The notes under the pieces were generated by a model. The model made no database searches. It saw nothing but the letters and a program-made list of their open reading frames with translations, and was not told the DNA's origin. Shown here piece after piece: positions 1 to 64,000 of a stretch of 64,000 nt of DNA. The position numbers and the translations under genes are program-made. Origin of the DNA: Rubrivivax sp. (GTDB lineage Bacteria > Pseudomonadota > Gammaproteobacteria > Burkholderiales > Burkholderiaceae_C); NCBI GenBank assembly GCA_021300575.1, contig JAJTDM010000028.1:1-64000 (forward strand), read 5' to 3'. The stretch's first letter is position 1, and the number at the start of each line of letters is the position of its first letter.

Positions 1-28
1 GCCTGGCCGCCCTGCAGGGCGGCCAGGC
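1..28. repeat. Perfect 28-bp palindrome at the window edge
   Basis: The arm GCCTGGCCGCCC is followed by TGCA and then its exact reverse complement. No T-run follows on the plus strand, so an intrinsic terminator read in that direction is unlikely without help. It may end transcription of a gene left of the window, or be one copy of a dispersed GC-rich repeat. Bases 29-144 hold no gene I can recognise. Confidence 0.6.
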
Positions 29-144
29 ACGCAGAACTACGCGAACCTCAAAGCCCAAATACGGGAACCGCACCCTCACAGCCAGAAAACAGCGCTTCCT
101 GACAGCCGTTCACACCGCGCAGGCCCTGGTCGCCACCCCGCTCC

Positions 145-516
145 TTGCTGGACGTCAACGTCTGGATCGCGCTGCTGGACGATGCGCACCAGTTATCGGA
201 AGAAGCCAACGCCTTCATCGAGTCGCCTGAGGCGCGCATCGCCACCTGCCCGCTGGTGGAAAACGGCGTCATCCGCATCATGGCCATGCCCAGCTACAGC
301 CGTGGCGGCGGTCTGCCGATGAGCCTGGTGCGCCAGCGCCTGCAGCAGGCCTGCGCCAGCCTGGACCGCGCCTTCTGGCCCGATGACGTCTCGCTGCGCG
401 ACGACACCCTGGTGGATTTCTCACGGGTGCAGGGCCACCAGCAGGTGACCGACCTGTACCTGCTGGCGCTGGCCGTGCGCGACGGCGGAACACTTGCTGG
501 TGCTGCGAGGGCTTAA
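145..516 (+). CDS. PIN-domain protein, solitary VapC-like toxin, probably decayed
   Basis: The 123-residue product starts LDVNVWIALLD, the first acidic motif of PIN ribonucleases (D3). E39 and D103 fit the second and third acidic positions. The family normally ends with a GG-x-L-x-TFD motif that supplies a fourth acidic residue; here the frame ends GGTLAGAARA, so that residue is absent. The only start is a TTG with no ribosome-binding site. No antitoxin lies in the 144 bases upstream, and the AbrB gene downstream is followed by its own PIN gene. I read this as an orphan or degrading toxin. The PIN call is secure; activity is doubtful. Confidence 0.6.
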   Translation: MLDVNVWIALLDDAHQLSEEANAFIESPEARIATCPLVENGVIRIMAMPSYSRGGGLPMSLVRQRLQQACASLDRAFWPDDVSLRDDTLVDFSRVQGHQQVTDLYLLALAVRDGGTLAGAARA

Positions 517-528
517 TCGATCGATAAG
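512..528. promoter_or_regulatory. Candidate operator of the AbrB/PIN toxin-antitoxin pair
   Basis: CTTA and TAAG flank the palindromic core ATCGATCGA, giving a near-perfect palindrome about 30 bp ahead of the antitoxin start. The surrounding AT-rich stretch (520-556) is the only promoter-like DNA here. AbrB/VapB antitoxins usually bind such sites and repress their own operon, so autoregulation is inferred. Confidence 0.4.
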
Positions 529-556
529 TGAATCGTTTTACGCTAGCATGATCGAT

Positions 557-766
557 ATGCAGACCGTCACCGTCTCCTCCAAGTACCAGGTCGTCATCCC
601 GCTCGAAGTCCGCCAGCGGATGAAGATCGAGCCCGGCAGCAAGCTGATGGTGACCGCCTTCAACGGCAGCCTGCGCATGGTGCCGGTGGTGCCCGCCCGT
701 GCGCTGCGCGGCATGGTCCGGGGCTTGAACCCGGACATCCAGCGCGAACCTGACCGCCCCCTCTGA
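557..766 (+). CDS. vapB: AbrB/MazE-type antitoxin
   Basis: The 69-residue product opens MQTVTVSSKYQVVIP, the swapped-hairpin AbrB DNA-binding fold typical of VapB antitoxins. The following EVRQRMKIEPGSKL is also characteristic. The C-terminal half, ending NPDIQREPDRPL, would bind the toxin. I used the ATG at 557; an in-frame ATG at 548 adds three residues. The PIN toxin begins 14 bases after the stop, the usual antitoxin-first order. It should neutralise that toxin and repress the operon through the palindrome at 512-528. Confidence 0.8.
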   Translation: MQTVTVSSKYQVVIPLEVRQRMKIEPGSKLMVTAFNGSLRMVPVVPARALRGMVRGLNPDIQREPDRPL

Positions 767-780
767 GAAGCGCGCAAGCC

Positions 781-1170
781 GTGGCCACGCCCACCCCATT
801 GGCAGATCGCCTGGTGCTGGATTCCTCCTGCTGGCTCGAATACCTGGCCGACACACCCCGCGCCGACCTGTTCGCTCCCGCCGTGGAAGCCCCTGAGCGA
901 CTGGTGGTGCCGGTGCTGACGGTCTACGAGGTGGTCAAGAAGCTGATGCGCGAATCCGGCGACGAAGCGGCGACGGCCGCGCTCGCGCTGATGCAGCAAT
1001 CCGAGGTGGTGGAGATCGGCCTGCCGCTGGCCACGGACGCTGCGCTCAACGGCCTGCCCCTGGCCGACAGCCTGATCTATGCCACGGCGCGGCATCACGA
1101 CGCTGAGTTGTGGACGCAGGACGCCCACTTCGAGGGGCTGGCCGGCGTGCGCTACTTTCCAAAGCCTTGA
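781..1170 (+). CDS. vapC: VapC-type PIN ribonuclease toxin
   Basis: The 129-residue PIN protein has all four acidic positions of the active site: D14 in LVLDSSCWLEYL, E50, D96 in LPLADSLIYATA, and D114 in WTQDAHF. PIN toxins use these to bind a divalent metal and cut RNA, often tRNA. The start is GTG at 781, 14 bases after the AbrB antitoxin stop, so the two form a complete VapBC-type module. ubiA begins 15 bases later on the same strand, and read-through from this operon into ubiA is possible. Confidence 0.85.
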   Translation: MATPTPLADRLVLDSSCWLEYLADTPRADLFAPAVEAPERLVVPVLTVYEVVKKLMRESGDEAATAALALMQQSEVVEIGLPLATDAALNGLPLADSLIYATARHHDAELWTQDAHFEGLAGVRYFPKP

Positions 1171-1185
1171 AGCTTTCACGCTGGC

Positions 1186-2082
1186 ATGCGGTCCCGGCTC
1201 TCGCTCTCGCTCTACCTCAACCTCATCCGCTGGGACCGGCCAGCGGGCTGGCTGCTGCTGCTGTGGCCCTCGCTGTCGGCGCTGTGGATCGCGGCGGATG
1301 GCTTTCCCGGGTGGCACCTCACGTTGGTGTTCGTGCTGGGCACCGTCCTGATGCGCAGTGCTGGCTGCTGCGTCAACGACGTGGCCGACCGGGAGTTCGA
1401 CCGCCACGTCAAGCGCACCGCGAACCGCCCGGTGACCTCGGGCGCCGTGTCGGTGAAGGAGGCGCTGAGCGTGGGCGCCATGCTGGCGCTGGCCGCCTTC
1501 GCCCTGGTGCTCACCACCAACCCGCCGACCATCCTGCTGTCCGTGGCCGCCCTGGCGGTCACCCTGGCCTACCCCTACGCCAAGCGCGTGGTCTCGATGC
1601 CGCAGGCGGTGCTGGGCGTGGCGTTCAGCTTCGGCATCCCGATGGCCTTTGCGGCGGCCCAAGGCGGGCGCGAGTGGAGCCTGGCGGCCGTGGAGGCGGC
1701 CGTGCCTTGGCAGGCCTGGGCACTGCTCGCCTCCAACCTGTTCTGGGTGCTGGCCTACGACACCGAGTACGCCATGGTCGACCGCGACGACGACCTCACG
1801 ATAGGCATGAAGACCTCGGCCATCACGTTGGGACGCTGGGACGTCGCTGCCGTGATGGGCTTCTACACCGCCTACCTGGTGAGCTGGGCGCTGCTCGGGC
1901 GTGCGCTCGGGCTGGGGACGGTGTTCCTGCTGGGCATTGCAGCCGCGGCTGCCCAGGCCGTCTGGCACTACGCCATGATCCGTACCCGCACGCGGGACGG
2001 CTGCTTCAAGGCCTTCCGCCTCAACCACTGGCTGGGGTTTGCGGTGTTCGTCGGGGTGGCGCTGGACCTGGGGCTGCGCTGA
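1186..2082 (+). CDS. ubiA: 4-hydroxybenzoate polyprenyltransferase
   Basis: This 298-residue integral membrane enzyme attaches the polyprenyl tail to 4-hydroxybenzoate, an early step of ubiquinone synthesis. Both Asp-rich motifs that bind Mg-diphosphate are present: NDVADREFD (residues 64-72) and [12 protein letters not shown] (192-203). YPYAKR at 129-134 is also conserved. Several hydrophobic helices run throughout, and the length is normal for the family. The ATG at 1186 has only a weak ribosome-binding site. The gene stands alone as a housekeeping gene beside accessory toxin-antitoxin genes. Confidence 0.95.
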
Positions 2083-2190
2083 GGGCCTGGCGCGACGGGG
2101 TCTCGTCAGGGCGGTCAGCAGTCTCAGCGCTGCGTTCCCGGGAAGCCTGGTTCAACTTGTCTTTCATTGAGAGATGCTTTGTTGAATAAT

Positions 2191-2209
2191 TGTCTCTTTT
2201 CGGGAGACA
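2191..2209. promoter_or_regulatory. Inverted repeat before the DUF4143 ATPase gene
   Basis: TGTCTC and GAGACA are separated by 7 bases. The site ends 4 bases before the proposed TTG start. It lies in an AT-rich patch (2180-2215) and could act as an operator or as an RNA hairpin covering the start. A different but larger palindrome sits at the start of the other DUF4143 ATPase gene, at 24492-24523. Confidence 0.4.
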
Positions 2210-2213
2210 TTAA

Positions 2214-3551
2214 TTGCTCGAAGCCCTTGCTCCTACCCTGATCGGAGACTTTCAGGAGCGGCCGCTGCCGGCGGCGACGCGGCGCGAGGTCTCGCCCGCC
2301 GGGCTGCAGGGCAAGATAGATGTCCTGATCGGCATGCGCCGCTCGGGCAAGAGCTGGCGCATGGCGCAGGCCATGGGCGACCTGCTGGCCGCAGGCGTGC
2401 CCAAGACCCGGCTTCTGCATGTCAATTTCGACGACGAGCGTCTGCAACCGCTGCGCGCCAGCGACCTGCATCACCTGCCGGAGACCTTCTTCCGGCTTTT
2501 TCCGGAGAACAAGGCGCAGCGCTGCCACTTTTTCTTCGACGAAATCCAGAACGTGCCGGGCTGGGAATTCTTCATCCGCCGCATGCTGGACACCGAGAAC
2601 GTGCAGATCATGCTGACAGGGTCGTCGGCCAAGATGCTCAGCCGTGAGATCGCCACCACGTTGCGCGGGCGTTCGCTGGCCACCGAGATCTTCCCCTTCA
2701 GCTTCCGCGAGGCCCTGCGGCACCGCGCCCTGGACGACAAGCAGGCAGAAGCGGCCGGCAGCGCGCGGCAGGCACGGTTGTCGCATGAACTACGCGCCTA
2801 CCTGGAAGCCGGTGGCTTCCCGGAGGTGCAGGGGCTGGCCGCTCACCAGCGCATCGCCATCCTGCAGGAATACGTGGATGTGGTGATCCTTCGGGATGTG
2901 GTCGAGCGCCACGGCGTGGGCAACGTCACCGCGCTGCGCTACCTGATCCGGCGCCTGCTGGGCGGCCCGGCCACGGCGTTCAGCGTCAATCGCTTTCACA
3001 ACGACCTGCAGTCTCAGGGCCTGGCCTGTGGCAAGAACGCGCTGCACGAGATGCTGGCCCATCTGGAAGATGCCTACCTGGTGCAGGGCGTGGCGATAGA
3101 CAGCCGCTCTCAGCGCCAGCGCCAGGTGAACCCCCGCAAGATGTATCCCATCGACACCGGCCTGGCACAGGCCTTCCGCCCCGGCCCGGACGCCGACCGT
3201 GGCCGCCTGCTGGAAACGCTGGTGCTGCTGGACCTGCGACGCCGGGGCTTCGAGGCCCACTACGTGCGCACCGAGGCGGGCTACGAGGTGGACTTCATTG
3301 CACGACCACCCGATGGGCCACCGGCCCTCATCCAGGCCTGTGAGAGCCTGCGCGACCCCGCGACCCGAGAACGCAAGTTGCGCGCGCTGGCTGCTGGCAT
3401 GAAAGAACGTGGCATAGCCCGTGGCACCGTCGTCACACTGGATGACGACGAACGGATCGACACCAGCGCCGGGCCTGTCGAGGTGGTCCCGGCCTGGCGC
3501 TGGTTCCTGCGCCCTGCGGGTTTCCTTGGCCCTCAAGCGGATGCCGCCTGA
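2214..3551 (+). CDS. AAA-type ATPase with C-terminal DUF4143 domain
   Basis: The 445-residue protein has a Walker A motif GMRRSGKS (40-47), a Walker B FFFDE ending at D109-E110, the sensor-like segment LTGSSAKML, and a C-terminal DUF4143 region with LETLVLLDLRRRGFE and a nuclease-like YEVDFIA. Family members are common, patchily distributed and of unclear function. The DUF4143 part resembles archaeal Holliday-junction-resolvase-type folds, and a defence or stress role is often suspected. An in-frame stop directly precedes the TTG at 2214, so translation cannot begin further upstream. The gene appears intact, unlike its relative at 23463-24474. Confidence 0.85.
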   Translation: MLEALAPTLIGDFQERPLPAATRREVSPAGLQGKIDVLIGMRRSGKSWRMAQAMGDLLAAGVPKTRLLHVNFDDERLQPLRASDLHHLPETFFRLFPENKAQRCHFFFDEIQNVPGWEFFIRRMLDTENVQIMLTGSSAKMLSREIATTLRGRSLATEIFPFSFREALRHRALDDKQAEAAGSARQARLSHELRAYLEAGGFPEVQGLAAHQRIAILQEYVDVVILRDVVERHGVGNVTALRYLIRRLLGGPATAFSVNRFHNDLQSQGLACGKNALHEMLAHLEDAYLVQGVAIDSRSQRQRQVNPRKMYPIDTGLAQAFRPGPDADRGRLLETLVLLDLRRRGFEAHYVRTEAGYEVDFIARPPDGPPALIQACESLRDPATRERKLRALAAGMKERGIARGTVVTLDDDERIDTSAGPVEVVPAWRWFLRPAGFLGPQADAA

Positions 3552-3594
3552 TGCAAGATCACGGGTTTCCTCATCTCTCCAGGAGCATCGCCTC

Positions 3595-4551
3595 ATGAAG
3601 TTCACCCGCCGCCTCGTTCTGGCCGCCGCCGCCCTGGCACTTGCCGGCACTGCCGCCCAGGCCCAGCAGTTCTTCCGCATCGGCACCGGCGGCACCGCCG
3701 GCACCTACTTCCCCGTGGGCGGCATGATCGCCAACACGGTCAGCCAGCCCGGCAAGATCGCCTCCACGGCCCAGGCCAGTGCGGGCTCGGTGGCCAATGT
3801 GAACGCGGTGGCTGCAGGCCAGCTGGAGTCCGGCTTCTCGCAGGCCGACGTGGCCACCTGGGCCCACACCGGCACCGGGGTGTGGGAGGGTCGCCCGCCC
3901 GTGGCCGGCCTGCGCCTGATCGCCAACCTGTACCCCGAGAGCGTGCACATCGTCGCGCGCAAGGGTGCGGGCATCAAGACCGTGGCCGACCTGAAGGGCA
4001 AGCGCGTGGCCCTGGACGAGCCCGGCTCGGGCACGCTCATCAACGCCCGCAGCATCCTGGCCGCCTACGGCCTGAAAGACTCGGACCTGCGTCCCGAGTA
4101 CATCAAGCCGAACCAGGCCGGCGACAAGCTCAAGGACGGCTCGCTCGACGCCTTCTTCTTCACCGGCGGCTGGCCCGCGGGCGCGATTTCCGAGCTGGCC
4201 TCCGCCGGCGCCGGCATCGAGCTGGTGGCCATCGACGGCCCGCAGGCTGACGCCATCCGCAGGAGCTCAAGCTTCTTTGCGCCCGATACCATCCCGGCCG
4301 ACACCTACAAGGGCGTGGCCGCAGCGAAGACGCTGGCCGTGGGCGCCCAGTGGGTGACCAGCGACAAGGTGGATGCCAATCTGGTGTACGAGATCGTCAA
4401 GTCGTTGTACTCGGCTGAGGGCCAGAAGGCCATGGGTGCGGGGCACGCCAAGGGCAAGTTCATCACCAAGGAGAACGCGGTGCAGGGTGCGGGCATCCCC
4501 TTCCACCCGGGCGCAGTGCGCTTCTATCGGGAAGCAGGCGTCTTGAAGTAA
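3595..4551 (+). CDS. TAXI-family TRAP transporter binding protein
   Basis: This 318-residue periplasmic binding protein has a signal peptide (MKFTRR, a hydrophobic stretch, AQA cleavage near residue 23) and the family hallmark FRIGTGGTAGTYFPVGG right after it. TAXI proteins capture C4-dicarboxylates, glutamate or related acids for a fused TRAP permease, which is the next gene. The start has a good AGGAG at 3581-3585. The C-terminal FHPGAVRFYREAGVL is also typical. An intrinsic terminator separates it from the permease gene. The substrate cannot be read from sequence. Confidence 0.92.
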   Translation: MKFTRRLVLAAAALALAGTAAQAQQFFRIGTGGTAGTYFPVGGMIANTVSQPGKIASTAQASAGSVANVNAVAAGQLESGFSQADVATWAHTGTGVWEGRPPVAGLRLIANLYPESVHIVARKGAGIKTVADLKGKRVALDEPGSGTLINARSILAAYGLKDSDLRPEYIKPNQAGDKLKDGSLDAFFFTGGWPAGAISELASAGAGIELVAIDGPQADAIRRSSSFFAPDTIPADTYKGVAAAKTLAVGAQWVTSDKVDANLVYEIVKSLYSAEGQKAMGAGHAKGKFITKENAVQGAGIPFHPGAVRFYREAGVLK

Positions 4552-4572
4552 GCGTCTACTATCCTTGAGAAC

Positions 4573-4605
4573 ACGGGCGGTCCCTGGGCCGCCCGTTTGC
4601 TTTTT
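4573..4605 (+). terminator. Intrinsic terminator between binding protein and permease
   Basis: The arms ACGGGCGG and CCGCCCGT enclose an 8-base loop, and TTGCTTTTT follows. It sits between the TAXI gene stop and the permease start. Partial termination here would give an excess of the soluble binding protein over the membrane component, as is common in binding-protein-dependent transporters. Confidence 0.8.
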
Positions 4606-4615
4606 CGAGATCCCC

Positions 4616-6808
4616 ATGACCACCACCGCCCTGCCCGACGACAAGCAACTCCAGGAACTGGAGCAGAAGTTCGACCCCGAAATGCGCTTCCGGCCCCTGG
4701 GGTTGAGGGCCACCACGCTGGTGGGCGGGCTGCTGATCGCGCTGTCGCTGTTCCACTTCTACACGGCCGGCTTCGGGCTGCTGCAGGAGATCACCCACCG
4801 TGGCGTGCACCTGGCCTTCGTGCTGGGCCTGATCTTCCTGGTGTTTCCGCACCGCGCGGCGCTGCTGAACCGGGCCCAGCCCTCCAGCCTGTGGAACCCG
4901 GGCGGCGTCCCCTGGTTCGACTGGCTGCTGGCGGTGGCCGTGGCGGCCTCGGTGCTGTACATCCCGTGGATCTTCCACGACCTGATGTTCAGGGTGGGCA
5001 ACCCGCTGCCGCTGGACGCGGTGATGGGCACGGTGCTGATCGTGGCGTTGCTGGAGGCCACGCGGCGCAGCATGGGCTGGCCGCTGCCCGTCATCGCCAT
5101 CGCCTTCATGGCCTACGCGCTGTTCGGCCCGGCCTTCCCCGGCCTGCTCAAGCACGCCGGCTCGAGCTGGAGCCAGCTCATCAGCCACCAGTACCTCACC
5201 AGCCAGGGCATCTACGGCGTGGCGGTGGGGGTGGTGGCCACCTACGTCTTCCACTTCGTGCTCTTCGGCGTGCTGGCCACGCGCATCGGCCTGGGGCAGC
5301 TGTTCCTGGACGTGGCTTCGGCCGTGGCCGGGCGCTACGCAGGCGGGCCGGCCAAAGTCAGCGTGTTCGGCTCGGCCATGTTCGGCATGCTGTCGGGCTC
5401 GTCGGTGGCCAATGCGGTGACGGTGGGCTCGCTCACCATCCCGGCCATGATCCGCGTGGGCTACAAGCGTGAGTTCGCCGGCGCGGTGGAAGCCGCCGCG
5501 TCCACGGGCGGGCAGATCACGCCCCCGGTGCTCGGGGCCGCAGCCTTCCTGATGATCGAGTTCCTGTCGGTGCCGTACCAGACGATCATCGCGGCGGCGG
5601 CGGTGCCGGCCTTCATGCACTTCTTCGGCGTGTTCATGCAGGTGCACTTCGAAGCCAAGCGCTTCGGCCTGCGCGGCCTGACGCCTGAAGAAATGCCGCG
5701 CCTGCGCGAGTCTTTCGCGCAGCGCTGGCCCACGCTGATCCCGCTGGTGCTGCTGGTGTTCATCCTGGTGTCGGGCCGCACGCCTTACCTGGCGGCCTTC
5801 ACCGGCATCACCTCCTGCGCCATCGTGGGCCTGACCACGCGCGTGAGCGGCAACACGGCGCGGCACTGGGGCCTGCTGGCGGGGCTGCACGCCCTGCTGC
5901 TGCTGATCGTGTTCGGCGGGTTCCAGAGCCAGGAACTCAAGCTCGCGATCTTCGCCGCGGGCGCGGTGGCCACGCCCCTCCTGCTCAAGGCCCTCAAGGT
6001 ACAAGGCCGCATCGGCCTGCCCGTGCTGGTGGAGAGCCTGGGCACGGGCGCCAAGTACGCGCTGGCCGTGGGTGCGGCCGCGGCCACGGTGGGCATCGTC
6101 ATCGGCGTGGTCACGCTCACGGGGGTGGGCTTCAAGCTCAGCACCATCATCACCGGCGCGGCGCAGGCCGTGGCCGGCGGGGTGGGCTCGATCATCCCCA
6201 CGGCGCTGGCCGACCCCAAGTCGCTGACGCTGTTGGTGGCCCTGATCATGACGGGCGTGGTGTGCATCCTGCTGGGCGCGGGCATCCCCACCACCGCGAA
6301 CTACATCATCATGGTGACGGTGGCCGCCCCCACCCTCACCCTGCTGGGGGTGGAGCCGCTGGTGGCGCACTTCTTCGTCTTCTACTACGGGGTGCTGGCC
6401 GACATCACGCCCCCCGTGGCGCTGGCCGCCTACGCCGCGTCCGGCATGGCCGGCAGCGACCCCTTCAAGACCGGCAACACCGCCTTCAGACTCGGCTTGG
6501 CCAAGGTGCTGGTGCCCTTCGTCTTCGTCTTCTCACCCAGCCTGCTGATCGTGGCCAAAGGCTTCACCCCCTACGACTTCACCGTCACCTTCGTGGGCTG
6601 CATCCTGGGCATCACGCTGCTGGCCGCAGCGCTGTCGAAGTTCTTCCTGGTGGAGATGACGCGCGGCGAGCAACTGCTGTGCGGCGCCGCCGCGCTGCTG
6701 ATGATCGCCCCCGGCCTGACGCCCACCTTGATCGGCTGTGCGATGGCGGTGCCCATGGTGGTGCGGCATATGGTGGCGGCGCGACGGCTGCGAGCAGGGC
6801 TGGGTTGA
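4616..6808 (+). CDS. TRAP transporter permease, fused 4TM/12TM type
   Basis: The 730-residue polytopic protein joins the small (DctQ-like) and large (DctM-like) TRAP subunits in one chain, the form that partners TAXI binding proteins. The large-subunit signature FGSAMFGMLSGSSVANAVT and the later GAGIPTTANYIIM and ADITPPVALAAYAASG segments are clear. It imports organic acids driven by an ion gradient. I chose the ATG at 4616, because the upstream in-frame codons lie inside the terminator hairpin. The MFS gene follows immediately and overlaps if its TTG start is used. Confidence 0.93.
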   Translation: MTTTALPDDKQLQELEQKFDPEMRFRPLGLRATTLVGGLLIALSLFHFYTAGFGLLQEITHRGVHLAFVLGLIFLVFPHRAALLNRAQPSSLWNPGGVPWFDWLLAVAVAASVLYIPWIFHDLMFRVGNPLPLDAVMGTVLIVALLEATRRSMGWPLPVIAIAFMAYALFGPAFPGLLKHAGSSWSQLISHQYLTSQGIYGVAVGVVATYVFHFVLFGVLATRIGLGQLFLDVASAVAGRYAGGPAKVSVFGSAMFGMLSGSSVANAVTVGSLTIPAMIRVGYKREFAGAVEAAASTGGQITPPVLGAAAFLMIEFLSVPYQTIIAAAAVPAFMHFFGVFMQVHFEAKRFGLRGLTPEEMPRLRESFAQRWPTLIPLVLLVFILVSGRTPYLAAFTGITSCAIVGLTTRVSGNTARHWGLLAGLHALLLLIVFGGFQSQELKLAIFAAGAVATPLLLKALKVQGRIGLPVLVESLGTGAKYALAVGAAAATVGIVIGVVTLTGVGFKLSTIITGAAQAVAGGVGSIIPTALADPKSLTLLVALIMTGVVCILLGAGIPTTANYIIMVTVAAPTLTLLGVEPLVAHFFVFYYGVLADITPPVALAAYAASGMAGSDPFKTGNTAFRLGLAKVLVPFVFVFSPSLLIVAKGFTPYDFTVTFVGCILGITLLAAALSKFFLVEMTRGEQLLCGAAALLMIAPGLTPTLIGCAMAVPMVVRHMVAARRLRAGLG

Positions 6809-6819
6809 ACAGCCACCCC

Positions 6820-8040
6820 ATGGCGGGGGAGGCAGGCCGCTGCGGCCCGCCGGTGCTAAGCGCCGACATGCTGGTCATCGCCTGCGGTGTGGTGGCTGCG
6901 CTCCACGTGGGCAAGCTGCCGCCCGCCTTGCCCGTCCTGCGCGACGCGCTGGGTGTGAGCCTGGTGCAGGCTGGTTTTCTGCTGTCGGTGGTGCAGGCCG
7001 CGGGCATGGTGTTGGCGCTGGCACTGGGGTTGGGCGTGGCCCGCCTGGGCTTGAGGCGCTCGCTCATCACGGGCTTGCTCATCCTGGCCGCGGCCAGCGT
7101 GGCAGGCAGCTTCGCACAGGGCGCAGGGGGCTTGCTACTCGGGCGGGCGGCCGAGGGCGCGGGCTTTCTGCTGGTGTCCCTATCAGCCCCGGCACTGATT
7201 CGCGCCCTGGTGCCGCCCCAACGGCTGAACTTGCGCCTGGGGCTGTGGGGCACCTACATGCCCACGGGCATGGCGCTGGCCCTGTTGGTAGGCCCGGCGG
7301 TGATGGCACGCTACGGCTGGCAGGCCTGGTGGCTGGGGCTGGGCCTGCTGGCCGCCGTCATGGCCGCTTGGGCCCTGCGGGTGCTGGGCTGGAACGACCC
7401 CGGCACCCACCCCTTGCAAGCCGCCAGCCCAACCCCAATGACCTGGACAGCGGTGCTGCGCCAGACGCTCGGCCGGCGCGGCCCCTGGCTGGTGGCGTTG
7501 GCCTTCGGCGCTTACTCGTCGCAGTGGATCACAGTGATCGGCTTCTTGCCGACCATCTACGCCGAAGCCGGCGTGGCGCAGGGCACGGCCGGGCTGCTGA
7601 CGGCCCTGGCCGCTGCGGTCAACATCATCGGCAACGTGATGGCGGGGCGCTTGCTGCACCGGGGCCGTGCACCGGTGCAGTTGTTGCTCATCGGCTTCAC
7701 TACCATGGGGCTGACCGCGTTCATGGCCTTTGGCCTGCCCGAGGCCATGACGGCCATCGGGCGCTACGCCGCCGTGCTGGCCTTCTCGGCCGTGGGCGGG
7801 CTGATCCCCGGCACGTTGTTCGCCTTGGCGGTGCGCGTGGCGCCGCACGACCAGGCCGTCCCGGCCGTGGTGGGGTGGACGCTGCAGTGCTCGGCCTTCG
7901 GCCAGTTCATCGGCCCACCGGTGGCGGCCTGGTGGACCTCACATCACGGGGGCTGGTCGCAGACCTGGGTCACGACCGCAAGCGCGGCGGCGGCGGGGCT
8001 GCTGCTGGCGCTGGCGCTCGGCCGGGCGCTCAGGCGCTGA
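6820..8040 (+). CDS. MFS transporter, CynX/NimT-like
   Basis: About 12 hydrophobic segments in 406 residues fit a major facilitator. The loop between helices 2 and 3 carries the reduced motif GLGVARLGLRRSLITG, and the family's internal two-fold repeat is visible. The closest resemblance is to cyanate or nitroimidazole-type MFS permeases, but the substrate is unknown. Possible starts are TTG 6805 (overlapping the TRAP stop), ATG 6820 and ATG 6868; I use 6820. It probably shares the TRAP transcript. The PLP enzyme gene converges on it 24 bases beyond the stop. Confidence 0.8.
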   Translation: MAGEAGRCGPPVLSADMLVIACGVVAALHVGKLPPALPVLRDALGVSLVQAGFLLSVVQAAGMVLALALGLGVARLGLRRSLITGLLILAAASVAGSFAQGAGGLLLGRAAEGAGFLLVSLSAPALIRALVPPQRLNLRLGLWGTYMPTGMALALLVGPAVMARYGWQAWWLGLGLLAAVMAAWALRVLGWNDPGTHPLQAASPTPMTWTAVLRQTLGRRGPWLVALAFGAYSSQWITVIGFLPTIYAEAGVAQGTAGLLTALAAAVNIIGNVMAGRLLHRGRAPVQLLLIGFTTMGLTAFMAFGLPEAMTAIGRYAAVLAFSAVGGLIPGTLFALAVRVAPHDQAVPAVVGWTLQCSAFGQFIGPPVAAWWTSHHGGWSQTWVTTASAAAAGLLLALALGRALRR

Positions 8041-8064
8041 CGGCCCGCGGCACAGCGAGAGTAG

Positions 8065-9312
8065 TCAGTACGTGGCCTCCAGGCTGGACGGGGCAGCTGC
8101 CTTGGTGCGCACCGCCGTCACGCACTCGCGCAGATCGGCTATGTACTCCTCCAGCGACGGTGCATGCAGCAGGGACATCATGCGGTGGATGGCCTTGGGC
8201 CGCTGCACCAGGCCTGGCAGCCAGCCCTTGGCGGACAGCCGTTCGGCCACCGCGAAGATGTCGAAGTCCTGGGCCCCGAAGGCGACGATGGACAGGTGCG
8301 GACGCCCCAGCACCTGGAGCCCGTCGATCGCCCCGACACCGGCCTTGTACCGATCGATGAACTCCATGAGCTCCCGCGCCACGCGCTCGTAACCCTCCAC
8401 GCCCAGAAACTGCATGGTGGCCCAGGCCGCGGCCACACCCCCGGCGGGCCGCGTGCCCACGATGGTGGCCGTGCTGAAGCGGCCGTTGGGCCAGGCGTTG
8501 AAGTCGAAGGCGTGCAGGCGGGCCTTGTCGGGGTCCCGGTAGAACACGGTGGACGCGGGCTTGGGGCAGAACCCGAACTTGTGCAGATCGGCAGAAATCG
8601 AGGTCACCGCCGGGACGCTGAAATCGAAGTCCGGGATGTCGCGCCCGATGCGGCGCGCAAACGGCGCCAGGTAGCCGCCCACACAGGCGTCCACATGCAG
8701 CCACAGGCCGCGCCGCTCGGCAAGGGCGCCGATCTCGGCAATGGGGTCGATCACACCGTACGGAAAGCAGGGCGCTGAGCCCACCAGCATCATGGTGTTC
8801 TCGTCAATCAGGGCCTCCATGGCCGCGACGTCGGCGCGAAAGTCAGGCCCCACTGGGGCGCGCCGGATCTCCAGGTCCATGAGCCGGGCGGCCTTGTCGA
8901 AGGCCGGGTGTAGCGACTCAGGTGCCACGATGTTGCCGCGTAAACCTGGCTTGCCGCGCTGCTCGCGCGTCCAATCGCGGCAGGTCTGGATCGCCTGGAT
9001 GATGCTTTCGGTGCCGCCGGTGGTCATGAAGCCGCGGCCGGATTCGGGCGCGTGGAACAGATCCAGAGCCATGTCCAGCACCTCCTCCTCCATGCGGCGC
9101 ACGCTGTGGAAGGCCCGCTTGGCGCCCAACGCGTTCTCGGAGAAGTACTCGAAGAAGGCCTCACGGCCGACCTCGTGGGCCTGGTCGTCGCCCTTGAAGA
9201 CGAACAACGGCGCCCGGCCATGCGCCCAGTCGATGTCGCCCGCCTTGAAGCTGCGCAGATCCGACAGGACCTCCTCGCGCGCACGGCCTTGCGCCGCCAT
9301 CTTGGTCCGCAT
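8065..9312 (-). CDS. PLP-dependent decarboxylase/lyase, sphingosine-phosphate-lyase-like
   Basis: The 415-residue fold-type I PLP enzyme has GGTES (99-103, phosphate binding), HVDACVGG with D208 (pairs with the PLP nitrogen) and SISADLHKFGF with K245 as the Schiff-base lysine. The context of these motifs is closer to sphingosine-1-phosphate lyase than to bacterial glutamate decarboxylase. The start at ATG 9312 has a GAAAGG ribosome-binding site; an upstream in-frame ATG at 9390 would overlap the divergent IclR gene. The neighbours (IclR regulator, sulfonate-type ABC importer) suggest it acts on an imported amine or amino-acid-like compound. Substrate and reaction (decarboxylation or retro-aldol) remain open. 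Confidence 0.85.
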   Translation of the reverse strand: MRTKMAAQGRAREEVLSDLRSFKAGDIDWAHGRAPLFVFKGDDQAHEVGREAFFEYFSENALGAKRAFHSVRRMEEEVLDMALDLFHAPESGRGFMTTGGTESIIQAIQTCRDWTREQRGKPGLRGNIVAPESLHPAFDKAARLMDLEIRRAPVGPDFRADVAAMEALIDENTMMLVGSAPCFPYGVIDPIAEIGALAERRGLWLHVDACVGGYLAPFARRIGRDIPDFDFSVPAVTSISADLHKFGFCPKPASTVFYRDPDKARLHAFDFNAWPNGRFSTATIVGTRPAGGVAAAWATMQFLGVEGYERVARELMEFIDRYKAGVGAIDGLQVLGRPHLSIVAFGAQDFDIFAVAERLSAKGWLPGLVQRPKAIHRMMSLLHAPSLEEYIADLRECVTAVRTKAAAPSSLEATY

Positions 9313-9353
9313 GGGAATCACCCGCCTTTCTTGTGAGCCCCGTGGCCGGGGCG

Positions 9354-9400
9354 TTGACAAAAGGATAGGCGGATGAGTAGTATTCGTCAATGCCTACTCA
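9354..9400 (+). promoter_or_regulatory. IclR gene promoter and overlapping operator
   Basis: TTGACA (9354-9359) and TAGTAT (9378-9383) with an 18-bp spacer form a good sigma-70-type promoter for the IclR gene. An inverted repeat TGAGTAG (9374-9380), 13 bases, CTACTCA (9394-9400) spans the -10 box and the ATG at 9390. A protein bound there would block initiation, so IclR autoregulation is inferred. Control of the divergent PLP gene from the same 77-bp gap is plausible. Confidence 0.6.
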
Positions 9401-10298
9401 CAATTCGGTTTTGCCGAACAGACGTCGGTCCAGCATTCTCAGCGGGCTGGACGCGCTGGAGTGCCTGGCTGCCAGCGACCGCCCGCTGTCGCTGGGCGAA
9501 GTGGCCGCCCGGCTGCAGATGGCCAAGTCCAGCGTCCACGAGTTGCTGGGTGCCTTGACGATGCGCGGCTACGTCGAGCGCTGGGGCGACATGACCTACG
9601 CCGTGGGCACCAAGGCCTGGGAGGTGGGATGCCGCGCAGGGTTTGTCGAGATCGGACGCGTTGCCGAGCCCTATCTGGCCGAGTTGGTGCGCGAAGTGCA
9701 GGAAGGCGCGTCGCTGGCCGTGTTGGACGGCGCGCACACCGTGTGCATCCAGATCGCCGAATCGCCCCAGGTCGTGCGCGTGCACTCGGGCGTGGGTGAG
9801 CGTAATCCGGCCCACTGCGTGTCCACCGGGCTTGCCATGCTGGCCACGCGCAGCGATGACGAGATCAAGCAGCTGTTCCCGGCGGCGCTACCCACCCTGA
9901 CCAGCAAGAGCCTGGCCACCCGCGCTGAACTGCTGCGCGAACTGCAGAGCGTGCGCGAGCGCGGCTACGCGGTCTGCAAGGGCGCCTGGCACCTGGACGT
10001 GGGCGGTGTAGCTGCGGCCATCATCGGGGCTGACGGCCGCGCCGTTGCTGCCGTATCCGTGGCGCTGCCGCGGCCACGCCTGACCTCGGCCCGACAGGCC
10101 CAGTTGGCCCGTGCGCTGGTGGACGTCACGCAGGCGATCGCGCGGCAACTCGAGCGCGCATCAGGCACTCCGGCATCGGCCGCTTCGGCGCCGCAGATGC
10201 CGCGCGCGCCTTCAACCATCTCCCGCCCGCCTGCCGCGGGCAGCCCTGCGGCACGCCCGCATCGCGCCGCAGCAGCCCAAACGCCCTTGTCCGGATGA
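9390..10298 (+). CDS. IclR-family transcriptional regulator
   Basis: The 302-residue protein has an N-terminal winged helix (about residues 15-75, with LSLGEVAARLQMAKSSVHELLGAL) and a C-terminal effector-binding domain of the IclR type. The last roughly 45 residues are a low-complexity Ala/Pro/Ser tail not usual for the family. It is divergent from the PLP enzyme and 55 bases ahead of the ABC importer genes, so it is the likely local regulator of uptake and breakdown of one compound. Its own start codon lies inside a candidate operator. Confidence 0.9.
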   Translation: MPTHNSVLPNRRRSSILSGLDALECLAASDRPLSLGEVAARLQMAKSSVHELLGALTMRGYVERWGDMTYAVGTKAWEVGCRAGFVEIGRVAEPYLAELVREVQEGASLAVLDGAHTVCIQIAESPQVVRVHSGVGERNPAHCVSTGLAMLATRSDDEIKQLFPAALPTLTSKSLATRAELLRELQSVRERGYAVCKGAWHLDVGGVAAAIIGADGRAVAAVSVALPRPRLTSARQAQLARALVDVTQAIARQLERASGTPASAASAPQMPRAPSTISRPPAAGSPAARPHRAAAAQTPLSG

Positions 10299-10353
10299 CC
10301 CTCCGGCTGGACCGTCAGCAGTGATCCCCCTTCAACCCAACGAGGAGCCGTCG

Positions 10354-11397
10354 ATGAGCCTGAAAACCACTTTCACACGCCGCGAGATCGCGATGCTGGG
10401 CGCCAATGTCGGCGTGGCCTCAGTCGCGGCCTCCGCGCTGTCCTGGGCCGGGCCTGCGCAAGCCCAGGAAGCCAGGGCGATGCTGGGCCACTTCCCCTCG
10501 GCCAATCAGCAGAACTTCTCCAAGGCCACCGGCTCCATGCAGAAGGCGCTGGGCGCCAACGTCAAGATCGACTTCATCAGCGTGTCGGCTGGACCGCAGA
10601 TCCTGACCGCCATGGCAGCCAACAACATGGACGCCTGCAACATGGGCTCCAGCCCCATGATCGTGGGCTTTGCCCAAGGCCTGCCCGTGTCCATGGTCTA
10701 CATGCACAAGGTGGTCAAGGACAGCGAGTGCCTGGTGGTGCGCAACGACGCAGGCATCAAGGAGTTGAAGGATCTGAAGGGCAAGAAGATCGGCTGCCCC
10801 TTCAACACGTCAGCGCATTTCGGCATCCTGTCGGTGATGAAGATCGCGGGGCTGAGCGCGGCCGACGTCACGTTGGTCAACCTGCGGCCCGACACCATCC
10901 CGGCAGCTTGGCAGCGCAAGGAAATCGACGGCGCCTACATCTGGCATCCCGTGCTGTTGAGTCTGGAAAAGGACAACGGCACCACGATCTTCAAGACCGG
11001 TGACCTGATGGCGCGTGGCGCCCTCATCTTCGACGGCCTGGTGGCCCGCGACACCTTCAAGAAGCAGCACCCGGACCTGCTGCTGGCCTACCTGAAGGAA
11101 ATCGACCGCATCAACACCATCTACCGCACCAAGCCCGATGACGTGGTCGACGTGATGGCGCCCTTCCTGCAAGCTCCGAGGGAGGTGCTGAGTCTGGTGG
11201 TGCGCACCACGCACACCATCACCCCGAAGGAGATGCTGACCGAGGCCTGGATGGGCGCCCCAGGCGCGCGCGACTCCGGCATCCAGCGCGCCATCCGCGA
11301 CCAGGCCGAGTTCCTGCGGTCGACCGACCAGCTCAGGAGCGTGCCGAGCGACTTCTCGAAGTTCGTCGACAGCTCGTTCGTGGCCCGGATGGTCTGA
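10354..11397 (+). CDS. ABC transporter binding protein, taurine/sulfonate type
   Basis: The 347-residue product has a twin-arginine-like leader (FTRREIAMLG, then a hydrophobic stretch and AQAQ cleavage near residue 38). Its fold pattern is that of NMT1/TauA-type binding proteins, with CNMGSSPMIVGFAQG and ELKDLKGKKIGCPFNTSAHFG. Relatives bind taurine, alkanesulfonates, nitrate or pyrimidine precursors, so the ligand is not fixed by sequence. GAGGAG at 10342-10347 supports the ATG at 10354. It is the first gene of a three-gene importer operon. Confidence 0.9.
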   Translation: MSLKTTFTRREIAMLGANVGVASVAASALSWAGPAQAQEARAMLGHFPSANQQNFSKATGSMQKALGANVKIDFISVSAGPQILTAMAANNMDACNMGSSPMIVGFAQGLPVSMVYMHKVVKDSECLVVRNDAGIKELKDLKGKKIGCPFNTSAHFGILSVMKIAGLSAADVTLVNLRPDTIPAAWQRKEIDGAYIWHPVLLSLEKDNGTTIFKTGDLMARGALIFDGLVARDTFKKQHPDLLLAYLKEIDRINTIYRTKPDDVVDVMAPFLQAPREVLSLVVRTTHTITPKEMLTEAWMGAPGARDSGIQRAIRDQAEFLRSTDQLRSVPSDFSKFVDSSFVARMV

Positions 11398-11434
11398 GGG
11401 CGAGTCCCCGCCCACGGCGCACAGGAGCCCCACG

Positions 11435-12286
11435 ATGCTGCGCGATGACCTGAACCCCCTGGAGCCGGTGGCCCTGGACGCCCCAGAGCGCCGCACCAGC
11501 GCACTGCTGACTATCGACCAGCTCGGCAAGACCTTCGGCAGCGGCGTCGGGCAGGTCCAGGCCTTGTCGCCGACCGACCTGTACGTGCAGGAGGGCGACT
11601 TCCTGTGCGTGGTCGGGCCGTCGGGCTGCGGCAAGACCACCTTGCTGAACCTGGTGGCCGGGTTCGAGCGCCCTTCCAGCGGTCAGGTGCGCCTGCGCGG
11701 CCAGCCCATCACCGGCCCGGGGGCCGAGCGCGGCGTGGTCTTCCAGCAGGGTGCGCTGTTCAACTGGATGACGGTGCTGGAAAACGTGGCCTTCGGCCCA
11801 CGCGCCTGCGGCGTCAACCCTGAAGCCGCGCGCCAGCGCGCGCGGGGTCTGCTGCAGATGGTGGGCCTGGAGGCCTTTGCGGACAAGTACCCGTACCAGC
11901 TCTCCGGCGGCATGCAGCAGCGCGTGGGCATCGCGCGTGCGCTGGCCAACGAGCCGGGCATCCTGCTGATGGACGAGCCCTTCGCCGCCCTGGACCAGCA
12001 GACGCGCGAATTGCTGCAGGAGGAGATCCGCAACATCTGGCGGCGCGAGCGCAAGACAGTGTTGTGGATCACGCACTCCATCGACGAGGCCCTCTTCCTG
12101 GCCACCCACATCGCCGTGATGACAGCGCGGCCTGGCCGCATCAAGGCCGCCTTCCGCTCGCCCTTCAACGAGACCGAAGACCCGCTGGTGGCGGCCACGC
12201 CGGCCTTCACCGCCGCCAAGCGCCAGATCGTCGAGCTGCTGCGCGGAGAGTCGCGCCAGGCCCAGGCACAGGAGAGCGCCGCGTGA
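11435..12286 (+). CDS. ABC transporter ATPase, TauB/SsuB type
   Basis: The 283-residue ATPase has Walker A GPSGCGKT (61-68), Q-loop Q104, signature LSGGMQQR (156-163) and Walker B LLMDE (177-181), in the order and spacing of nitrate/sulfonate/taurine importers. It energises uptake by the binding protein upstream and the permease downstream. Its stop overlaps the permease GTG start by 3 bases, indicating translational coupling. About 25 extra residues precede the core domain compared with most homologues. Confidence 0.92.
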   Translation: MLRDDLNPLEPVALDAPERRTSALLTIDQLGKTFGSGVGQVQALSPTDLYVQEGDFLCVVGPSGCGKTTLLNLVAGFERPSSGQVRLRGQPITGPGAERGVVFQQGALFNWMTVLENVAFGPRACGVNPEAARQRARGLLQMVGLEAFADKYPYQLSGGMQQRVGIARALANEPGILLMDEPFAALDQQTRELLQEEIRNIWRRERKTVLWITHSIDEALFLATHIAVMTARPGRIKAAFRSPFNETEDPLVAATPAFTAAKRQIVELLRGESRQAQAQESAA

Positions 12287-13128
12287 GCACCAACCGGCCC
12301 GAAGCCTCCGCGGTGGAGGCCCTCGACGAGGACACGCTGCACCGCCGCGAAGACCGGCGCGACCGCTGGCTGACCGTGGGCACGTTCGCCAGCCTGCTGG
12401 GCCTGTGGGCTGCCGTCACCGGCTCCGGCCTGTGGGAGCCCCTGATCAAGCCGCTGTTCCTGCCCTCACCCGTGGCGGTGTGGGAGGCCTTGCTGCGCCT
12501 GATCGAGCAGGGTTACCAGGGGCGCAGCCTGGGGCACCACGTGGGGGTCAGCTTCCAGCGCTTCGCCACCGCGTTCTCGTTCTGCGTCCTCATCGGTGTG
12601 CCGCTGGGCCTGCTGATGGGCATGCACCGCCCCACGCGCGCCGTGCTGGAGCCGCCCATCCAGGCGATCCGCCCCATCCCCAAGTTGGCGCTGCTGCCGC
12701 TGTTTCTGATCTGGTTCGGCATCGGCAACCTGTCCAAGATCGTCGTCATCGCCGCGCCCGTGTTCCCGCTGATCGCCATCAGCGCGATGCAGGCCGTGCG
12801 CTCGGTGTCCACGCGCAAGATCCAGGCAGCGCAGGCGCTGGGCGCAAGCCCCTGGGTGGTGTTCTGGCGCGTGGTGCTGCCGGCCAGCCTGCCCGGCATC
12901 TTCACCGGCATCCGGGTGTCGATCTCGCTGGGGGTGACGATGCTGGTGGGCGCCGAGCTGACCGCCACCTCCGACGGCATCGCCTGGATGGCGCTGACCG
13001 CCGCCGAGTACCTGTCCACCGACATCGTGCTGGTGGGCGTGCTCATCATGGCCGCCATGGGCTACAGCCTGGACCGCCTGGTACGCGCCCTCGAGACGCG
13101 CCTGGTGCACTGGAGCGGCAAGGACTGA
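12283..13128 (+). CDS. ABC transporter permease, TauC/SsuC type
   Basis: The 281-residue membrane protein has about six helices. The cytoplasmic EAA loop is recognisable in IQAAQALGASPWVVFWRVVL, followed by PASLPGIFTGIRVS as in sulfonate/taurine permeases. The charged, helix-free N-terminus (first 30 residues) is somewhat long. The GTG at 12283 overlaps the ATPase stop. It completes the importer and converges with the hypothetical secreted-protein gene at 13192. Confidence 0.92.
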   Translation: MSTNRPEASAVEALDEDTLHRREDRRDRWLTVGTFASLLGLWAAVTGSGLWEPLIKPLFLPSPVAVWEALLRLIEQGYQGRSLGHHVGVSFQRFATAFSFCVLIGVPLGLLMGMHRPTRAVLEPPIQAIRPIPKLALLPLFLIWFGIGNLSKIVVIAAPVFPLIAISAMQAVRSVSTRKIQAAQALGASPWVVFWRVVLPASLPGIFTGIRVSISLGVTMLVGAELTATSDGIAWMALTAAEYLSTDIVLVGVLIMAAMGYSLDRLVRALETRLVHWSGKD

Positions 13129-13191
13129 ACTCCGCAGGGCATAGGGCCGCGCAGAGGTGCGTTGCCCCGACCTCCTCGGCGGCAGACACGC

Positions 13192-14349
13192 TCACAGCGG
13201 CGTGACACGGGCCCGCTTCAGACGCCCCAGCACCTCGGCGTGGCCTGCGTACTTGGTACGCAGCGCGGCCTGGTCTGCATCCAGCGCTCGGCAACGCAGG
13301 CTCTGCACCGCCGCGTGGATCTGGGCGCGGCGCTCGTCGTCATAGGGCTCCTCGCCGGCCCAGTGGTTGCACACCACGGCGCGGCGGATGAAGTCGCTCA
13401 CGTCAGTGGGCATGCCCTGGCGCAGCGCGGCCAGTGCAGGCGGGTCGTCGCTGGCGGCCGGCGCTGCAGACGCAGCTGCTACTGACACGCCGGCCCCGCC
13501 CGGTGGGGCGGTCTTCACGGCTGAGCCGGCCAAGGATGCCGGCGCGGCCATCCCCGCACCGTTCAGCGCCGTGACCTTACCATCGGCCCCAAACCACACC
13601 TGCCCGTGGCCCAGCATGGCGCCCTGGTCGCGCACGAACATGTGGCGCGGCAGGCCCTGGGCAATGAGTTCGCGAAAGCCCGGGGTGAAGATGAGGTCGT
13701 AGTCCGCCAGCAGTTGCTCGGCAGACGTGTAGCGCCGCTGTCCCGCGGCTGTATCGATACGGATGGGGTAGCGGATGAGGCGTGCAGCGGCCTTGCGGTC
13801 TTCACGCTGGACGGCCCGCCAGAAGGCCTGTGAGTTGCGGTGCAAGGCTTCCGGGTCCCGCACCCCGATGGCGCCGTAGCGGCTCTTCAGCGACCCCGCC
13901 GTGCCGCCCTCCATTTCCAAAACCACTGGCAGCGCCGCCTCAGCTCCAATCTTGCGCCAGACACCACGGATGACCTCGCACTGCAACTCGCTCGAGCCGA
14001 ACTTGCTCTCGGGAGCCGTCTGCGGAAACTCCGCCTCGAAGCGCGCACTCGGTTGCCCCGCGGGGTCCAGCTCCTCCAGCACCACGCGGGTGGCGTCCAG
14101 CAGGCGCCCGCGCAGCGGGATGTCCTTCAGCTGCGAGGCGTAGAAGTACACGCCCGTGATCTCCCCCTGGCCGAACACGAGTGTCATGCGGATGCGGTGC
14201 TGGCCCGCGATGTGGCCCTCGTAATTCCACAGCCAGCCGGGCTGCACCTTGGTGCAGGCTGCCCAGGACGGCGACGGCAGCAGACCTGCGCTCAAGGCCA
14301 CGAGAGCCGTCATTCCCGCCGCAACGCGCCGGGCAAGAGCGCTGTTCAT
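13192..14349 (-). CDS. Secreted protein of unknown function
   Basis: I do not recognise this family. The 385-residue product has a clear signal peptide (MNSALARRVAAGMTALVAL, cleavage near PSWA-ACTK). A beta-rich domain follows, with WLWNYEGHIAGQHRIRMTL and a pattern like small lipocalin-type or calycin domains. A middle segment (SQAFWRAVQREDRKAAARLIRYPI) resembles the NTF2-like stretches found in secreted proteins. An Ala/Pro/Gly linker leads to a C-terminal part with conserved-looking Cys residues. The ATG at 14349 was chosen because the signal peptide begins there. Probably periplasmic. Confidence 0.6.
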   Translation of the reverse strand: MNSALARRVAAGMTALVALSAGLLPSPSWAACTKVQPGWLWNYEGHIAGQHRIRMTLVFGQGEITGVYFYASQLKDIPLRGRLLDATRVVLEELDPAGQPSARFEAEFPQTAPESKFGSSELQCEVIRGVWRKIGAEAALPVVLEMEGGTAGSLKSRYGAIGVRDPEALHRNSQAFWRAVQREDRKAAARLIRYPIRIDTAAGQRRYTSAEQLLADYDLIFTPGFRELIAQGLPRHMFVRDQGAMLGHGQVWFGADGKVTALNGAGMAAPASLAGSAVKTAPPGGAGVSVAAASAAPAASDDPPALAALRQGMPTDVSDFIRRAVVCNHWAGEEPYDDERRAQIHAAVQSLRCRALDADQAALRTKYAGHAEVLGRLKRARVTPL

Positions 14350-14407
14350 GACTCGGGGCCGCCCGACTCGCGCCTGCGTGCTGCAGTGGTCTTGCATCCT
14401 CACCCGT

Positions 14408-14779
14408 TCAAACGCTGATCGCGCTGGTGAACGTGAGGCGGTTGCCGAAGGGGTCGGTCACCGTGAAGTCACGGGTGCCCCAGGGCATGGCCTGCACCTC
14501 GGCGCGGGTGTGGCTCGCATGCCGGGACATCAATTCGGCGCACAGCGCATCGACGTCGTCCACCTCGATGCGCATCGAGGCGCCAGGCGTGGCGTCACCA
14601 TGGTGCTCTGACAGGTGGAGCGCACATTCGCCCCGGGCCACACCCATGTACAGCGGCAGCCCAGGCTCAAACCGGTGCTCGAACACGACCCGAAAGCCCA
14701 GAAAGTCTATGTAGAACGCCCGCGCCTTGGCCTCGTCAAAGCTGCGCAGGATGGGGGTGGTCTTGCGGAGGGTGGTCAT
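14408..14779 (-). CDS. Glyoxalase/bleomycin-resistance-fold protein
   Basis: The 123-residue single-domain member of the vicinal-oxygen-chelate superfamily has TTPILRSFDEAKARAFYIDFLGFRV at its start and FTVTDPFGNRLTFTS at its end. This is the form annotated as bleomycin-resistance or glyoxalase-like proteins in many proteobacteria. Function may be drug binding or an unrelated small-molecule reaction. The start at 14779 matches the family; an upstream in-frame ATG at 14812 overlaps the PIN gene stop. It lies 29 bases after that gene and may be cotranscribed. Confidence 0.8.
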   Translation of the reverse strand: MTTLRKTTPILRSFDEAKARAFYIDFLGFRVVFEHRFEPGLPLYMGVARGECALHLSEHHGDATPGASMRIEVDDVDALCAELMSRHASHTRAEVQAMPWGTRDFTVTDPFGNRLTFTSAISV

Positions 14780-14808
14780 GAGGTGTTCGGCGGAAGTTGA
14801 GGGGGGTG

Positions 14809-15231
14809 TCAAGGGTTGTGGCGGGCGCAGAAGTCAGCCGGGGACAAGATGGCCCAGGGCCCGGCCAGCAACAGGAGATCCTTGTCGCCCGTCACGAGAC
14901 AGTCGGCACCCGAGGACAGGAGAGTGGCCAGGATGGGGGCATCGTCAGGGTCTCTCAACCCGCTGCCTTGCGCCTGTGCCAAGTGGTCAGCGTTGAGTTC
15001 GACGATGGTCGACATGGCGCGCATCAAGTCCAGGAAGTCGCGGACGTCGGCGGCAGAAAACCCCGTGCGATGGGACAAGGCCGGGAGGATGCGGGCCAAT
15101 TCGTCCAACATGAACTCTGAAGCCACCAGGCTAAACGCCCCCGCACGCCAAGCCGACACGATGCGCCCCGGCGGGCCGCTGGGAAAGGCCAGGCCCGACA
15201 CCAGGACGTTCGTGTCCAGCACCACCTGCAC
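14809..15231 (-). CDS. PIN-family toxin component
   Basis: The 140-residue PIN protein has VVLDTNVLVSGLAFP at the N-terminus (D6), DPDDAPILATLL in the middle and LVTGDKDLL near the end. This is the pattern of the COG1569-type PIN family often called a putative toxin-antitoxin toxin component. The GTG start at 15231 lies 10 bases after the stop of the Phd-type antitoxin. Predicted RNase. Pairing of COG1569 PIN with a Phd/YefM-like partner is a known arrangement. Confidence 0.8.
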   Translation of the reverse strand: MQVVLDTNVLVSGLAFPSGPPGRIVSAWRAGAFSLVASEFMLDELARILPALSHRTGFSAADVRDFLDLMRAMSTIVELNADHLAQAQGSGLRDPDDAPILATLLSSGADCLVTGDKDLLLLAGPWAILSPADFCARHNP

Positions 15232-15241
15232 GACGCAGGCC

Positions 15242-15649
15242 TCAGCGCGGGGTGGAGGATCCGGCAGCAGCGGACTTGGCGCCGGCTGTCCTGGCCGCAG
15301 TACGGCCAGAGCGCTTGGCGCCTGAGGCCTTGCTGCCCGGCAGCGCCGGCAGGCGACCCTCGGCGCGCCACTGCTGCGCGACGTCCAAGCGGGCCTGGGC
15401 ACTCGCGGCCTCGATCTCAGCCAGTCCGCCAGCGTCTGAAGCGCCCTCGTAGGTCTGCGCAAGGCGGGCGCTCAATGCATCAAACCGCTCCTGCATGCGA
15501 CGGATGCGCTCAAACATCGCAGCATCCACCAGCGCCGCCACTGGCTTGCCGTCCTTGGTGATGAGGATGCTGTCACGGCGGTACTGCACGCGGTTGAGCA
15601 TGTCCCCCAGGTTCTGACGCAGCGTGACGGCCGTGGCTTCAGTGATCAC
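15242..15649 (-). CDS. Phd/YefM-type antitoxin with long basic tail
   Basis: The N-terminal 60 residues (AVTLRQNLGDMLNRVQYRRD, ITKDGKPVAALVDAA) form the Phd/YefM DNA-binding fold. The rest, to 135 residues, is unusual: a coiled-coil-like region followed by a Lys/Arg/Ala/Ser-rich tail (GAKRSGRTAARTAGAKSAAA). Typical members are 80-95 residues. The tail may bind the toxin or nucleic acid. The ATG at 15649 sits just after a palindromic operator candidate, and the toxin gene follows 10 bases after the stop. Confidence 0.8.
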   Translation of the reverse strand: MITEATAVTLRQNLGDMLNRVQYRRDSILITKDGKPVAALVDAAMFERIRRMQERFDALSARLAQTYEGASDAGGLAEIEAASAQARLDVAQQWRAEGRLPALPGSKASGAKRSGRTAARTAGAKSAAAGSSTPR

Positions 15650-15658
15650 TTTAAACTC

Positions 15659-15679
15659 TTATGATCATGATGATCGTAA
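15659..15679. promoter_or_regulatory. Candidate operator of the Phd/PIN operon
   Basis: A 21-bp imperfect palindrome TTAtGATCAT-g-ATGATCgTAA lies 9 bases upstream of the antitoxin start. Phd/YefM antitoxins typically bind such sites with the toxin as corepressor. Autoregulation is inferred from position and symmetry. Confidence 0.5.
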
Positions 15680-15702
15680 GGGTCAGCATAGCAGCAAGTG
15701 GC

Positions 15703-16425
15703 CTATGCCGAGCGCTGGGCGGAGGCCCTGCACTTTGGCGACTCAGGGGTGACGACAAGGTACTCCAAGGCCCAGTAGTAGGCCCAAGTGGTGACATGCA
15801 CGTCAGTGGCCAGCCCGGCGACAGCCTCGCTCAACTGCGCCTCGGTGGGGAAGTTCTTGAGCACGCGGTGGGTGCTGCCGTCATCGAGGCGACGTTGCTG
15901 CCAGGTATCGCCCTGGGCATCCGCCTCGCTGACAGGCGTGCTGCTGCCGGGCACGAAGCGGTTGTCCAGGAAGACAACGCGGGAGCCCGGCTCTAGGCAA
16001 GCATGCAAGCCTTGCAGGAACCCGCGCAGGCGCGCGCGCGGCACGTGGGACCACCAGAAGCCAGCAAAGGCGGCGTCGAAGCGCTGGCTTGTACGCAAGC
16101 ATTCGTGGAGGGCGAATGCGTCCCCCACGCTGAACAACACGCGCTCGGGCGGCACACGCCGGCGCGCTATGTCCAAGGTCTCAGGCGCTGCATCCAGCGC
16201 CAGCACCTCCGAGGCAACGGGTGCGATCAAACGCGTCCAATACCCTGTGCCACAAGCGACCTCCAGCACCCGACGGCCCGCCACGCGCGCCGGCAGCCAG
16301 GCCTCGATCTGCCGCAGGTCGGCCTGGCGTTCGGGCTTGAGATAGACGCGGTCGTACTCCTCGGCGCGAGCGGCGTAGTAGGCACGCAGAGGGTCGGCGG
16401 CGTCACTGCGCAAGAAAACCCCCAT
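15703..16425 (-). CDS. SAM-dependent class I methyltransferase
   Basis: The 240-residue protein carries motif I VLEVACGTGYWT, then LALDAAPETLDIAR (motif II) and a GDAFAL acidic-loop segment. It ends with a family-specific C-terminus. The substrate is unknown; similarity is to small-molecule methyltransferases. The start overlaps the 3' end of the SDR gene by 23 bases on the same strand, so the two are translated from one message. The proposed ATG at 16425 gives MGVFLRSDAADPLRAYYAARA; a start further inside is possible. Confidence 0.8.
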   Translation of the reverse strand: MGVFLRSDAADPLRAYYAARAEEYDRVYLKPERQADLRQIEAWLPARVAGRRVLEVACGTGYWTRLIAPVASEVLALDAAPETLDIARRRVPPERVLFSVGDAFALHECLRTSQRFDAAFAGFWWSHVPRARLRGFLQGLHACLEPGSRVVFLDNRFVPGSSTPVSEADAQGDTWQQRRLDDGSTHRVLKNFPTEAQLSEAVAGLATDVHVTTWAYYWALEYLVVTPESPKCRASAQRSA

Positions 16426-17200
16426 CCACCGCCAGCGTGTGGCCGGTGACCATGGACGCCGCTGGGCTGGCGAGGAACAGGATGGCCGCGGCCACCTCCT
16501 CGGGTTCGGCCATACGGCCCAGGGGCGTGACCGCTCGCACGCGCTCGCGCACGGCATCGGTCAACTCGCCGATGAAGCCCGTGCGCGTCCAGGTGGGCGC
16601 CACGGCGTTGACGCGGATGCCGCGCGCAGCCCACTCCACCGCCTGCGAGCGGGTGAGGTTGACCAACGCGCCCTTGGTGGCGTGATAGGCCGGGTTGGGG
16701 TAGGGCCCGGCACCCGACAAGCCCATGATGGAGGCCGTGTTCACCACGGCCCCTCCTTGCGCCGGCATGGCCGCCGCCGCGGCCCGGGCGCACAGGAAGC
16801 AGCCGGTCAGGTTGACCGCCAGCACCTGGTTCCACTCGGCCAGCGACAGATCCTGGCTGGACTTGCGAATCGAAACGCCGGCGTTGTTGACGAGGATGTC
16901 GATGCGGCCATGACGCTGGGCGATTTCGCCAAACACGCGTTCGATGGCGGGGGCATCGGCCACGTCCAGCGCCAGGGCCTGGCTGCCTGGCAGCGCCACT
17001 GACGCATGCTGGGCTGCCGCCAGATCACGGTCCAGCAGCACCACCGTGGCCCCCGCCTCGTGCAACGCCTGCGCCGCCGCAAGGCCGATGCCCTGGGCCC
17101 CGCCGGTGACCACCGCCACGCGGCCGTCCACCCGAAAACGGGCAAGGGTGCTCGAGGAGGAGGAGGAGGAGGCGGCGGCAGGTGGGTTCGGGTGGTCCAT
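16403..17200 (-). CDS. Short-chain dehydrogenase/reductase
   Basis: The 265-residue NAD(P)-dependent SDR has the TGGAQGIG dinucleotide motif, NNAGVSIR, the catalytic Tyr and Lys in NPAYHATKG, and the C-terminal [12 protein letters not shown]. It oxidises or reduces an alcohol/ketone; the substrate is not evident. AAGGAG lies before the ATG at 17200. The N-terminus is odd: a PNPPAAAS run followed by seven serines, encoded by an (AGG)6 repeat on the plus strand, precedes the normal start of the Rossmann fold. The methyltransferase gene overlaps its end. Confidence 0.88.
   Translation of the reverse strand: MDHPNPPAAASSSSSSSTLARFRVDGRVAVVTGGAQGIGLAAAQALHEAGATVVLLDRDLAAAQHASVALPGSQALALDVADAPAIERVFGEIAQRHGRIDILVNNAGVSIRKSSQDLSLAEWNQVLAVNLTGCFLCARAAAAAMPAQGGAVVNTASIMGLSGAGPYPNPAYHATKGALVNLTRSQAVEWAARGIRVNAVAPTWTRTGFIGELTDAVRERVRAVTPLGRMAEPEEVAAAILFLASPAASMVTGHTLAVDGGFLAQ
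17155..17172. repeat. (AGG)6 trinucleotide repeat in an SDR gene
   Basis: Six AGG units read as TCC serine codons on the minus strand and lie in the N-terminal extension of the SDR. Slippage would change serine number without shifting frame. Confidence 0.8.
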
Positions 17201-17337
17201 GGGAAGAAGCTCCTTGAGGGGTGGGCTGCATTCTGCGACGCGCCCGATGTGGAATCTCGGACACCAGGCCTGAGGTCCCGCGTGCACCACCGACGTGACG
17301 GCAGAGGCCGCCAGGCAAGCGGGCTATCCTGCCCCCC

Positions 17338-17997
17338 ATGCACCACGGCCCCGAACTGCGCCTACTCCTCACCCGGCATCTGGCAGGGTTTGATCCCCAG
17401 AGCCTGCCGGCCGACGGCCACAAGCGAGCCGCCGTGGTCTTGGGGGTGACGCAAGAAGGACATGGCGCTGGCGTAGAGGGTCTGCCTCACCACGCCATCT
17501 GGAGCACCGCGCCCGCCCTGCTGTTGACGCGCCGCGCCGGCGGGCTGCGCAGCCATGCCGGCCAGTGGGCACTGCCGGGCGGCCGCATGGACGAAGGTGA
17601 GACGCCCGAGCAAGCCGCGCTGCGCGAGCTGCAGGAGGAGATCGGCCTGAGTCCAGGCCCCAGCGCCGTGCTCGGACGCCTGGACGACTACGCCACCCGT
17701 TCGGGCTACCTGATCACGCCCGTGGTGCTGTGGCTGGACGCCGCGCGCGAGTTGCAGCTCAACCCGCAGGAGGTGCACAGCGCGCACCGGATTCCCATGA
17801 GCGAGCTGATGCGCGCGGACGCTCCCATCCTGAACGTGGTGCAGAGCACGCAGCGCCAGGTGCTGCGCATGCCGGTGGGCGTGCGCTGGATCGCCGCGCC
17901 CACGGCCGCGTTTCTGCTGCAGTTCCGTGAGGTCTGCCTGCTGGGCCGGCCCACGCGCGTGGCGCACTTTGACCAGCCGGCGTTTGCTTGGAAGTGA
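17338..17997 (+). CDS. NUDIX hydrolase, CoA-pyrophosphatase-like
   Basis: The 219-residue protein has the Nudix box from [10 protein letters not shown] to RELQEEIGL, giving the GX5EX7REUXEEXGU pattern. The upstream AALLL-type strand and the [10 protein letters not shown] entry are as in NudL/CoA diphosphohydrolases. Likely substrates are CoA esters or related dinucleotides; the substrate is inferred. It is monocistronic, divergent from the SDR gene. The last codons and the stop lie in a 12-bp tandem repeat. Confidence 0.88.
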
Positions 17998-18045
17998 ACT
18001 TGGAAGTGAGCTTGGGAATGAGCCCGGGAATGTCAGCCTGGGAAT
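17988..18045. repeat. Degenerate 12-bp tandem repeat across the NUDIX stop codon
   Basis: Units begin at 17988, 18000, 18012 and 18024, with a partial unit after. The first two are TTGGAAGTGAAC and TTGGAAGTGAGC, and the third and fourth diverge. The first unit contains the NUDIX stop codon, so copy-number change could alter the C-terminus or mRNA end. Confidence 0.7.
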
Positions 18046-18118
18046 ACGAACCGAAGGTGGCGAAGCGTCCGGAGACGGGCTCGGGGCTGAAGCAGGCGCG
18101 GCACAGGGCCGTCTTGGC

Positions 18119-19705
18119 TCACGTCCCGCAGAACGTGCGGTAGCAGGCCGTCACCTCCGCAGGCGCAGGCTCGGCGAAGGCAGCATCCTCGGGGTGCTCG
18201 TCAAAGGGCCGGTGCAGCGCGTGCAGCAGGCGCTCGAAAGGGGCCAGGTCACCGTGGTCGGACGCGGCCGCCAAGGCCTCTTCCACGCGGTGGTTGCGCG
18301 GGATGATCCAGGGGCTGGCCCGGCGCATGGCCGCAGCGGTCTCAGGCCGGGCGGCCGCGGGGGACTGCCCATCGTGCAAGGCCAGGCGTTCGCGCCAGCG
18401 CGCCAGCCAGGGCTCCAGGGCACCCGGTTCGGCAAAGCGTGAGCGTAGGCGCGAGGTGCGCGCCGCATCGTCCGCACCGCAAGCCGCCTCATCCGCCAGG
18501 AAGCGCCAGGCCTGGGTGAGGTCCATCCGTTGCTGGTGCAGCAGGTCCAGCCAGTCGCCAGCGAGGGCGTCGTCGGCCTCGGCTTGAGGGTCCACGGCCT
18601 TCAGGGCATCCAGCCCTTCTCCACCTCGCGCACCAGTGGCCACCATGCCCGGTAGCTCGCTTGCCAACCCCAGCTTGGCCCGCTGCCCGCGCCGCAGCGC
18701 CGCCTCGAACCAGCCGGGGAAGGCGTCCAGCACCTCGGTCGCCCGCTCCACGGCGCGCTGCGGCTCGTCACCGATCAGCGGCAGCAGGGTCTCGGCCAGG
18801 CGGGCCAGGTTCCAGCGTGCGATGTGCGGCTGGTTGGCGTAGGCGTAGCGCCCGCCGTGGTCGATGGAGCTGAACACCGCCTCGGGGTGGTAGGCCTCCA
18901 TGAAGGCGCAGGGGCCGAAGTCGATGGACTCGCCCGAGATCGTCATGTTGTCGGTGTTCATCACGCCGTGGATGAAGCCGACATTCATCCACTGCGCCAG
19001 CAGCGCCGCCTGGCGCCGGGCGACGGCGGCGAAGAAGGCAAGGTACCGCTCAGGCGCGCTGTCGATGGCCCGCAACGCCGGGTCGTGCCGGGCGATGGCG
19101 TAGTCGGCCAATTGGCGCACGCGTTCCGGTTCGCGCCGCGCCGCGAAGTACTGGAAGGTGCCCACCCGCAGGTGGCTGGCAGCGACCCGCGTCAGCACCG
19201 CGCCCGGCAGCATCTGCTCGCGATAGACCCGCTCGCCCGTGGCTGCCACGGCCAGCGCCCGGGTGGTGGGAATGCCCAGCGCGTGCAGGGCTTCGCCGAT
19301 CAGCACCTCGCGCAGCATCGGCCCCACCGCGGCCTTGCCGTCGCCCCCGCGGGAAAACGGCGTGCGACCCGAGCCCTTGAAGGCGATGTCGCAGCGCTGA
19401 CCCTGGCGGTCGATCACCTCGCCCAGCAGCAGGGCCCGGCCGTCGCCCAACTGCGGCGAGAAGCCGCCAAACTGGTGCCCCGCATAGGCCTGGGCGATGG
19501 GCTGGGCGCCTTCTGGCAGGGCGTTGCCCGCCCACAGCGCGGCGCTGTCGGGCGTGGAAAGCGTGGCCGGGTCCAGGTCCAGCTCCTCGGCCAGGGGCCT
19601 GTTCAGGAACAGCAGGCGCGGCTCGGGCACGGCCGCAGGCTTCCACGGCACATGAAAGCCCTCCAGCTCACGGGCGTAGGTGTTGTCGAAAGCGATGGCA
19701 GGCAA
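18119..19705 (-). CDS. selO: Protein adenylyltransferase SelO (YdiU family)
   Basis: The roughly 528-residue pseudokinase-fold enzyme transfers AMP to Ser/Thr/Tyr of target proteins and is linked to redox stress. Visible landmarks are FDNTYAREL at the start, AYAGHQFGGFSPQLGDGRA, FKGSGRTPFSRGGDGKA (nucleotide-binding Lys), GVMNTDNMTISGESIDFGPC (catalytic Asn/Asp and metal Asp) and the C-terminal YRTFCGT with its conserved Cys. No ATG precedes the domain in frame; TTG at 19705 is the best start, and CTG at 19720 is possible. The length is a little above average. Confidence 0.9.
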   Translation of the reverse strand: MPAIAFDNTYARELEGFHVPWKPAAVPEPRLLFLNRPLAEELDLDPATLSTPDSAALWAGNALPEGAQPIAQAYAGHQFGGFSPQLGDGRALLLGEVIDRQGQRCDIAFKGSGRTPFSRGGDGKAAVGPMLREVLIGEALHALGIPTTRALAVAATGERVYREQMLPGAVLTRVAASHLRVGTFQYFAARREPERVRQLADYAIARHDPALRAIDSAPERYLAFFAAVARRQAALLAQWMNVGFIHGVMNTDNMTISGESIDFGPCAFMEAYHPEAVFSSIDHGGRYAYANQPHIARWNLARLAETLLPLIGDEPQRAVERATEVLDAFPGWFEAALRRGQRAKLGLASELPGMVATGARGGEGLDALKAVDPQAEADDALAGDWLDLLHQQRMDLTQAWRFLADEAACGADDAARTSRLRSRFAEPGALEPWLARWRERLALHDGQSPAAARPETAAAMRRASPWIIPRNHRVEEALAAASDHGDLAPFERLLHALHRPFDEHPEDAAFAEPAPAEVTACYRTFCGT

Positions 19706-19850
19706 AGCAAGGGCCCTCAGCGGGCACGGCGCCCGGCGGCAGTGTGCCTCGCGGCAGATGACCCCGTGGGCCCGTGCCCTGCTGACCGACCCGCTTGGCC
19801 CGGCAGGCAGAGCGGGCCTGCCCGGCGAGGCCGGGGGCCCTTGCGCAAGC

Positions 19851-20198
19851 TCAGGCGCCGATCTGGCGCGGCGTGAACGCCGGCTCCTGCGGGACGAAGA
19901 TCCACAGCAGCAGGTACACCAGCAGGCCCGCACCGCCAAAGAAGGTGAACAGGGCAAAGCCCAGGCGCCACAGCCAGGGCGCCATGCCCGAAGCCTGGGC
20001 CAGCCCGCCGCACACACCGCCCAGCCAGCGATCGCTGCGGCTGCGGTGCAGCCCGTTGAGGGCACCGGCCAGCGGGGGCTGCTCGCGCAGCACACGCTCG
20101 TTCAGCACCCGGGCCTTGGCCTGCGCAAACTCATCGTCGCTCAAGGCACCGCTGCGGTGCAGGTCGGCCAGGCGGGTCAGGTCGTCGGTGGTGGACAT
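19851..20198 (-). CDS. SHOCT-like and PspC-domain membrane protein
   Basis: The 115-residue product starts with a short-helix region (DLTRLADLHRSGALSDDEFAQAKARVL) of the SHOCT type. A PspC domain follows (RWLGGVCGGLAQASGMAPWLWRLGFALF), with one or two membrane helices ending LLVYLLLWIFVPQE. PspC proteins take part in the phage-shock envelope stress response. AAAGGAG precedes the ATG at 20198. The gene lies upstream of selO on the same strand with about 145 bases between them. Confidence 0.88.
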   Translation of the reverse strand: MSTTDDLTRLADLHRSGALSDDEFAQAKARVLNERVLREQPPLAGALNGLHRSRSDRWLGGVCGGLAQASGMAPWLWRLGFALFTFFGGAGLLVYLLLWIFVPQEPAFTPRQIGA

Positions 20199-20485
20199 CT
20201 CGGGCTCCTTTCGGTGCGGGTTGATCGGACGGGTTACAGATGAGGGCTGCAGCGTACTGCGCAAGACGGGCCGGGGCCATGACCCTGCGATGAACGGCAA
20301 ATTTCGGCCGCTGGACGGGCGCCCGGGCCGACGGGCCGGTCCTCAGCGGCTGGCATCAGCCTTCAGAGGCTCTCAACGGCCTGCAACAGGCCCCGTGGCA
20401 AACACCGATCCCGCCACCCCGATGCGGCCTCTACGATGGAGGCGACCCCTCCAACCAACGCCCATCACCGCACCGGAGCCCCGCC

Positions 20486-21145
20486 ATGCCCCTGATCGAC
20501 CCCGCCGCCCTGAAGCCCTTGAGCGCCGCCATCCTGAGCGACGTGATGGACAGCCTGGGCCTGATGCGCCAGGCCATGAAGCCCTTCGTGCGGCCGCTGG
20601 ACGACAGCCTGGTGCTGGTGGGCCGCGCGCGCACCGGCCTGTACATGCCGGCCTACGAGGTGAAGGAGGGCGAGAACCCGTACGAAGTGGAAATCGCCCT
20701 GGTGGACGACCTGAAGCCCGGTGACGTGGTGGTGCTGGCCTGCAACGGCCCCACGGAGCGCATCGCGCCTTGGGGCGAACTGCTGTCCACCGCCGCCACG
20801 GCGCGCGGCGCGGCCGGTTGCGTCATCGACGGCCTGGTGCGCGATGTGCGCCAGATCCGCGAGATGCGCTTTCCGGTGTTCCACGGCGGCATCGGCCCGC
20901 TGGACACCAAAGGCCGCGCGCGCATGATGCAGCGCGACGTGCCCGTGGAATGCGCCGGCGTGGCCGTGGCCAGCGGCGACCTGGTGTTCGGTGATGTGGA
21001 CGGCGTGGTCGTCATCCCGCAGGCGCGCGAGCATGAGGTGATCGAGCGCGCGCTGGCCAAGGTGCAGGGCGAAAACGACACACGCGACGCCCTGCTGCGC
21101 GGGGAGTCGCTGGCCAGCGTCTTCCAGCGCATGGGGATTCTTTGA
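20486..21145 (+). CDS. RraA-fold protein, aldolase/decarboxylase type
   Basis: The 219-residue protein has the WGELLSTAATARGAAGCVIDGLVRD segment containing the conserved G...R.D catalytic set of HMG/CHA aldolases and oxaloacetate decarboxylases of the RraA fold, and LVFGDVDGVVVIPQ near the C-terminus. Members either cleave 4-hydroxy-2-oxo acids or modulate RNase E. No pathway genes adjoin it, so the role is open. The 287 bases upstream show a possible -10 (TACGAT near 20430) and a GGCCTG-CAA-CAGGCC hairpin, but no gene. Confidence 0.85.
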   Translation: MPLIDPAALKPLSAAILSDVMDSLGLMRQAMKPFVRPLDDSLVLVGRARTGLYMPAYEVKEGENPYEVEIALVDDLKPGDVVVLACNGPTERIAPWGELLSTAATARGAAGCVIDGLVRDVRQIREMRFPVFHGGIGPLDTKGRARMMQRDVPVECAGVAVASGDLVFGDVDGVVVIPQAREHEVIERALAKVQGENDTRDALLRGESLASVFQRMGIL

Positions 21146-21150
21146 AGGGG

Positions 21151-21169
21151 CCGGGCGAGCGCCGCCCGG
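21151..21169. terminator. GC-rich hairpin between convergent genes
   Basis: CCGGGC and GCCCGG arms with a 7-base loop lie 6 bases after the RraA-fold gene stop and before the end of the convergent membrane gene. No T-tract follows, so termination is possible but not assured. Confidence 0.35.
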
Positions 21170-21197
21170 ACCTTGGGAACTGGCAGGGTGTCGAGCC

Positions 21198-21581
21198 TCA
21201 GCCCAGCGCGCCCCACACCGCCTGGCCGATCAGGCGCTGCGGCAGCAAGGTGAACAGGCCCGTGATCACCAGGGCGCCGACGAAGATCGAAATCATCGTG
21301 ATCCGGTGCGCCCGGATGTTGCGCCGCCGGGCGTTCGCCACGCCGAACACCAGTGCAAAGAGGGTGTAGACCGACAGGCCGTGGATCCAGGAAAAGCCAT
21401 TGAAGCGGATGGCAAAGGAGCTGCTCGCCACCGAGGCCATCAGCACCACCCAGGTCCAGCCCAGCACCCGGTGCGACGGCGTCCCCTTGCGCCGGGCCAG
21501 CACCGCACTGCCCACCAACAACGCTGCCCCGGCCATGGCGGCATGCGCGACGATCACGGGAGTCCATTGGTAGGTGGTCAT
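21198..21581 (-). CDS. Small DUF2306-like membrane protein
   Basis: The 127-residue product has four predicted membrane helices and the pattern AHAAMAGAALLVG, SHRVLGWTWVVLM, ARRRNIRAHRITM and TGLFTLLPQRLIG. Conserved histidines in the helices are typical of DUF2306 proteins, suspected haem- or metal-binding membrane proteins. Function unknown. The ATG at 21581 fits the first helix. Divergent from the MNT/HEPN pair with about 88 bases between the starts. Confidence 0.8.
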   Translation of the reverse strand: MTTYQWTPVIVAHAAMAGAALLVGSAVLARRKGTPSHRVLGWTWVVLMASVASSSFAIRFNGFSWIHGLSVYTLFALVFGVANARRRNIRAHRITMISIFVGALVITGLFTLLPQRLIGQAVWGALG

Positions 21582-21669
21582 AATTCGCCGTTCACGAGCG
21601 CAGGTGGATGTAGCTGATTGTGATCCCGGCCTTCGGTCGCAGCCTACCAAAAGAACCTCGCCAAGCCTC

Positions 21670-21981
21670 ATGAACCTGATTCAGGAAACTCTGAGCTGTC
21701 TTGTACCGGCCCTTCCGCAGGGCTCTAGGGTGGCTGTGTTTGGATCGCAGGCGCGCGGCGACGCGCGGCCAGGCAGTGATATTGATGTGTTGGTGGTTGA
21801 GCCTGATGTGGTGGACCGGTACCGCGAGATGGCACGTCTGTCCGCCCTGCTGGGCCGGAACTTGATCCCTGCAGACGTCGTCGTCATGAGTGCACAAAGC
21901 TTCGAGGCGCAGAAGCAGGTCACGAATACTCTGGCCTGGCGCGTGGTGAGGGATGGTCACTGGCATGACCTTGCAGCATGA
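21670..21981 (+). CDS. MNT-domain nucleotidyltransferase, antitoxin of HEPN toxin
   Basis: The 103-residue minimal nucleotidyltransferase has GSQARGDARPGSDIDVLV (GS at 25-26, then D37 and D39), the GSX10DXD signature. In known MntA/HepT systems this protein inactivates the HEPN RNase by adding AMP residues. It overlaps the HEPN gene by 17 bases, so the pair is translationally coupled, antitoxin first. Start ATG 21670; the ribosome-binding site is weak. Confidence 0.85.
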   Translation: MNLIQETLSCLVPALPQGSRVAVFGSQARGDARPGSDIDVLVVEPDVVDRYREMARLSALLGRNLIPADVVVMSAQSFEAQKQVTNTLAWRVVRDGHWHDLAA

Positions 21982-22381
21982 ACATGCCATAGCCCTTCTA
22001 CGACGCGCCAGCGACGATCTCTACATCGTCCAGCGGTTGATTGAAGATCCCAATGCACCGGCATGGGTGCTTGGCTTTCATGCACAACAGGCGGTCGAGA
22101 AGGCCCTCAAGGGGGCCCTGTCGTTCGCAGGGCGCGAGTACCCCCGTACGCACAACCTCGACATGCTGAGTCAATTGATCAAGGCGACAGGGCAGATGCC
22201 CCCGCCCTGCGCCGCTGATCTGGGCGTTCTGACCCCCTTTGGCGTCGTCTTGCGCTACGAGGACGCACCATCCGAAGAGTGCCACGGCGTAGCCAATACG
22301 CAACTTCTGCACCTCGCGGAGGAGGTAATCTCCTGGGCCCGGCAATTGATCGATCCGACTGCACTCGCGACCGGGCCTTGA
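21965..22381 (+). CDS. HEPN-domain protein, predicted RNase toxin
   Basis: The 138-residue helical protein has ALLRRASDDLYIVQRLI, FHAQQAVEKALKGAL and then REYPRTHNLDMLSQL. The R57-x5-H63 element corresponds to the HEPN RNase motif (R-x4-6-H), but HNL replaces the HxY whose Tyr is AMPylated in characterised HepT. It may be regulated differently from classical HepT, or act mainly as a complex partner. The start is ATG 21965 (or 21953) inside the nucleotidyltransferase gene. Confidence 0.82.
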   Translation: MTLQHEHAIALLRRASDDLYIVQRLIEDPNAPAWVLGFHAQQAVEKALKGALSFAGREYPRTHNLDMLSQLIKATGQMPPPCAADLGVLTPFGVVLRYEDAPSEECHGVANTQLLHLAEEVISWARQLIDPTALATGP

Positions 22382-22447
22382 TATCCAGCGTGCCAGATCC
22401 CCAGACCTGCAACTGCTTGTGACCCGCTTTCCAGCCCGCTCCAGCCG

Positions 22448-23434
22448 ATGACCCTGCACCGACGTTCCCTGCTTGCCGCAGCATTCGCCGCCCCCGCGCT
22501 GATCGGCCTCGGCGTGGGCCTGCGCAGTGCGCGCGCCCAGAGCCCCGGGCCGGAGGGCGAGGCGCGTGTCCTGGACCTGGACTGGGCGGACCCTGCGCGC
22601 CAGCGCCCGGTGCCGGTGCGTTTCTATCTGCCGGCGATGGCATCAGCGGCCCGGCCCGTGCCGCTGGTGGTGTTTTCGCACGGCATCGGCGGTTCGCGCC
22701 GCGGCTACAGCTACCTGGGCAGCCACTTTGCCGCAGAGGGCTTTGCCAGCCTGCACCTGCAGCATGTGGGCAGCGACCGCAGCCTGTGGGGCGCGGGCAA
22801 CCCGCTGGCGTTGGTGGGGCGCCTGCAGGACGCCGCTCAGGAGGCCGAGGCCATCGCCCGCGTGCACGACTTGCGCTTTGCCCTCACCCAGGCGCTGAGC
22901 AGCGACTTCGCGCCGCTGCTGGATGGGCAGCGCGTGGTGGCGGCGGGCCACTCCTATGGCGCCAACACCACACTGCTGGCCAGTGGGGCCCAGGTTGTGC
23001 GGGAGGGCCGGGCGCTGGACCTGCGCGAGCCGCGCCTGCGCGCCGCCATCGTCATCTCGGCGCCGCCGTTCTACGGTGAGTCCTCGCTGGCCCCCATCCT
23101 CGGCCCGGTGCGCCTGCCCAGCCTGCACGTCTCGGCCACCGAGGACATCATCCGCATCCCGGGCTACTACAGCGGCCCCGAGGACCGCGTGGCCGTGTTC
23201 GACGCCATCGGCAGCCCGCGCAAGGCGCTGGCCATGTTCAACGGGGGCTCGCACAGCATGTTCACCGACCGCGCGGGCACCGGCGGTATGCTGCTCAACG
23301 GCCAGGTCAAGGCCGCCACGAAGGAGCTCGCCGCCGCGTTCCTGCGCCAGGTGCTGCTCGGTGACGAGCAAGCCCTGCAGGCCTGGCCGCAGCGCCATGC
23401 GGCGCTGTTGGCCAAGTTTGTGACGGCGGGGTGA
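22448..23434 (+). CDS. Secreted alpha/beta hydrolase, dienelactone-hydrolase-like
   Basis: The 328-residue protein has a Tat-like leader (LHRRSLLAAAFAAPALIGLG, cleavage near ARA-QS). The nucleophile elbow is GHSYGA with the catalytic Ser, the oxyanion region is VFSHGIGGSRRGYSYL, and a candidate His lies in GGSHSMFTD. Relatives are annotated as predicted dienelactone hydrolases or platelet-activating-factor-acetylhydrolase-like esterases. Export suggests action in the periplasm or outside. The gene stands alone. Confidence 0.85.
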   Translation: MTLHRRSLLAAAFAAPALIGLGVGLRSARAQSPGPEGEARVLDLDWADPARQRPVPVRFYLPAMASAARPVPLVVFSHGIGGSRRGYSYLGSHFAAEGFASLHLQHVGSDRSLWGAGNPLALVGRLQDAAQEAEAIARVHDLRFALTQALSSDFAPLLDGQRVVAAGHSYGANTTLLASGAQVVREGRALDLREPRLRAAIVISAPPFYGESSLAPILGPVRLPSLHVSATEDIIRIPGYYSGPEDRVAVFDAIGSPRKALAMFNGGSHSMFTDRAGTGGMLLNGQVKAATKELAAAFLRQVLLGDEQALQAWPQRHAALLAKFVTAG

Positions 23435-23462
23435 GAGAGCTGGGTGAGCGAGGGCGGGGGGG

Positions 23463-24474
23463 TCAGGCCGACAAACCCGCCAACCAGGGGCCTGCGCGCC
23501 GAACGCTGACGTGCTCGAAATCCTGCTCCTGGCGCAGGTCGTGCACAAGCTGCACGGCTTCAGCCTCAGGAAAGGTCTGGGCGAACCGTGTCAAGGCCCG
23601 GTGGGGGTGGCCGTCGGCCCACTTGCACTCCACCAGGCGCGTGAGCTCGCCCTGCTCTGCCAGGGCAAAGTCCACCTCGGCGCCGTCCTTGGTGCGGACA
23701 TAGTGCAGGCTGGCATCGAGGCCACGCGCGTCGCACAGCCAGTGCGCATGCTTGAGCAGCATCGCGGCCACGGCGTTCTCCAAGCGCGGTCCATCCCCGC
23801 CGCGGACCATACCGGTGTCGTAGAAGTACACCTTGGGTGACTGCAACAGGGCGCGGGCAATGTTGCGGTGCCAGGGCTGCACGGTAAAGACAATGAACAG
23901 GGCCTGCAGGATGTCCAGGTAGCGCTGCAGGGTCGAGGGCGAGACGGCCAGATCGCGAGCGATGGAAGCCAGCGACAGCGGTGAGCCCACGCGGTCTCGC
24001 AACACCTCCACGAACAGCCGCATGGCACCGATCTCCTGCACGCGCGAGAACTCCAGCACGTCCTCCCGCACCAAGTCGGTGAGGTACTGGGCGCGCCAGC
24101 GATCGGCCTGCACACGCGAAATAGCGCCCCGCGAGCGACTCCCCCCCCTGGCGGAAGGTGTCCATGCGCGCGCTGCCGGTCACCAACAACTGCTGGCCGG
24201 CCGGGCGACCATCCACCACGCCCTTCAGCCATGCCTTCCAGCCGGCCATCTTGTGGATCTCGTCGAACACCAGCAGACGGCTGGACAAGGGCCAGGTCTG
24301 CTGCTGCAGCACGGCGCGGTCGGCCGGGACGTCCCAGTTCAGATAGGTGGCTGAACCCGCCGCCTCGCCCAGTTGCCGCGCCAAGGTGGTCTTGCCCACC
24401 TGGCGGGGCCCGGTCAGCAGCACCAGCTTGCGCGGCAGGTCGGCCTGGACAAGGGGTTGGAGGTATCTGAACAT
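23463..24474 (-). pseudogene. DUF4143-type ATPase broken by internal deletion and frame change
   Basis: The first part (from ATG 24474) encodes a normal N-terminus with Walker A GPRQVGKTT, Walker B LLVFDEIHK and LVTGSARMDTFRQGGESLAGRYF. Just after GRYF, near 24118, the frame stops making sense. The family sequence resumes in another frame with QADRWRAQYLTDLVREDVLEFSRV and continues to the normal end (HYVRTKDGAEVDFALAEQGE). The roughly 50-80 residues that usually join these parts, including the FPEPF-like region, are missing. An out-of-frame deletion is the simplest reading. A palindrome lies just upstream of the start. Confidence 0.85.
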
Positions 24475-24491
24475 GCGTCCATGTTATCGAG

Positions 24492-24523
24492 CTTTGGAAA
24501 AAAGTCGCGACTATTTTCCAAAG
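24492..24523. promoter_or_regulatory. 32-bp near-perfect palindrome upstream of the broken DUF4143 gene
   Basis: The arms CTTTGGAAAA and TTTTCCAAAG enclose AGTCGCGACT, itself palindromic; only one base pair of symmetry is broken. It begins 18 bases upstream of the ATPase ATG and includes the stop codon of the lipid kinase gene. The AT-rich arms contrast with the GC-rich surroundings. Likely an operator or other protein-binding site specific to this ATPase gene. Confidence 0.7.
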
Positions 24524-25491
24524 CGTGCCGATTTGGTCGCCATCACCACCGGCAGGCGGCCCGGCAGCACGCTCACTGCGAAACGGTTGAACGCGCCCAG
24601 GTACTCGCCGTCCACGGCCAGGGGCACGGGGCCGTGGGCCCGCACCTGCAGGGTCTGGAAGGTCTGCAGGCTGACCCGGGGATCACTCAGGTGGGTGCCG
24701 CGCAGCAGGCGCGGCAGCAAGGTGAGCACACCCGCCCGGCCCATGGCCTGGGCGCGCAGCAGGTCCAGTCGGCCATCGTCAATGCGCGCTTCTGGGGCGG
24801 CGGGCATGCCGCTGCCGTAGCTGCGGGTGTTGAGCGTGGAGGCCAGCAGCACACGGCCATGCCAGCGCAGCGAGTCTTCGCCTTCGCTTGCACACGCCAC
24901 CTCAGCGCTGAGTTCGAGGTTCCAGCTGCGCAGCTGCATCAGTTCCCTCAGCGTGGCCCAGAGGTAGCGCGGCTGGCCGCGCAGCCAACGCGGACCCTGC
25001 TGCGCGCGCAGACCCACCGAGGCGTCGAAACCCACGGCCAGGCTGGAGAGAAAGGGAATGTTGCAGCAGGTGCTCCCGGTGCCTGCGAGGTACGTCGGAT
25101 CCTGAGGTCGAGCCAGCTCGACCGTCCCGATATCCATCAAGGAGGCAGGAGAAGTCAGTGCGGACTCCAGCGCCTCGGCCCAGGGCATGCCGAACACACC
25201 CAGCGCCCGAGCGAGATCGTTCCCACTGCCCAGGGGGACCAGGCCCAGTGTGTGGCCACCTTCCAGCAGGGCCGGCAACCAGCGGTTGACCGTGCCATCT
25301 CCGCCGAACGCCAGCACGCGGCTGCCGCGCGGCAGTCGGCGGATGAGATCCTGGGCCTCCTCCACGGACTCGGGCTGCTCCCACACAGCCGCGGGTGCTT
25401 GCTTGACCACGGCTTGGCGCAGCGCCGATGCGCGAAGACGCAGTCGCCCGCCCTGGGCGTGCGGGTTGAGCAGGCAAAGGGTCTGCGTCAT
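24511..25491 (-). CDS. Diacylglycerol/lipid kinase family protein (YegS-like)
   Basis: The 326-residue protein has LAFGGDGTVNRWLPALLEGG (the GGDGT ATP-binding motif), LVPLGSGNDLARALG, and a C-terminal region with EYLGAF and VSVLPGRLPVVM as in YegS/DgkB. Such enzymes phosphorylate diacylglycerol or other lipids in the cytoplasm at the membrane. Length and motifs are complete. Its stop codon lies inside the palindrome that precedes the next gene. Confidence 0.9.
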   Translation of the reverse strand: MTQTLCLLNPHAQGGRLRLRASALRQAVVKQAPAAVWEQPESVEEAQDLIRRLPRGSRVLAFGGDGTVNRWLPALLEGGHTLGLVPLGSGNDLARALGVFGMPWAEALESALTSPASLMDIGTVELARPQDPTYLAGTGSTCCNIPFLSSLAVGFDASVGLRAQQGPRWLRGQPRYLWATLRELMQLRSWNLELSAEVACASEGEDSLRWHGRVLLASTLNTRSYGSGMPAAPEARIDDGRLDLLRAQAMGRAGVLTLLPRLLRGTHLSDPRVSLQTFQTLQVRAHGPVPLAVDGEYLGAFNRFAVSVLPGRLPVVMATKSARFGK

Positions 25492-25777
25492 GGACGGCGA
25501 GTATGGGTGATGCGGGTCACCACCCGCGCGGGTGAAGGCTCCTGATGTCAGCTCTCAGACGTTCGGCGCAAGGGCCACCACTTCGGTACCTCCGCCCTCA
25601 GGGGCCAGCAGCCGCAGCGCCCGGGCCTCCACGCCAAGGAAACTGTGCCCACTTGGCGCGGCTGCCATCAGGCGTGCCCTGACCGATGCGCTGACGCAAC
25701 AGCCATGGCTGCCGAGCCCAGCAGCGTGGCTGGGCGCGGGCGGGCCGAACACCCGGCCCGACGTCTGCCGGAGCCGC

Positions 25778-26131
25778 TCAGGCCGTCACCGGCTCGAACG
25801 CATCCCAGGCGGCCAGCGTCTCGCTGGCGTACATCAGCGCCGGGCCGCCGCCCATGTAGACGCACACGGCCAGCATCTCCTCCAGTTCCGCGCGGGTGCA
25901 GCCCAGGCGGCGCAGCGCCTTGACGTGAAAGCCGATGCAGCCCGAGCAGTGCTGCGTGATGCCGATGGCCAGCGCGATCAACTCTTTCTGCTTCTCGTCC
26001 AGCGCGCCGGGCGCCATGGCGGCCTTGGCCAGCTGGCCGAAGCCCTGCATCGCCTCAGGCTGGGCCTTGCGCAGGCTGGTCATCTGCTGGCCGATCTGCT
26101 GGATGAGGGTGGGGTGGTCGAAGGAACTCAT
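25778..26131 (-). CDS. Carboxymuconolactone decarboxylase family protein, AhpD-like
   Basis: The 117-residue all-helical protein has the redox motif HCSGCIGFHVKAL (CxxC plus downstream His). Such small AhpD-like proteins reduce peroxide- or disulfide-type substrates or serve as thiol proteins; carboxymuconolactone decarboxylase activity is unlikely given the CxxC. It lies downstream of the MBL dioxygenase gene on the same strand (60 bases apart) and may join the persulfide response. The 286 bases between it and the lipid kinase gene show no convincing gene. Confidence 0.88.
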   Translation of the reverse strand: MSSFDHPTLIQQIGQQMTSLRKAQPEAMQGFGQLAKAAMAPGALDEKQKELIALAIGITQHCSGCIGFHVKALRRLGCTRAELEEMLAVCVYMGGGPALMYASETLAAWDAFEPVTA

Positions 26132-26190
26132 GGTGGTCTTGCTTCAGCAGGTGGAATGAAAGCGCCGGGCAGCGCCCAGGCCTTGAGTGC

Positions 26191-27075
26191 TCAAAGTGCG
26201 TTCAGGGGGATCTTCATGTAGGCCGTGCCGTTGGCCTCCTTGGGCGGCAGGTGGCCGGCGCGGATGTTGATCTGCACGGCGGGCAGGATGAGCACGGGCA
26301 TCTCCAGCGTGGCGTCACGCTTGGTACGCATCTGCACGAACTGTTCTTCGGTGATGCCCTCGTGCACATGGATGTTGGCCCGGCGCTGCGCCGCCACCGT
26401 GGTCTCGAACTCGATGGGCCGGCCGCCCGGCGGGTAGTCGTGGCACATGAACAGCCGCGTGTCCTCGGGCAGGCTCAGGATGCGGCGCACTGAGGCGTAG
26501 AGCGTGCGCGCATCACCGCCGGGAAAGTCGCAACGCGCGGTGCCCACGTCCGGCATGAACAGGGTGTCGCCCACGAAGACTGCGTCGCCCACCTGGTAAG
26601 CCACGCAGGCAGGGGTGTGGCCGGGCACAGACATCACGCGGGCCGACAGGGCACCAAACTCGATGACCTGGTCGTCACCCAGCAGCACGTCGAACTGCGA
26701 GCCGTCCACCGCGAACTCGGGCTCCAGGTTGAAGATGCCCTTGAACACCTTCTGCACGCCCGTGATGCGCGCGCCGATGGCGATCTGGCCGCCCAGGTGC
26801 TGCTTGAGGTAGGGCGCGGCGCTCAGGTGGTCAGCGTGCGCGTGCGTCTCCAGGATCCACTGCACCTGCAGGTTGTGGGCCTTCACGTAGGCGATCACCT
26901 GGTCGGCCGAGGTGGTGCGGGTGCGGCCGGACTTGGGGTCGTAGTCCAGCACCGAGTCGATGATCGCGCAGGCCGTGCCCGGGCCGTCGTGCACCACGTA
27001 GGTGACCGTCCAGGTGGCCTTGTCGAACAGGCCGTGCACCTGGGGCTTGCGGGCGGTGGCGGAAAGGTTGGTCAT
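26191..27075 (-). CDS. MBL-fold persulfide dioxygenase-like hydrolase (Blh type)
   Basis: The 294-residue metallo-beta-lactamase-fold protein has THAHADHLSAA (H78, H80, D82, H83), further metal ligands in PGHTPAC and FVGDTLF, and MCHDYPPGG. This pattern and the divergent ArsR sensor match the Blh/ETHE1-like enzymes that oxidise glutathione persulfide in sulfide detoxification. GAAGGAG precedes the ATG at 27075. It is expected to be derepressed by reactive sulfur via the shared promoter. The specific substrate is inferred. Confidence 0.88.
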   Translation of the reverse strand: MTNLSATARKPQVHGLFDKATWTVTYVVHDGPGTACAIIDSVLDYDPKSGRTRTTSADQVIAYVKAHNLQVQWILETHAHADHLSAAPYLKQHLGGQIAIGARITGVQKVFKGIFNLEPEFAVDGSQFDVLLGDDQVIEFGALSARVMSVPGHTPACVAYQVGDAVFVGDTLFMPDVGTARCDFPGGDARTLYASVRRILSLPEDTRLFMCHDYPPGGRPIEFETTVAAQRRANIHVHEGITEEQFVQMRTKRDATLEMPVLILPAVQINIRAGHLPPKEANGTAYMKIPLNAL

Positions 27076-27102
27076 GAAAGCTCCTTCAATTACGTTTTCC
27101 AT

Positions 27103-27137
27103 AGTCTATTGACACATAGATTGTTTGTCAATAGAAT
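27103..27137. promoter_or_regulatory. Overlapping divergent promoters with a symmetrical operator
   Basis: On the plus strand TTGACA (27109-27114), a 17-base spacer and TAGAAT (27132-27137) face the ArsR gene. On the minus strand TTGACA (27131-27126), 17 bases and TAGACT (27108-27103) face the MBL gene. The two -35 boxes sit inside a perfect inverted repeat, TCTATTGACA and TGTCAATAGA, 11 bases apart. One ArsR-family dimer bound here would silence both directions. Confidence 0.85.
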
Positions 27138-27190
27138 GTCTTCATCGAATGGCAAGCGGCGCCCCAGCGGTGCCGAGAAGGATGGCTCAC

Positions 27191-27604
27191 ATGACCACGG
27201 CCGAACTTGACGCAGCAACCGACATGGCGACAGACCTCGCGGCCGGCATCGCGCCCGACCCGAGTCTGGAGCTGAGCCAGATGCGCGAGGCCGCAGCCCA
27301 AGCCTGCAACCTGATGAAGGTGCTGGCCAACCCCGACCGGCTGATGATCCTGTGCCAACTCTCCCAGGGCGAATTGCGCGTGGGCGAATTGGAGGAGCGC
27401 CTGGGCATCGTGCAGCCCACCTTGTCGCAACAGCTGACCGTCCTGCGCGAGCAGCAGCTGGTGAGCACCCGGCGCGAGGGCAAGCACATCTTCTACACGC
27501 TCAGCAGCCCGCAGGCGCTGGCGGTGATCCAGACGCTGTACCAGGAGTTCTGCCAGCCGCACTGCGCAACGGCGGACCACAAGGCCACCAGCGCTGTGGA
27601 GTGA
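27191..27604 (+). CDS. ArsR-family persulfide sensor (BigR/SqrR-like)
   Basis: The 137-residue winged-helix repressor has LMKVLANPDRLMILCQLSQGELRVGELEERL and the recognition helix QPTLSQQLTVLREQQL. Two cysteines, C55 and C121, are 66 residues apart, the spacing of the pair that forms a polysulfide bridge in BigR/SqrR. An extra C125 follows. The ATG at 27191 has GAGAAGG at a good distance. It heads the operon with two YeeE-type channels and SulP and is divergent from the MBL dioxygenase. Confidence 0.9.
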   Translation: MTTAELDAATDMATDLAAGIAPDPSLELSQMREAAAQACNLMKVLANPDRLMILCQLSQGELRVGELEERLGIVQPTLSQQLTVLREQQLVSTRREGKHIFYTLSSPQALAVIQTLYQEFCQPHCATADHKATSAVE

Positions 27605-27687
27605 GGGGCCGCAGGCAGCCGCTGCCCTTCTCACGCTTCACTTCTCTCATCCACCCCTTCCACCAACTCAAACCCAAGGACCTCACC

Positions 27688-28125
27688 ATGACGATCGACT
27701 GGACCCACTTCACGCCCTGGGCGTCGCTGGCAGGCGGCGTGCTGCTGGGCATCGCCTCGGCGCTGTTCATCCTGGCCAACGGCCGCATCCTGGGCATCAG
27801 CGGCATCGTGGGCGGGCTGCTGCGCCCCAAGAGCGGTGACGCCGGCTGGCGCATCGCCTTCCTGCTGGGCATGCTGGCCGCGCCGGTCACGCTGCAGTGG
27901 CTGGCCCCGGCGGGCTTTCTGAGCGCACCGCGCATCGACGCCAGCGTGGCCGCCGTGGTGGTGGCCGGGCTGCTGGTGGGCTACGGCACGCGCCTAGGCT
28001 CGGGCTGCACCAGCGGCCACGGCGTGTGCGGACTGTCGCGCCTGTCACCGCGCTCGCTGGTGGCCACCGGCACCTTCATGGCCGCGGGCTTTGCCATCGT
28101 CTTCGTGATCCGGCACCTGCTGTGA
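27688..28125 (+). CDS. YeeE/YedE-family channel, first half (PmpA-like)
   Basis: The 145-residue membrane protein has four or so helices and the conserved Cys motif GSGCTSGHGVCGLSRLS. YeeE/YedE proteins carry thiosulfate or sulfane-sulfur species across the membrane; two-gene versions next to BigR are known from plant-associated bacteria. AAGGA precedes the ATG. It is followed closely by the partner subunit. Confidence 0.88.
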   Translation: MTIDWTHFTPWASLAGGVLLGIASALFILANGRILGISGIVGGLLRPKSGDAGWRIAFLLGMLAAPVTLQWLAPAGFLSAPRIDASVAAVVVAGLLVGYGTRLGSGCTSGHGVCGLSRLSPRSLVATGTFMAAGFAIVFVIRHLL

Positions 28126-28157
28126 GTGCGGTGTACGCAAAACTTGAAGGAACTTCC

Positions 28158-28610
28158 ATGAAAAACACCAACCTGCAACGCGCCACCGAATTCGCCGTCG
28201 GCCTCCTCTTCGGTTGGGGCCTGATGATTGCCGGCATGACCGACCCCGGCAAGGTCATCGGCTTCCTGGACCTGGCCGGCGCCTGGGACCCGTCGCTCGC
28301 CTTCGTCATGGGCGGCGCCATCGCCGTGGGCTTTTTCGCCTTCGGCACGGCCAAGAAGCGCACGACCAACTTCTTCGGTGGTGCCCTGCACCTGCCCACC
28401 TCCCGGGACATCGACAAGCGCTTGGTCATCGGCTCGCTGCTTTTTGGCGCAGGCTGGGGCCTGGCGGGCTTCTGCCCCGGGCCAGGCATCGTCTCCATGG
28501 CTGCGGGCGAGTTCAAGGGCCTCGTGTTCGTGGCCGCGATGGTGGCCGGCATGGCGGTGTTCGAGTTCACCGACCGGCGCGCTGCGCCACCGCGGCCCAA
28601 GGCAGCCTGA
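28158..28610 (+). CDS. YeeE/YedE-family channel, second half (PmpB-like)
   Basis: The 150-residue partner of the preceding gene has FGWGLMIAGMTDPGKVIGFLDLAG and the conserved GWGLAGFCPGPGIVS with its Cys, as in the C-terminal half of full-length YeeE. GAAGGAA precedes the ATG at 28158. Together with PmpA-like it should form one sulfur-compound channel in the inner membrane. Confidence 0.88.
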   Translation: MKNTNLQRATEFAVGLLFGWGLMIAGMTDPGKVIGFLDLAGAWDPSLAFVMGGAIAVGFFAFGTAKKRTTNFFGGALHLPTSRDIDKRLVIGSLLFGAGWGLAGFCPGPGIVSMAAGEFKGLVFVAAMVAGMAVFEFTDRRAAPPRPKAA

Positions 28611-28646
28611 AAAAGCCCTGGCCCGCAACACCGAGCTGCACCCTCC

Positions 28647-30383
28647 ATGACCGCCCCCACTGGCGCCGCCGCCTACCTGCCCATCCTGGATTGGGGCCGC
28701 CGCTACGACCGCAGCACCCTGGTCAGTGATCTGGTGGCGGCGGTGATCGTCACGCTGATGCTGATACCGCAGAGCCTGGCCTATGCGCAACTGGCCGGCC
28801 TGCCCGCGCAGGCGGGGCTGTACGCCAGCATCGCGCCGCTGGTGTTATACGCGCTGCTGGGCACCAGCCGCGTGCTGGCCGTGGGCCCGGTGGCCGTGGT
28901 GTCGCTGATGACGGCCTCCACCGTGGGCGGCTTTGCCGCCCAAGGCACGGCGCCCTACGCTGCCATCGCCTTGACGCTGGCCTTCCTCTCAGGCGCCATG
29001 CTGCTGGTCATGGGGCTGCTGCGTTGGGGCTTCCTCGCCCACTTCCTCAGCCACCCGGTGATCTCGGGCTTCATCACGGCCTCGGCCTTGCTGATTGCTG
29101 CCGGGCAGTTGAAGGTGCTGATGGGCGTGAAGGTGGAGGGCGCGCACTTCTTCGAGCTGGTGGGCGGGCTGGTGCGCCACGCCAGTGAAGTGCACGTGCT
29201 CACCGCTGCACTGGGCGTGACGATGGTCGCCTTTCTGTTCTGGGCACGCCGGGGGCTCAAGCCGCTGCTGGTGCGCCTGGGCTTGCCGGCCCGGGGGGCC
29301 GACTTGGCGGCGAAGGCCGCGCCCGTGGTGGGCATTGCGCTGTCGGCCGCGCTGACCTGGCAACTGCAGTGGGCGCAGCAGGGGGTCAAGATCGTGGGCA
29401 CCGTGCCGCAGGGCCTGCCGCCGCTGACCCTGCCGCTGTGGGACCTGGCGCTGTGGAAGGAGCTCGCCCTGCCCGCGCTGCTGATCAGCGTGGTGGGCTT
29501 CGTCGAATCGGTGTCGGTAGGCCAGACCTTGGCCGCCCGGCGGCGCCAGCGCATCGAGCCCGACCGCGAGCTCGTGGCCCTGGGGGCCGGCAACCTAGGG
29601 GCGGCGTTCACGGGCGGCTTTCCCGTCACGGGGGGCTTTGCGCGCTCGGTGGTGAACTTCGACGCCGGGGCGCAGACGCCAGCAGCCGGGGTCTTCACCG
29701 CCGTGGGCATCCTGGCCGCGGCACTGCTGCTGACCCCAGCGCTGTACTTCGTACCCCAGGCCACGCTGGCCGCCACCATCGTGGTGGCCGTGCTGTCGCT
29801 GGTGGACCTGTCGGTCTTCCGGCACACCTGGGCCTACTCGAAATCAGACTTCTCGGCCGCCGTTGCCACGGTCCTGGTCACCCTGGGGGCGGGCGTGGAG
29901 GCCGGCCTGATCGCCGGCGTGGGCCTGTCCTTGGCGATGTTCGTCTACCGCACCAGCCGCCCGCACATCGCCGAGGTGGGGCTGGTGGCGGGCACCGAGC
30001 ACTTTCGTAACGTGCAGCGCCACACGGTGCAGACCGACGAGGCCGTGCTGGGCCTGCGCGTGGACGAGAGCCTGTACTTCGCCAACGCCCGCGCGCTGGA
30101 AGACCGCCTGAACGAAGAAGTGGCACGCCGCCCCAGCCTGCGCCACGTGGTGCTGCAGTGCTCGGCCATCAACGACATCGACGCCAGCGCCCTGGAAAGC
30201 CTGGACGCCATCGACGCCCGCCTGCGCGACGCCGGCATCACGCTGCACCTGTCGGAAGTGAAGGGCCCGGTGATGGACCGCCTGAAGGGCACCGAGCTGC
30301 TGCAACACCTGCGCGGACAGGTGTTTCTCACGCATTACCAGGCGGTGCAGGCACTCGCGGGCAAGGACGCGCTGGCTGCTTGA
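28647..30383 (+). CDS. SulP-family anion permease with STAS domain
   Basis: The 578-residue protein has 10-14 helices, starting with LMLIPQSLAYAQLAGLPAQAG, the SulP signature, and a C-terminal STAS domain (about 450-570, with VLQCSAINDIDASALESL). SulP proteins move sulfate, bicarbonate or other anions. It lies 36 bases after the YeeE genes in the ArsR-led operon, so export or uptake of sulfite/sulfate made by persulfide oxidation is a reasonable guess. Confidence 0.92.
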   Translation: MTAPTGAAAYLPILDWGRRYDRSTLVSDLVAAVIVTLMLIPQSLAYAQLAGLPAQAGLYASIAPLVLYALLGTSRVLAVGPVAVVSLMTASTVGGFAAQGTAPYAAIALTLAFLSGAMLLVMGLLRWGFLAHFLSHPVISGFITASALLIAAGQLKVLMGVKVEGAHFFELVGGLVRHASEVHVLTAALGVTMVAFLFWARRGLKPLLVRLGLPARGADLAAKAAPVVGIALSAALTWQLQWAQQGVKIVGTVPQGLPPLTLPLWDLALWKELALPALLISVVGFVESVSVGQTLAARRRQRIEPDRELVALGAGNLGAAFTGGFPVTGGFARSVVNFDAGAQTPAAGVFTAVGILAAALLLTPALYFVPQATLAATIVVAVLSLVDLSVFRHTWAYSKSDFSAAVATVLVTLGAGVEAGLIAGVGLSLAMFVYRTSRPHIAEVGLVAGTEHFRNVQRHTVQTDEAVLGLRVDESLYFANARALEDRLNEEVARRPSLRHVVLQCSAINDIDASALESLDAIDARLRDAGITLHLSEVKGPVMDRLKGTELLQHLRGQVFLTHYQAVQALAGKDALAA

Positions 30384-30587
30384 GCCTGTCAGGGCGGTGG
30401 GAGGACCGGGATATCGGGCCTCTGCACATTGAAAGTCGTTCCTTCAATCTGCAGAACACCTCGCACCCATGCGCAGGAGGTGCCGTGCTTCCTTGAGGCA
30501 CCAAGCCAAGGCACCCAACGCGACCAGATTGCCCAGTGCTTGCAGAAGTTCGCAGGGAGCAAGCGGGCAAACGAGCAAACGCTGCCC

Positions 30588-30699
30588 CGAGCGAGCCAGG
30601 CGCAGAAGGCCCGCCTGCTGCAACTTGTGCCGCTTGGGCGCCTGAGCCGGCCTGAGGAGTACGCAGCGTTGGCGGTCTACCTCGCTTCGGATGAGCACC
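30588..30699 (+). pseudogene. C-terminal fragment of a short-chain dehydrogenase
   Basis: In one frame the sequence reads LVPLGRLSRPEEYAALAVYL followed by ASDE, the segment before the C-terminus of many SDR enzymes (LGR-x-PEE-x-A..V.FL-ASD). It then diverges at the point where VTG should follow. No SDR body lies upstream. A remnant left by deletion or by insertion of the chromate module. Confidence 0.6.
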
Positions 30700-30722
30700 A
30701 CCTGGAATGGGCGCCGGTCTCT

Positions 30723-30775
30723 ATCTTTTTGTATGAATAGCACTCATATCATTTTTTGTAGCATATGATTCATTC
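30723..30775 (+). promoter_or_regulatory. AT-rich promoter region of the chromate operon
   Basis: About 50 bases directly before chrB are strongly AT-rich against GC-rich surroundings, with CATAT and ATATG half-sites about 13 bases apart and repeated ATTCAT. No clear consensus -35/-10 pair is visible. ChrB proteins have been described as chromate-responsive regulators, so this is the likely binding region. Confidence 0.5.
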
Positions 30776-31720
30776 ATGTGGAGCGTGCTCTTCCTGACCC
30801 TGCCTACGCAACCGAACGCGGTGCGACTGCGCGTCTGGCGTGCGCTGAAGACCTTGGGCTGTGGGTCGATGCGAGACGGCGTCTATGTTCTGCCTCAGTC
30901 GAAGACGGCCCTTTTCGATCCCCTGGTGGCCGAGGTGCAGGCCCATGGCGGCCAGGCCAGCGTGCTCGAGCTCTCAGCCCCAAACGAGGCCCAGCGCGCC
31001 GAGATCCTGGCGCTGTTCGACCGTACAGAGGCCTATGCTCAGTGGAGCGTTGAAGCGCAGAATCTGGCGGCGGCCTTGCCTGTGCTGGCGGAAACCGAGG
31101 CCCGGCGGCGCTGGCGGGGCACTGCCGAGGCACTGCAGGCACTTCTGCGCATTGACTACTACCCCGCCGCGGCCGCAGAGCAAGCGCAGGCCGAGCTCGA
31201 TGCGCTGCGCCAGGCCCTCGATGCGCGCTTCTCGCGCGGTGAGCCGGTGGCACAGGCGCCACACGGAATCCCGCGCCTGGACGTGCGCAAGTTCCGGGGC
31301 AAGCGCTGGGCCACGCGCGAGCGACCCTGGGTCGACCGCCTGGCCTGCGCCTGGCTGATCCGCCGTTTCATCGACCCCGAGGCACGCTTCGTCTGGCTGG
31401 CCGACCCCGCCGGGTCCACGCCCGCACCCCGCGGCGCACTGGGATTCGACTACGACGGCGCTCGCTTCACGCACGTCGGCTCGCGCGTCACGTTCGAAGT
31501 GCTGGCGACGAGTTTTTGCCTGGACGCGGATCCGCGGCTGCAGCGCATCGCACGCACGGTGCACTTCCTCGACATCGGCGGCATCCCGGTGCCCGAGGCG
31601 GCCGGGCTGGAGGCGGTGCTCGCCGGTCTGCGCGAGGTTCACGCCGATGACGACTCACTGACCCTGGCGGCGGCGGCGGTCTTCGACGCCCTGCACGCTG
31701 CACCCGCAGGACCGGCATGA
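30776..31720 (+). CDS. chrB: Chromate resistance protein/regulator ChrB
   Basis: The 314-residue protein has the ChrB N-terminal winged-helix-like part (WSVLFLTLPTQPNAVRLRVWRALKTLGC) and the C-terminal domain with WVDRLACAWLIRRFIDPEARF, then VTFEVLATSF and VHFLDIGG. ChrB senses chromate and controls the operon. Its stop overlaps the chrA start (ATGA). The ATG at 30776 follows the AT-rich leader. Confidence 0.93.
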   Translation: MWSVLFLTLPTQPNAVRLRVWRALKTLGCGSMRDGVYVLPQSKTALFDPLVAEVQAHGGQASVLELSAPNEAQRAEILALFDRTEAYAQWSVEAQNLAAALPVLAETEARRRWRGTAEALQALLRIDYYPAAAAEQAQAELDALRQALDARFSRGEPVAQAPHGIPRLDVRKFRGKRWATRERPWVDRLACAWLIRRFIDPEARFVWLADPAGSTPAPRGALGFDYDGARFTHVGSRVTFEVLATSFCLDADPRLQRIARTVHFLDIGGIPVPEAAGLEAVLAGLREVHADDDSLTLAAAAVFDALHAAPAGPA

Positions 31721-33108
31721 CAACCGTCACGACAACCGTCACCGAAGCGTCGGCAGGCCCGATGGCCGCCCCCGCCTCGGTGAGCTTTGCCGAGGCCTTC
31801 CGCTTCTGGCTCAAGCTTGGTTTCATCAGTTTCGGCGGGCCTGCAGGGCAGATCGCGATCATGCACACCGAACTGGTGGAGCGCCGCCGCTGGATCAGCG
31901 AAAAACGCTTCTTGCACGCCTTGAACTACTGCATGCTGCTGCCCGGGCCTGAGGCCCAGCAACTGGCCACCTACATCGGCTGGTTGATGCACCGCACCTG
32001 GGGCGGCATCGTGGCCGGCGCGCTGTTCGTCCTGCCGTCGCTGTTCATCCTGATCGCGCTGTCGTGGATCTACCTGCGCTTCGGCGACATGCCGCTGGTC
32101 GCCGGCATCTTTTTCGGACTGAAGCCAGCGGTGACGGCCCTGGTGCTGCACGCCGCCCACCGCATCGGCACGCGGGCGCTGAAGAACCGCTGGATGTGGG
32201 GCATCGCTGCCGCGTCCTTCGTGGCGATCTTCGCCTTCGACACGCCGTTCCCGGCCATCGTGCTGGCGGCTGCGCTGATCGGCCACTTCGGCGCACGCCG
32301 CTGGCCGCAGGTGTTTGCGCTCGGCGGCGGACACGGCAGCGTCAAGGCCGGCTCCGGGCCCGCGCTGATCGACGATGACACACCGACGCCTCTGCACGCG
32401 CGCTTTTCTCGCAGCCACCTGGCGAAGGTCTTGGGCTTCGGGCTCGGGCTATGGCTGCTGGCGATGGCGGTGTTGATCGCTCTCAACGGCCTGCAGGGCA
32501 CGCTCACGCAGATGGGCTGGTTCTTCACGAAGGCGGCCTTGCTCACCTTTGGCGGCGCCTACGCGGTGCTGCCTTACGTCTACCAGGGAGCCGTCGAGAC
32601 GCATCAGTGGCTGAGCGGCCCGCAGATGATCGACGGCCTGGCCTTGGGCGAGACGACACCTGGCCCGCTGATCATCGTGGTGGCCTTCGTCGGTTTCGTC
32701 GGCGGCTGGCTGAAGCAGGTGTTCGGCCCGGAGGCGCCGTTCCTTGGCGGCGCTGTGGCCGCCACGGTGGTCACCTTCTTCACTTTCCTGCCGTCCTTCG
32801 TGTTCATCCTGGCCGGTGGGCCGGTGGTCGAGGCCACGCACGGCAAGCTGGGCTTCACGGCGCCGCTGTCGGCCATCACGGCGGCCGTCGTCGGGGTGAT
32901 CCTGAACCTCGCGATGTTCTTTGCGTACCACGTGCTGTGGCCCCAAGGCTTTGGCGGCCGCTTCGATGCGCTGTCGGCCCTCATCACCCTCGCCGCCGCG
33001 GTGGCGCTGTTCCGATTCAAGGTCGGTGTGATTCCGCTGCTCGGCGCCTGCGCGGCTCTGGGCTTGGCGGCGAGCTGGCTTGTACCTGTGTTCAACCTGA
33101 CCCACTGA
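31717..33108 (+). CDS. chrA: Chromate efflux transporter ChrA
   Basis: The 463-residue protein has two homologous CHR domains, each with FGGP/FGGAYAVLPY-type motifs; NYCMLLPGPEAQQLATYIGW marks the first and ALGETTPGPLIIVVAFVGF the second. It exports chromate from the cytoplasm. Translation is coupled to chrB. The Thr-rich N-terminus (MTTVTTTVTE) could be trimmed if the ATG for MAAPASVSF is used. Confidence 0.93.
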   Translation: MTTVTTTVTEASAGPMAAPASVSFAEAFRFWLKLGFISFGGPAGQIAIMHTELVERRRWISEKRFLHALNYCMLLPGPEAQQLATYIGWLMHRTWGGIVAGALFVLPSLFILIALSWIYLRFGDMPLVAGIFFGLKPAVTALVLHAAHRIGTRALKNRWMWGIAAASFVAIFAFDTPFPAIVLAAALIGHFGARRWPQVFALGGGHGSVKAGSGPALIDDDTPTPLHARFSRSHLAKVLGFGLGLWLLAMAVLIALNGLQGTLTQMGWFFTKAALLTFGGAYAVLPYVYQGAVETHQWLSGPQMIDGLALGETTPGPLIIVVAFVGFVGGWLKQVFGPEAPFLGGAVAATVVTFFTFLPSFVFILAGGPVVEATHGKLGFTAPLSAITAAVVGVILNLAMFFAYHVLWPQGFGGRFDALSALITLAAAVALFRFKVGVIPLLGACAALGLAASWLVPVFNLTH

Positions 33109-33118
33109 AGGACTCCCA

Positions 33119-34039
33119 ATGGATGCTCAACTGCAAGACCTCCCGTTCGAGCCTGCCGCGCTGCAGGGCCTGTCGCCCAGGCTGATGACCAGCCATCACC
33201 AGAACAACTACGCTGGCGCTGTCAGGCGGCTCAATGCCATCCGTGCGCAGCTCGCCGGTACGGACTTCACCGCGTCAGCAGCGTTCCAGCTCAACGGCCT
33301 CAAGCGTGAAGAACTGATCGCCACCAATTCGATGTTGCTGCACGAGCTCTACTTCGGCAGCCTGGGCGGCGACGGCTTGACGATGGAGCCTCCCGTGAAG
33401 CTGGCGCTCGACGCGAACTTCGGCAGCGTCGCGCGATGGCGCGAGGAGTTCGTCGCCTGCGCCAAGGCGCTGGGCGGGGGCTCGGGATGGATGCTATTGG
33501 TGTTCCAGCCGCGCGAGGGCACGCTGGTCAACCAATGGGCCGCCGACCACACCCACGTGGTAGCCGGTGGCGTGCCGATCCTGGCGCTGGACATGTACGA
33601 ACACGCCTACCACATGGACTTCGGCGCGGCAGCCGGTGCCTACGTTGACGCGTTCATGAACAACATCAACTGGGCTGCGGTGTACGAGCGCTACCAGAGC
33701 GCGGTGCATGCGGCCAGCGAGCCCTTCGGCGCCGGCCAGGACGAGCTCGGTGACGCGCTGCTGCTCGATGTACGCAGAGCCGGCGTGTTCGAGAAGGCGC
33801 GCACGATGATTCCCGGCGCGCGCTGGTGCGACCCGAGCGCGGTCGCCTCCTGGTCCGCCGATCTGCCTGCCGGCCGCGAAGTGGTCGTGTACTGCATCTA
33901 CGGCCATGAGGTTGGCCGCTCCACGGCGATGCGGCTGCGCGCGGCGGGGCTGAACGCCCGCTACCTGCGGGGCGGTATCAACGACTGGCAGGCGGCGGGC
34001 CGCCCCGTTCTGGACAAGCCCGCGGGGCCTGCCTCTTGA
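33119..34039 (+). CDS. Fe/Mn superoxide dismutase fused to a rhodanese domain
   Basis: Residues 1-195 are an Fe/Mn-SOD: SHHQNNY (H26/H27), H75 in MLLHELYF, and D158 and H162 in LALDMYEHAYH supply the metal ligands. The usual Trp two before the final His is Tyr here. Residues 205-300 form a rhodanese domain with the active-site Cys C259 in VVYCIYGHEVGR. SOD-type proteins (ChrC) occur in chromate operons; the rhodanese domain could use thiol sulfur. It lies 10 bases after chrA. No signal peptide, so cytoplasmic. Confidence 0.9.
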   Translation: MDAQLQDLPFEPAALQGLSPRLMTSHHQNNYAGAVRRLNAIRAQLAGTDFTASAAFQLNGLKREELIATNSMLLHELYFGSLGGDGLTMEPPVKLALDANFGSVARWREEFVACAKALGGGSGWMLLVFQPREGTLVNQWAADHTHVVAGGVPILALDMYEHAYHMDFGAAAGAYVDAFMNNINWAAVYERYQSAVHAASEPFGAGQDELGDALLLDVRRAGVFEKARTMIPGARWCDPSAVASWSADLPAGREVVVYCIYGHEVGRSTAMRLRAAGLNARYLRGGINDWQAAGRPVLDKPAGPAS

Positions 34040-34281
34040 CTGGCGCGCCGCGAGTCAAGGTCGCACTGCTGTATCCCGGCGATCGGGCCGGCCGCGACCG
34101 CGCAGACCCTGCGGCCAGCCGCTTCGCTGCTCTGTTCGAAGCTCTGGCTGCCGCCGGCGTGAGCGCGGAGCGGGCGGTTCATCACGATGACCTCGCCGAA
34201 GAGCATGACGTTCAACCCGGTCAGTTGGCCGCTGTCGCCCATCAAGCGACATTCGTCCCCGTGCCAGAAAACTTCCCCTGA
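34036..34281 (+). pseudogene. Truncated N-terminus of a conserved chromate-operon protein
   Basis: The frame overlaps the SOD-rhodanese stop (GACTGG context). Its first 55 residues look like real protein (VKVALLYPGDRAGRDRADPA, ASRFAALFEALAAAGVSAER, VHHDDLAEE). This resembles the N-terminus of Cj0069-type proteins that I recall beside chromate genes; that assignment is from memory and tentative. After about 34200 the sequence loses family character and the frame ends at 34281. The break suggests the operon's 3' end was cut off. Bases 34282-34399 show nothing recognisable. Confidence 0.45.
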
Positions 34282-34399
34282 AGACACGCAAGCAACCCAC
34301 AGAACGCGCCATGTTCCCTCAAGGGGGTGCATCTGCGATACCCCGTTCAACGTATTCGCGAGATCACACCAAGTGAACAAGAGCGCCGCATCCTTGACC

Positions 34400-35173
34400 T
34401 CACGCAGCAATGGCGAACACCCGGGCTGGAAACCCGGAGCCCGCTTTCGGCTTGGGCCACGAGGCCACGACCACCGCACCGGCTTCCGGCACATCTGCCA
34501 ACGATGCCAACAACTCGATCTGCCAAGCATCGCGCTCGAGGACATAGCGTTCGAGCGATACGTCGCCCCGGCTCATCGACAAACCGCTGTCTGTATCGGT
34601 GGTCTCGTGTCCGCAGGCCGTGGCGCGGCGCTCCTCGAAGACAAACCGAAGCACATCGAGACTCCAGCCAGGAAAGTGCGCGGTACCTGAGGCATCGCGG
34701 TTCATCATTTGGCTCTGGGACGGCCAGCGCTTGGACCACCCGCTGCGCTTGGCGACGAACGCGCCTGCGGGGATCTGCCCGTGTTTGCACTCCCAGGCGC
34801 GCACGTCATCCATGTGGATGCAGTAATCCGGATCCCGCTCCACCTGCGCTTCGATGTCCAGTACGACTAGCGGTAGCATCATCTCGGCAACCGCAATCTC
34901 GTCCAGAAACCGCTTGCCTTCGACGAAGTGCGCGCCGGGGTCCACGTGCGTGCCCCATTGGCCGACATGGCGGTACTCATGCGCCAGGAATCCGTGACCC
35001 AGCGTACCGATGCCTTTGCGATGGTGGTAGAGCGTGGTGCGCTGGGCAGGTGCAAAGCTCTCGCAGTGCGGGATGCTCTCGTCAAACGCGTGCGTCAGGT
35101 CGATGAAACGAGCGCCGCTGATCTGCGCCAGCCAGGGCCACAACGAGCGAGCGGTCGACACCGGGTCTTGCAT
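34400..35173 (-). CDS. Cyclase/kynurenine-formamidase-fold hydrolase
   Basis: The 257-residue protein has RFIDLTHAFDESIPH and QWGTHVDPGAHF, the metal-binding HxGTHxDxxxH motif of the cyclase family; the first His is Gln (Q72), while H76, D78 and H82 remain. Members hydrolyse formamides, isatin or lactone-like rings. The C-terminal SLADVPEAGAVVVASWPKPKAGSGFPARVFAI is typical. It is the last gene of a five-gene operon, starting 2 bases after the cupin stop, so it may open a ring or hydrolyse an intermediate in the acid-sugar pathway suggested there. Confidence 0.85.
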   Translation of the reverse strand: MQDPVSTARSLWPWLAQISGARFIDLTHAFDESIPHCESFAPAQRTTLYHHRKGIGTLGHGFLAHEYRHVGQWGTHVDPGAHFVEGKRFLDEIAVAEMMLPLVVLDIEAQVERDPDYCIHMDDVRAWECKHGQIPAGAFVAKRSGWSKRWPSQSQMMNRDASGTAHFPGWSLDVLRFVFEERRATACGHETTDTDSGLSMSRGDVSLERYVLERDAWQIELLASLADVPEAGAVVVASWPKPKAGSGFPARVFAIAA

Positions 35174-35175
35174 GG

Positions 35176-35553
35176 TCAAACGGTCTTGAGTTGCCGTACG
35201 GTTTTCTCGTTGACGACGTTGCCGGTGTTCAAAGTCGTGTTCGGCTCGACGAGCAGGCAATGCACTTCATCGCTCAAGGCCACCGGGCAATGCTCGACAC
35301 CGCGCGGCACCACAATGTACTCGCCAGCGTCGACAAACACATCCCCGCCCTGCTCAGCGCGCAGCTTCATCAGCAAACGCCCGTGCACCACGAGGAACAG
35401 CTCGTCCTCGTTCTCGTGATGGTGCCAATGGAACTCACCTTTGAACTTGGCGAACTTGAGTTGCATGTGGCCGATATCGCCGCCGACACGGGGCGACCAG
35501 AACTCGTCGACCCCGGCAAAGGCTTGGGCGATGTTGACCTTGGCGAGCTTCAT
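35176..35553 (-). CDS. Cupin-domain protein
   Basis: The 125-residue single cupin has FHWHHHENEDELFLVVHGRLLM (metal ligands HxH...E) and a second motif PRGVEHCPVA. Such proteins are isomerases, lyases or binding proteins for sugars and small acids. Its ATG overlaps the TIM-barrel stop by ATGA. The place in an acid-sugar operon makes an isomerase or epimerase role plausible but unproven. Confidence 0.85.
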   Translation of the reverse strand: MKLAKVNIAQAFAGVDEFWSPRVGGDIGHMQLKFAKFKGEFHWHHHENEDELFLVVHGRLLMKLRAEQGGDVFVDAGEYIVVPRGVEHCPVALSDEVHCLLVEPNTTLNTGNVVNEKTVRQLKTV

Positions 35554-36221
35554 GCCTGAACTCCTTCGAGCGTGAGGATACTGTCCATCTGCGACCGCAG
35601 TGGATCGACCGGGAAGGCGCCATCGAACAGCGCGCTGCCCACCGTGAAGGCCCAGACGCCCGCCTTACGCATGGCCGCGATGCGCGAGGCCCGGTCGATG
35701 CTGCCTGCCGCGATCACCGGCAATTCGACGGCTTCAACAACACGGCGGGTCAGTGCAGGTACGTCCCCGGCAAAGCGGTAGGCCAGCAGGTCCAAGCCCT
35801 GCACGCCGGGCAATGCTGCCAGGCGTTTGGCGTCGTCGACGATCTCGTCGGCTGAGCCCGTCAGGCGCGTCGGGTGCCCGACCGTATGGCCCGCAAACGG
35901 GAAGTAGCGCAGCTTCCGGTTGGCAAGGATACGGCTCGCTTGCTCGGCCTGCCGGCCTCCAAGAACGAAGTCGACTTCGAGCCGCGCTGCCGCTTCCACC
36001 GACGCCAGCTCGGAATCGGCGGTGGTGCTCACCACTTCGAGCATCAGTTGGCGGCCATCGGCTTTGATGCGCCGCGCCAGCGAGTCGAGCTCGATCCAGG
36101 GCAGCCCCACATCCTTGAACCCGACGTAGCGAACGGCACTGCCACGCACGCGCTCGTAGACCGCGTGGGCATCGGCGACCGTGCGGTCGTCCTTGGTCAG
36201 CATGAAGACGAAATGGCACAT
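35550..36221 (-). CDS. Small TIM-barrel protein, HisA/phosphate-binding type
   Basis: The 223-residue protein shows alternating strands and helices (MCHFVFMLTKDDRTV, VRYVGFKDVGLPW, VDFVLGGRQ, VQGLDLLAYRFAGD, LPVIAAGSIDRASRI, AGVWAFTVGSALFDGAF). The last two fit the phosphate-binding GS loops of HisA/TrpF-like barrels. I do not know a characterised homologue. In acid-sugar operons this slot is normally an aldolase or isomerase, so it may act on the phosphorylated product of the kinase/dehydrogenase pair. It is 4 bases after pdxA2 and overlaps the cupin start. Confidence 0.7.
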   Translation of the reverse strand: MCHFVFMLTKDDRTVADAHAVYERVRGSAVRYVGFKDVGLPWIELDSLARRIKADGRQLMLEVVSTTADSELASVEAAARLEVDFVLGGRQAEQASRILANRKLRYFPFAGHTVGHPTRLTGSADEIVDDAKRLAALPGVQGLDLLAYRFAGDVPALTRRVVEAVELPVIAAGSIDRASRIAAMRKAGVWAFTVGSALFDGAFPVDPLRSQMDSILTLEGVQA

Positions 36222-36225
36222 GGGT

Positions 36226-37233
36226 TCAACTCCGTGGAGGTTGCCGCATCGTTCGCGCGGCGGCCAGTTCGTGGGCCGTTCGCAGTGCGACGCGCAGGCT
36301 GCTGATGTCCGCGACGCCGCGGCCGGCGATGTCGAAGGCGGTGCCGTGATCCGGGCTCGTGCGCACGAAGGGCAGGCCAGCGGTGACGTTGACCCCGTCC
36401 TCCACACCCAGCAACTTGATGGGGATCAGCCCTTGATCGTGGTATTGCGCCACGACCAGGTCGTAGCGACCACGGCGCGCCTGCATGAACACCGTGTCGC
36501 CAGGCAGCGGGCCCGTCGCATCGATACCCTCAGCCCGCGCTGCGGTCACGGCAGGCGCGATCAGGTCGATGTCTTCGCGCCCGAAAAGCCCCCCCTCGCC
36601 TGTATGCGGATTGAGCCCCGCAATCGCGATGCGAGGCCGGGCGATGCCCATGTCGAGCAAGGTTCGATGTGCCAGCCGGATGATGCGCAGCTCGCGCGCC
36701 ACCGACAGCTGCGCCACCGCCTGCAGCAACGAGCAGTGCACCGTCACCAGCATCGTGCGCAGCTGGGGGTTGACCAGCATCATCGCCGTGTCCACGCTGG
36801 AGCTGAGCTCGGCCAGCATTTCGGTGTGCCCTGGATACGGCACACCGGCCGCGGCCAGCGCCTCTTTGTGAATGGGCGCCGTGCAGATGGCGTCGATCTG
36901 CCCGCTCTTGGCCAGATCGATGGCTTTGGAGATGGCCTCGAACGCAGCCCTGCCCGTAGCAGCGCTCACCTGTCCGTGGGCGAAGTCGTCGCCGACCACG
37001 CCCACATCGAGTACATCGAGCACGCCGGGCGCAGGGTGATGATCGGCGACGCCAGTGATGCGACGAACGCGAGCCGTCGGCGCCCAAGCGATGGCAGCGC
37101 GCACAAGGGCATTCGCCGGCCCGATCACGAAAGCCGGCAGTTCCTGCATCGTCTTGGCATCGGCCAGCGTGCGCACGACGATCTCGGGTCCGATGCCGGA
37201 GACGTCGCCCACAGTGACCGCCACCGGCTTCAT
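36226..37233 (-). CDS. pdxA2: PdxA2-type 4-phospho-acid-sugar dehydrogenase
   Basis: The 335-residue protein belongs to the PdxA fold: VTVGDVSGIGPEIVVR, CTAPIHKEAL, YPGHTEMLAEL, AGLNPHTGEGGLFGREDID, AQYHDQGLIPIKLL and FVRTSPDHGTAFDIAG are all present, including three metal-binding His. Neighbouring a DUF1537 kinase, it is more likely a 4-phospho-threonate/erythronate dehydrogenase than the vitamin B6 enzyme. Its start overlaps the kinase stop (ATGA). Confidence 0.88.
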   Translation of the reverse strand: MKPVAVTVGDVSGIGPEIVVRTLADAKTMQELPAFVIGPANALVRAAIAWAPTARVRRITGVADHHPAPGVLDVLDVGVVGDDFAHGQVSAATGRAAFEAISKAIDLAKSGQIDAICTAPIHKEALAAAGVPYPGHTEMLAELSSSVDTAMMLVNPQLRTMLVTVHCSLLQAVAQLSVARELRIIRLAHRTLLDMGIARPRIAIAGLNPHTGEGGLFGREDIDLIAPAVTAARAEGIDATGPLPGDTVFMQARRGRYDLVVAQYHDQGLIPIKLLGVEDGVNVTAGLPFVRTSPDHGTAFDIAGRGVADISSLRVALRTAHELAAARTMRQPPRS

Positions 37234-38345
37234 ACAGCGACTCCCATCAGTTCATCGACGCAGGCGACCAACGTGCGCGCGTGGCCGAAGCCGCCCGCTT
37301 TGGTGACGATGGGCAAGCGGCCTGAGGGGAAGTCAAGCAGCGCCAGGGGCACACCGGGCTCGACCTCCTTCAGTACCTCCATTGAGCGTGCCTGCAGCGC
37401 TTGCGCAAGCGCCTTGGCCGTTTCGCCGCCTGTGGCCACGACACCGTCACACTGGCCATTGGCAATCGCGTGGCACGCTTCGGTTGCCAGCGAAGCTGAA
37501 GCCAGCCAAGGAGCCTGCGGCTCATCGGCAGTGGCCAACACTCTCATCTTCGGCCGCTCGAGCCGAAGAACAGCAGCTTGTTCGCGCGAGGTCGGATGTC
37601 GGCTGCCGATCAATACCCATGGCGAGGCACAGACCGGCATGCGTGGAGGCGGGTTCGCCAGATCGTTTCCGGGCGCGCCCAAGGCCTGGGCCAACGCGCG
37701 TGCGATGCCGGTGGAGCCGGCCCAAAGAATGCTGCGATCTGCGCAGAACCGCCGCGCTACGAGCGCCAGTTCGACTTCGTCGCGAACGTCAACAATCAGG
37801 GAACGCAGGCCCCGATCGAACGCCGAGCTGGCGGCGTCGGCGTCGGAAGCCACTGCAAGCTGCACATCGAGCGCAGCAAACAGTGCCGGCACAGACGACT
37901 CGGTGACGGGACTCAGCGGATCGCGCGCAAATGCGGTTCGGTGAACCTCGACGCCATGGACGAAAACGCGACCGCCTTGCGTGGTACGCCCTGCGGCGGG
38001 AAACGCCGGGACAATCAGCAACCGCCCACGCCCGCTGGCCTGCCACGCCGCAGCGCACTCGGTGGCCAGCGGACCGCGCAGCGTGGAGTCGAATTGCTTG
38101 ATCAGCACATCGGCTTGGGCCCAAGCCCGTGCGCAGCGGGCCACGCGTCTGCCGGCCTCGTCGGCGGTGCAGTGCCGGCTGTCCGTGTCCACACTCCACG
38201 CACCCGGCATGGCGGCGTGGCGCCCGCCTTGGGCCGCCAGCTGTTCGACGTCGAGCGCCACCTGGGCCCCGCCGCAAAGCCGTGCAAACGCCACGGCACC
38301 ATCCGTGGCACTGGTGAAGTCGTCGGTGACGATGCGCACTTGCAT
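37230..38345 (-). CDS. Four-carbon acid-sugar kinase family (DUF1537)
   Basis: The 371-residue protein has RIVTDDFTSATDGAVAFA at the start (DDF-T motif), FDSTLRGPLATE in the N-domain, and IGSRHPTSREQAAVL and VVATGGETAKALAQAL in the C-domain. DUF1537 kinases phosphorylate threonate, erythronate or related acids. It is the first gene of the operon, divergent from the MocR regulator. Length is slightly short for the family (usual about 410-430). Confidence 0.88.
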   Translation of the reverse strand: MQVRIVTDDFTSATDGAVAFARLCGGAQVALDVEQLAAQGGRHAAMPGAWSVDTDSRHCTADEAGRRVARCARAWAQADVLIKQFDSTLRGPLATECAAAWQASGRGRLLIVPAFPAAGRTTQGGRVFVHGVEVHRTAFARDPLSPVTESSVPALFAALDVQLAVASDADAASSAFDRGLRSLIVDVRDEVELALVARRFCADRSILWAGSTGIARALAQALGAPGNDLANPPPRMPVCASPWVLIGSRHPTSREQAAVLRLERPKMRVLATADEPQAPWLASASLATEACHAIANGQCDGVVATGGETAKALAQALQARSMEVLKEVEPGVPLALLDFPSGRLPIVTKAGGFGHARTLVACVDELMGVAV

Positions 38346-38370
38346 GGAACTGGAGTCTGCGTGGAATGAT

Positions 38371-38400
38371 CCAACACTGGCATACCAAAACAGTCCAGAA
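38371..38400. promoter_or_regulatory. Candidate MocR operator in divergent gap
   Basis: The 115-bp gap contains CCAACACTGG, CATACCA and CAGTCCAG (CTGGACTG on the minus strand). CTGG-type and ATACCA/GGTAT half-sites resemble direct repeats bound by MocR regulators such as TauR and GabR. Half-site assignment is tentative, and no clean -35/-10 pair is visible. Confidence 0.35.
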
Positions 38401-38460
38401 TTAACCAACCATTCGACGTCCTGCCTACACAGCCTGTCCCGGAGTCTTTGCAAACCTCAC

Positions 38461-39900
38461 ATGCCGGTACTTCCCGAGTTGTTGCCCGCCTGGGCTGCGC
38501 CCCTGACCCGCGTGACCGGAGCACGGCGCATAGGCACTGCAGACTTGGTCGAGCAGTTGCGAGCGGCGCTTCAAGACGGCGCCCTGCCGCCGGGTGCTGG
38601 CCTACCCACCAGCCGTGGACTGGCGGAACAGCTCGGCGTCTCACGCAACACTGTTGTGGCGGCGTACACGCAGCTCACGCTGGAGGGTTGGCTGCAAGGA
38701 CGAGGTCGTGAAGGCACGTTCGTGGCCGAGATCCAGCGAGCACAGTGGCGCGCGACGCGCGACCGCACGCCGGCACTTCTGAAACGCGTTGGCCAGGGCC
38801 GTGTGGTCAGCGTGCCGGCAGAGCTGGACTGGAGACTCGGCCAATCGAGCGCGATTCGATTGCCGCAGACGGCATGGGAGCGCGCCAGCCGCTACGGCGG
38901 GCGGTTCCAGCCACCGATTGGCTACGGTGACCCGGCGGGGGCCGTGGCGCTACGAGAAGCGATTGCGCGCGCCTTGGCGCGGCTGCGCGGCTTGCGGTTG
39001 GGCGCCGAACATGTTCTCGTCACGCAGGGCGCGGCGTCGGCGCTGGACTTGATCGTCGAGGCGTTGGTGATGCGCGGCGATGTTTGCGCTGTCGAAAACC
39101 CCGGCTACCCACGCATCACGCAGTTGCTGCAGCGCCAAGGCGCGGCGCTTCGGCACGTGCCGGTGGATGACCAAGGGCTGGTCGTGCGTGCCGCCTTCGA
39201 TGGCGCGACGGCCCCGGCGCTGATCCACGTGACGCCGGCGCATCAGTATCCGGTGGGCGTGCGCCTGTCGCCAGCTCGTCGACGCGAACTGATTGAGCTG
39301 GCCCGACGACACAGCACGCTGATTGTCGAAAACGAGTACGACCACGAGTTCATTCACGCGGGCCAGCACCATGCGCCTTTGTTTGCGGTAGCACCCGAAC
39401 GCGTCGTGCTGGTGGGCACCTTCGCCAAGGCCGTCAGCCCCTCTTTGCGCCTGGGCTACATTGTGGCCACGCCCAGAATCATCCAACAATTGGCTGCGCT
39501 GGTGGAGCGTACGAAGCGACATGTGTCGTGGCCGGGGCAGCATGCGATGACCTGGTTGTTGGAGTCCGGCGAGTTCGACCGGCACTTGCGGCGGGTTCGC
39601 CGCCAGAGTGCTCGTCTGGCGGAACAACTCGAGCACGGCCTTGAGCGGTGGCGGGGTGTCCTGCATGCTGTGGGCGAAGCAGGAGGTCAGCATGTGCTGC
39701 TGCTCACCGGCACGGCAAACGGCGCGAAGCGACTGCAACAGACGCTATCCGCTCGGGACGTTGTGCTCGATCCGATCGATGCCTTTGCTGCAGGAACGAC
39801 CGGATGGCAGGGCGTTTTGATGTCCTACGGGCACATGCGAACAGGCGAGCTGCGTGCGGCAATGGTGCAGCTCGATGAAGCAATGGCGCGTATGGCGTAG
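38461..39900 (+). CDS. MocR-family (GntR plus aminotransferase) regulator
   Basis: The 479-residue protein has a GntR winged helix (about 22-90, LVEQLRAALQDGALPPGAGLP) with the recognition helix SRGLAEQLGVSRNTVVAAY, a linker, and a fold-type I aminotransferase-like domain with NEYDHEF (D294) and FAKAVSPSLRLGY (PLP lysine K323). MocR proteins use PLP and an amine or sugar-derived effector. Divergent from the DUF1537 kinase gene, it is the natural regulator of that operon. Confidence 0.9.
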   Translation: MPVLPELLPAWAAPLTRVTGARRIGTADLVEQLRAALQDGALPPGAGLPTSRGLAEQLGVSRNTVVAAYTQLTLEGWLQGRGREGTFVAEIQRAQWRATRDRTPALLKRVGQGRVVSVPAELDWRLGQSSAIRLPQTAWERASRYGGRFQPPIGYGDPAGAVALREAIARALARLRGLRLGAEHVLVTQGAASALDLIVEALVMRGDVCAVENPGYPRITQLLQRQGAALRHVPVDDQGLVVRAAFDGATAPALIHVTPAHQYPVGVRLSPARRRELIELARRHSTLIVENEYDHEFIHAGQHHAPLFAVAPERVVLVGTFAKAVSPSLRLGYIVATPRIIQQLAALVERTKRHVSWPGQHAMTWLLESGEFDRHLRRVRRQSARLAEQLEHGLERWRGVLHAVGEAGGQHVLLLTGTANGAKRLQQTLSARDVVLDPIDAFAAGTTGWQGVLMSYGHMRTGELRAAMVQLDEAMARMA

Positions 39901-40176
39901 TGCTGATGCGCTGGGCCAAGAACCGATCACGGAATGTCCGGTCTCGTTGACCTGGAGTCGCAGCAGTGGGTCGCCAGAAGCCGTCCTACAGGCCACCCCC
40001 CTGATCTCGCTGTCCATTTGACCCAGATGCTTGGCGCTCAGTCCGTTCAAGCCTTCTGGCACCCGTGGCAAGACCTGCTGGCACCGCGGACGTCATGGTG
40101 CCAGCGCCCGACAAGCGGCGCTGGGATCGGTGGCCTCATTCCCCTCTTGGCTGGGCCGTCGCGGACAATCAGTCTG

Positions 40177-41478
40177 ATGGCAGACCTGGATCACTCCAGC
40201 CCCGTTCTCATCGCCGGCGGCGGCATCGGCGGCATGGCGCTGGCCCTGACGCTGCACCAGATCGGCGTGCCGTGCCAGGTGCTCGAAGCCGTGCCCGCAC
40301 TCAAGCCGCTGGGCGTGGGCATCAACCTGCAGCCCAATGCCGTGCGCGAGCTGTACGACCTGGGCCTGGGCGAGCAGGTGCTGGACACCATCGGCCTGCA
40401 GGCGCGCGAATGGGCGCTGGTGGGGCGCAACGGCCACGACGTCTACAGCGAGCCGCGCGGCCTGCGGGCTGGCTACCGCTGGCCGCAGTACTCGGTGCAC
40501 CGCGGGCAGTTGCAGATGCTGCTGTACCGCACGGTGCTGGAGCGCCTGGGTCCGCAGGCCGTGCAGCTGGGCCAGCGCGTGGTGGGCTACCGTCAGGACG
40601 AGCACGGCGTCACGGCCTTGGTCGAGTCACGCGACGGCCGCCGCCACGAACAGCGCGGGCGCCTGCTGGTGGCCGCCGATGGCCTGCACTCGGCCATCCG
40701 CGCGCAGATGCACCCCTCTCAGCCCCCCATCCAGTGGGGGGGCGCCATCATGTGGCGCGGCACCACGCCGGGAGTGCCCATCCGCACCGGCGCCTCCTTC
40801 GTCGGCCTGGGCTCGCTGCGCCACCGGGTGGTGCTGTACCCGATCTCACCCGCTGACCCGCAAACCGGCCTGGCCACCATCAACTGGATCGCCGAGATCA
40901 CGGTGGACAACTCCCAGGGCTGGACGCACGGCGACTGGAACCGGCGCGTGGCGCTGGAAGACTTTGCCCACCACTTCGCCGACTGGACCTACGGCTGGCT
41001 GGACGTGCCCGCGATGCTGCGCGGCGCGCAGGAGATCTTCGAGTACCCCATGATCGACCGCGACCCGGTGCCCACGTGGGTGGACGGCCGCGTGGCGCTG
41101 AAGGGTGACGCCGCACACGTGATGTACCCCGTGGGCTCCAACGGCGCCAGCCAGGCCATCGTCGATGCGCGCGTGCTGGGCGCGCAGATGCTGGCGCATG
41201 GCGTCACTTCGCAGGCACTCACGGCCTATGACGAGCGCCTGTGCGCCGACATCTCCGCCCTGGTGCTGCGCAACCGCGGAGCCGGCCCCTTCGGTCTGCT
41301 GGGGCTGGTGGATGAGCGCTGCGGCGGCGTCTTCGACCACATCGACGACGTGATCCCGGCCACGGAGCGCGAGAGCTTCATGGCCCGCTACAAGGCCGCC
41401 GCCGGCTTTGCCATCGAGACCTTGAACGCCGCACCATCCACCATCCCGCACGGGGCGCGTGTGGGGGCGGGCGGGTAG
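40177..41478 (+). CDS. FAD-dependent monooxygenase, salicylate-hydroxylase-like
   Basis: The 433-residue protein has the FAD-binding VLIAGGGIGGMALALTL at the N-terminus and LKGDAAHVMYPVGSNGASQA (GD motif) near residue 310. The DG motif is seen in LLVAADGLHSAIR. Related to group A flavin hydroxylases of aromatic or heteroaromatic acids. It is not linked to a pathway cluster here. The 276 bases between it and the MocR gene hold no recognisable gene. Confidence 0.88.
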   Translation: MADLDHSSPVLIAGGGIGGMALALTLHQIGVPCQVLEAVPALKPLGVGINLQPNAVRELYDLGLGEQVLDTIGLQAREWALVGRNGHDVYSEPRGLRAGYRWPQYSVHRGQLQMLLYRTVLERLGPQAVQLGQRVVGYRQDEHGVTALVESRDGRRHEQRGRLLVAADGLHSAIRAQMHPSQPPIQWGGAIMWRGTTPGVPIRTGASFVGLGSLRHRVVLYPISPADPQTGLATINWIAEITVDNSQGWTHGDWNRRVALEDFAHHFADWTYGWLDVPAMLRGAQEIFEYPMIDRDPVPTWVDGRVALKGDAAHVMYPVGSNGASQAIVDARVLGAQMLAHGVTSQALTAYDERLCADISALVLRNRGAGPFGLLGLVDERCGGVFDHIDDVIPATERESFMARYKAAAGFAIETLNAAPSTIPHGARVGAGG

Positions 41479-41523
41479 GAACAGGTCGGGCCTGATCGCC
41501 GTCGACTTCCGCCCCTTGCCGCC

Positions 41524-41928
41524 TCACCTGGCGCGGATCAGTTGGGCTCCAGCAACCCTGGCCGCACCCTTGTCGAATGTCCAGAGCGGCTGCTCGCCGG
41601 CCTGGGTCGCCAATGCGATGTGAAGGCAGTCGGCGAAATCGGCTGAACCCTCCCGGTAAAGCTGAAGCGCCACTTCCAGGGCGCGCTCGGATTCGAAACT
41701 CAGCTCGGAGGCCGAATACAAGTTCGAGAGGACCAGAAGGACATCGTCCTTGACATATCCGAAGCTGGCTCGCAGCACCCACTCAAGTTCCAGGGCCACC
41801 GTCACAGGCACATAGAGTGATTGCCCCTCTGCGATACAGCGGTCTATCAGACGCTTGGCCACGGCGAGCTGGCCGCTGTCGTCCTGCACGATGTAGCGCA
41901 CGAGGACGTTCGTGTCGAGCGCCGGCAT
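41524..41928 (-). CDS. vapC: VapC-type PIN toxin
   Basis: The 134-residue PIN RNase has D5 in MPALDTNVLVRYI, acidic residues E47/E49 in VALELEWVL, GSADFADCLHIALA (D97/D100) and TFDKGAAR (D119). The active site is complete. It starts 7 bases after the AbrB antitoxin stop, in the usual antitoxin-first order. Confidence 0.88.
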   Translation of the reverse strand: MPALDTNVLVRYIVQDDSGQLAVAKRLIDRCIAEGQSLYVPVTVALELEWVLRASFGYVKDDVLLVLSNLYSASELSFESERALEVALQLYREGSADFADCLHIALATQAGEQPLWTFDKGAARVAGAQLIRAR

Positions 41929-41935
41929 GCTGCCC

Positions 41936-42157
41936 TCACCTCCAAGGGTTCATGTCTTCGACACTCACCCGTTTGCCCTTTGGGGCCTTGAGCATGCCGG
42001 CCATCTCCAGGAGGGACTTCGTCTTGGCTCTGACGATGATGGTGCCGTCTGGCATCACTGACCAGACCAGTCGCGTTCCCGGTTTGGCATGCACAAGCGC
42101 TCGGATATCGGCAGGAACGGTGGTCTGACCTTTTGAAGTGATGGTGGACTCAGGCAT
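41936..42157 (-). CDS. vapB: AbrB-type antitoxin
   Basis: The 73-residue product has STITSKGQTTVPADIRALV, the swapped-hairpin DNA-binding domain. Its C-terminus ends KGKRVSVEDMNPWR, the toxin-binding tail. Upstream lies a 7-bp inverted repeat for autoregulation. Confidence 0.88.
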   Translation of the reverse strand: MPESTITSKGQTTVPADIRALVHAKPGTRLVWSVMPDGTIIVRAKTKSLLEMAGMLKAPKGKRVSVEDMNPWR

Positions 42158-42163
42158 AGATCT

Positions 42164-42190
42164 TCCTTACTTGCTTGTTAATTGTAAGGA
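42164..42190. promoter_or_regulatory. Operator candidate of the vapBC pair
   Basis: TCCTTAC (42164-42170) and GTAAGGA (42184-42190) form a perfect 7-bp inverted repeat with a 13-base spacer in AT-rich DNA, 6 bases upstream of the antitoxin ATG. Its position fits a repressor site over the promoter. Confidence 0.6.
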
Positions 42191-42308
42191 TTATTACATG
42201 CGAGAGTCCTCGGGCGCATGGTAGACAACGTATCCGCCCAGGAAAGACCTTGACGCTTGCTGTCCCCTGGCTCACCTGGTGAGCCCGCCTCATGCCAACA
42301 TGCGGCCC

Positions 42309-45300
42309 ATGTCGTCAGAAGAGCCCTTGTCCACCGGCCTGACCCCCGGCTTCATGGTGGTGCACGGCAACCACCCCGAGACCTTGCGCGATCTGGTGCG
42401 CGACTGGATGCGCCGCCACCCGCTGGCTCCGCTGGAGGACGAGTGCATTCTGGTGCAAAGCAACGGCGTGGCGCAGTGGTTGCGCCTGGCGCTGGCGCAA
42501 GACCCGGCCCAGGGCGGCCATGGCATCGCTGCCGCGCTGCAGGTGCAGCTGCCCATGCGCTTCGTCTGGCAGGCCTACCGGGCCGTGCTGGGCGCCGATG
42601 CCGTGCCGCGCAACTCGGCGCTGGACGCCGAGCCGCTGACCTGGCGCCTGATGCGCCTGCTGCCCGGGCTGCTGCAAGACTCGGCCTTCGTCCCGCTGCA
42701 GCGCTTTCTGGCCCAGGACGAGGACCTGCGCAAACGCCACCAGCTGGCCGAGCGACTGGCCGACCTGCTGGACCAGTACCAGGTGTACCGGGCCGACTGG
42801 CTGGCGCAATGGTCCGACTCGGCCCATTTGGCTGACGGCCAAGACACCTTCACCCAGGGCCGCCAGGGCACGCAGCCCGTGCCCGCCGAACAGGCCTGGC
42901 AGCCGCGCCTGTGGCGGGCGTTGCGGGACGACGTGGGGGTGGCGGCAGCCGCCGGCAGCCGGGCCGAGGTGCACCGGCGCTTCATGGCCATGGTACAGGC
43001 GTGGCAGGGCCCGCGGCCCGCGCGGCTGCCGCGCCGGGTGATCGTCTTTGGCCTGTCCGCCCTGCCGCAGCAGACACTGGAGGCCCTGGCCGCGCTGGGG
43101 CGCTGGTGCCAGGTGCTGATGTGCGTGCACAACCCCTGCCGCCACGACTGGTCGCACACCGTGCCCGACCGCGACCTGCTGCGTGCCGCCCACCACCGCC
43201 ACCGCCGTCGTGCCGGTTCAGAAGGCCTGATACGAGAAGACCAGTTGCACCAACACGCCCACCCCTTGCTGGCCGCCTGGGGGCGCCAGGGGCGGGACTT
43301 CATCCGCCTGCTGGACGCGCATGACGACCTGCAGTCGTACGCGCAGCGCTTTGCTGCCATTGGCCAGCGCGTGGACTGTTTCGACGAGAACACGGACCCC
43401 GCCCACCCCACGTTGCTGCACCAGCTGCAGGACGACGTGCTGGACCTGCGGCCTCTGGCCGAGACGCGGCAGCAGCAGCGGGTGCTGAACCCGCAAGACG
43501 ACCGCTCGCTGCGCTTCCACATCACGCACGGCCCGCTGCGCGAAGTGGAGGTGCTGCACGATCAATTGCTGTCGGCCTTTGCCGCCGACGCCACGCTGCG
43601 CCCTCGCGACGTGCTGGTGATGGTGCCCGACATCCAGGCCTATGCGCCGCTGGTGCAGGCGGTGTTCGGGCTGCACCGGGCGGGGCCTGCAGCGGACGGC
43701 GGGCGGAGTACAACGGGAGACCCGGCCAGCGACGCGCAGGACCGGTTGCGGCGCATCCCCTTCAGCGTGGCCGACCGCGGCGCGCGCCACCAGGAACCGC
43801 TGAGCGTGGCGCTGGAGGCGCTGCTGGGCCTGCCGCAGTCGCGCCTGGGCGCCAGCGAGGTGCAGGACCTGCTGCAAGTGCCGGCGCTGCGCCGACGCTT
43901 CGGCATCGATGAAGTGCACTTGCCGCAGTTGCAGGCCTGGATCGCGCAGGCCAGCATCCGCTGGGGCCTGCACGCCGAGCACCGCGCCACTCTGGGCCTG
44001 CCCGACGGCCTGGACCACAACACTTGGGTCCAGGGTCTGCAGCGCCTGTTGCTGGGTTATGCCGTGGGCGCGGGCCCGGCCTGGCAGGGCCTGGAGCCGG
44101 TGGACGAGGTGGGCGGCCTGGACGCCGCGCTGCTGGGCCCGCTGGCGCGCCTGGTGCAGGCCCTGCAGCAGCACTGGCGCACGCTGGCCACCCCGGCCCG
44201 GCCGGGCGAATGGGGTGAGCGCCTGCGCGCCCTGCTGCAGGACTTCTTCCAACCCGACGGTGGGGCCGAGGCGCTGCTGTTGCAACGCCTGGAGTCCACG
44301 CTGCAGGGCTGGCTGCAGACCTGCGAGGCCGCGGCACTGGACGAGCCGCTGCCGCTGTCGGTGGTGCGTGAGCACTGGCTGGCCCAGATGGAGAGCACGG
44401 GTCTGGGCAGCCCCTTCTTCGGCGGCGGCGTCACCTTCGCGACGCTGATGCCCATGCGCGCGATACCCTTCCGCTTCGTGGCGCTGCTGGGCATGAACGA
44501 CGGCGACTACCCGCGCAGCCGCGTCGCGCCCGACTTCGACCTGATGGCGCAGGACCCGCGCCCGGGTGACCGCTCGCGCCGCGAGGACGACCGCTACCTC
44601 TTCCTGGAGGCGCTGCTGTCGGCGCGCCAGCATCTGCATATCAGTTGGGCGGGGCGCAGCCTGCACGACAACGACGAGCGCCCGCCCTCGGTGCTGGTGG
44701 CCCAGCTGCGGGACCACCTGGCCGCGGCGTGGCGCCTGGCCGGTGATGCACGGCCCGCCGCCGAAGCAGGGCCAGCCTTGCTGCGAGCCCTGACGGTGGA
44801 GCATCCCCTGCAGCCCTTCAGCCCGGCCTACTTTGCCGAAGGCGGCCCGGCGGAGCTGTTCAGCCATGCGCGGGAGTGGCGGCAGGCGCTGATGGCCCGG
44901 GCGGCAGGGCCGGCCGGCGGACCGAGCCATGGGCCGGCGCATCACGCTGGACCTACCGCTGTACCCCCCTTGCCACCGCTTCCACGAGATACGCCCCTGA
45001 CGCTGCGCGAGCTGGCGGCTTTCCTCAGAGACCCGATCGGTCAGTTCTTCGAGCAGCGCCTGGGCGTGCACTTCTCCCGTGACAGTGAAGACCTCCCCGA
45101 CCACGAGCCCTTCGCGCTCAACGGCCTGGAAAACTGGCAACTGCAGGACGGGCTGATCCGCGCGCAGCGTGCCGCCGTGGAGGCCGGCGAAGCCCCCGAG
45201 GCCGCGCTGCAGCAAGGGCTGGACCGGCTGGAGCGCAGCGGCGTACTGCCGGCGCGCGCCTTCGGACAGCAGGTCCGCCAGGCGCTGGCCGAGCCGATGA

Positions 45301-45980
45301 CCAAGCTCTTTGCCGATTGGGCCGAGCAACTGCAAGCCTGGCCGGAGGAGGCGCCCGACGAGCCCGTGGCCTGGTCGAGCGCCACGCTGGAGGTGGCCGA
45401 CCAACTCACGAGCCTGCGCCGCAACGCCCAAGGCGCGCGCTGCCGCCTGGTGCTGGAGAGCAGCGGCGTCATCAAGGATGGGCGCTACCGCACCGACAAG
45501 CTGGCCGCGGCCTGGGTGGCCCACCTGGCCGGGCATCTGAACGGGGAAGCCCTGACCACCGTGGTGGTGAGCAAGGCGGGCACGGCTACCTTCTCGCCCT
45601 TGGGCCTGCCGCAGGCCGAGCAAGCTTGGGGCGACCTGCTGGCCGCGTGGCAAGAGGGCATGACGCGGCCCCTGCCCTTTGTGCAGGCCTGCAGCGACGC
45701 CTGGTGGCTGTCGCAGCTGAAGGAAGGCGCTGACAGCGCCAAGCCCCGAGACGCCGCGCGCAAGGCCTACGAGCACCACGAGCCGGAGCACGGCGCCCGG
45801 GCCGAGCGCGAACAGAACCCGTGTGCGGCACGGGCCTTCCCTGACTTCGAGGCGCTGTGGGCGGGAGGGGAGTTCGCGCATTGGGCGGGCACCCTGCTAG
45901 GGCCGATGCGGCAAGCGCTCCCCGTCGCGGCCAGCCGCAAGGCCAGCGCGCCGGGCTCGGCCACCGAGGTCACGCCATGA
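42309..45980 (+). CDS. recC: RecBCD nuclease/helicase subunit RecC
   Basis: The roughly 1223-residue protein is the Chi-recognition subunit of exonuclease V. Landmarks: ILVQSNGVAQWLRLALA near the start, LRFHITHGPLREVEVLHDQLL in the centre, VTFATLMPMRAIPFRFVALL and LGMNDGDYPR, then LTLRELAAFLRDPIGQFFEQ and the C-terminal PLPFVQACSDAWWL. It is first in recC-recB-recD. Start choices are GTG 42279, ATG 42300 and ATG 42309; I use 42309, which gives MSSEEPLSTG. Confidence 0.93.
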   Translation: MSSEEPLSTGLTPGFMVVHGNHPETLRDLVRDWMRRHPLAPLEDECILVQSNGVAQWLRLALAQDPAQGGHGIAAALQVQLPMRFVWQAYRAVLGADAVPRNSALDAEPLTWRLMRLLPGLLQDSAFVPLQRFLAQDEDLRKRHQLAERLADLLDQYQVYRADWLAQWSDSAHLADGQDTFTQGRQGTQPVPAEQAWQPRLWRALRDDVGVAAAAGSRAEVHRRFMAMVQAWQGPRPARLPRRVIVFGLSALPQQTLEALAALGRWCQVLMCVHNPCRHDWSHTVPDRDLLRAAHHRHRRRAGSEGLIREDQLHQHAHPLLAAWGRQGRDFIRLLDAHDDLQSYAQRFAAIGQRVDCFDENTDPAHPTLLHQLQDDVLDLRPLAETRQQQRVLNPQDDRSLRFHITHGPLREVEVLHDQLLSAFAADATLRPRDVLVMVPDIQAYAPLVQAVFGLHRAGPAADGGRSTTGDPASDAQDRLRRIPFSVADRGARHQEPLSVALEALLGLPQSRLGASEVQDLLQVPALRRRFGIDEVHLPQLQAWIAQASIRWGLHAEHRATLGLPDGLDHNTWVQGLQRLLLGYAVGAGPAWQGLEPVDEVGGLDAALLGPLARLVQALQQHWRTLATPARPGEWGERLRALLQDFFQPDGGAEALLLQRLESTLQGWLQTCEAAALDEPLPLSVVREHWLAQMESTGLGSPFFGGGVTFATLMPMRAIPFRFVALLGMNDGDYPRSRVAPDFDLMAQDPRPGDRSRREDDRYLFLEALLSARQHLHISWAGRSLHDNDERPPSVLVAQLRDHLAAAWRLAGDARPAAEAGPALLRALTVEHPLQPFSPAYFAEGGPAELFSHAREWRQALMARAAGPAGGPSHGPAHHAGPTAVPPLPPLPRDTPLTLRELAAFLRDPIGQFFEQRLGVHFSRDSEDLPDHEPFALNGLENWQLQDGLIRAQRAAVEAGEAPEAALQQGLDRLERSGVLPARAFGQQVRQALAEPMTKLFADWAEQLQAWPEEAPDEPVAWSSATLEVADQLTSLRRNAQGARCRLVLESSGVIKDGRYRTDKLAAAWVAHLAGHLNGEALTTVVVSKAGTATFSPLGLPQAEQAWGDLLAAWQEGMTRPLPFVQACSDAWWLSQLKEGADSAKPRDAARKAYEHHEPEHGARAEREQNPCAARAFPDFEALWAGGEFAHWAGTLLGPMRQALPVAASRKASAPGSATEVTP

Positions 45981-48900
45981 GTGCCGCCCCGATGCGCCAC
46001 AACGCCAGCGCCGCCCCGCTGCTGCAACCCCTGAGCTTCCCGCTGCGCGGCAGCCGCCTGGTGGAGGCCAGCGCCGGCACGGGCAAGACCTTCACCATCG
46101 CCACGCTGGTGCTGCGCCTGGTGCTGGGCCATGGCGGGCCGCACGCCTTCAGCCGCCCGCTGATGCCGCCGGAGATCCTGGTGGTGACCTTCACCGACGC
46201 AGCGGCCAAGGAGCTGCGCGACCGCATCCGCCGTCGCTTGGCCGAGGCCGCTGCGGCCTTTGAGCAATTGCCGGGTGAGGTGCCCGAGCGCCAACCTGGC
46301 GAGGACGTGCTGCACGACCTGCGTGCGTGCTTCCCAAGTGCGCAATGGCCCGCCCAGGCGCGCACGCTGCGTCTGGCCGCCGAATGGATGGACGAGGCCG
46401 CCGTGTCCACCATCCACAGCTGGTGCCAGCGCATGCTGCGCGAGCATGCCTTTGACAGCGACAGCCTGTTCCTGCAGACGCTGCAGACCGACGAACGTGC
46501 GCTGCAAGACGAGGTGGTGCGCGACTGGTGGCGCCACTTCCTGTACCCGCTGGACGAGGCGCAAGCCGCCGAGGTGGCCGGCTGGTGGGCCACGCCCGAG
46601 GATCTGCGCAAAGCGCTGAAGAAGCTGCTCCCCTGGGCCGAGACCCTGGCCGAGGACGGCATGCCCGCCGACCCCGCCCGGGCCTTGCGTGAGGCAGCGG
46701 ACGAAGCCGCGCGGCAGTTACTTGCGTTGAAGGCGCCGTGGCGGGTGTGGGCTGATGAGTTGCAGGAGCTGCTCGACACCGCCGTCAAGGCCAAGGCCGT
46801 GGACGGCAAGCGCCTTCAAGCCAGGTACTACCAGGCGTGGCTTCAGGCGCTGCGGGACTGGTCCGCGGGCGACGCGGTCCTGCCCTTCAAGCCCGACAGC
46901 ACGGCCTGGACGCGTCTCACGCCGCAAGGCCTGGCAGACGCCTGGCGGCAGGGCGAGCCCCCCCGGCATCCGGCACTCGACCACATGGTCAGCCTGCTGG
47001 GCACGCTGAAAAACCTGCCCACCGCCCGCACCGAGCTGCTGCGCCACGCCGCGGTGTGGTGCGCGCAGCGCATGACGCAGGAGAAGGCGCGCCACGCGGT
47101 GATGGGCTATCAGGACCTGCTGCTGCGCCTGGACGCCGCGCTGCGCGGGCCCAACGGGCCGGTGCTGGCCGCGCGCATCCGCCAGCAGTTCCCGGTGGCG
47201 CTGATCGACGAGTTCCAGGACACGGACCCGCTGCAGGTGCGCATCTTCGACACGATCTACGGCGTGCAGCGCAACGACCCGGCCACAGCGCTGGTGCTGA
47301 TCGGAGACCCCAAGCAGTCCATCTACGCCTTCCGCGGCGCGGACATCCACACCTACCTGGCCGCACGGCGCCACACCCAGGGCCGACACGCCACGCTGGG
47401 CACCAACTTCCGCTCCACAACGGCCATGGTGCAGGCCGTCAATCGTGTGTTCAGCCAGGCCGAAGACCATGGTGAAGGCGCGTTCGGCTACCGGTTGCCC
47501 AGGTCTGAGCCCCCCAAGGGCCGGGCAGTGCCCGACCCGGTCCCCCAAGGGGGCGCTAGAAACCTTGGGAGCGGCCCGGCGGTTTCTGGCGACAACCTGC
47601 TGCCGTTCCACGCGGTGGCGGCGCAAGGGCGCAGCGAGCGCTGGCAGGTGGGTGGCAAGGACACACCCGCCCTGACCTTCTGGTGCGTCGAAGCCGAGGA
47701 AGCATTGGGCTCCGAGCGCCACCGCGAGCATCTGGCCGAGCTGTGCGCCCGCGAGATGGTGCGCCTGCTGCACGCCGGCCGGCAACAGCAGACCGGCTTC
47801 GTGGGGCCTGAGGGCCGTCTGCGCGCGGTGCAACCGAGCGACATGGCGGTGCTGGTGAGCACCGGCCGCGAGGCCCGCGCCGTGCGTGACGCGCTGAGCG
47901 CGCGCGGCGTGCGCAGCGTGTACCTGTCGGACCAACGTTCGGTCTACCGCAGCCCCATGGCGGCCGAACTGCAGCGCTGGCTGGCCGCCTGCGGGGCGCC
48001 AGAGGATGAGCGCCTGTTGCGCGCAGCCCTGGCGACGCCTGCGCTGGGCCTGAGCTGGGCCGAGCTGGACGCACTGCGCCGCGACGACACGGCCTGGGAG
48101 GCGCGCGTGCAGCAATGCCGCGCCTGCCACGAGACCTGGCTACGCCAGGGCGTGCTGCCCATGCTGCGGCGCTGGATCCACCTGCACGGCATCGCCACGC
48201 GCCTGCTGGCGGGCGGCCGCGAGCGTGACCTGACCGACCTGCTGCACCTGGCCGAGTTGCTGCAGCAGGCCAGCCCCCGGCTGGACGGCCCCCGGGCGCT
48301 GATCCGCCATCTGGCGCAGCTTCGCCTGGACGACACCGACGCCGACGACGGGCGTCGCGTGCGCCTGGAGAGCGACGAGCAACTGGTGAAGGTGGTGACC
48401 ATCCACAAGTCCAAGGGCCTGGAGTACCCGCTGGTCTTCCTGCCCTTTGCCAGCGCCTGCCGCCCGGCGAAAGCCGATGACGACCCGCCCTTTGTCTGGC
48501 GCGATACCGAATGGGGCCCCGCCGCAGCCGGCGCCACGGACCCGCCCGGCGAGGCCGAGGGCCAGGGCAGCCCGCCGCCTCCAAGGCTCCACCTGCACCT
48601 GACAGCCGATGCCCACACGCTGGCGCACGTGGATGCCGAGCGTGTGCGCGAAGACCTTCGCAAGCTCTACGTCGCCTTGACCCGGGCGCGCTTTGCCACC
48701 TGGGTGGGTGCGGCGCAGGTCAAGGGGCTGGAGCACAGCGCGCTGGGCCATCTGCTGGGCGGCCCGCAGGCCTGGGCCACCGAGGGTCTGCGCGGTGCCC
48801 TGCAGCGGCTGCGCGGCGCGGAGTCCGCCATCGCCATCACCACGCCAAACCTGGACGATGTGCCCCGTTGGCAGCCCGACGCGCAAACCACCGTCTGGCG

Positions 48901-49996
48901 GAGCCCGCCAGCGCTGCCCGCGCGCCCAGCCGAAGCCTGGGGCTTCACCAGCTACTCCGCCATGCTCGGCGGCCTGGGCGCCACCCCCGCCGCTGACAGC
49001 GCGCAGGCGGAGACCTTCTTGGAGGAGGTGCAGGAAGACGACCTGGGTTCGGCCAGGGCGGGCAGCACCCGTGCGGTGGCAACGACCCCGCAAGCCGAAG
49101 CAGAAGGCTTTGATCGGGGCACTCAGCCCAGCGCGCCAGCCTCTGCGAGTACCGGCCTCGCTGAGTCGGCCCTGGCCGCATACGCTGGCGAAGCTGCAGC
49201 GGCCTCCACCGGCCTGCTGCACGATTTCCCACGCGGGGCTGGGCCGGGCAGCTTCCTGCACAGCCTGCTGGAGTGGGCGGGACAGGAGGGCTTCGACCGC
49301 GCGGCCGAACAAGCTGCCGAGCTGCGCGCGCAGGTGCAGCGCCGATGCCAGCTCGCGGGCTACGGCCGTTGGGCACCGCAGCTGCAGCGCTGGCTCCACC
49401 AGTGGCTGGTGACGCCGCTGCCCCTGGGTGCCGCATCAGCCGACGAAGCCTCCTCCTCCACCGCCGCCGGCGCGTGCAACAGCCCCACCCCGGCCGTGGC
49501 GCCGTCCGGGCTGCGCTCGGTGAAAGTGGAGATGGAGTTCTGGTTCCCCGCACCGCAGGTGCCGCTGCGCCGGCTGGACGAGCTGGTGCGCCGCCACACC
49601 CTGGCAGGCGCCGCCCGGCCGGCGCTGTCGGCGCACACGCTCAACGGCATGCTCAAGGGCTTCATCGACCTGGTGTTCGAGCACGACGGCCGCTACTTTG
49701 TGGCCGACCACAAGTCGAACTGGCTGGGGCCGATGGACGCCGACTACACGCCGCAGCGCATGCGCCAGGTGATGCTGGACAAGCGCTACGACCTGCAGGC
49801 CGTGCTCTACGTCTTTGCGCTGCACCGCCTGCTGCGCTCACGCCTGACGGACTACGACTACGCGCGCCACGTGGGTGGCGCGGTCTACCTTTTCCTGCGC
49901 GGCCACGCCGCCCCCGGGCAGGGCCTGCATGTGGAGCGCCCGCCCTGGGCGCTGATCGAGGCGCTGGACCAGATGTTCAGCGGGAGCGTCGCATGA
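45977..49996 (+). CDS. recB: RecBCD helicase-nuclease subunit RecB
   Basis: The roughly 1339-residue protein starts at ATGA overlapping the recC stop. Walker A ASAGTGKT (31-38), LIDEFQDTDPLQ (Walker B, about 410), KSKGLEYPLVFLPF, and a C-terminal nuclease with FIDLVFEHDGRYFVADHKSN. It unwinds and degrades double-stranded DNA ends. A dispersed-repeat-like insertion adds about 33 residues near residue 510. A Ser/Ala/Pro-rich linker precedes the nuclease domain. Confidence 0.93.
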   Translation: MSAAPMRHNASAAPLLQPLSFPLRGSRLVEASAGTGKTFTIATLVLRLVLGHGGPHAFSRPLMPPEILVVTFTDAAAKELRDRIRRRLAEAAAAFEQLPGEVPERQPGEDVLHDLRACFPSAQWPAQARTLRLAAEWMDEAAVSTIHSWCQRMLREHAFDSDSLFLQTLQTDERALQDEVVRDWWRHFLYPLDEAQAAEVAGWWATPEDLRKALKKLLPWAETLAEDGMPADPARALREAADEAARQLLALKAPWRVWADELQELLDTAVKAKAVDGKRLQARYYQAWLQALRDWSAGDAVLPFKPDSTAWTRLTPQGLADAWRQGEPPRHPALDHMVSLLGTLKNLPTARTELLRHAAVWCAQRMTQEKARHAVMGYQDLLLRLDAALRGPNGPVLAARIRQQFPVALIDEFQDTDPLQVRIFDTIYGVQRNDPATALVLIGDPKQSIYAFRGADIHTYLAARRHTQGRHATLGTNFRSTTAMVQAVNRVFSQAEDHGEGAFGYRLPRSEPPKGRAVPDPVPQGGARNLGSGPAVSGDNLLPFHAVAAQGRSERWQVGGKDTPALTFWCVEAEEALGSERHREHLAELCAREMVRLLHAGRQQQTGFVGPEGRLRAVQPSDMAVLVSTGREARAVRDALSARGVRSVYLSDQRSVYRSPMAAELQRWLAACGAPEDERLLRAALATPALGLSWAELDALRRDDTAWEARVQQCRACHETWLRQGVLPMLRRWIHLHGIATRLLAGGRERDLTDLLHLAELLQQASPRLDGPRALIRHLAQLRLDDTDADDGRRVRLESDEQLVKVVTIHKSKGLEYPLVFLPFASACRPAKADDDPPFVWRDTEWGPAAAGATDPPGEAEGQGSPPPPRLHLHLTADAHTLAHVDAERVREDLRKLYVALTRARFATWVGAAQVKGLEHSALGHLLGGPQAWATEGLRGALQRLRGAESAIAITTPNLDDVPRWQPDAQTTVWRSPPALPARPAEAWGFTSYSAMLGGLGATPAADSAQAETFLEEVQEDDLGSARAGSTRAVATTPQAEAEGFDRGTQPSAPASASTGLAESALAAYAGEAAAASTGLLHDFPRGAGPGSFLHSLLEWAGQEGFDRAAEQAAELRAQVQRRCQLAGYGRWAPQLQRWLHQWLVTPLPLGAASADEASSSTAAGACNSPTPAVAPSGLRSVKVEMEFWFPAPQVPLRRLDELVRRHTLAGAARPALSAHTLNGMLKGFIDLVFEHDGRYFVADHKSNWLGPMDADYTPQRMRQVMLDKRYDLQAVLYVFALHRLLRSRLTDYDYARHVGGAVYLFLRGHAAPGQGLHVERPPWALIEALDQMFSGSVA
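47507..47588. repeat. Hairpin-rich repeat element inserted in frame in recB
   Basis: The stretch contains CGGGCA-G-TGCCCG, CCCCC-AA-GGGGG, and GCCGGGC near one end matched by GCCCGGC near the other. It interrupts a conserved RecB segment: FGYR just before and NLLPFHAVAAQGR just after are normally adjacent. The encoded peptide is Pro/Gly-rich and lacks RecB character. It resembles extragenic repeats of Burkholderiales that I recall as carrying this CCAAGGG/GGCCCGGC theme. Confidence 0.7.
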
Positions 49997-52080
49997 CCAC
50001 GGCGATGTCGCAAGTGCTGCGCGCATGGACGGACGCGGGGTGGCTGCGCGAACTGGACGTCGCCTTCGCGGACTTCATCGCGCCCACTGGTACCGGGCAG
50101 GACCCGCTGGTCCACCTGGCTGCGGCCCTGCTCAGCCACCAGGCCGGCCGCGGCCAGGTGCGGCTGGATCTGGCCGCCGCCTTGGCCGACCCGACCTGGG
50201 CCCTGGACCTGCCACCTGAAGGCTGGCGCGAACGCGTCTCTGCGGGCGACGACAGCCCCGCGCCGCCGCAGCCCACCGAGGTATTGACTGGCGTGACCCT
50301 GCCGGCCTGGCTGGCCGCGCTGCAGACGCACCCTGCTGTGGTTGACATGAACGGCCAGGACAACGGCGACGGCAGCACCCCCCTGGTGCTGGCCGATGGG
50401 TGTCTGCTCCTGCGGCGGCACTGGCGGTGCGAACAGACGATCCAGCAAGCGCTCGCCGAGCGCCTGCAAGAGCCGCCGCGGGAGATAGGGTGCACGCCCG
50501 CCGGGCCACGCGCTGAGGACGACGACGCGCTGCGTGAGGCGCTCGACGTCCTCTTCCCGGCCATGCCGCCGGACCAGGGCGCGCAGGACAGCAGTGGCCC
50601 CGACTGGCAGAAGATCGCCTGCGCCCTGGCGGCCCGCCACGCGTTTGCCATCATCACGGGCGGCCCGGGCACGGGCAAGACCACCACCGTGGTGAAACTG
50701 CTGGCGGTGCTGCAGCACTTGGCGCTGCAGCGGCCCGCCGCCCGCCCGCTGCGCATCCGCCTGGCCGCGCCCACGGGCAAGGCGGCAGCGCGCCTGGCCG
50801 AATCCGTCGCCACGGCGCGCAGCAAGCTCGCGCTGGACGCCCTGCCGGGCGGCCCTGCGCTGCTGGCCCACCTGCCCCGCGAGGTGGGCACGCTGCACCG
50901 GCTGCTCGGGGTGAAGCCGGGCTCGCGGCACTTCCGCCACCACGCGCAGCACAAGCTGCCCCTGGACGTGCTGGTGATCGACGAGGCTTCGATGGTGGAC
51001 CTGGAGATGATGGCCGCCGTGCTGGAGGCGCTGCCCCGCCACGCCCGCCTGGTGCTGCTGGGCGACAAGGACCAGCTCGCCTCGGTGGAAGCCGGCGCGG
51101 TGCTCGGCACCCTGTGCCGGCGCGCCGATGGCGGCCACTATACCCCGACCACCCACGCCTGGGTGCACCAGGTGACCGGCCAGGACATGGGCGACACCAT
51201 GACCGACCCCGAAGGCCAGCCGGCCGATCAGGCCATCGTCAAGCTGCGCAGGAGCCACCGCTTTGGGGCAAACAGCGGCATCGGCCGCCTGGCACAGGCC
51301 GTCAACACCGGCCAGGCCGCGCTGGCCCGGCAGGTGCTGGCGCAAGCCCTGCCCGACCTGGCCCTCGTCGCGCTGGATGCGCGCGGCCGGGCCCTGTCTG
51401 CGCTGGCGGTGGAGTCCCCCTCCGGCTGGCGCGACACGTTCGCGGTGTTGCGCCAGCAGCGGCCCTCCGCGGGCGCAGACCAAGGCGCCTATGACGCCTG
51501 GGCCCAGCAGGTACTCAGGGCGGCCGGGCGCTTCCAGGTGCTGTGCGCCGTGCGCGGCGGCCCGCAGGGCGTGGAGGCCGTGAACCGCCGCATCGCCCTG
51601 GCCCTGGCCGCCGAGGGCTTGATCCCTGGCGCCGAAGGCTGGTTCCTCGGGCGGCCGGTGATGGTCACGCGCAACGACTACACCTTGGGGCTGATGAACG
51701 GCGATGTGGGCGTGACGCTGCACGGCCCGGCAACTGCTTCCTCCGAGCTGTCGCTGCGCGTGGCCTTCCCCGACGGCCGCGGCGGCATCCGCTGGGTGCC
51801 CCCGTCCCGACTGAGGGACGTGGAAACCGTCTTCGCCATGACGGTCCACAAGTCTCAAGGCTCCGAATTCGACCACGTCGCCTTGGTGCTGCCCGGCCAC
51901 ATGGGCGCGGTGGTCACGCGGGAACTGCTCTACACGGCGATCACCCGGGCGCGGGTGAGGTTCACGCTGGTGGCGCCGGAAGGACGCATGGACGTGCTGC
52001 AGCAGGCGGTGCAACGGACTGCGCCACGCGCCACGGGCGCCGGTGCGTCAGCCGATGTCCCTGGTCTTCCGGTGGCCTGA
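49993..52080 (+). CDS. recD: RecBCD helicase subunit RecD
   Basis: The 695-residue protein starts at ATGA overlapping the recB stop. Walker A GGPGTGKTTT lies near residue 223, VLVIDEASMVDLEMM near 330, and VFAMTVHKSQGSEFDHVALV with LLYTAITRARVRFTLV near the end are SF1 helicase motifs. It is the 5'-3' motor of exonuclease V. Complete in length. Confidence 0.93.
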   Translation: MTTAMSQVLRAWTDAGWLRELDVAFADFIAPTGTGQDPLVHLAAALLSHQAGRGQVRLDLAAALADPTWALDLPPEGWRERVSAGDDSPAPPQPTEVLTGVTLPAWLAALQTHPAVVDMNGQDNGDGSTPLVLADGCLLLRRHWRCEQTIQQALAERLQEPPREIGCTPAGPRAEDDDALREALDVLFPAMPPDQGAQDSSGPDWQKIACALAARHAFAIITGGPGTGKTTTVVKLLAVLQHLALQRPAARPLRIRLAAPTGKAAARLAESVATARSKLALDALPGGPALLAHLPREVGTLHRLLGVKPGSRHFRHHAQHKLPLDVLVIDEASMVDLEMMAAVLEALPRHARLVLLGDKDQLASVEAGAVLGTLCRRADGGHYTPTTHAWVHQVTGQDMGDTMTDPEGQPADQAIVKLRRSHRFGANSGIGRLAQAVNTGQAALARQVLAQALPDLALVALDARGRALSALAVESPSGWRDTFAVLRQQRPSAGADQGAYDAWAQQVLRAAGRFQVLCAVRGGPQGVEAVNRRIALALAAEGLIPGAEGWFLGRPVMVTRNDYTLGLMNGDVGVTLHGPATASSELSLRVAFPDGRGGIRWVPPSRLRDVETVFAMTVHKSQGSEFDHVALVLPGHMGAVVTRELLYTAITRARVRFTLVAPEGRMDVLQQAVQRTAPRATGAGASADVPGLPVA

Positions 52081-52130
52081 GCGCCTGCGCAACGCCAAAC
52101 GCAACAGGCCACACGCCGCCCACCACACGC

Positions 52131-52955
52131 TCAGCGGCCCAGCTCTTCGGCCCGGTCTCTGGCCGCGTGCAGCGCGCGCACGAACGCGGCCTTCACGCCG
52201 CTGGCTTCCAGCGAGGTGAGCGCGGCGTAGGTGGTGCCGCCCTTGGAGGTGACACGCTCACGCAGCACTTCGGGCGCTTCGTCCGATTGCGCGGCCAGGG
52301 CCGCCGCGCCGGCGAAAGTCTCCTGCGCCAGGCGACGGGCCTGTGCCGGCTCCAGCCCCATCTCGACGCCGGCCTGCATCATGGCCTCGATGAAATAAAA
52401 GACATAGGCCGGGCCCGAGCCTGACAGCGCGGTCACGGCGTCGAGGTCGCGCTCCTGCGCCACCCACAGCGTGCTGCCGGTGGGCGCGAGCACGGCCTGC
52501 ACCTGCGCCCGGTCAGCTTCGGTGACGGCCTCGCGGGCGTAAAGGCCGGCGACGCCGCGGCCGATCAGCGCCGGGGTGTTGGGCATGGCGCGCACCACGC
52601 GCGGGCTGCCTGCGGCGGTGACGATCGCCTCGCTGCGGATGCCGGCCATGATGCTGAGTTGCAGCGCCGCGCCGACCAAAGGCGCGCAGGGCGCCGCGGC
52701 CTCGGCAAACATCTGCGGCTTCACGGCCCAGACCACCAACCCGGCCCGCGCCAGGGAGGCATCCGCTGCCGCCAGGGCCTGGATGCCCAGCTCGGCCTGC
52801 AACCTCTCACGCTGCGGCGCATGCGGCTCCACCACGATGAAGCCCTCGGCTGGCACGCCCCCGCGGCGCAGTCCACCGAGGATGGCCAGGGCCATGTTGC
52901 CGCCGCCGATGAAGGCGATGGGGGGAAGCGTATGGGGGGTTGTGGATGCGGTCAT
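52131..52955 (-). CDS. proC: Pyrroline-5-carboxylate reductase
   Basis: The 274-residue protein has FIGGGNMALAILGGL (NADPH-binding), VVWAVKPQMF, MPNTPALIGRGVAG and ALSGSGPAYVFYFIEAMM with the C-terminal VTSKGGTTYAAL. It makes the last step of proline synthesis. Convergent with recD; housekeeping. Confidence 0.95.
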   Translation of the reverse strand: MTASTTPHTLPPIAFIGGGNMALAILGGLRRGGVPAEGFIVVEPHAPQRERLQAELGIQALAAADASLARAGLVVWAVKPQMFAEAAAPCAPLVGAALQLSIMAGIRSEAIVTAAGSPRVVRAMPNTPALIGRGVAGLYAREAVTEADRAQVQAVLAPTGSTLWVAQERDLDAVTALSGSGPAYVFYFIEAMMQAGVEMGLEPAQARRLAQETFAGAAALAAQSDEAPEVLRERVTSKGGTTYAALTSLEASGVKAAFVRALHAARDRAEELGR

Positions 52956-53041
52956 GGCCAGGAGATCGTATCTCGGCAGCGAGCACCTGCGGTGTGTAGG
53001 GATCTCCCCAAAATGTGTATCTCGAAGACAAGGCTTGGCCC

Positions 53042-53236
53042 ATGCGAACCAACATCGTGATCGACGACAAACTCATGGCCGACACGCTGCGGGCCACCGG
53101 CTTGAAAACCAAGCGCGAGGCCGTTGAACTCGGATTGAAGACGCTGTTGCGGCTCAAGCAGCAGACCGAGCTGCGCAAGCTGCGCGGCAAGTATGAGTGG
53201 GAAGGCGACCTGGACGCCATGAGACGCGACCGATGA
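53042..53236 (+). CDS. vapB: VapB-type antitoxin, ribbon-helix-helix
   Basis: The 64-residue product begins MRTNIVIDDKLMADTLRATG followed by LKTKREAVELGLKTLL, the RHH antitoxin pattern (COG5450-type). Its stop overlaps the toxin start (ATGA). The C-terminal KYEWEGDLDAMRRDR is the toxin-binding part. Confidence 0.88.
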   Translation: MRTNIVIDDKLMADTLRATGLKTKREAVELGLKTLLRLKQQTELRKLRGKYEWEGDLDAMRRDR

Positions 53237-53634
53237 TCCTGGTCGACTCCAGCGTCTGGATCGATTTCTTTCGCAATCAGCCCACGTCGCAGGCCCAGTG
53301 GCTGGACCACCGCTTGGGCGTTGAAGAACTGGTGGTGGGAGACCTGATCCTGGCGGAGGTCCTGCGAGGCTTCAAGGACGACCGCGGATTCAACGAGACA
53401 CGGCGAATGCTCGGACGCTTGCGTCAGATCTCACTGTGCGGAGAAGACCTTGCGGTGCAGGCGGCACGCAACTTCCGCAAGCTGCGCGCCCAGGGCGTGA
53501 CCGTGCGCGGAACGGTGAATGTGATCATCGCCACGCGGTGTCTGGAGGACGGCCTGCAACTGCTCCACAGTGATCGCGACTTTGACGGCTTTGAGGAGCA
53601 TCTGGGGCTGCGCGTGGTGGATTGCAGGGCCTGA
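53233..53634 (+). CDS. vapC: VapC-type PIN protein with altered active site
   Basis: The 133-residue protein has D5 (ILVDSSVWIDFF), E42 (LAEVLRGF) and D114/D116 (LHSDRDFDGF). At the third conserved acidic position, where this subfamily has TIDVII-type sequence, it reads TVNVIIATRC, so Asp is replaced by N96. That change could abolish catalysis. It is coupled to the RHH antitoxin by ATGA. Otherwise full length. Confidence 0.85.
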   Translation: MILVDSSVWIDFFRNQPTSQAQWLDHRLGVEELVVGDLILAEVLRGFKDDRGFNETRRMLGRLRQISLCGEDLAVQAARNFRKLRAQGVTVRGTVNVIIATRCLEDGLQLLHSDRDFDGFEEHLGLRVVDCRA

Positions 53635-53750
53635 GCGATGCAGGGCTCGCCCTGGAGCCACTCACCAACCGCGAGTGCAAGAACCTTCAACCGTTGAGCT
53701 ACCTCGCAGGCCCAGACCTGCACCGCCAGACCGGCCAGATCCGTGACGGC

Positions 53751-54068
53751 TCAAGGCGCAAACATAGCCTGAAGCGTATTCAGCGTCAGCGCCAAGGTGG
53801 ACGGGCGCAGCGCCCCCAGGCGCTTGACCAGGCGCGTCTTGTCCAGCGCGCGGACCTGATCAAGGACGATCAAGCCCTGCTGGCCCTGGAACGTCAGCGG
53901 AATGCGAAAGTGCGCAGGCCGGGAGCCCGTGGTCATCGGGGCCACGATCACGGTGCGCAGGTGATCGTTCATCTCATGGGGAGAGATCACCACGCAGGGC
54001 CGGGTCTTCTGGATCTCGCTGCCCACCGTGGGGTCCAGTTGTGCCTGCCAGATCTCACCCGTCTTCAT
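53751..54068 (-). CDS. mazF: MazF/PemK-type endoribonuclease toxin
   Basis: The 105-residue product has GEIWQAQLDPTVGSEIQKTRP, VVISPHEMN, VIVAPMTTGSRPAHFRIP and GLIVLDQVRALDKTRLVKRLG, the MazF signature in order. It cleaves mRNA. The ATG at 54068 is used; a GTG at 54077 would overlap the antitoxin stop. Antitoxin MazE is directly upstream. Confidence 0.9.
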   Translation of the reverse strand: MKTGEIWQAQLDPTVGSEIQKTRPCVVISPHEMNDHLRTVIVAPMTTGSRPAHFRIPLTFQGQQGLIVLDQVRALDKTRLVKRLGALRPSTLALTLNTLQAMFAP

Positions 54069-54073
54069 CACCT

Positions 54074-54322
54074 TCACCAGACCAGCTTGTCATCGCCCTC
54101 ATTGGCGAACTCGGGCCAGACCAGGGTGTCGTCGCTCTGCTCGGCCAAGCGGCGCGCGTCTTCAGCCCAGCCCTCGCGCGGGTTGCGGCGCACGGGACGA
54201 ATCTCGATCACCCCATCGCGCACCTGCAGGTCTGCGCTGCCCTCCAGCCCCACTTGAGCCAAGATGGGCTTGGGGATCAACACGCCCTGCGAGTTGCCCA
54301 TTTTTCGGATGGCTACTTCCAT
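54074..54322 (-). CDS. mazE: MazE-type antitoxin
   Basis: The 82-residue product has MEVAIRKMGNSQGVLIPKPI, the AbrB-like MazE DNA-binding domain. The acidic C-terminus (WAEDARRLAEQSDDTLVW) wraps the toxin. A TTGACA (54367-54362 on the minus strand) lies upstream but its -10 is weak. Confidence 0.88.
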   Translation of the reverse strand: MEVAIRKMGNSQGVLIPKPILAQVGLEGSADLQVRDGVIEIRPVRRNPREGWAEDARRLAEQSDDTLVWPEFANEGDDKLVW

Positions 54323-54701
54323 GGTCTTGCCCTCGCCGTCAAATGCGCCTTGTTGATGCGGTGTCAATGCGCTAGAGATTCCGTTCGCCCTGAGCCTGTC
54401 GAAGCCCTTCGACAGGCTCAGGGCGAACGGTTCAAGCAGGACGGCGCCGCCTCATGTAAGCACAATGGTAGCACTCAGGCCAGGCTGTCGACAGTGCCAA
54501 GAATTACAGAACGGGCCATGGTCGTTGATGATCGGCCATCGCAGGGCGCTCGACCACCGGGCTTGCCCGTAGACCGCGCTGCGCCATCCAGTGCAAGAAT
54601 CACGTTGATTCGCATTCATCAGCAGGCGCGGTGCGCCCCCCGCTGACGCTGCCGGCTTCAGGCCGCCCGTCAGTCCGACACCCGCCCTGCAGGAGCCCCA
54701 T
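54323..54701. other. 379-base gap with one large palindrome, no gene
   Basis: It separates mazE and the E1 alpha gene, which are divergent. It holds the 50-bp palindrome at 54381-54430, a possible mazEF -35 box, and otherwise unassigned sequence. No ORF here has family character. Confidence 0.6.
54381..54430. repeat. 50-bp near-continuous palindrome, 24-bp arms
   Basis: Arms begin CCGTTCGCCCTGAGCCTGTC and end GACAGGCTCAGGGCGAACGG, separated by CC at 54405-54406. The arms match exactly. Sequences of this type (GTTCGCCCTGAGCCTGTCGA) are dispersed in many Burkholderiales genomes, as I recall. It could form a long stem. Confidence 0.85.
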
Positions 54702-55712
54702 TTGTCATTGAACCGATTGCTCGACCTGTACCGGTCGATGCGCCGCATCCGCGCCTTCGAGGATGCGGCCGAAGTCGCCAGCCAGGGCGGCGTGGCCGCC
54801 TGGGGCCTGGCGGCCTCCGCCAAGCCCGCGCTGGTGCGCGGCCCGCTGCACCTGTCCACCGGCCAGGAGGCCGTGGCCGCGGGCGTGTGCTTCAACCTGC
54901 AGCGCGAGGACCTGCTGACCTCCACCCACCGCGGCCACGGCCACACCCTGGCCAAGGGGGCGGACGCCGCGCGCATGATGTGCGAGCTGTTCGGCCGCGC
55001 CACGGGCTACAACCAGGGCAAGGGCGGCTCGATGCACATCGCCGACTTCTCGGTGGGCATGCTGGGCGCAAACGGCGTGGTGGCCGCCGGCATTCCGATT
55101 GCCACGGGCGCGGCGCATGCGCTGAAGATTCGCGGCCTGCCGCATATCGTCGCCTGCTTCTTCGGAGACGGCGCGGCCAACCGCGGGCCCTTCCTGGAGG
55201 GGCTGAACTGGGCGCAGGTCTACCGGCTGCCGGTGCTGTTCGTCTGTGAGGACAACCGCATCTCCGCCACCACGCCCACCGCGCCCATGACGGCCGGCGC
55301 TGGCGTGTCGGCACGGGCTGAAGCCCTGGGCATGCCCGGGCTGAAGGTGGACGGCAACGACGTGGCGGCGGTGGACGCTGCCGCGACCCAGTTGGTGGCC
55401 GAGATCCGCGCCGGTGGCGGGCCGCGCCTGCTGCACGCCGTGACCTACCGCTTCAAGGGCCATGTGTCGGTGGACCCGGGCACCTACCGCGACCCCGCCG
55501 AGGTGGAAGCCGCCAAGCGCAACGACCCGTTGCTGGTCACTCAAGCGCAGTTGCGGGCCCTGGGCGCCGCACAGGCCGACATAGCCGCCATCGACGCGGC
55601 CGCGCAGGCCGAGATCGCCCATGCGCTGCAGGTGGCCGAGGCCGCCCCCTGGCCCGAGGTGGCCGATGCCTATGAAGAGATCATGAACAGCGGCGCGGGG
55701 GTGTGGAAATGA
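54702..55712 (+). CDS. Thiamine-diphosphate dehydrogenase E1 alpha subunit
   Basis: The 336-residue protein has the ThDP motif FFGDGAANRGPFLEGLNWAQ and VCEDN (GDG...N), with STGQEAVAAGV and RGHGHTLAKGADAARM. It is of acetoin/pyruvate dehydrogenase E1 type. TTG start at 54702 with AGGAG at 54691-54695. It overlaps E1 beta by ATGA. No E2 or E3 gene is near; a TRAP transporter follows instead. Confidence 0.9.
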   Translation: MSLNRLLDLYRSMRRIRAFEDAAEVASQGGVAAWGLAASAKPALVRGPLHLSTGQEAVAAGVCFNLQREDLLTSTHRGHGHTLAKGADAARMMCELFGRATGYNQGKGGSMHIADFSVGMLGANGVVAAGIPIATGAAHALKIRGLPHIVACFFGDGAANRGPFLEGLNWAQVYRLPVLFVCEDNRISATTPTAPMTAGAGVSARAEALGMPGLKVDGNDVAAVDAAATQLVAEIRAGGGPRLLHAVTYRFKGHVSVDPGTYRDPAEVEAAKRNDPLLVTQAQLRALGAAQADIAAIDAAAQAEIAHALQVAEAAPWPEVADAYEEIMNSGAGVWK

Positions 55713-56680
55713 CCACGGTGCAGGAACTGACCTACGCCCAGGCCGCCGCGCTGGCGCTGCAGCAAGCCATGGAGGCGGACCCGAATATCGTGGCGCTGGG
55801 CGAGGACCTGGGCCGCGGCGGCGTCTTCGGCCAGTACCGCGGGCTGCCCCAGCAGTTCGGTCCCGGGCGCATCATCGACACGCCCATCTCCGAGGCCAAC
55901 ATCATGGGTGCGGCCGTGGGCATGGCCCTGGCCGGGCTGCGGCCGGTGGTGGAGATGCGCGTCATCGACTTCGCCCTGTGCGCCATGGACGAGATCGTCA
56001 ACCAGGCGGCGAAGAACCGCTACATGTTTGGCGGCCAGGGGCGCGTGCCGCTCGTGGCGCGCATGCCCATCGGCATCTGGTCGGCCTCGGCGGCGCAGCA
56101 TTCGCAGTCGCTGGAGGCCTGGTTCGCCCACCTGCCCGGGCTGGTGGTGGCGGTGCCGGCCACACCGCAGGACAACTTCAGCCTGCTAAAGGCCAGCCTG
56201 GCCAGCGGCGACCCGGTGATCTACATGGAGCACAAGGAGCTCTGGGGCCAGACCGGGCCGGTGGACACGGCGCTGGACATCCCGTTGGGCCACGCGAACG
56301 TGATGTGCGACGGCGCGGACCTGACCATCGTCACCTGGTCGCGCGGCGTGGCGCCGGCGCTGCAGGCCCTGGAGCATGAGGCCTTGAAGGGCGTGAGCGT
56401 AGAGGTCATCGACCTGCGCACGCTCTGGCCCTGGGACCAGGCCACCGTGCATGCCTCGGCCGTCAAGACCGGGCGCCTGCTGGTGGTGCACGAGGCGGTG
56501 CAGGTGGCCGGCTTCGGCGCCGAGATTGCCGCGCACACGGCCGAGGCCACGGGCTGCCGCGTGGCGCGCCTGGGCTCACCGCGCATCCCCGTGGGCTACG
56601 CCCAGGTGCTGGAGAACGAGGCGCGCCTGAGCCCCGAAAAGATCGCGCGGGCCGCCCGCAGCCTGCTGGATCGCGGCTGA
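55709..56680 (+). CDS. Thiamine-diphosphate dehydrogenase E1 beta subunit
   Basis: The 323-residue partner has ALGEDLGRGGVFGQYRGL, DTPISEANIMGAAVGMALAG, KNRYMFGGQGRVPLV and VEVIDLRTLWPWD, all typical of transketolase-like beta subunits. The ATG at 55709 is coupled to the alpha stop. Together they decarboxylate a 2-oxo acid or cleave acetoin-like substrates and pass the unit to a lipoyl E2 or another acceptor, which is not encoded nearby. Confidence 0.9.
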   Translation: MTTVQELTYAQAAALALQQAMEADPNIVALGEDLGRGGVFGQYRGLPQQFGPGRIIDTPISEANIMGAAVGMALAGLRPVVEMRVIDFALCAMDEIVNQAAKNRYMFGGQGRVPLVARMPIGIWSASAAQHSQSLEAWFAHLPGLVVAVPATPQDNFSLLKASLASGDPVIYMEHKELWGQTGPVDTALDIPLGHANVMCDGADLTIVTWSRGVAPALQALEHEALKGVSVEVIDLRTLWPWDQATVHASAVKTGRLLVVHEAVQVAGFGAEIAAHTAEATGCRVARLGSPRIPVGYAQVLENEARLSPEKIARAARSLLDRG

Positions 56681-56701
56681 CCAGGTCCCACTTCCACTTC
56701 C

Positions 56702-56726
56702 TTTCCCCTTTCCCTTTCCCTTTCCC
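56702..56726. repeat. Pyrimidine-rich TTTCCC hexamer repeat before dctP
   Basis: One TTTCCCC and three TTTCCC units lie 32-56 bases upstream of the dctP start, between it and E1 beta. A simple-sequence tract here could vary in length and alter mRNA folding or promoter spacing. Confidence 0.7.
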
Positions 56727-56757
56727 ACCGCCACCCCTCGAAACAAGGAGACACCTC

Positions 56758-57804
56758 ATGAACAGCAACATCAATCGCCGCCGCGTCCTCGTCACCGCCG
56801 CCGCCGGCAGCGCAGCCCTGGGCGCACCCTGGCTGGCTCGCGCCCAGGGCGCGCTCAAGCCCGAGTACCGGCTGTCGGTGGTGGGCAACCGCCCGATCCC
56901 GATCTCCGACACCGCTTTCCGCTGGGCCGACCTGATCCGCGAGCGCAGCGGCGGCCGCATCAATGTCAAGGTGTACCCGGGCTCTCAGCTGGTGGGCGGC
57001 GACCAGACGCGCGAGCTGCTGGCCATGCGCCAGGGCACGATCGACTTCACGGTGTCGTCGACCATCAACCTGAGCCCGCAGGTTCGGCCCATGTCGCTGT
57101 TCAACCTGCCTTTCCTGATGCCCGACAGCAGGGCTTTCGACGCGCTGATCACCGGGCCGGTGGCTGCTGAGCTGGAGAAGGCCATGGCCGCGCAGGGCGT
57201 GATGCCCCTGGCCTGGGGCGAGAACGGCTTCCGCGAGATCTCCAACAGCAAGCGGCCCATCCGCACGCCAGCCGACCTGAAGGGCATGAAGATCCGTTTT
57301 GCCGCCGGCAACATCTTTGCCGACATCTTCAACGCGCTGGGGGCCAACCCGCTGCAAATGAGCTTTGCCGATCTGCAGCCGGCGCTCACCACGGGTGCGG
57401 TGGACGGACAGGAGAACCCGATCAATCTGTACCTGATGTTCAAGATGGACACGCTGGCGCAGAAGCACCTGACGGTGTGGAACTACGTGGCTGACGCCGC
57501 CCTGTACCACGTGGCCAAGCCCGTGTGGGACAGTTTCGCCAAGGCCGACCAGGACATGATTGCCGACACCGCCAAGGAGGTGGCGCGCCAGGGCATCGCC
57601 GCCTCGCGCAAGGGCCTGGGAGCCGGTGGCGACAACTCCGCCTTTGATGAGCTGAAGAAGCGCGGCGTGGAGGTGCAGATGCTGAGTGCAGCCGAGAAGG
57701 CCGAGTTCGCCAAGGCCACGCGCGCCGTGTACGACAAGTGGGTGCCCACCGTGGGCGCCGATCTTGTCAAGATGGCCGAGAGCGCGATCGCGCGCCGCGG
57801 CTGA
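56758..57804 (+). CDS. TRAP transporter binding protein DctP
   Basis: The 348-residue protein has a Tat-type leader (NRRRVLVTAAAGSAAL, cleavage near ARA-QG), then RLSVVGNRPIPISDTAF and the family segments GIMPLAW-like, PADLKGMKIRFA and AVDGQENPINL. AAGGAG precedes the ATG. It delivers an organic acid to the DctQM permease encoded next. Confidence 0.92.
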   Translation: MNSNINRRRVLVTAAAGSAALGAPWLARAQGALKPEYRLSVVGNRPIPISDTAFRWADLIRERSGGRINVKVYPGSQLVGGDQTRELLAMRQGTIDFTVSSTINLSPQVRPMSLFNLPFLMPDSRAFDALITGPVAAELEKAMAAQGVMPLAWGENGFREISNSKRPIRTPADLKGMKIRFAAGNIFADIFNALGANPLQMSFADLQPALTTGAVDGQENPINLYLMFKMDTLAQKHLTVWNYVADAALYHVAKPVWDSFAKADQDMIADTAKEVARQGIAASRKGLGAGGDNSAFDELKKRGVEVQMLSAAEKAEFAKATRAVYDKWVPTVGADLVKMAESAIARRG

Positions 57805-57876
57805 GCTTCAGTCCCTCGGTCTTGAGGGCCCTTCCGGAGCGCCGCCAGCGCGGCGCCCGGCGGGGCCCGGAGTCTC

Positions 57877-58437
57877 ATGATGAACAGCCCTTCCGACGAA
57901 CCCGCCGTTCTCGCCCGCGACGCCAACCCTGCGGACGATCTGCCGCCGCGCGTGCCGGTGTCGCTGGAAGGCGCCCTCGGGGCGGGGCTGATGGCGGTGC
58001 TGTGCGTGATCACCTTCGCCAACGTGGTCACGCGCTACCTCACCAACGTGTCGCTCGCCTTCACCGAGGAGTTCTCGGTGACCTTGATGGTGATCCTGGC
58101 GCTGGTGGGCGCTGCCGCGGCCTTCGCCAAGGGGCAGCACCTACGCATGGGATTCGCTGCGGACAAGCTGTCGCCGGTGCCGCGCCTGTGGCTCGAAGCC
58201 CTGGTGCTGCTGCTGGGCATGGCGCTGTTCGCGCTGATCGCCTGGTACGGCGCCAAGCTGACCTGGGACGAGTACAGCTTCGAGGTCAGCTCCTCGGGTC
58301 TGGGGGTGCCGCAATGGCTCTATACCGTGTGGATGCCGGTGCTGTGCGTGGCCGTGTGCGCGCGCATTGGCGGGCGCATCGCCCGCGTGCTGCGCGCTGC
58401 GGCTGACGTGTCTGGCCGGCAAGACGGAGGCCGCTGA
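57877..58437 (+). CDS. TRAP transporter small permease DctQ
   Basis: The 186-residue protein has four helices with LEGALGAGLMAVLCVITFANVVTRY and FTEEFSVTLMVILALVGAAAA as in DctQ subunits. Its stop overlaps the dctM start by TGATG. Mate of the large subunit. Confidence 0.9.
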   Translation: MMNSPSDEPAVLARDANPADDLPPRVPVSLEGALGAGLMAVLCVITFANVVTRYLTNVSLAFTEEFSVTLMVILALVGAAAAFAKGQHLRMGFAADKLSPVPRLWLEALVLLLGMALFALIAWYGAKLTWDEYSFEVSSSGLGVPQWLYTVWMPVLCVAVCARIGGRIARVLRAAADVSGRQDGGR

Positions 58438-59729
58438 TGCTGAGCACCGGCGCTGTCCTGCTGTTGGCGGCCTTTGCCGTGCTGCTGGTGATGGGCGTTC
58501 CCATCGCGGTGGCGCTGGGCCTGTCCGGGGTGGTCGTGGTCATCACCCAGAACCTGGGCATCGCCTCGCTGCCCACCAACCTGTGGACCGGCATCGCCAA
58601 GTACCCGCTGCTGGCGCTGCCGGTGTTCATCGCCGCGGGCATGGTCTTCGAGCGCTCCGGCGTGGCCGAGCGGCTTGTGCGCTTCATGTCGGCCCTGGTG
58701 GGCCGGCGCGCCGGCGGGCTGGCGCTGGTGGCCATCCTGGTGTCCATGATCCTGGGCGGCATCTCGGGCTCAGGGGCGGCCGACGCGGCCGCGGTGATCG
58801 CGGTGCTGCTGCCCTCGATGGTCAGGCAGGGCTATCCGCGCCCCTTCATCGCCAGCCTGGTCGCCGCCTCGGGCTCCACCGCGATCCTGATCCCGCCTTC
58901 CATCGCCTTCATCGTCTACGCCGTCATCGTGCCAGGCGTGTCCATTCCGGCGCTGTTCATCGGCGGCATCGTCCCGGGGATCCTGGCCGGGCTGTCGCTG
59001 ATGGTGCCGGCGCTCTGGTTCGCGCGCAAGCACGGATGGGGCGCGCGCGACGACGAAGAACGCCCGCCGCTGTGGACTTCGCTGAAGGACGCCTCCTGGG
59101 GCCTGGCCGCCCCCATCGTCATCCTGGGTGGCCTGCGCTCGGGCGCCTTCACGCCCACCGAAGCCGCCGTCGTGGCCGTGTTCTATGGGCTGTTCGTCGG
59201 CGTGTTCATCTACCGCACGCTGAATCTGCGCCGCATCTACGAGGCCTTTCGCGATTCGGCCGAGATCTCGGCCGTGGTGCTGACCATCGTCGGGCTGGCC
59301 ACGGTGTTCGCGCATGCGGGCTCCACGGTAGGGGCGTTCGACGCCTTCGCCAAGTCGCTGATGGCGTTGACGACCAATGAGACCGTGATGCTGCTCATCA
59401 TCACCTTCATCCTGCTGGTGGCGGGCATGCTGCTGGACGCGATCTCGGTGTTCATGATCTTCGTGCCCATGCTCATGCCCGTGGTCAAGGCCTTCGGCTG
59501 GGACCCGACCTGGTTCGGCATCATCGTGACCATGAACCTGGCCATCGGCTCGTTCACGCCGCCCATGGCGGTGAACCTGATGGTGACCTGCCGCATTGCC
59601 GGCTGCACCATCGAGTCCACCACGCGCTGGGTGCTGTGGATGGTGGCGGCAATGGGGGCGTCGCTGCTGCTGGTGACCTTCGTGCCCGAGGTGGCGCTGT
59701 TCCTGCCCCGCTGGGCCGGGGCGCTGTAG
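58437..59729 (+). CDS. TRAP transporter large permease DctM
   Basis: The 430-residue protein has about 12 helices and VSMILGGISGSGAADAAAV, PPSIAFIVYAVI, FTPTEAAVVAVFYGL and IVTMNLAIGSFTPPMAVNL, all hallmarks of DctM. It forms the translocation channel. Last gene of this import operon; convergent with the SDR gene. Confidence 0.93.
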   Translation: MLSTGAVLLLAAFAVLLVMGVPIAVALGLSGVVVVITQNLGIASLPTNLWTGIAKYPLLALPVFIAAGMVFERSGVAERLVRFMSALVGRRAGGLALVAILVSMILGGISGSGAADAAAVIAVLLPSMVRQGYPRPFIASLVAASGSTAILIPPSIAFIVYAVIVPGVSIPALFIGGIVPGILAGLSLMVPALWFARKHGWGARDDEERPPLWTSLKDASWGLAAPIVILGGLRSGAFTPTEAAVVAVFYGLFVGVFIYRTLNLRRIYEAFRDSAEISAVVLTIVGLATVFAHAGSTVGAFDAFAKSLMALTTNETVMLLIITFILLVAGMLLDAISVFMIFVPMLMPVVKAFGWDPTWFGIIVTMNLAIGSFTPPMAVNLMVTCRIAGCTIESTTRWVLWMVAAMGASLLLVTFVPEVALFLPRWAGAL

Positions 59730-59749
59730 TCGAGCGCGCTGCTACCCCT

Positions 59750-60550
59750 TCAGCCCCGCTGCTGCAGGCCCCCGGCGCGCAAGGTGGGCAGGCCCACCCC
59801 GCTGGCGTCAAAGCCGCCGTCCACGGCCAGCGTCTGGCCATTGACGTAGCTCGCCGCGGGGCTGCACAGGAAGCCCACGGCGTTGGCGATCTCCTGCATC
59901 GTGCCGTAGCGGTTCAGCGGGATGGTGTCGTGGTAATCGCTGCGGATGGCCACCGTGTGCACCAGCTTGGCCATCTCGGTGTCCACGGGCCCCGGGGCCA
60001 CGCAGTTCACCCGGATGCCGGCGGCGCCCAACTCGATGGCCTGCTGCTTGGTGAGGTGGATGATCGCGCCCTTGCTGGTGCCATAGGCCACGCGCATGGT
60101 GCTGGCGCGCAGGCCGGAGATGGAGGCGATGTTGACCACCGCGCTGCCGCCGTTGCGCAGCATCACGGGGGCGCAGGCCTGGGTGCACAGGAAGGCGCCG
60201 TCCAGGTTGGTGTCCATCACGTAGCGCCAGTCGGCCCAGGTGGTCTCGCCGATCTTCTTGAACACGGCCACGCCGGCGTTGTTCACCAGGGCGTCGATGC
60301 GGCCGAAGCGCTCTACCACACGGGCGACGGCGGCCTCCACCTGCTCAGGCTTGGAGACATCGGCATGCACCGTCAGCACGCGCTGCGGGTCGGCCAGTTC
60401 GCCGTCGGTGCGGGCCAGGGTGGCCGCGTCGATGTCGATCAGCGCCACGTGATAGCCATGGTCCAAGAACCATTGTCCGCAGGCCAGCCCGATGCCGCGG
60501 GCGCCGCCCGTCACGAAAGCCACGGGGATAGAGGGGAGGGTTGAGGTCAT
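59750..60550 (-). CDS. Short-chain dehydrogenase/reductase
   Basis: The 266-residue SDR has [22 protein letters not shown], the catalytic Tyr and Lys in [10 protein letters not shown], and [12 protein letters not shown]. The location beside the E1 and TRAP genes suggests it oxidises the transported hydroxy acid, or an acetoin-like diol, to the E1 substrate; that is inference. The ATG is at 60550. Confidence 0.9.
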
Positions 60551-60770
60551 GGTCAGGCGCTGCTTGGAGTCGATCCGGCCCACATTGTGGAGGGTCTACA
60601 GGCCGCTCATGCGGCAGGCGCCAGCACCCATGCAAACGGTGCATGACCTTGCGGCCACGCTGGCGCCGCGGGCGCTTACACCCTACCCTGCGCTCTGCGC
60701 GGCAAGGACACCGCCCATAAGGCGCCATCGGCCACCGCGCCAGTTTCTTCACCCAGGGAGACGAACGCTC

Positions 60771-62084
60771 ATGTGCACACCCGAGATAACCGAGCCACCT
60801 GCCAACGGCCTGTCCTACGTCCACCCCGGCCCCGACAGCCCGTGGAACACCTACCTGCGGCAGATCGACCGCGTGATGCCCCATCTGGGCCGGCTGTCGC
60901 GCTGGGCTGAGACCCTGCGCCGGCCCAAGCGCTGCCTCATCGTGGACGTGCCCATCGAGATGGACGACGGCCGCATCGCCCACTTCGAGGGTTACCGTGT
61001 GCAGCACTCGCTCACGCGCGGCCCGGGCAAGGGCGGCGTGCGCTACCACCCGGACGTGAGGCTGGAGGAGGTGATGGCGCTGGCCGCGTGGATGAGCATC
61101 AAGAACGCGGCCGTCAACCTGCCCTTTGGCGGCGCCAAGGGCGGGATCCGCGTCGCGCCGCGCGAACTATCGCTCAAGGAACTGGAGAAGCTGACGCGGC
61201 GCTACACGAGCGAGATCGGGCTGCTGATCGGCCCACAGCAGGACATCCCGGCGCCCGACGTCAACACCAACGCCCAGGTGATGGCCTGGATGATGGACAC
61301 CTACTCCATGAACGTGGGCGCCACCACCACGGGCGTGGTGACGGGCAAACCACTGCAGCTGGGCGGCTCGCTCGGGCGGGTGAAGGCCACGGGGCGCGGC
61401 GTGTTCGTCTGCGGACGCGAGGCAGCGCGCCGCATCGCCCTGCCGCTGGAAGGCGCGAGGGTGGCCGTGCAAGGCTTTGGCAACGTGGGCTCGGCCGCGG
61501 CGGAGTTGTTCCAGCAGGCGGGCGGGCGCATCGTGGCGGTCCAGGACCACACCGGCACGGTCTGGCGCGAGGCAGGCCTGGAGGTGGCCGAGCTGATGCT
61601 GCACGTCCAGCGCACGGGCGGGGTGGGCGGCTTCCGGGCGGCACAAGGCATGGAGGCCGAAGCCTTCTGGGACGTGCCCTGCGACGTCCTGATTCCCGCC
61701 GCGCTGGAAGGCCAGATCACCGCCGAACGGGCGCAGCGGCTGCACGCCCGCCTGGTGCTGGAGGGGGCCAACGGGCCCACCCTGCCCGCGGCCGATGACG
61801 TGCTCACCGGGCGCGGGGTGCTGGTCGTGCCTGACGTCATCTGCAACGCGGGCGGCGTGACCGTGAGCTACTTCGAGTGGGTGCAGGACTTCAGCTCCTT
61901 CTTCTGGAGCGAGGACGAGGTCAACCAGCGGCTGGACCGCATCCTGGTGCAGGCCCTTCAGCACATCTGGGAGACGGCCGAGCAGCACGGCGGGTGGCGG
62001 CAGATGTCGCTGCGCACGGCCACCTTTGCCGTGGCTTGCGAACGCATCCTCAGCGCGCGCGAGATGCGCGGGCTGTATCCGTGA
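60771..62084 (+). CDS. gdhA: Glutamate/leucine/phenylalanine/valine dehydrogenase family
   Basis: The 437-residue protein has [20 protein letters not shown] and [15 protein letters not shown] (catalytic Lys and substrate-binding), [16 protein letters not shown] (NAD-binding) and [15 protein letters not shown]. Likely an NAD-dependent glutamate dehydrogenase. GGGAG precedes the ATG at 60771. The SDR gene upstream is divergent. Confidence 0.92.
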
Positions 62085-62092
62085 CCTTCGCC

Positions 62093-62563
62093 TCAGCGGG
62101 AAGCGGGCAGGGCCGGGGCGGCAGGGGCCGGGGCGCGCGCGCCGGGCCCGTCGGCTGACGGCGCCCCCGAAGACAGCGACACGCCAGGGCCCAGGGGAAT
62201 ATCCGGTGTGATCTCGATCTTGGTCACGAAGTGGCGCGTCTCACCAAAGCAGGTGGTGGGCAGGCCCACCTTCTCCTCGTAATGCAGGCTCACGCGCTTA
62301 CCCATGGCCTTCATGATCTGCTGCGCCACGGCATCGTCCCGCACCGTGAAGTAGAACTTCTCCACGGCACTTCCAGGCAGTGACACCAGCGCCAGTTCGC
62401 CCTCCCAGGTCTTGCAGATCCAGCCCTTGTGGGAGAGCTTCTGCACCCAGCCGGCGCGCTCGCCGCTGGAATAGCTCCAGGACAGGGCGGCCCAGAACCA
62501 GACGGACACCAGCAGGATGAGGCCGGCCAGCAGGATGGCGAGAACTTTCAGGACGCGGGACAT
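62093..62563 (-). CDS. Small single-pass membrane protein, unknown function
   Basis: The 156-residue product has one N-terminal membrane helix (VLKVLAILLAGLILLVSVWF), a conserved-looking periplasmic part (WVQKLSHKGWICKTWEGELA, FYFTVRD, VSLHYEEKVGLPTTCFGETR) and a low-complexity Ala/Pro tail. I recognise it as a family seen across betaproteobacteria with no assigned role. Two Cys could form a disulfide. The ATG at 62563 fits the helix. Confidence 0.75.
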   Translation of the reverse strand: MSRVLKVLAILLAGLILLVSVWFWAALSWSYSSGERAGWVQKLSHKGWICKTWEGELALVSLPGSAVEKFYFTVRDDAVAQQIMKAMGKRVSLHYEEKVGLPTTCFGETRHFVTKIEITPDIPLGPGVSLSSGAPSADGPGARAPAPAAPALPASR

Positions 62564-62738
62564 GACCTTGAACCCCTGAGGGCAGTAGGTGATCAACGCA
62601 GAATCGTCTCACGGATCGAGGACGACGGTGCAGCGCTCCCCCCTGCGCCTGGTCCTGCCGCCCGGCCCTGAGGTCCGCCGCCCGCCCACGGGCCGCAGCT
62701 GAGCGCAGCAGCACGCAGCCTCTACAGTACGGCCCCAA

Positions 62739-62768
62739 CCTGTTCGCATTCCCTGTTCGCACTCCCTG
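62739..62768. repeat. Two 13-bp direct repeats in an intergenic region
   Basis: CCTGTTCGCATTC is followed directly by CCTGTTCGCACTC and then CCTG. The repeats lie in a pyrimidine-rich stretch just upstream of the signal-less TctC gene, where its leader would normally be. Confidence 0.65.
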
Positions 62769-62829
62769 ACCCCATTCCCCCACCGCCCCCCATCCCCTCT
62801 ACCCCCAGGCCGCCTGGCCCAGCCGCCCG

Positions 62830-63708
62830 GTGAAGATCGTGGTGCCCACGGGCCCGGGCAGCTCGCTGGACCTGATCGTGCGCGCCATGAGCGAGAAGCT
62901 GGCGGCGCGCTGGGGCCAGCCCGTGGTCATCGAGAACAAGCCCGGCGCCGGCGGCATGCTGGGCATGGACGCGGTGGCCAAGGCCACCGACGGCCACACC
63001 CTGGGCATCGGCTTCAACGGCCCGCTGGCCTACGCACCCTTCCTGTACGCCAAGACGCCCTACGACCCGACCAAGGACCTCAAGCCCATCGTCATGACCA
63101 CCAGCCAGCCCAACGTGCTGGCGGTCAACGCCGACGTGCCGGCACGCAACGTGGCCGAACTGGTGGCCTGGGCCAAGGCGCAAGGTGGCAAGGTCAACTA
63201 CTCGTCGCTGGGCAACGGCAGTTCGGCCCATCTCACGATGGAGCTGCTGCTGTCCGAGGCCGGCTTTGCCGCCACGCACGTGCCCTTCAACGGCTCGCCG
63301 CCGGCCGCCATGGCCGTGGCGCAGGGCGAGGCGCAGCTCACCTTCATGGTGGCCCCAGCCCTGCTGCCGCACGTGCGCAACAACAAGGCGCGGCTGCTGG
63401 CCGTCACGAGCGCGCAGCGTCCGGACAGCCTGAAGGACCTGCCGACGATGGCCGAGGCCGGCTACCCCAACGTCGAGGCCCTGGCCTGGAACGGCCTGGT
63501 GGGGCCCACCAGCCTGCCTGACGCCGTAGCCCAGCGCGTGGCCACGGACGTGACCGAGTTGCTTAAGGACGCCGCCGTGCGCCAGGTGCTGGACAACGCG
63601 GGCCTCACCCCCGTGGGCGGCACGCCCGAGGCCTTCCGTCGCTTCATCGAGGGCGATGTCAGGCGCTGGGGGCCGGTGATCACCCGCCTCGGGGTCAAGC
63701 TGGGCTGA
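62830..63708 (+). CDS. Bug/TctC-family binding protein without a signal peptide
   Basis: The 292-residue product matches the mature part of tripartite tricarboxylate transporter binding proteins: KIVVPTGPGSSLDLIVRAMSEKL, VVIENKPGAGGMLGMDAVAKA, NYSSLGNGSSAHLTMELL, HVPFNGSPPAAMAVAQGE. In frame upstream are QAAWPSRP, the usual first mature residues, but then Pro-rich codons, and a stop at 62767 with no start codon between. Only GTG 62830 is available, so the leader appears lost. Without export it would not work as a periplasmic receptor. Confidence 0.8.
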   Translation: MKIVVPTGPGSSLDLIVRAMSEKLAARWGQPVVIENKPGAGGMLGMDAVAKATDGHTLGIGFNGPLAYAPFLYAKTPYDPTKDLKPIVMTTSQPNVLAVNADVPARNVAELVAWAKAQGGKVNYSSLGNGSSAHLTMELLLSEAGFAATHVPFNGSPPAAMAVAQGEAQLTFMVAPALLPHVRNNKARLLAVTSAQRPDSLKDLPTMAEAGYPNVEALAWNGLVGPTSLPDAVAQRVATDVTELLKDAAVRQVLDNAGLTPVGGTPEAFRRFIEGDVRRWGPVITRLGVKLG

Positions 63709-63811
63709 CCAGCGCCGCGCCACCGAGATAAGTGTGCCCTCTAACTGCCAGCCGCCGCCCAGCTTGACGCCGCACGTTCGCGCGGCCTGCTTCTGAACGA
63801 CACTGCCGCCC

Positions 63812-64000
63812 ATGTTTTCCACCGATCAGAACCTGCCCGCCGCCCCTGCCCCGCAGGACCTGTCCTTCGACGTCACCGAGGCCGACTTCCGCCAGACCGT
63901 GCTCGAGCGCTCGCTCGAGGTGCCGGTGCTGCTGGACTGCTGGGCGCCCTGGTGTGGCCCCTGCCGCAATCTCAAGCCCTTGCTGGAAAAACTGGTGCAA
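63812..64000 (+). CDS. Thioredoxin-like protein, CnoX type, 5' part
   Basis: From ATG 63812 the frame reads [20 protein letters not shown] and then [20 protein letters not shown], with the thioredoxin active site CGPC (in WAPWCGPC). The gene runs off the right end. The N-terminal extension and context resemble CnoX (YbbN), a thioredoxin domain followed by TPR repeats that protects proteins under stress. The 103 bases upstream hold no gene. Confidence 0.85.

What the first reader, a model, noticed from the sequence alone, without database searches (positions are those of the whole stretch)
34400..38345. Five-gene operon combining acid-sugar kinase, PdxA2, a TIM barrel, a cupin and a cyclase
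Seen: five minus-strand genes packed with ATGA overlaps or 2-4 base gaps, divergent from a MocR regulator. Known: DUF1537 kinase plus PdxA2 act on threonate/erythronate-type acids, usually with an aldolase or an isomerase. Inference: here a small HisA-like barrel, a cupin and a cyclase-fold hydrolase replace them, so this may be an unreported branch that starts from a ring compound (opened by the cyclase) and ends via the barrel. No transporter is attached.
Basis: partly seen in the sequence, partly recalled or inferred. Interest (0 to 1): 0.8.

Follow-up and report, generated by a model that had tools for sequence, protein, structure and literature searches.

The report
Operon with unstudied PdxA-linked barrel enzyme
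This is a real five-gene bacterial operon, probably for breaking down a small four-carbon hydroxy acid or amino acid, and it contains an enzyme family that no database model names although it is found in many bacteria and is sometimes joined to well-known enzymes in a single protein.

Summary
The five-gene operon is real: DUF1537 kinase, PdxA paralogue, HisA-like barrel, cupin and cyclase, divergent from a PdxR-type MocR gene. The same set recurs in four of 98 other loci compared. The core is smaller: kinase, PdxA and barrel, sometimes with the cupin. The barrel passes no Pfam or NCBIfam cut-off. A GTDB scan gave 498 stretches encoding relatives. It is fused to PdxA in three loci, to a cupin in four, and to methylglyoxal synthase in 28. 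So it most likely acts on the small phosphorylated product of PdxA. The cyclase is an accessory (6 of 99 loci), not the defining entry step. Neighbours point to hydroxy-amino acids more than to sugar acids: BhcC-like or threonine aldolases lie within 10.5 kb in 14 of 34 kinase+PdxA+barrel loci and in 0 of 65 other barrel loci. The same genome holds a separate OtnK/OtnC-type locus. Preferred reading: 4-hydroxythreonine (or a close analogue) is phosphorylated, PdxA makes amino-hydroxyacetone phosphate, and the barrel isomerises and deaminates it to triose phosphate. Substrate and barrel reaction are inferred, not shown. New variant of a known kind.

The parts
37230..38345 (-). DUF1537 kinase (SBD_N + NBD_C), 371 aa
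   Evidence: PF07005 118.1 bits (cut-off 25), PF17042 61.4 (28.3). D-threonate kinase model 171.5 bits against 450, 3-oxo-tetronate kinase 78.2 against 350: neither equivalog is met.
36226..37233 (-). PdxA paralogue, 335 aa; inferred oxidative decarboxylase of a 4-phospho-3-hydroxy acid
   Evidence: PF04166 350.3 bits; TIGR00557 368.8 (cut-off 290.35). The genome has a second PdxA over the cut-off at C106 and a divergent PdxA-like gene at C16.
35550..36221 (-). Uncharacterised HisA-like phosphate-binding TIM barrel, 223 aa
   Evidence: no Pfam or NCBIfam model over cut-off. AF2 model pLDDT 96.2. The 50 Foldseek rows shown are mostly general TIM barrels. 28 invariant columns in 60 relatives.
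35176..35553 (-). Small cupin, 125 aa, with WHHH...E and GVEH motifs
   Evidence: Cupin_2 41.7 bits (cut-off 27.2). Fused to the barrel in L031, L033, L040, L042.
34400..35173 (-). Cyclase-family hydrolase, 257 aa, nearest solved kin a cyclase family protein and isatin hydrolases
   Evidence: PF04199 114.5 bits (cut-off 23.1). QWGTHVD motif in the five betaproteobacterial copies aligned.
38461..39900 (+). Divergent MocR-family regulator, PdxR type, with a Lys in the TFAK context expected for PLP (recalled)
   Evidence: NF052282 PdxR 331.4 bits (cut-off 320); 3 of 3 MocR proteins tested (window, L052, L048) pass it.
38346..38460 (.). Shared MocR/kinase promoter region; GGTTGGTT half-site near 38398-38414
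   Evidence: TTGGTTCT / GAACCAA words in L052, L054, L055, L057, L058; GGTTGCTC in L048-L051; the window keeps only a partial match.

Best explanation
A catabolic operon for a four-carbon hydroxy acid carrying an amino group, most likely 4-hydroxythreonine or a close analogue. The DUF1537 kinase makes the 4-phosphate. The PdxA paralogue oxidises the 3-hydroxyl and the product loses CO2, giving 3-amino-1-hydroxyacetone phosphate (AHAP). The barrel binds this C3 phosphate and enolises it, in the manner of HisA or triose phosphate isomerase, to the imine of glyceraldehyde phosphate, which hydrolyses to triose phosphate and ammonia. The cupin assists the barrel. In this Burkholderiales version the cyclase first opens a lactone or amide form of the substrate. 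The MocR protein senses the amino compound through PLP. Shown: the genes, their recurrence, the fusions and the neighbour counts. Inferred: the substrate, every reaction step, and the roles of cupin, cyclase and MocR.
For: PdxA-barrel in one open frame in L037, L038, L039 puts the two in one pathway, probably as consecutive steps. The barrel is also fused to methylglyoxal synthase, which by established knowledge acts on dihydroxyacetone phosphate; of 28 fusion proteins with GGDQQ, 28 also have TGxTG and DxDLxALxRL and 26 VAHxxRK. In L089 a PdxA gene directly precedes such a barrel-MgsA fusion. The fused barrels group with PdxA-linked ones. Aldolase neighbours: 14 of 34 kinase+PdxA+barrel loci against 0 of 65 other barrel loci. 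Mesorhizobium L128 has ltaE, tdh, glycine C-acetyltransferase, homoserine kinase and threonine synthase beside the module; Bradyrhizobium L129 has part of this set. The regulator passes the PdxR model. DUF1537 proteins can phosphorylate 4-hydroxythreonine (Thiaville 2016, not seen itself, as cited in passages of PMC7954711). 6e85 (named D-threonate 4-phosphate dehydrogenase) and 2hi1 (named PdxA 2) fall outside the group holding the barrel-linked and B6 PdxA.
Against: The window locus and 19 more of the 34 kinase+PdxA+barrel loci have no aldolase neighbour; 8 of the 14 positive loci are Rhizobium. The aldolase queries came from two of the loci themselves, and the comparison groups differ in taxonomy. 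The kinase's best named relative is D-threonate kinase, though far below cut-off. 8 of 11 Acetobacteraceae genomes searched, all with PdxA-barrel(-cupin), have no DUF1537 match. In Chloroflexi the barrel sits with an FGGY kinase and varying other genes and no PdxA match. The barrel-linked PdxA do not form one well-supported group (51 of 53 rows, 80/88). No catalytic residue of HisA was matched.
Confidence: 0.38

Rival explanations
1. One reading: a C4 sugar acid (threonate, erythronate or a relative) is released from its lactone by the cyclase, phosphorylated, oxidised by PdxA, and the barrel decarboxylates or isomerises the 3-keto-4-phosphate on the way to DHAP.
For: DUF1537 and PdxA domains; best kinase relative is D-threonate kinase; cyclase-kinase-PdxA-barrel also stand together in Aeromicrobium L065 with an aldehyde dehydrogenase. 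No amino-acid gene was found beside the window operon itself.
Against: By established knowledge D-threonate needs only kinase and PdxA2 to reach DHAP, so a fused third enzyme is unexplained. Equivalog cut-offs for D-threonate kinase and D-threonate-4-phosphate dehydrogenase are not met. An OtnK/OtnC-type locus lies elsewhere in the genome. Amino-acid enzymes recur near related loci.
Confidence: 0.3
2. Vitamin B6 supply: the operon turns 4-hydroxythreonine into AHAP for PdxJ when PLP is low, and the barrel is a helper or a PdxJ-like ring-forming enzyme.
For: PdxR-type regulator; PdxA; a gene of the PdxY-like family (one member, L108, tested) directly precedes the barrel-MgsA gene in 9 loci, all among the 28 fusion loci.
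Against: The genome has PdxJ and another PdxA. No pdxJ or pdxH in the operon. The barrel also occurs with FGGY kinase and ABC genes without PdxA. The PdxR model is passed only narrowly.
Confidence: 0.12
3. Damage control: the PdxA-barrel pair removes wasteful phosphates such as 4-phosphoerythronate or excess 4-phosphohydroxythreonine.
For: 8 of 11 Acetobacteraceae genomes with PdxA-barrel(-cupin) have no DUF1537 match; all 11 have at least two PdxA over the cut-off.
Against: Amino-acid catabolic neighbours in part of the loci and divergent regulators; a kinase is close by in 34 of the 54 loci that have PdxA near the barrel.
Confidence: 0.1

Closest known systems
DUF1537/PdxA2 acid-sugar pathways (DtnK-PdxA2; OtnK-OtnC-OtnI)
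   Same: Kinase family and PdxA family; phosphorylation then oxidation of a C4 hydroxy acid.
   Different: No OtnC aldolase or OtnI isomerase in the operon; a barrel family instead; equivalog cut-offs for DtnK, OtnK and the D-threonate dehydrogenase not met.
4-hydroxythreonine recycling by DUF1537 kinases (Thiaville 2016, known to me through passages of PMC7954711 and PMC9997740)
   Same: Kinase plus PdxA on 4-hydroxythreonine is the proposed first half.
   Different: There the product feeds PdxJ and B6; here a barrel and cupin follow.
HisA phosphoribosyl isomerase
   Same: Fold and the C-terminal phosphate-binding half.
   Different: Below every HisA cut-off tested; its own set of invariant residues; not in a his operon.
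Beta-hydroxyaspartate cycle enzymes BhcC and BhcD
   Same: Some recurrent neighbours resemble BhcC and BhcD best.
   Different: Far below those cut-offs, and no such neighbour was matched at the window.
Isatin hydrolase / kynurenine formamidase type cyclases
   Same: PF04199 domain.
   Different: First His of the HxGTHxD motif (motif recalled) is Gln in the five betaproteobacterial copies.

Membership tests
DUF1537 kinase family | SBD_N and NBD_C domains over cut-off | tested here: met
   118.1 (25) and 61.4 (28.3) bits.
D-threonate kinase (DtnK) / 3-oxo-tetronate kinase (OtnK) | NCBIfam equivalog cut-off | tested here: not met
   171.5 against 450; 78.2 against 350.
PdxA family | TIGR00557 over cut-off | tested here: met
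   368.8 against 290.35; the three His at the positions of the E. coli metal ligands (ligands recalled) align.
D-threonate 4-phosphate dehydrogenase (PdxA2) | NF002891 cut-off and grouping with 6e85/2hi1 | tested here: not met
   335.6 against 583; those two rows lie outside the 58-row group (99/96); midpoint root, long branches, only these two rows.
C4 acid-sugar pathway | Operon holds an OtnC-type aldolase and/or OtnI isomerase | tested here: not met
   none in the operon. OtnK (578.4 over 350) and an OtnC-like gene (246.9 against 250) lie at C73.
C4 acid-sugar pathway | Enzymes act on C4 aldonic acids | not testable with these tools
   Needs purified proteins.
HisA | Pfam and NCBIfam HisA cut-offs | tested here: not met
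   21.1 against 23.6; 30.5 against 243.
PdxR-type MocR regulator | NF052282 cut-off | tested here: met
   331.4 against 320.
B6 biosynthesis operon | pdxJ/pdxH or pdxST in the operon | tested here: not met
   pdxJ lies on another contig.
Cyclase family PF04199 | Domain cut-off | tested here: met
   114.5 against 23.1.
Cyclase family PF04199 | HxGTHxD metal motif (recalled) | tested here: inconclusive
   QWGTHVD in five copies, EHIGTHVD in L065; metal binding not tested.
Methylglyoxal synthase (fused relatives only) | NF003559 cut-off and conserved motifs | tested here: met
   128 against 84 for L102 (but TIGR00160 104.8 against 146.9 not met); 6 of 6 genomes searched, two of which also have a separate MgsA; motifs.

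The most novel reading that the evidence does not exclude
The barrel founds a new enzyme family that turns the PdxA product AHAP into triose phosphate and ammonia. Together with the neighbouring glycine-dependent aldolases of related loci it would close a route that assimilates glycolaldehyde plus glycine through 4-hydroxythreonine to triose phosphate, an analogue of the beta-hydroxyaspartate cycle.
Probability: 0.1. Interest if true: 0.85.

Novelty: new variant of a known kind. Interest (0 to 1): 0.56.

Why it matters
A barrel family with hundreds of relatives and no matching Pfam or NCBIfam model (tested on the window member) is tied by gene fusion to PdxA and to methylglyoxal synthase. In 8 of the 20 plasmid records listed it is labelled 4-hydroxythreonine-4-phosphate dehydrogenase, though the window member has no PdxA domain. 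Finding its reaction would correct that label, explain what can follow PdxA outside B6 synthesis, and could reveal how rhizosphere bacteria use hydroxy-amino acids.

Tried and rejected
Ectoine or hydroxyectoine catabolism: one Roseateles plasmid has ehu transporter genes beside the module, but the recurring ornithine-cyclodeaminase homologue tested (L048) scores higher for BhcD than for EutC (211.4 against 121.2); not pursued. Homoserine catabolism as the main role: of the loci whose annotation I read, homoserine kinase occurs in L128 and L129 and threonine synthase in L128 only; the known pea homoserine cluster is mentioned in passages of PMC10228743 (passages of PMC3333776) and no link to this module was seen there. 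Viral origin: two weak partial matches in viral contigs, none in phage records. An OMPDC/KGPDC-type decarboxylase motif (recalled) was looked for by eye and not found. FMO at 39934-41478 as a pathway gene: among the 99 compared loci it matches only the window strongly, with 53 bits in L041. The gene lists and the counts (PdxY-like), 101 and 102 rest on a rough ORF picker and may miss members; the locus counts come from tblastn maps and stop-free frames. L035 and L036 were left out of the 99 because they repeat L048 and L049. In one search I put L083 by hand in the MgsA class (29 loci), but its frame ends soon after the MgsA domain begins, so 28 full fusions were found. One search kept the 80 nearest of 498 relatives, so the sample is biased.
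Full report
Observation. The five genes are as described. Their coordinates, overlaps and domain content were checked, and the divergent MocR gene. The barrel was searched in 399 genomes of the window's family and found (E at most 1e-10) in 9, the window's own included. The five same-genus genomes listed there lack it. It was found in 9 of 399 genomes of the order (three of these nine also appear). G+C is 0.638 for 34001-36000, the lowest of the 2-kb steps, against 0.66-0.73 in the rest of the window. This suggests an accessory, possibly acquired, operon.

The barrel family. For the window member no Pfam or NCBIfam model reaches its cut-off. A profile finds HisA-type structures weakly, mostly through the C-terminal phosphate-binding half. 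The AlphaFold2 model is confident (pLDDT 96.2), and the 50 Foldseek rows shown are mostly general phosphate-binding and other TIM barrels, with query TM-scores of at most 0.68. 23 plasmid records hold it and no phage record does. Sixty relatives share 28 invariant positions, among them K36, D37, E62, H116 and R149, so one common reaction is likely (inference).

Contexts. In 99 loci, the window included, one search counted 34 with kinase and PdxA close by, 19 with PdxA only, 29 in the methylglyoxal-synthase class and 17 others. One of the 29, L089, also has a PdxA gene directly before its barrel-MgsA gene, so 54 loci in all have PdxA near the barrel; another, L083, has only the start of the MgsA domain. 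The window's full set recurs in L052 (Burkholderia ambifaria), L055 (Burkholderia sp.), L057 (Burkholderiales MAG) and L058 (Paraburkholderia MAG). Aeromicrobium L065 has aldehyde dehydrogenase, cyclase, kinase, PdxA and barrel in a row. A MocR match stands beside the module in 12 of 99 loci. Acetobacteraceae loci have LysR, PdxA and barrel, mostly with the cupin. In 8 of 11 such genomes no DUF1537 match was found, and all 11 have at least two PdxA over the cut-off. Chloroflexi loci L061, L063 and L073 and Acidobacteria L091 carry an FGGY kinase together with varying parts of a set of G1P-dehydrogenase-like protein, HAD-IIA phosphatase, ABC and GntR genes.

Fusions. PdxA-barrel in one open frame: L037, L038, L039. 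Barrel-cupin: L031, L033, L040, L042. Barrel-MgsA: 28 loci. In the barrel tree the MgsA-fused rows cluster in a group (95/95) with PdxA-linked rows (14 of the fused loci were in the tree; the label needs two changes, and 4% of bootstrap trees make it one). The Grimontia locus L117, with kinase and PdxA beside the barrel, sits among the fused rows on a long branch. In 9 loci, all among the 28 fusion loci, a gene of the PdxY-like family comes directly before the fusion. The one member tested (L108) scores 144.5 bits, equal to the pyridoxal-kinase cut-off of TIGR00687, but is below the cut-offs of PdxY (176.7 against 292) and PRK08176 (156.4 against 342).

Substrate. Against a plain sugar-acid role: the kinase and PdxA miss the D-threonate equivalog cut-offs; the same genome carries an OtnK gene (578.4 bits, cut-off 350) with an OtnC-like gene (246.9, cut-off 250) at contig C73; and by established knowledge D-threonate reaches DHAP with kinase and PdxA2 alone. 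The queries came from L029 and L033 themselves, and the groups differ in taxonomy. The window itself has none. Mesorhizobium L128 has low-specificity threonine aldolase, threonine dehydrogenase, glycine C-acetyltransferase, homoserine kinase and threonine synthase nearby, and Bradyrhizobium L129 has part of that set; neither is among the 99. The MocR protein passes the PdxR model. The Lys in the TFAK/TFSK context (PLP-lysine, recalled) is present in 10 of the 11 MocR proteins examined beside the module (the window, L048, L050-L052, L054-L058) and is Arg in L049 (repeats L035 and L036 and unrelated rows not counted; L062 not examined).

Literature. Zhang 2016 on DUF1537 is not held. Passages of PMC7954711 and PMC9997740 report that DUF1537 members can phosphorylate 4-hydroxythreonine and that PdxA2 can do the PdxA reaction. 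A table in passages of PMC4921024 lists a fusion of DUF1537 with a PLP-pathway gene. Searches for the gene set, for MgsA with a TIM barrel, for 4-hydroxythreonine with rhizobitoxine and for AHAP names (listings and abstract starts only; two searches returned nothing) showed no account of this barrel. Much subscription literature is not in the library.

PdxA tree. With 62 rows, 6e85 and 2hi1 (the PDB entries named D-threonate 4-phosphate dehydrogenase and PdxA 2), 4jqp and the C16 gene lie outside a 58-row group (99/96) that holds the 53 barrel-linked and 5 other PdxA. The barrel-linked rows are not one well-supported group: 51 of 53 at 80/88, the two actinobacterial rows apart. The root is the midpoint, several branches are long and only two PdxA2 rows were used, so this is weak support.

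Cupin and cyclase. Separate cupins keep the WHHH...E motif in 16 of 17 examined (the pattern found none in L062), while 4 of 4 fused cupins have lost HxH. The cupin is therefore unlikely to perform an indispensable metal reaction in every version. The cyclase is closest to a cyclase family protein and to isatin hydrolases, and the first His of its metal motif (recalled) is Gln in the five betaproteobacterial copies.

Verdict. The operon is real, recurrent and coherent. The barrel acts on or beside the PdxA product with good likelihood. The amino-acid substrate and the deaminating isomerase chemistry are my best guess, at 0.38; the sugar-acid reading stays at 0.30.

Noticed in passing
window 30776-34039: A likely chromate-resistance group: a 314-aa protein, a ChrA-type chromate efflux transporter (31717-33108, 233.4 bits against 171.7) and a superoxide dismutase fused to a rhodanese domain close to ChrE (33119-34039).
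   Followed up: partly
window 39934-41478: FAD monooxygenase of the PRK07538 type directly after the MocR gene, not matched strongly in the other compared loci.
   Followed up: partly
window 41524-41928: PIN-domain, VapC-like protein; a possible toxin-antitoxin gene.
   Followed up: no
L102:9989-11056 and 27 further loci: Barrel fused to a methylglyoxal synthase domain with conserved motifs; in 9 of these 28 loci the gene directly follows a PdxY-like kinase gene, and in L089 a PdxA gene.
   Followed up: partly
L061, L063, L073, L091: Barrel in clusters with an FGGY kinase and varying parts of a set: G1P-dehydrogenase-like protein, HAD-IIA phosphatase, ABC and GntR genes; perhaps a second pathway for the same C3/C4 phosphate.
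   Followed up: partly
L053 and L060 around 10001: In Herbaspirillum and a proteobacterial MAG the barrel follows a five-gene group with an 875-881 aa protein and what look like stress-response regulators (judged by eye).
   Followed up: no
plasmid hits H1-H5, H10, H11, H17: Public annotation calls the barrel 4-hydroxythreonine-4-phosphate dehydrogenase; the window member has no PdxA domain.
   Followed up: partly
MocR/kinase intergenic of L052, L054, L055, L057, L058: Conserved inverted pair TTGGTTCT ... GAACCAA, a candidate MocR operator.
   Followed up: partly
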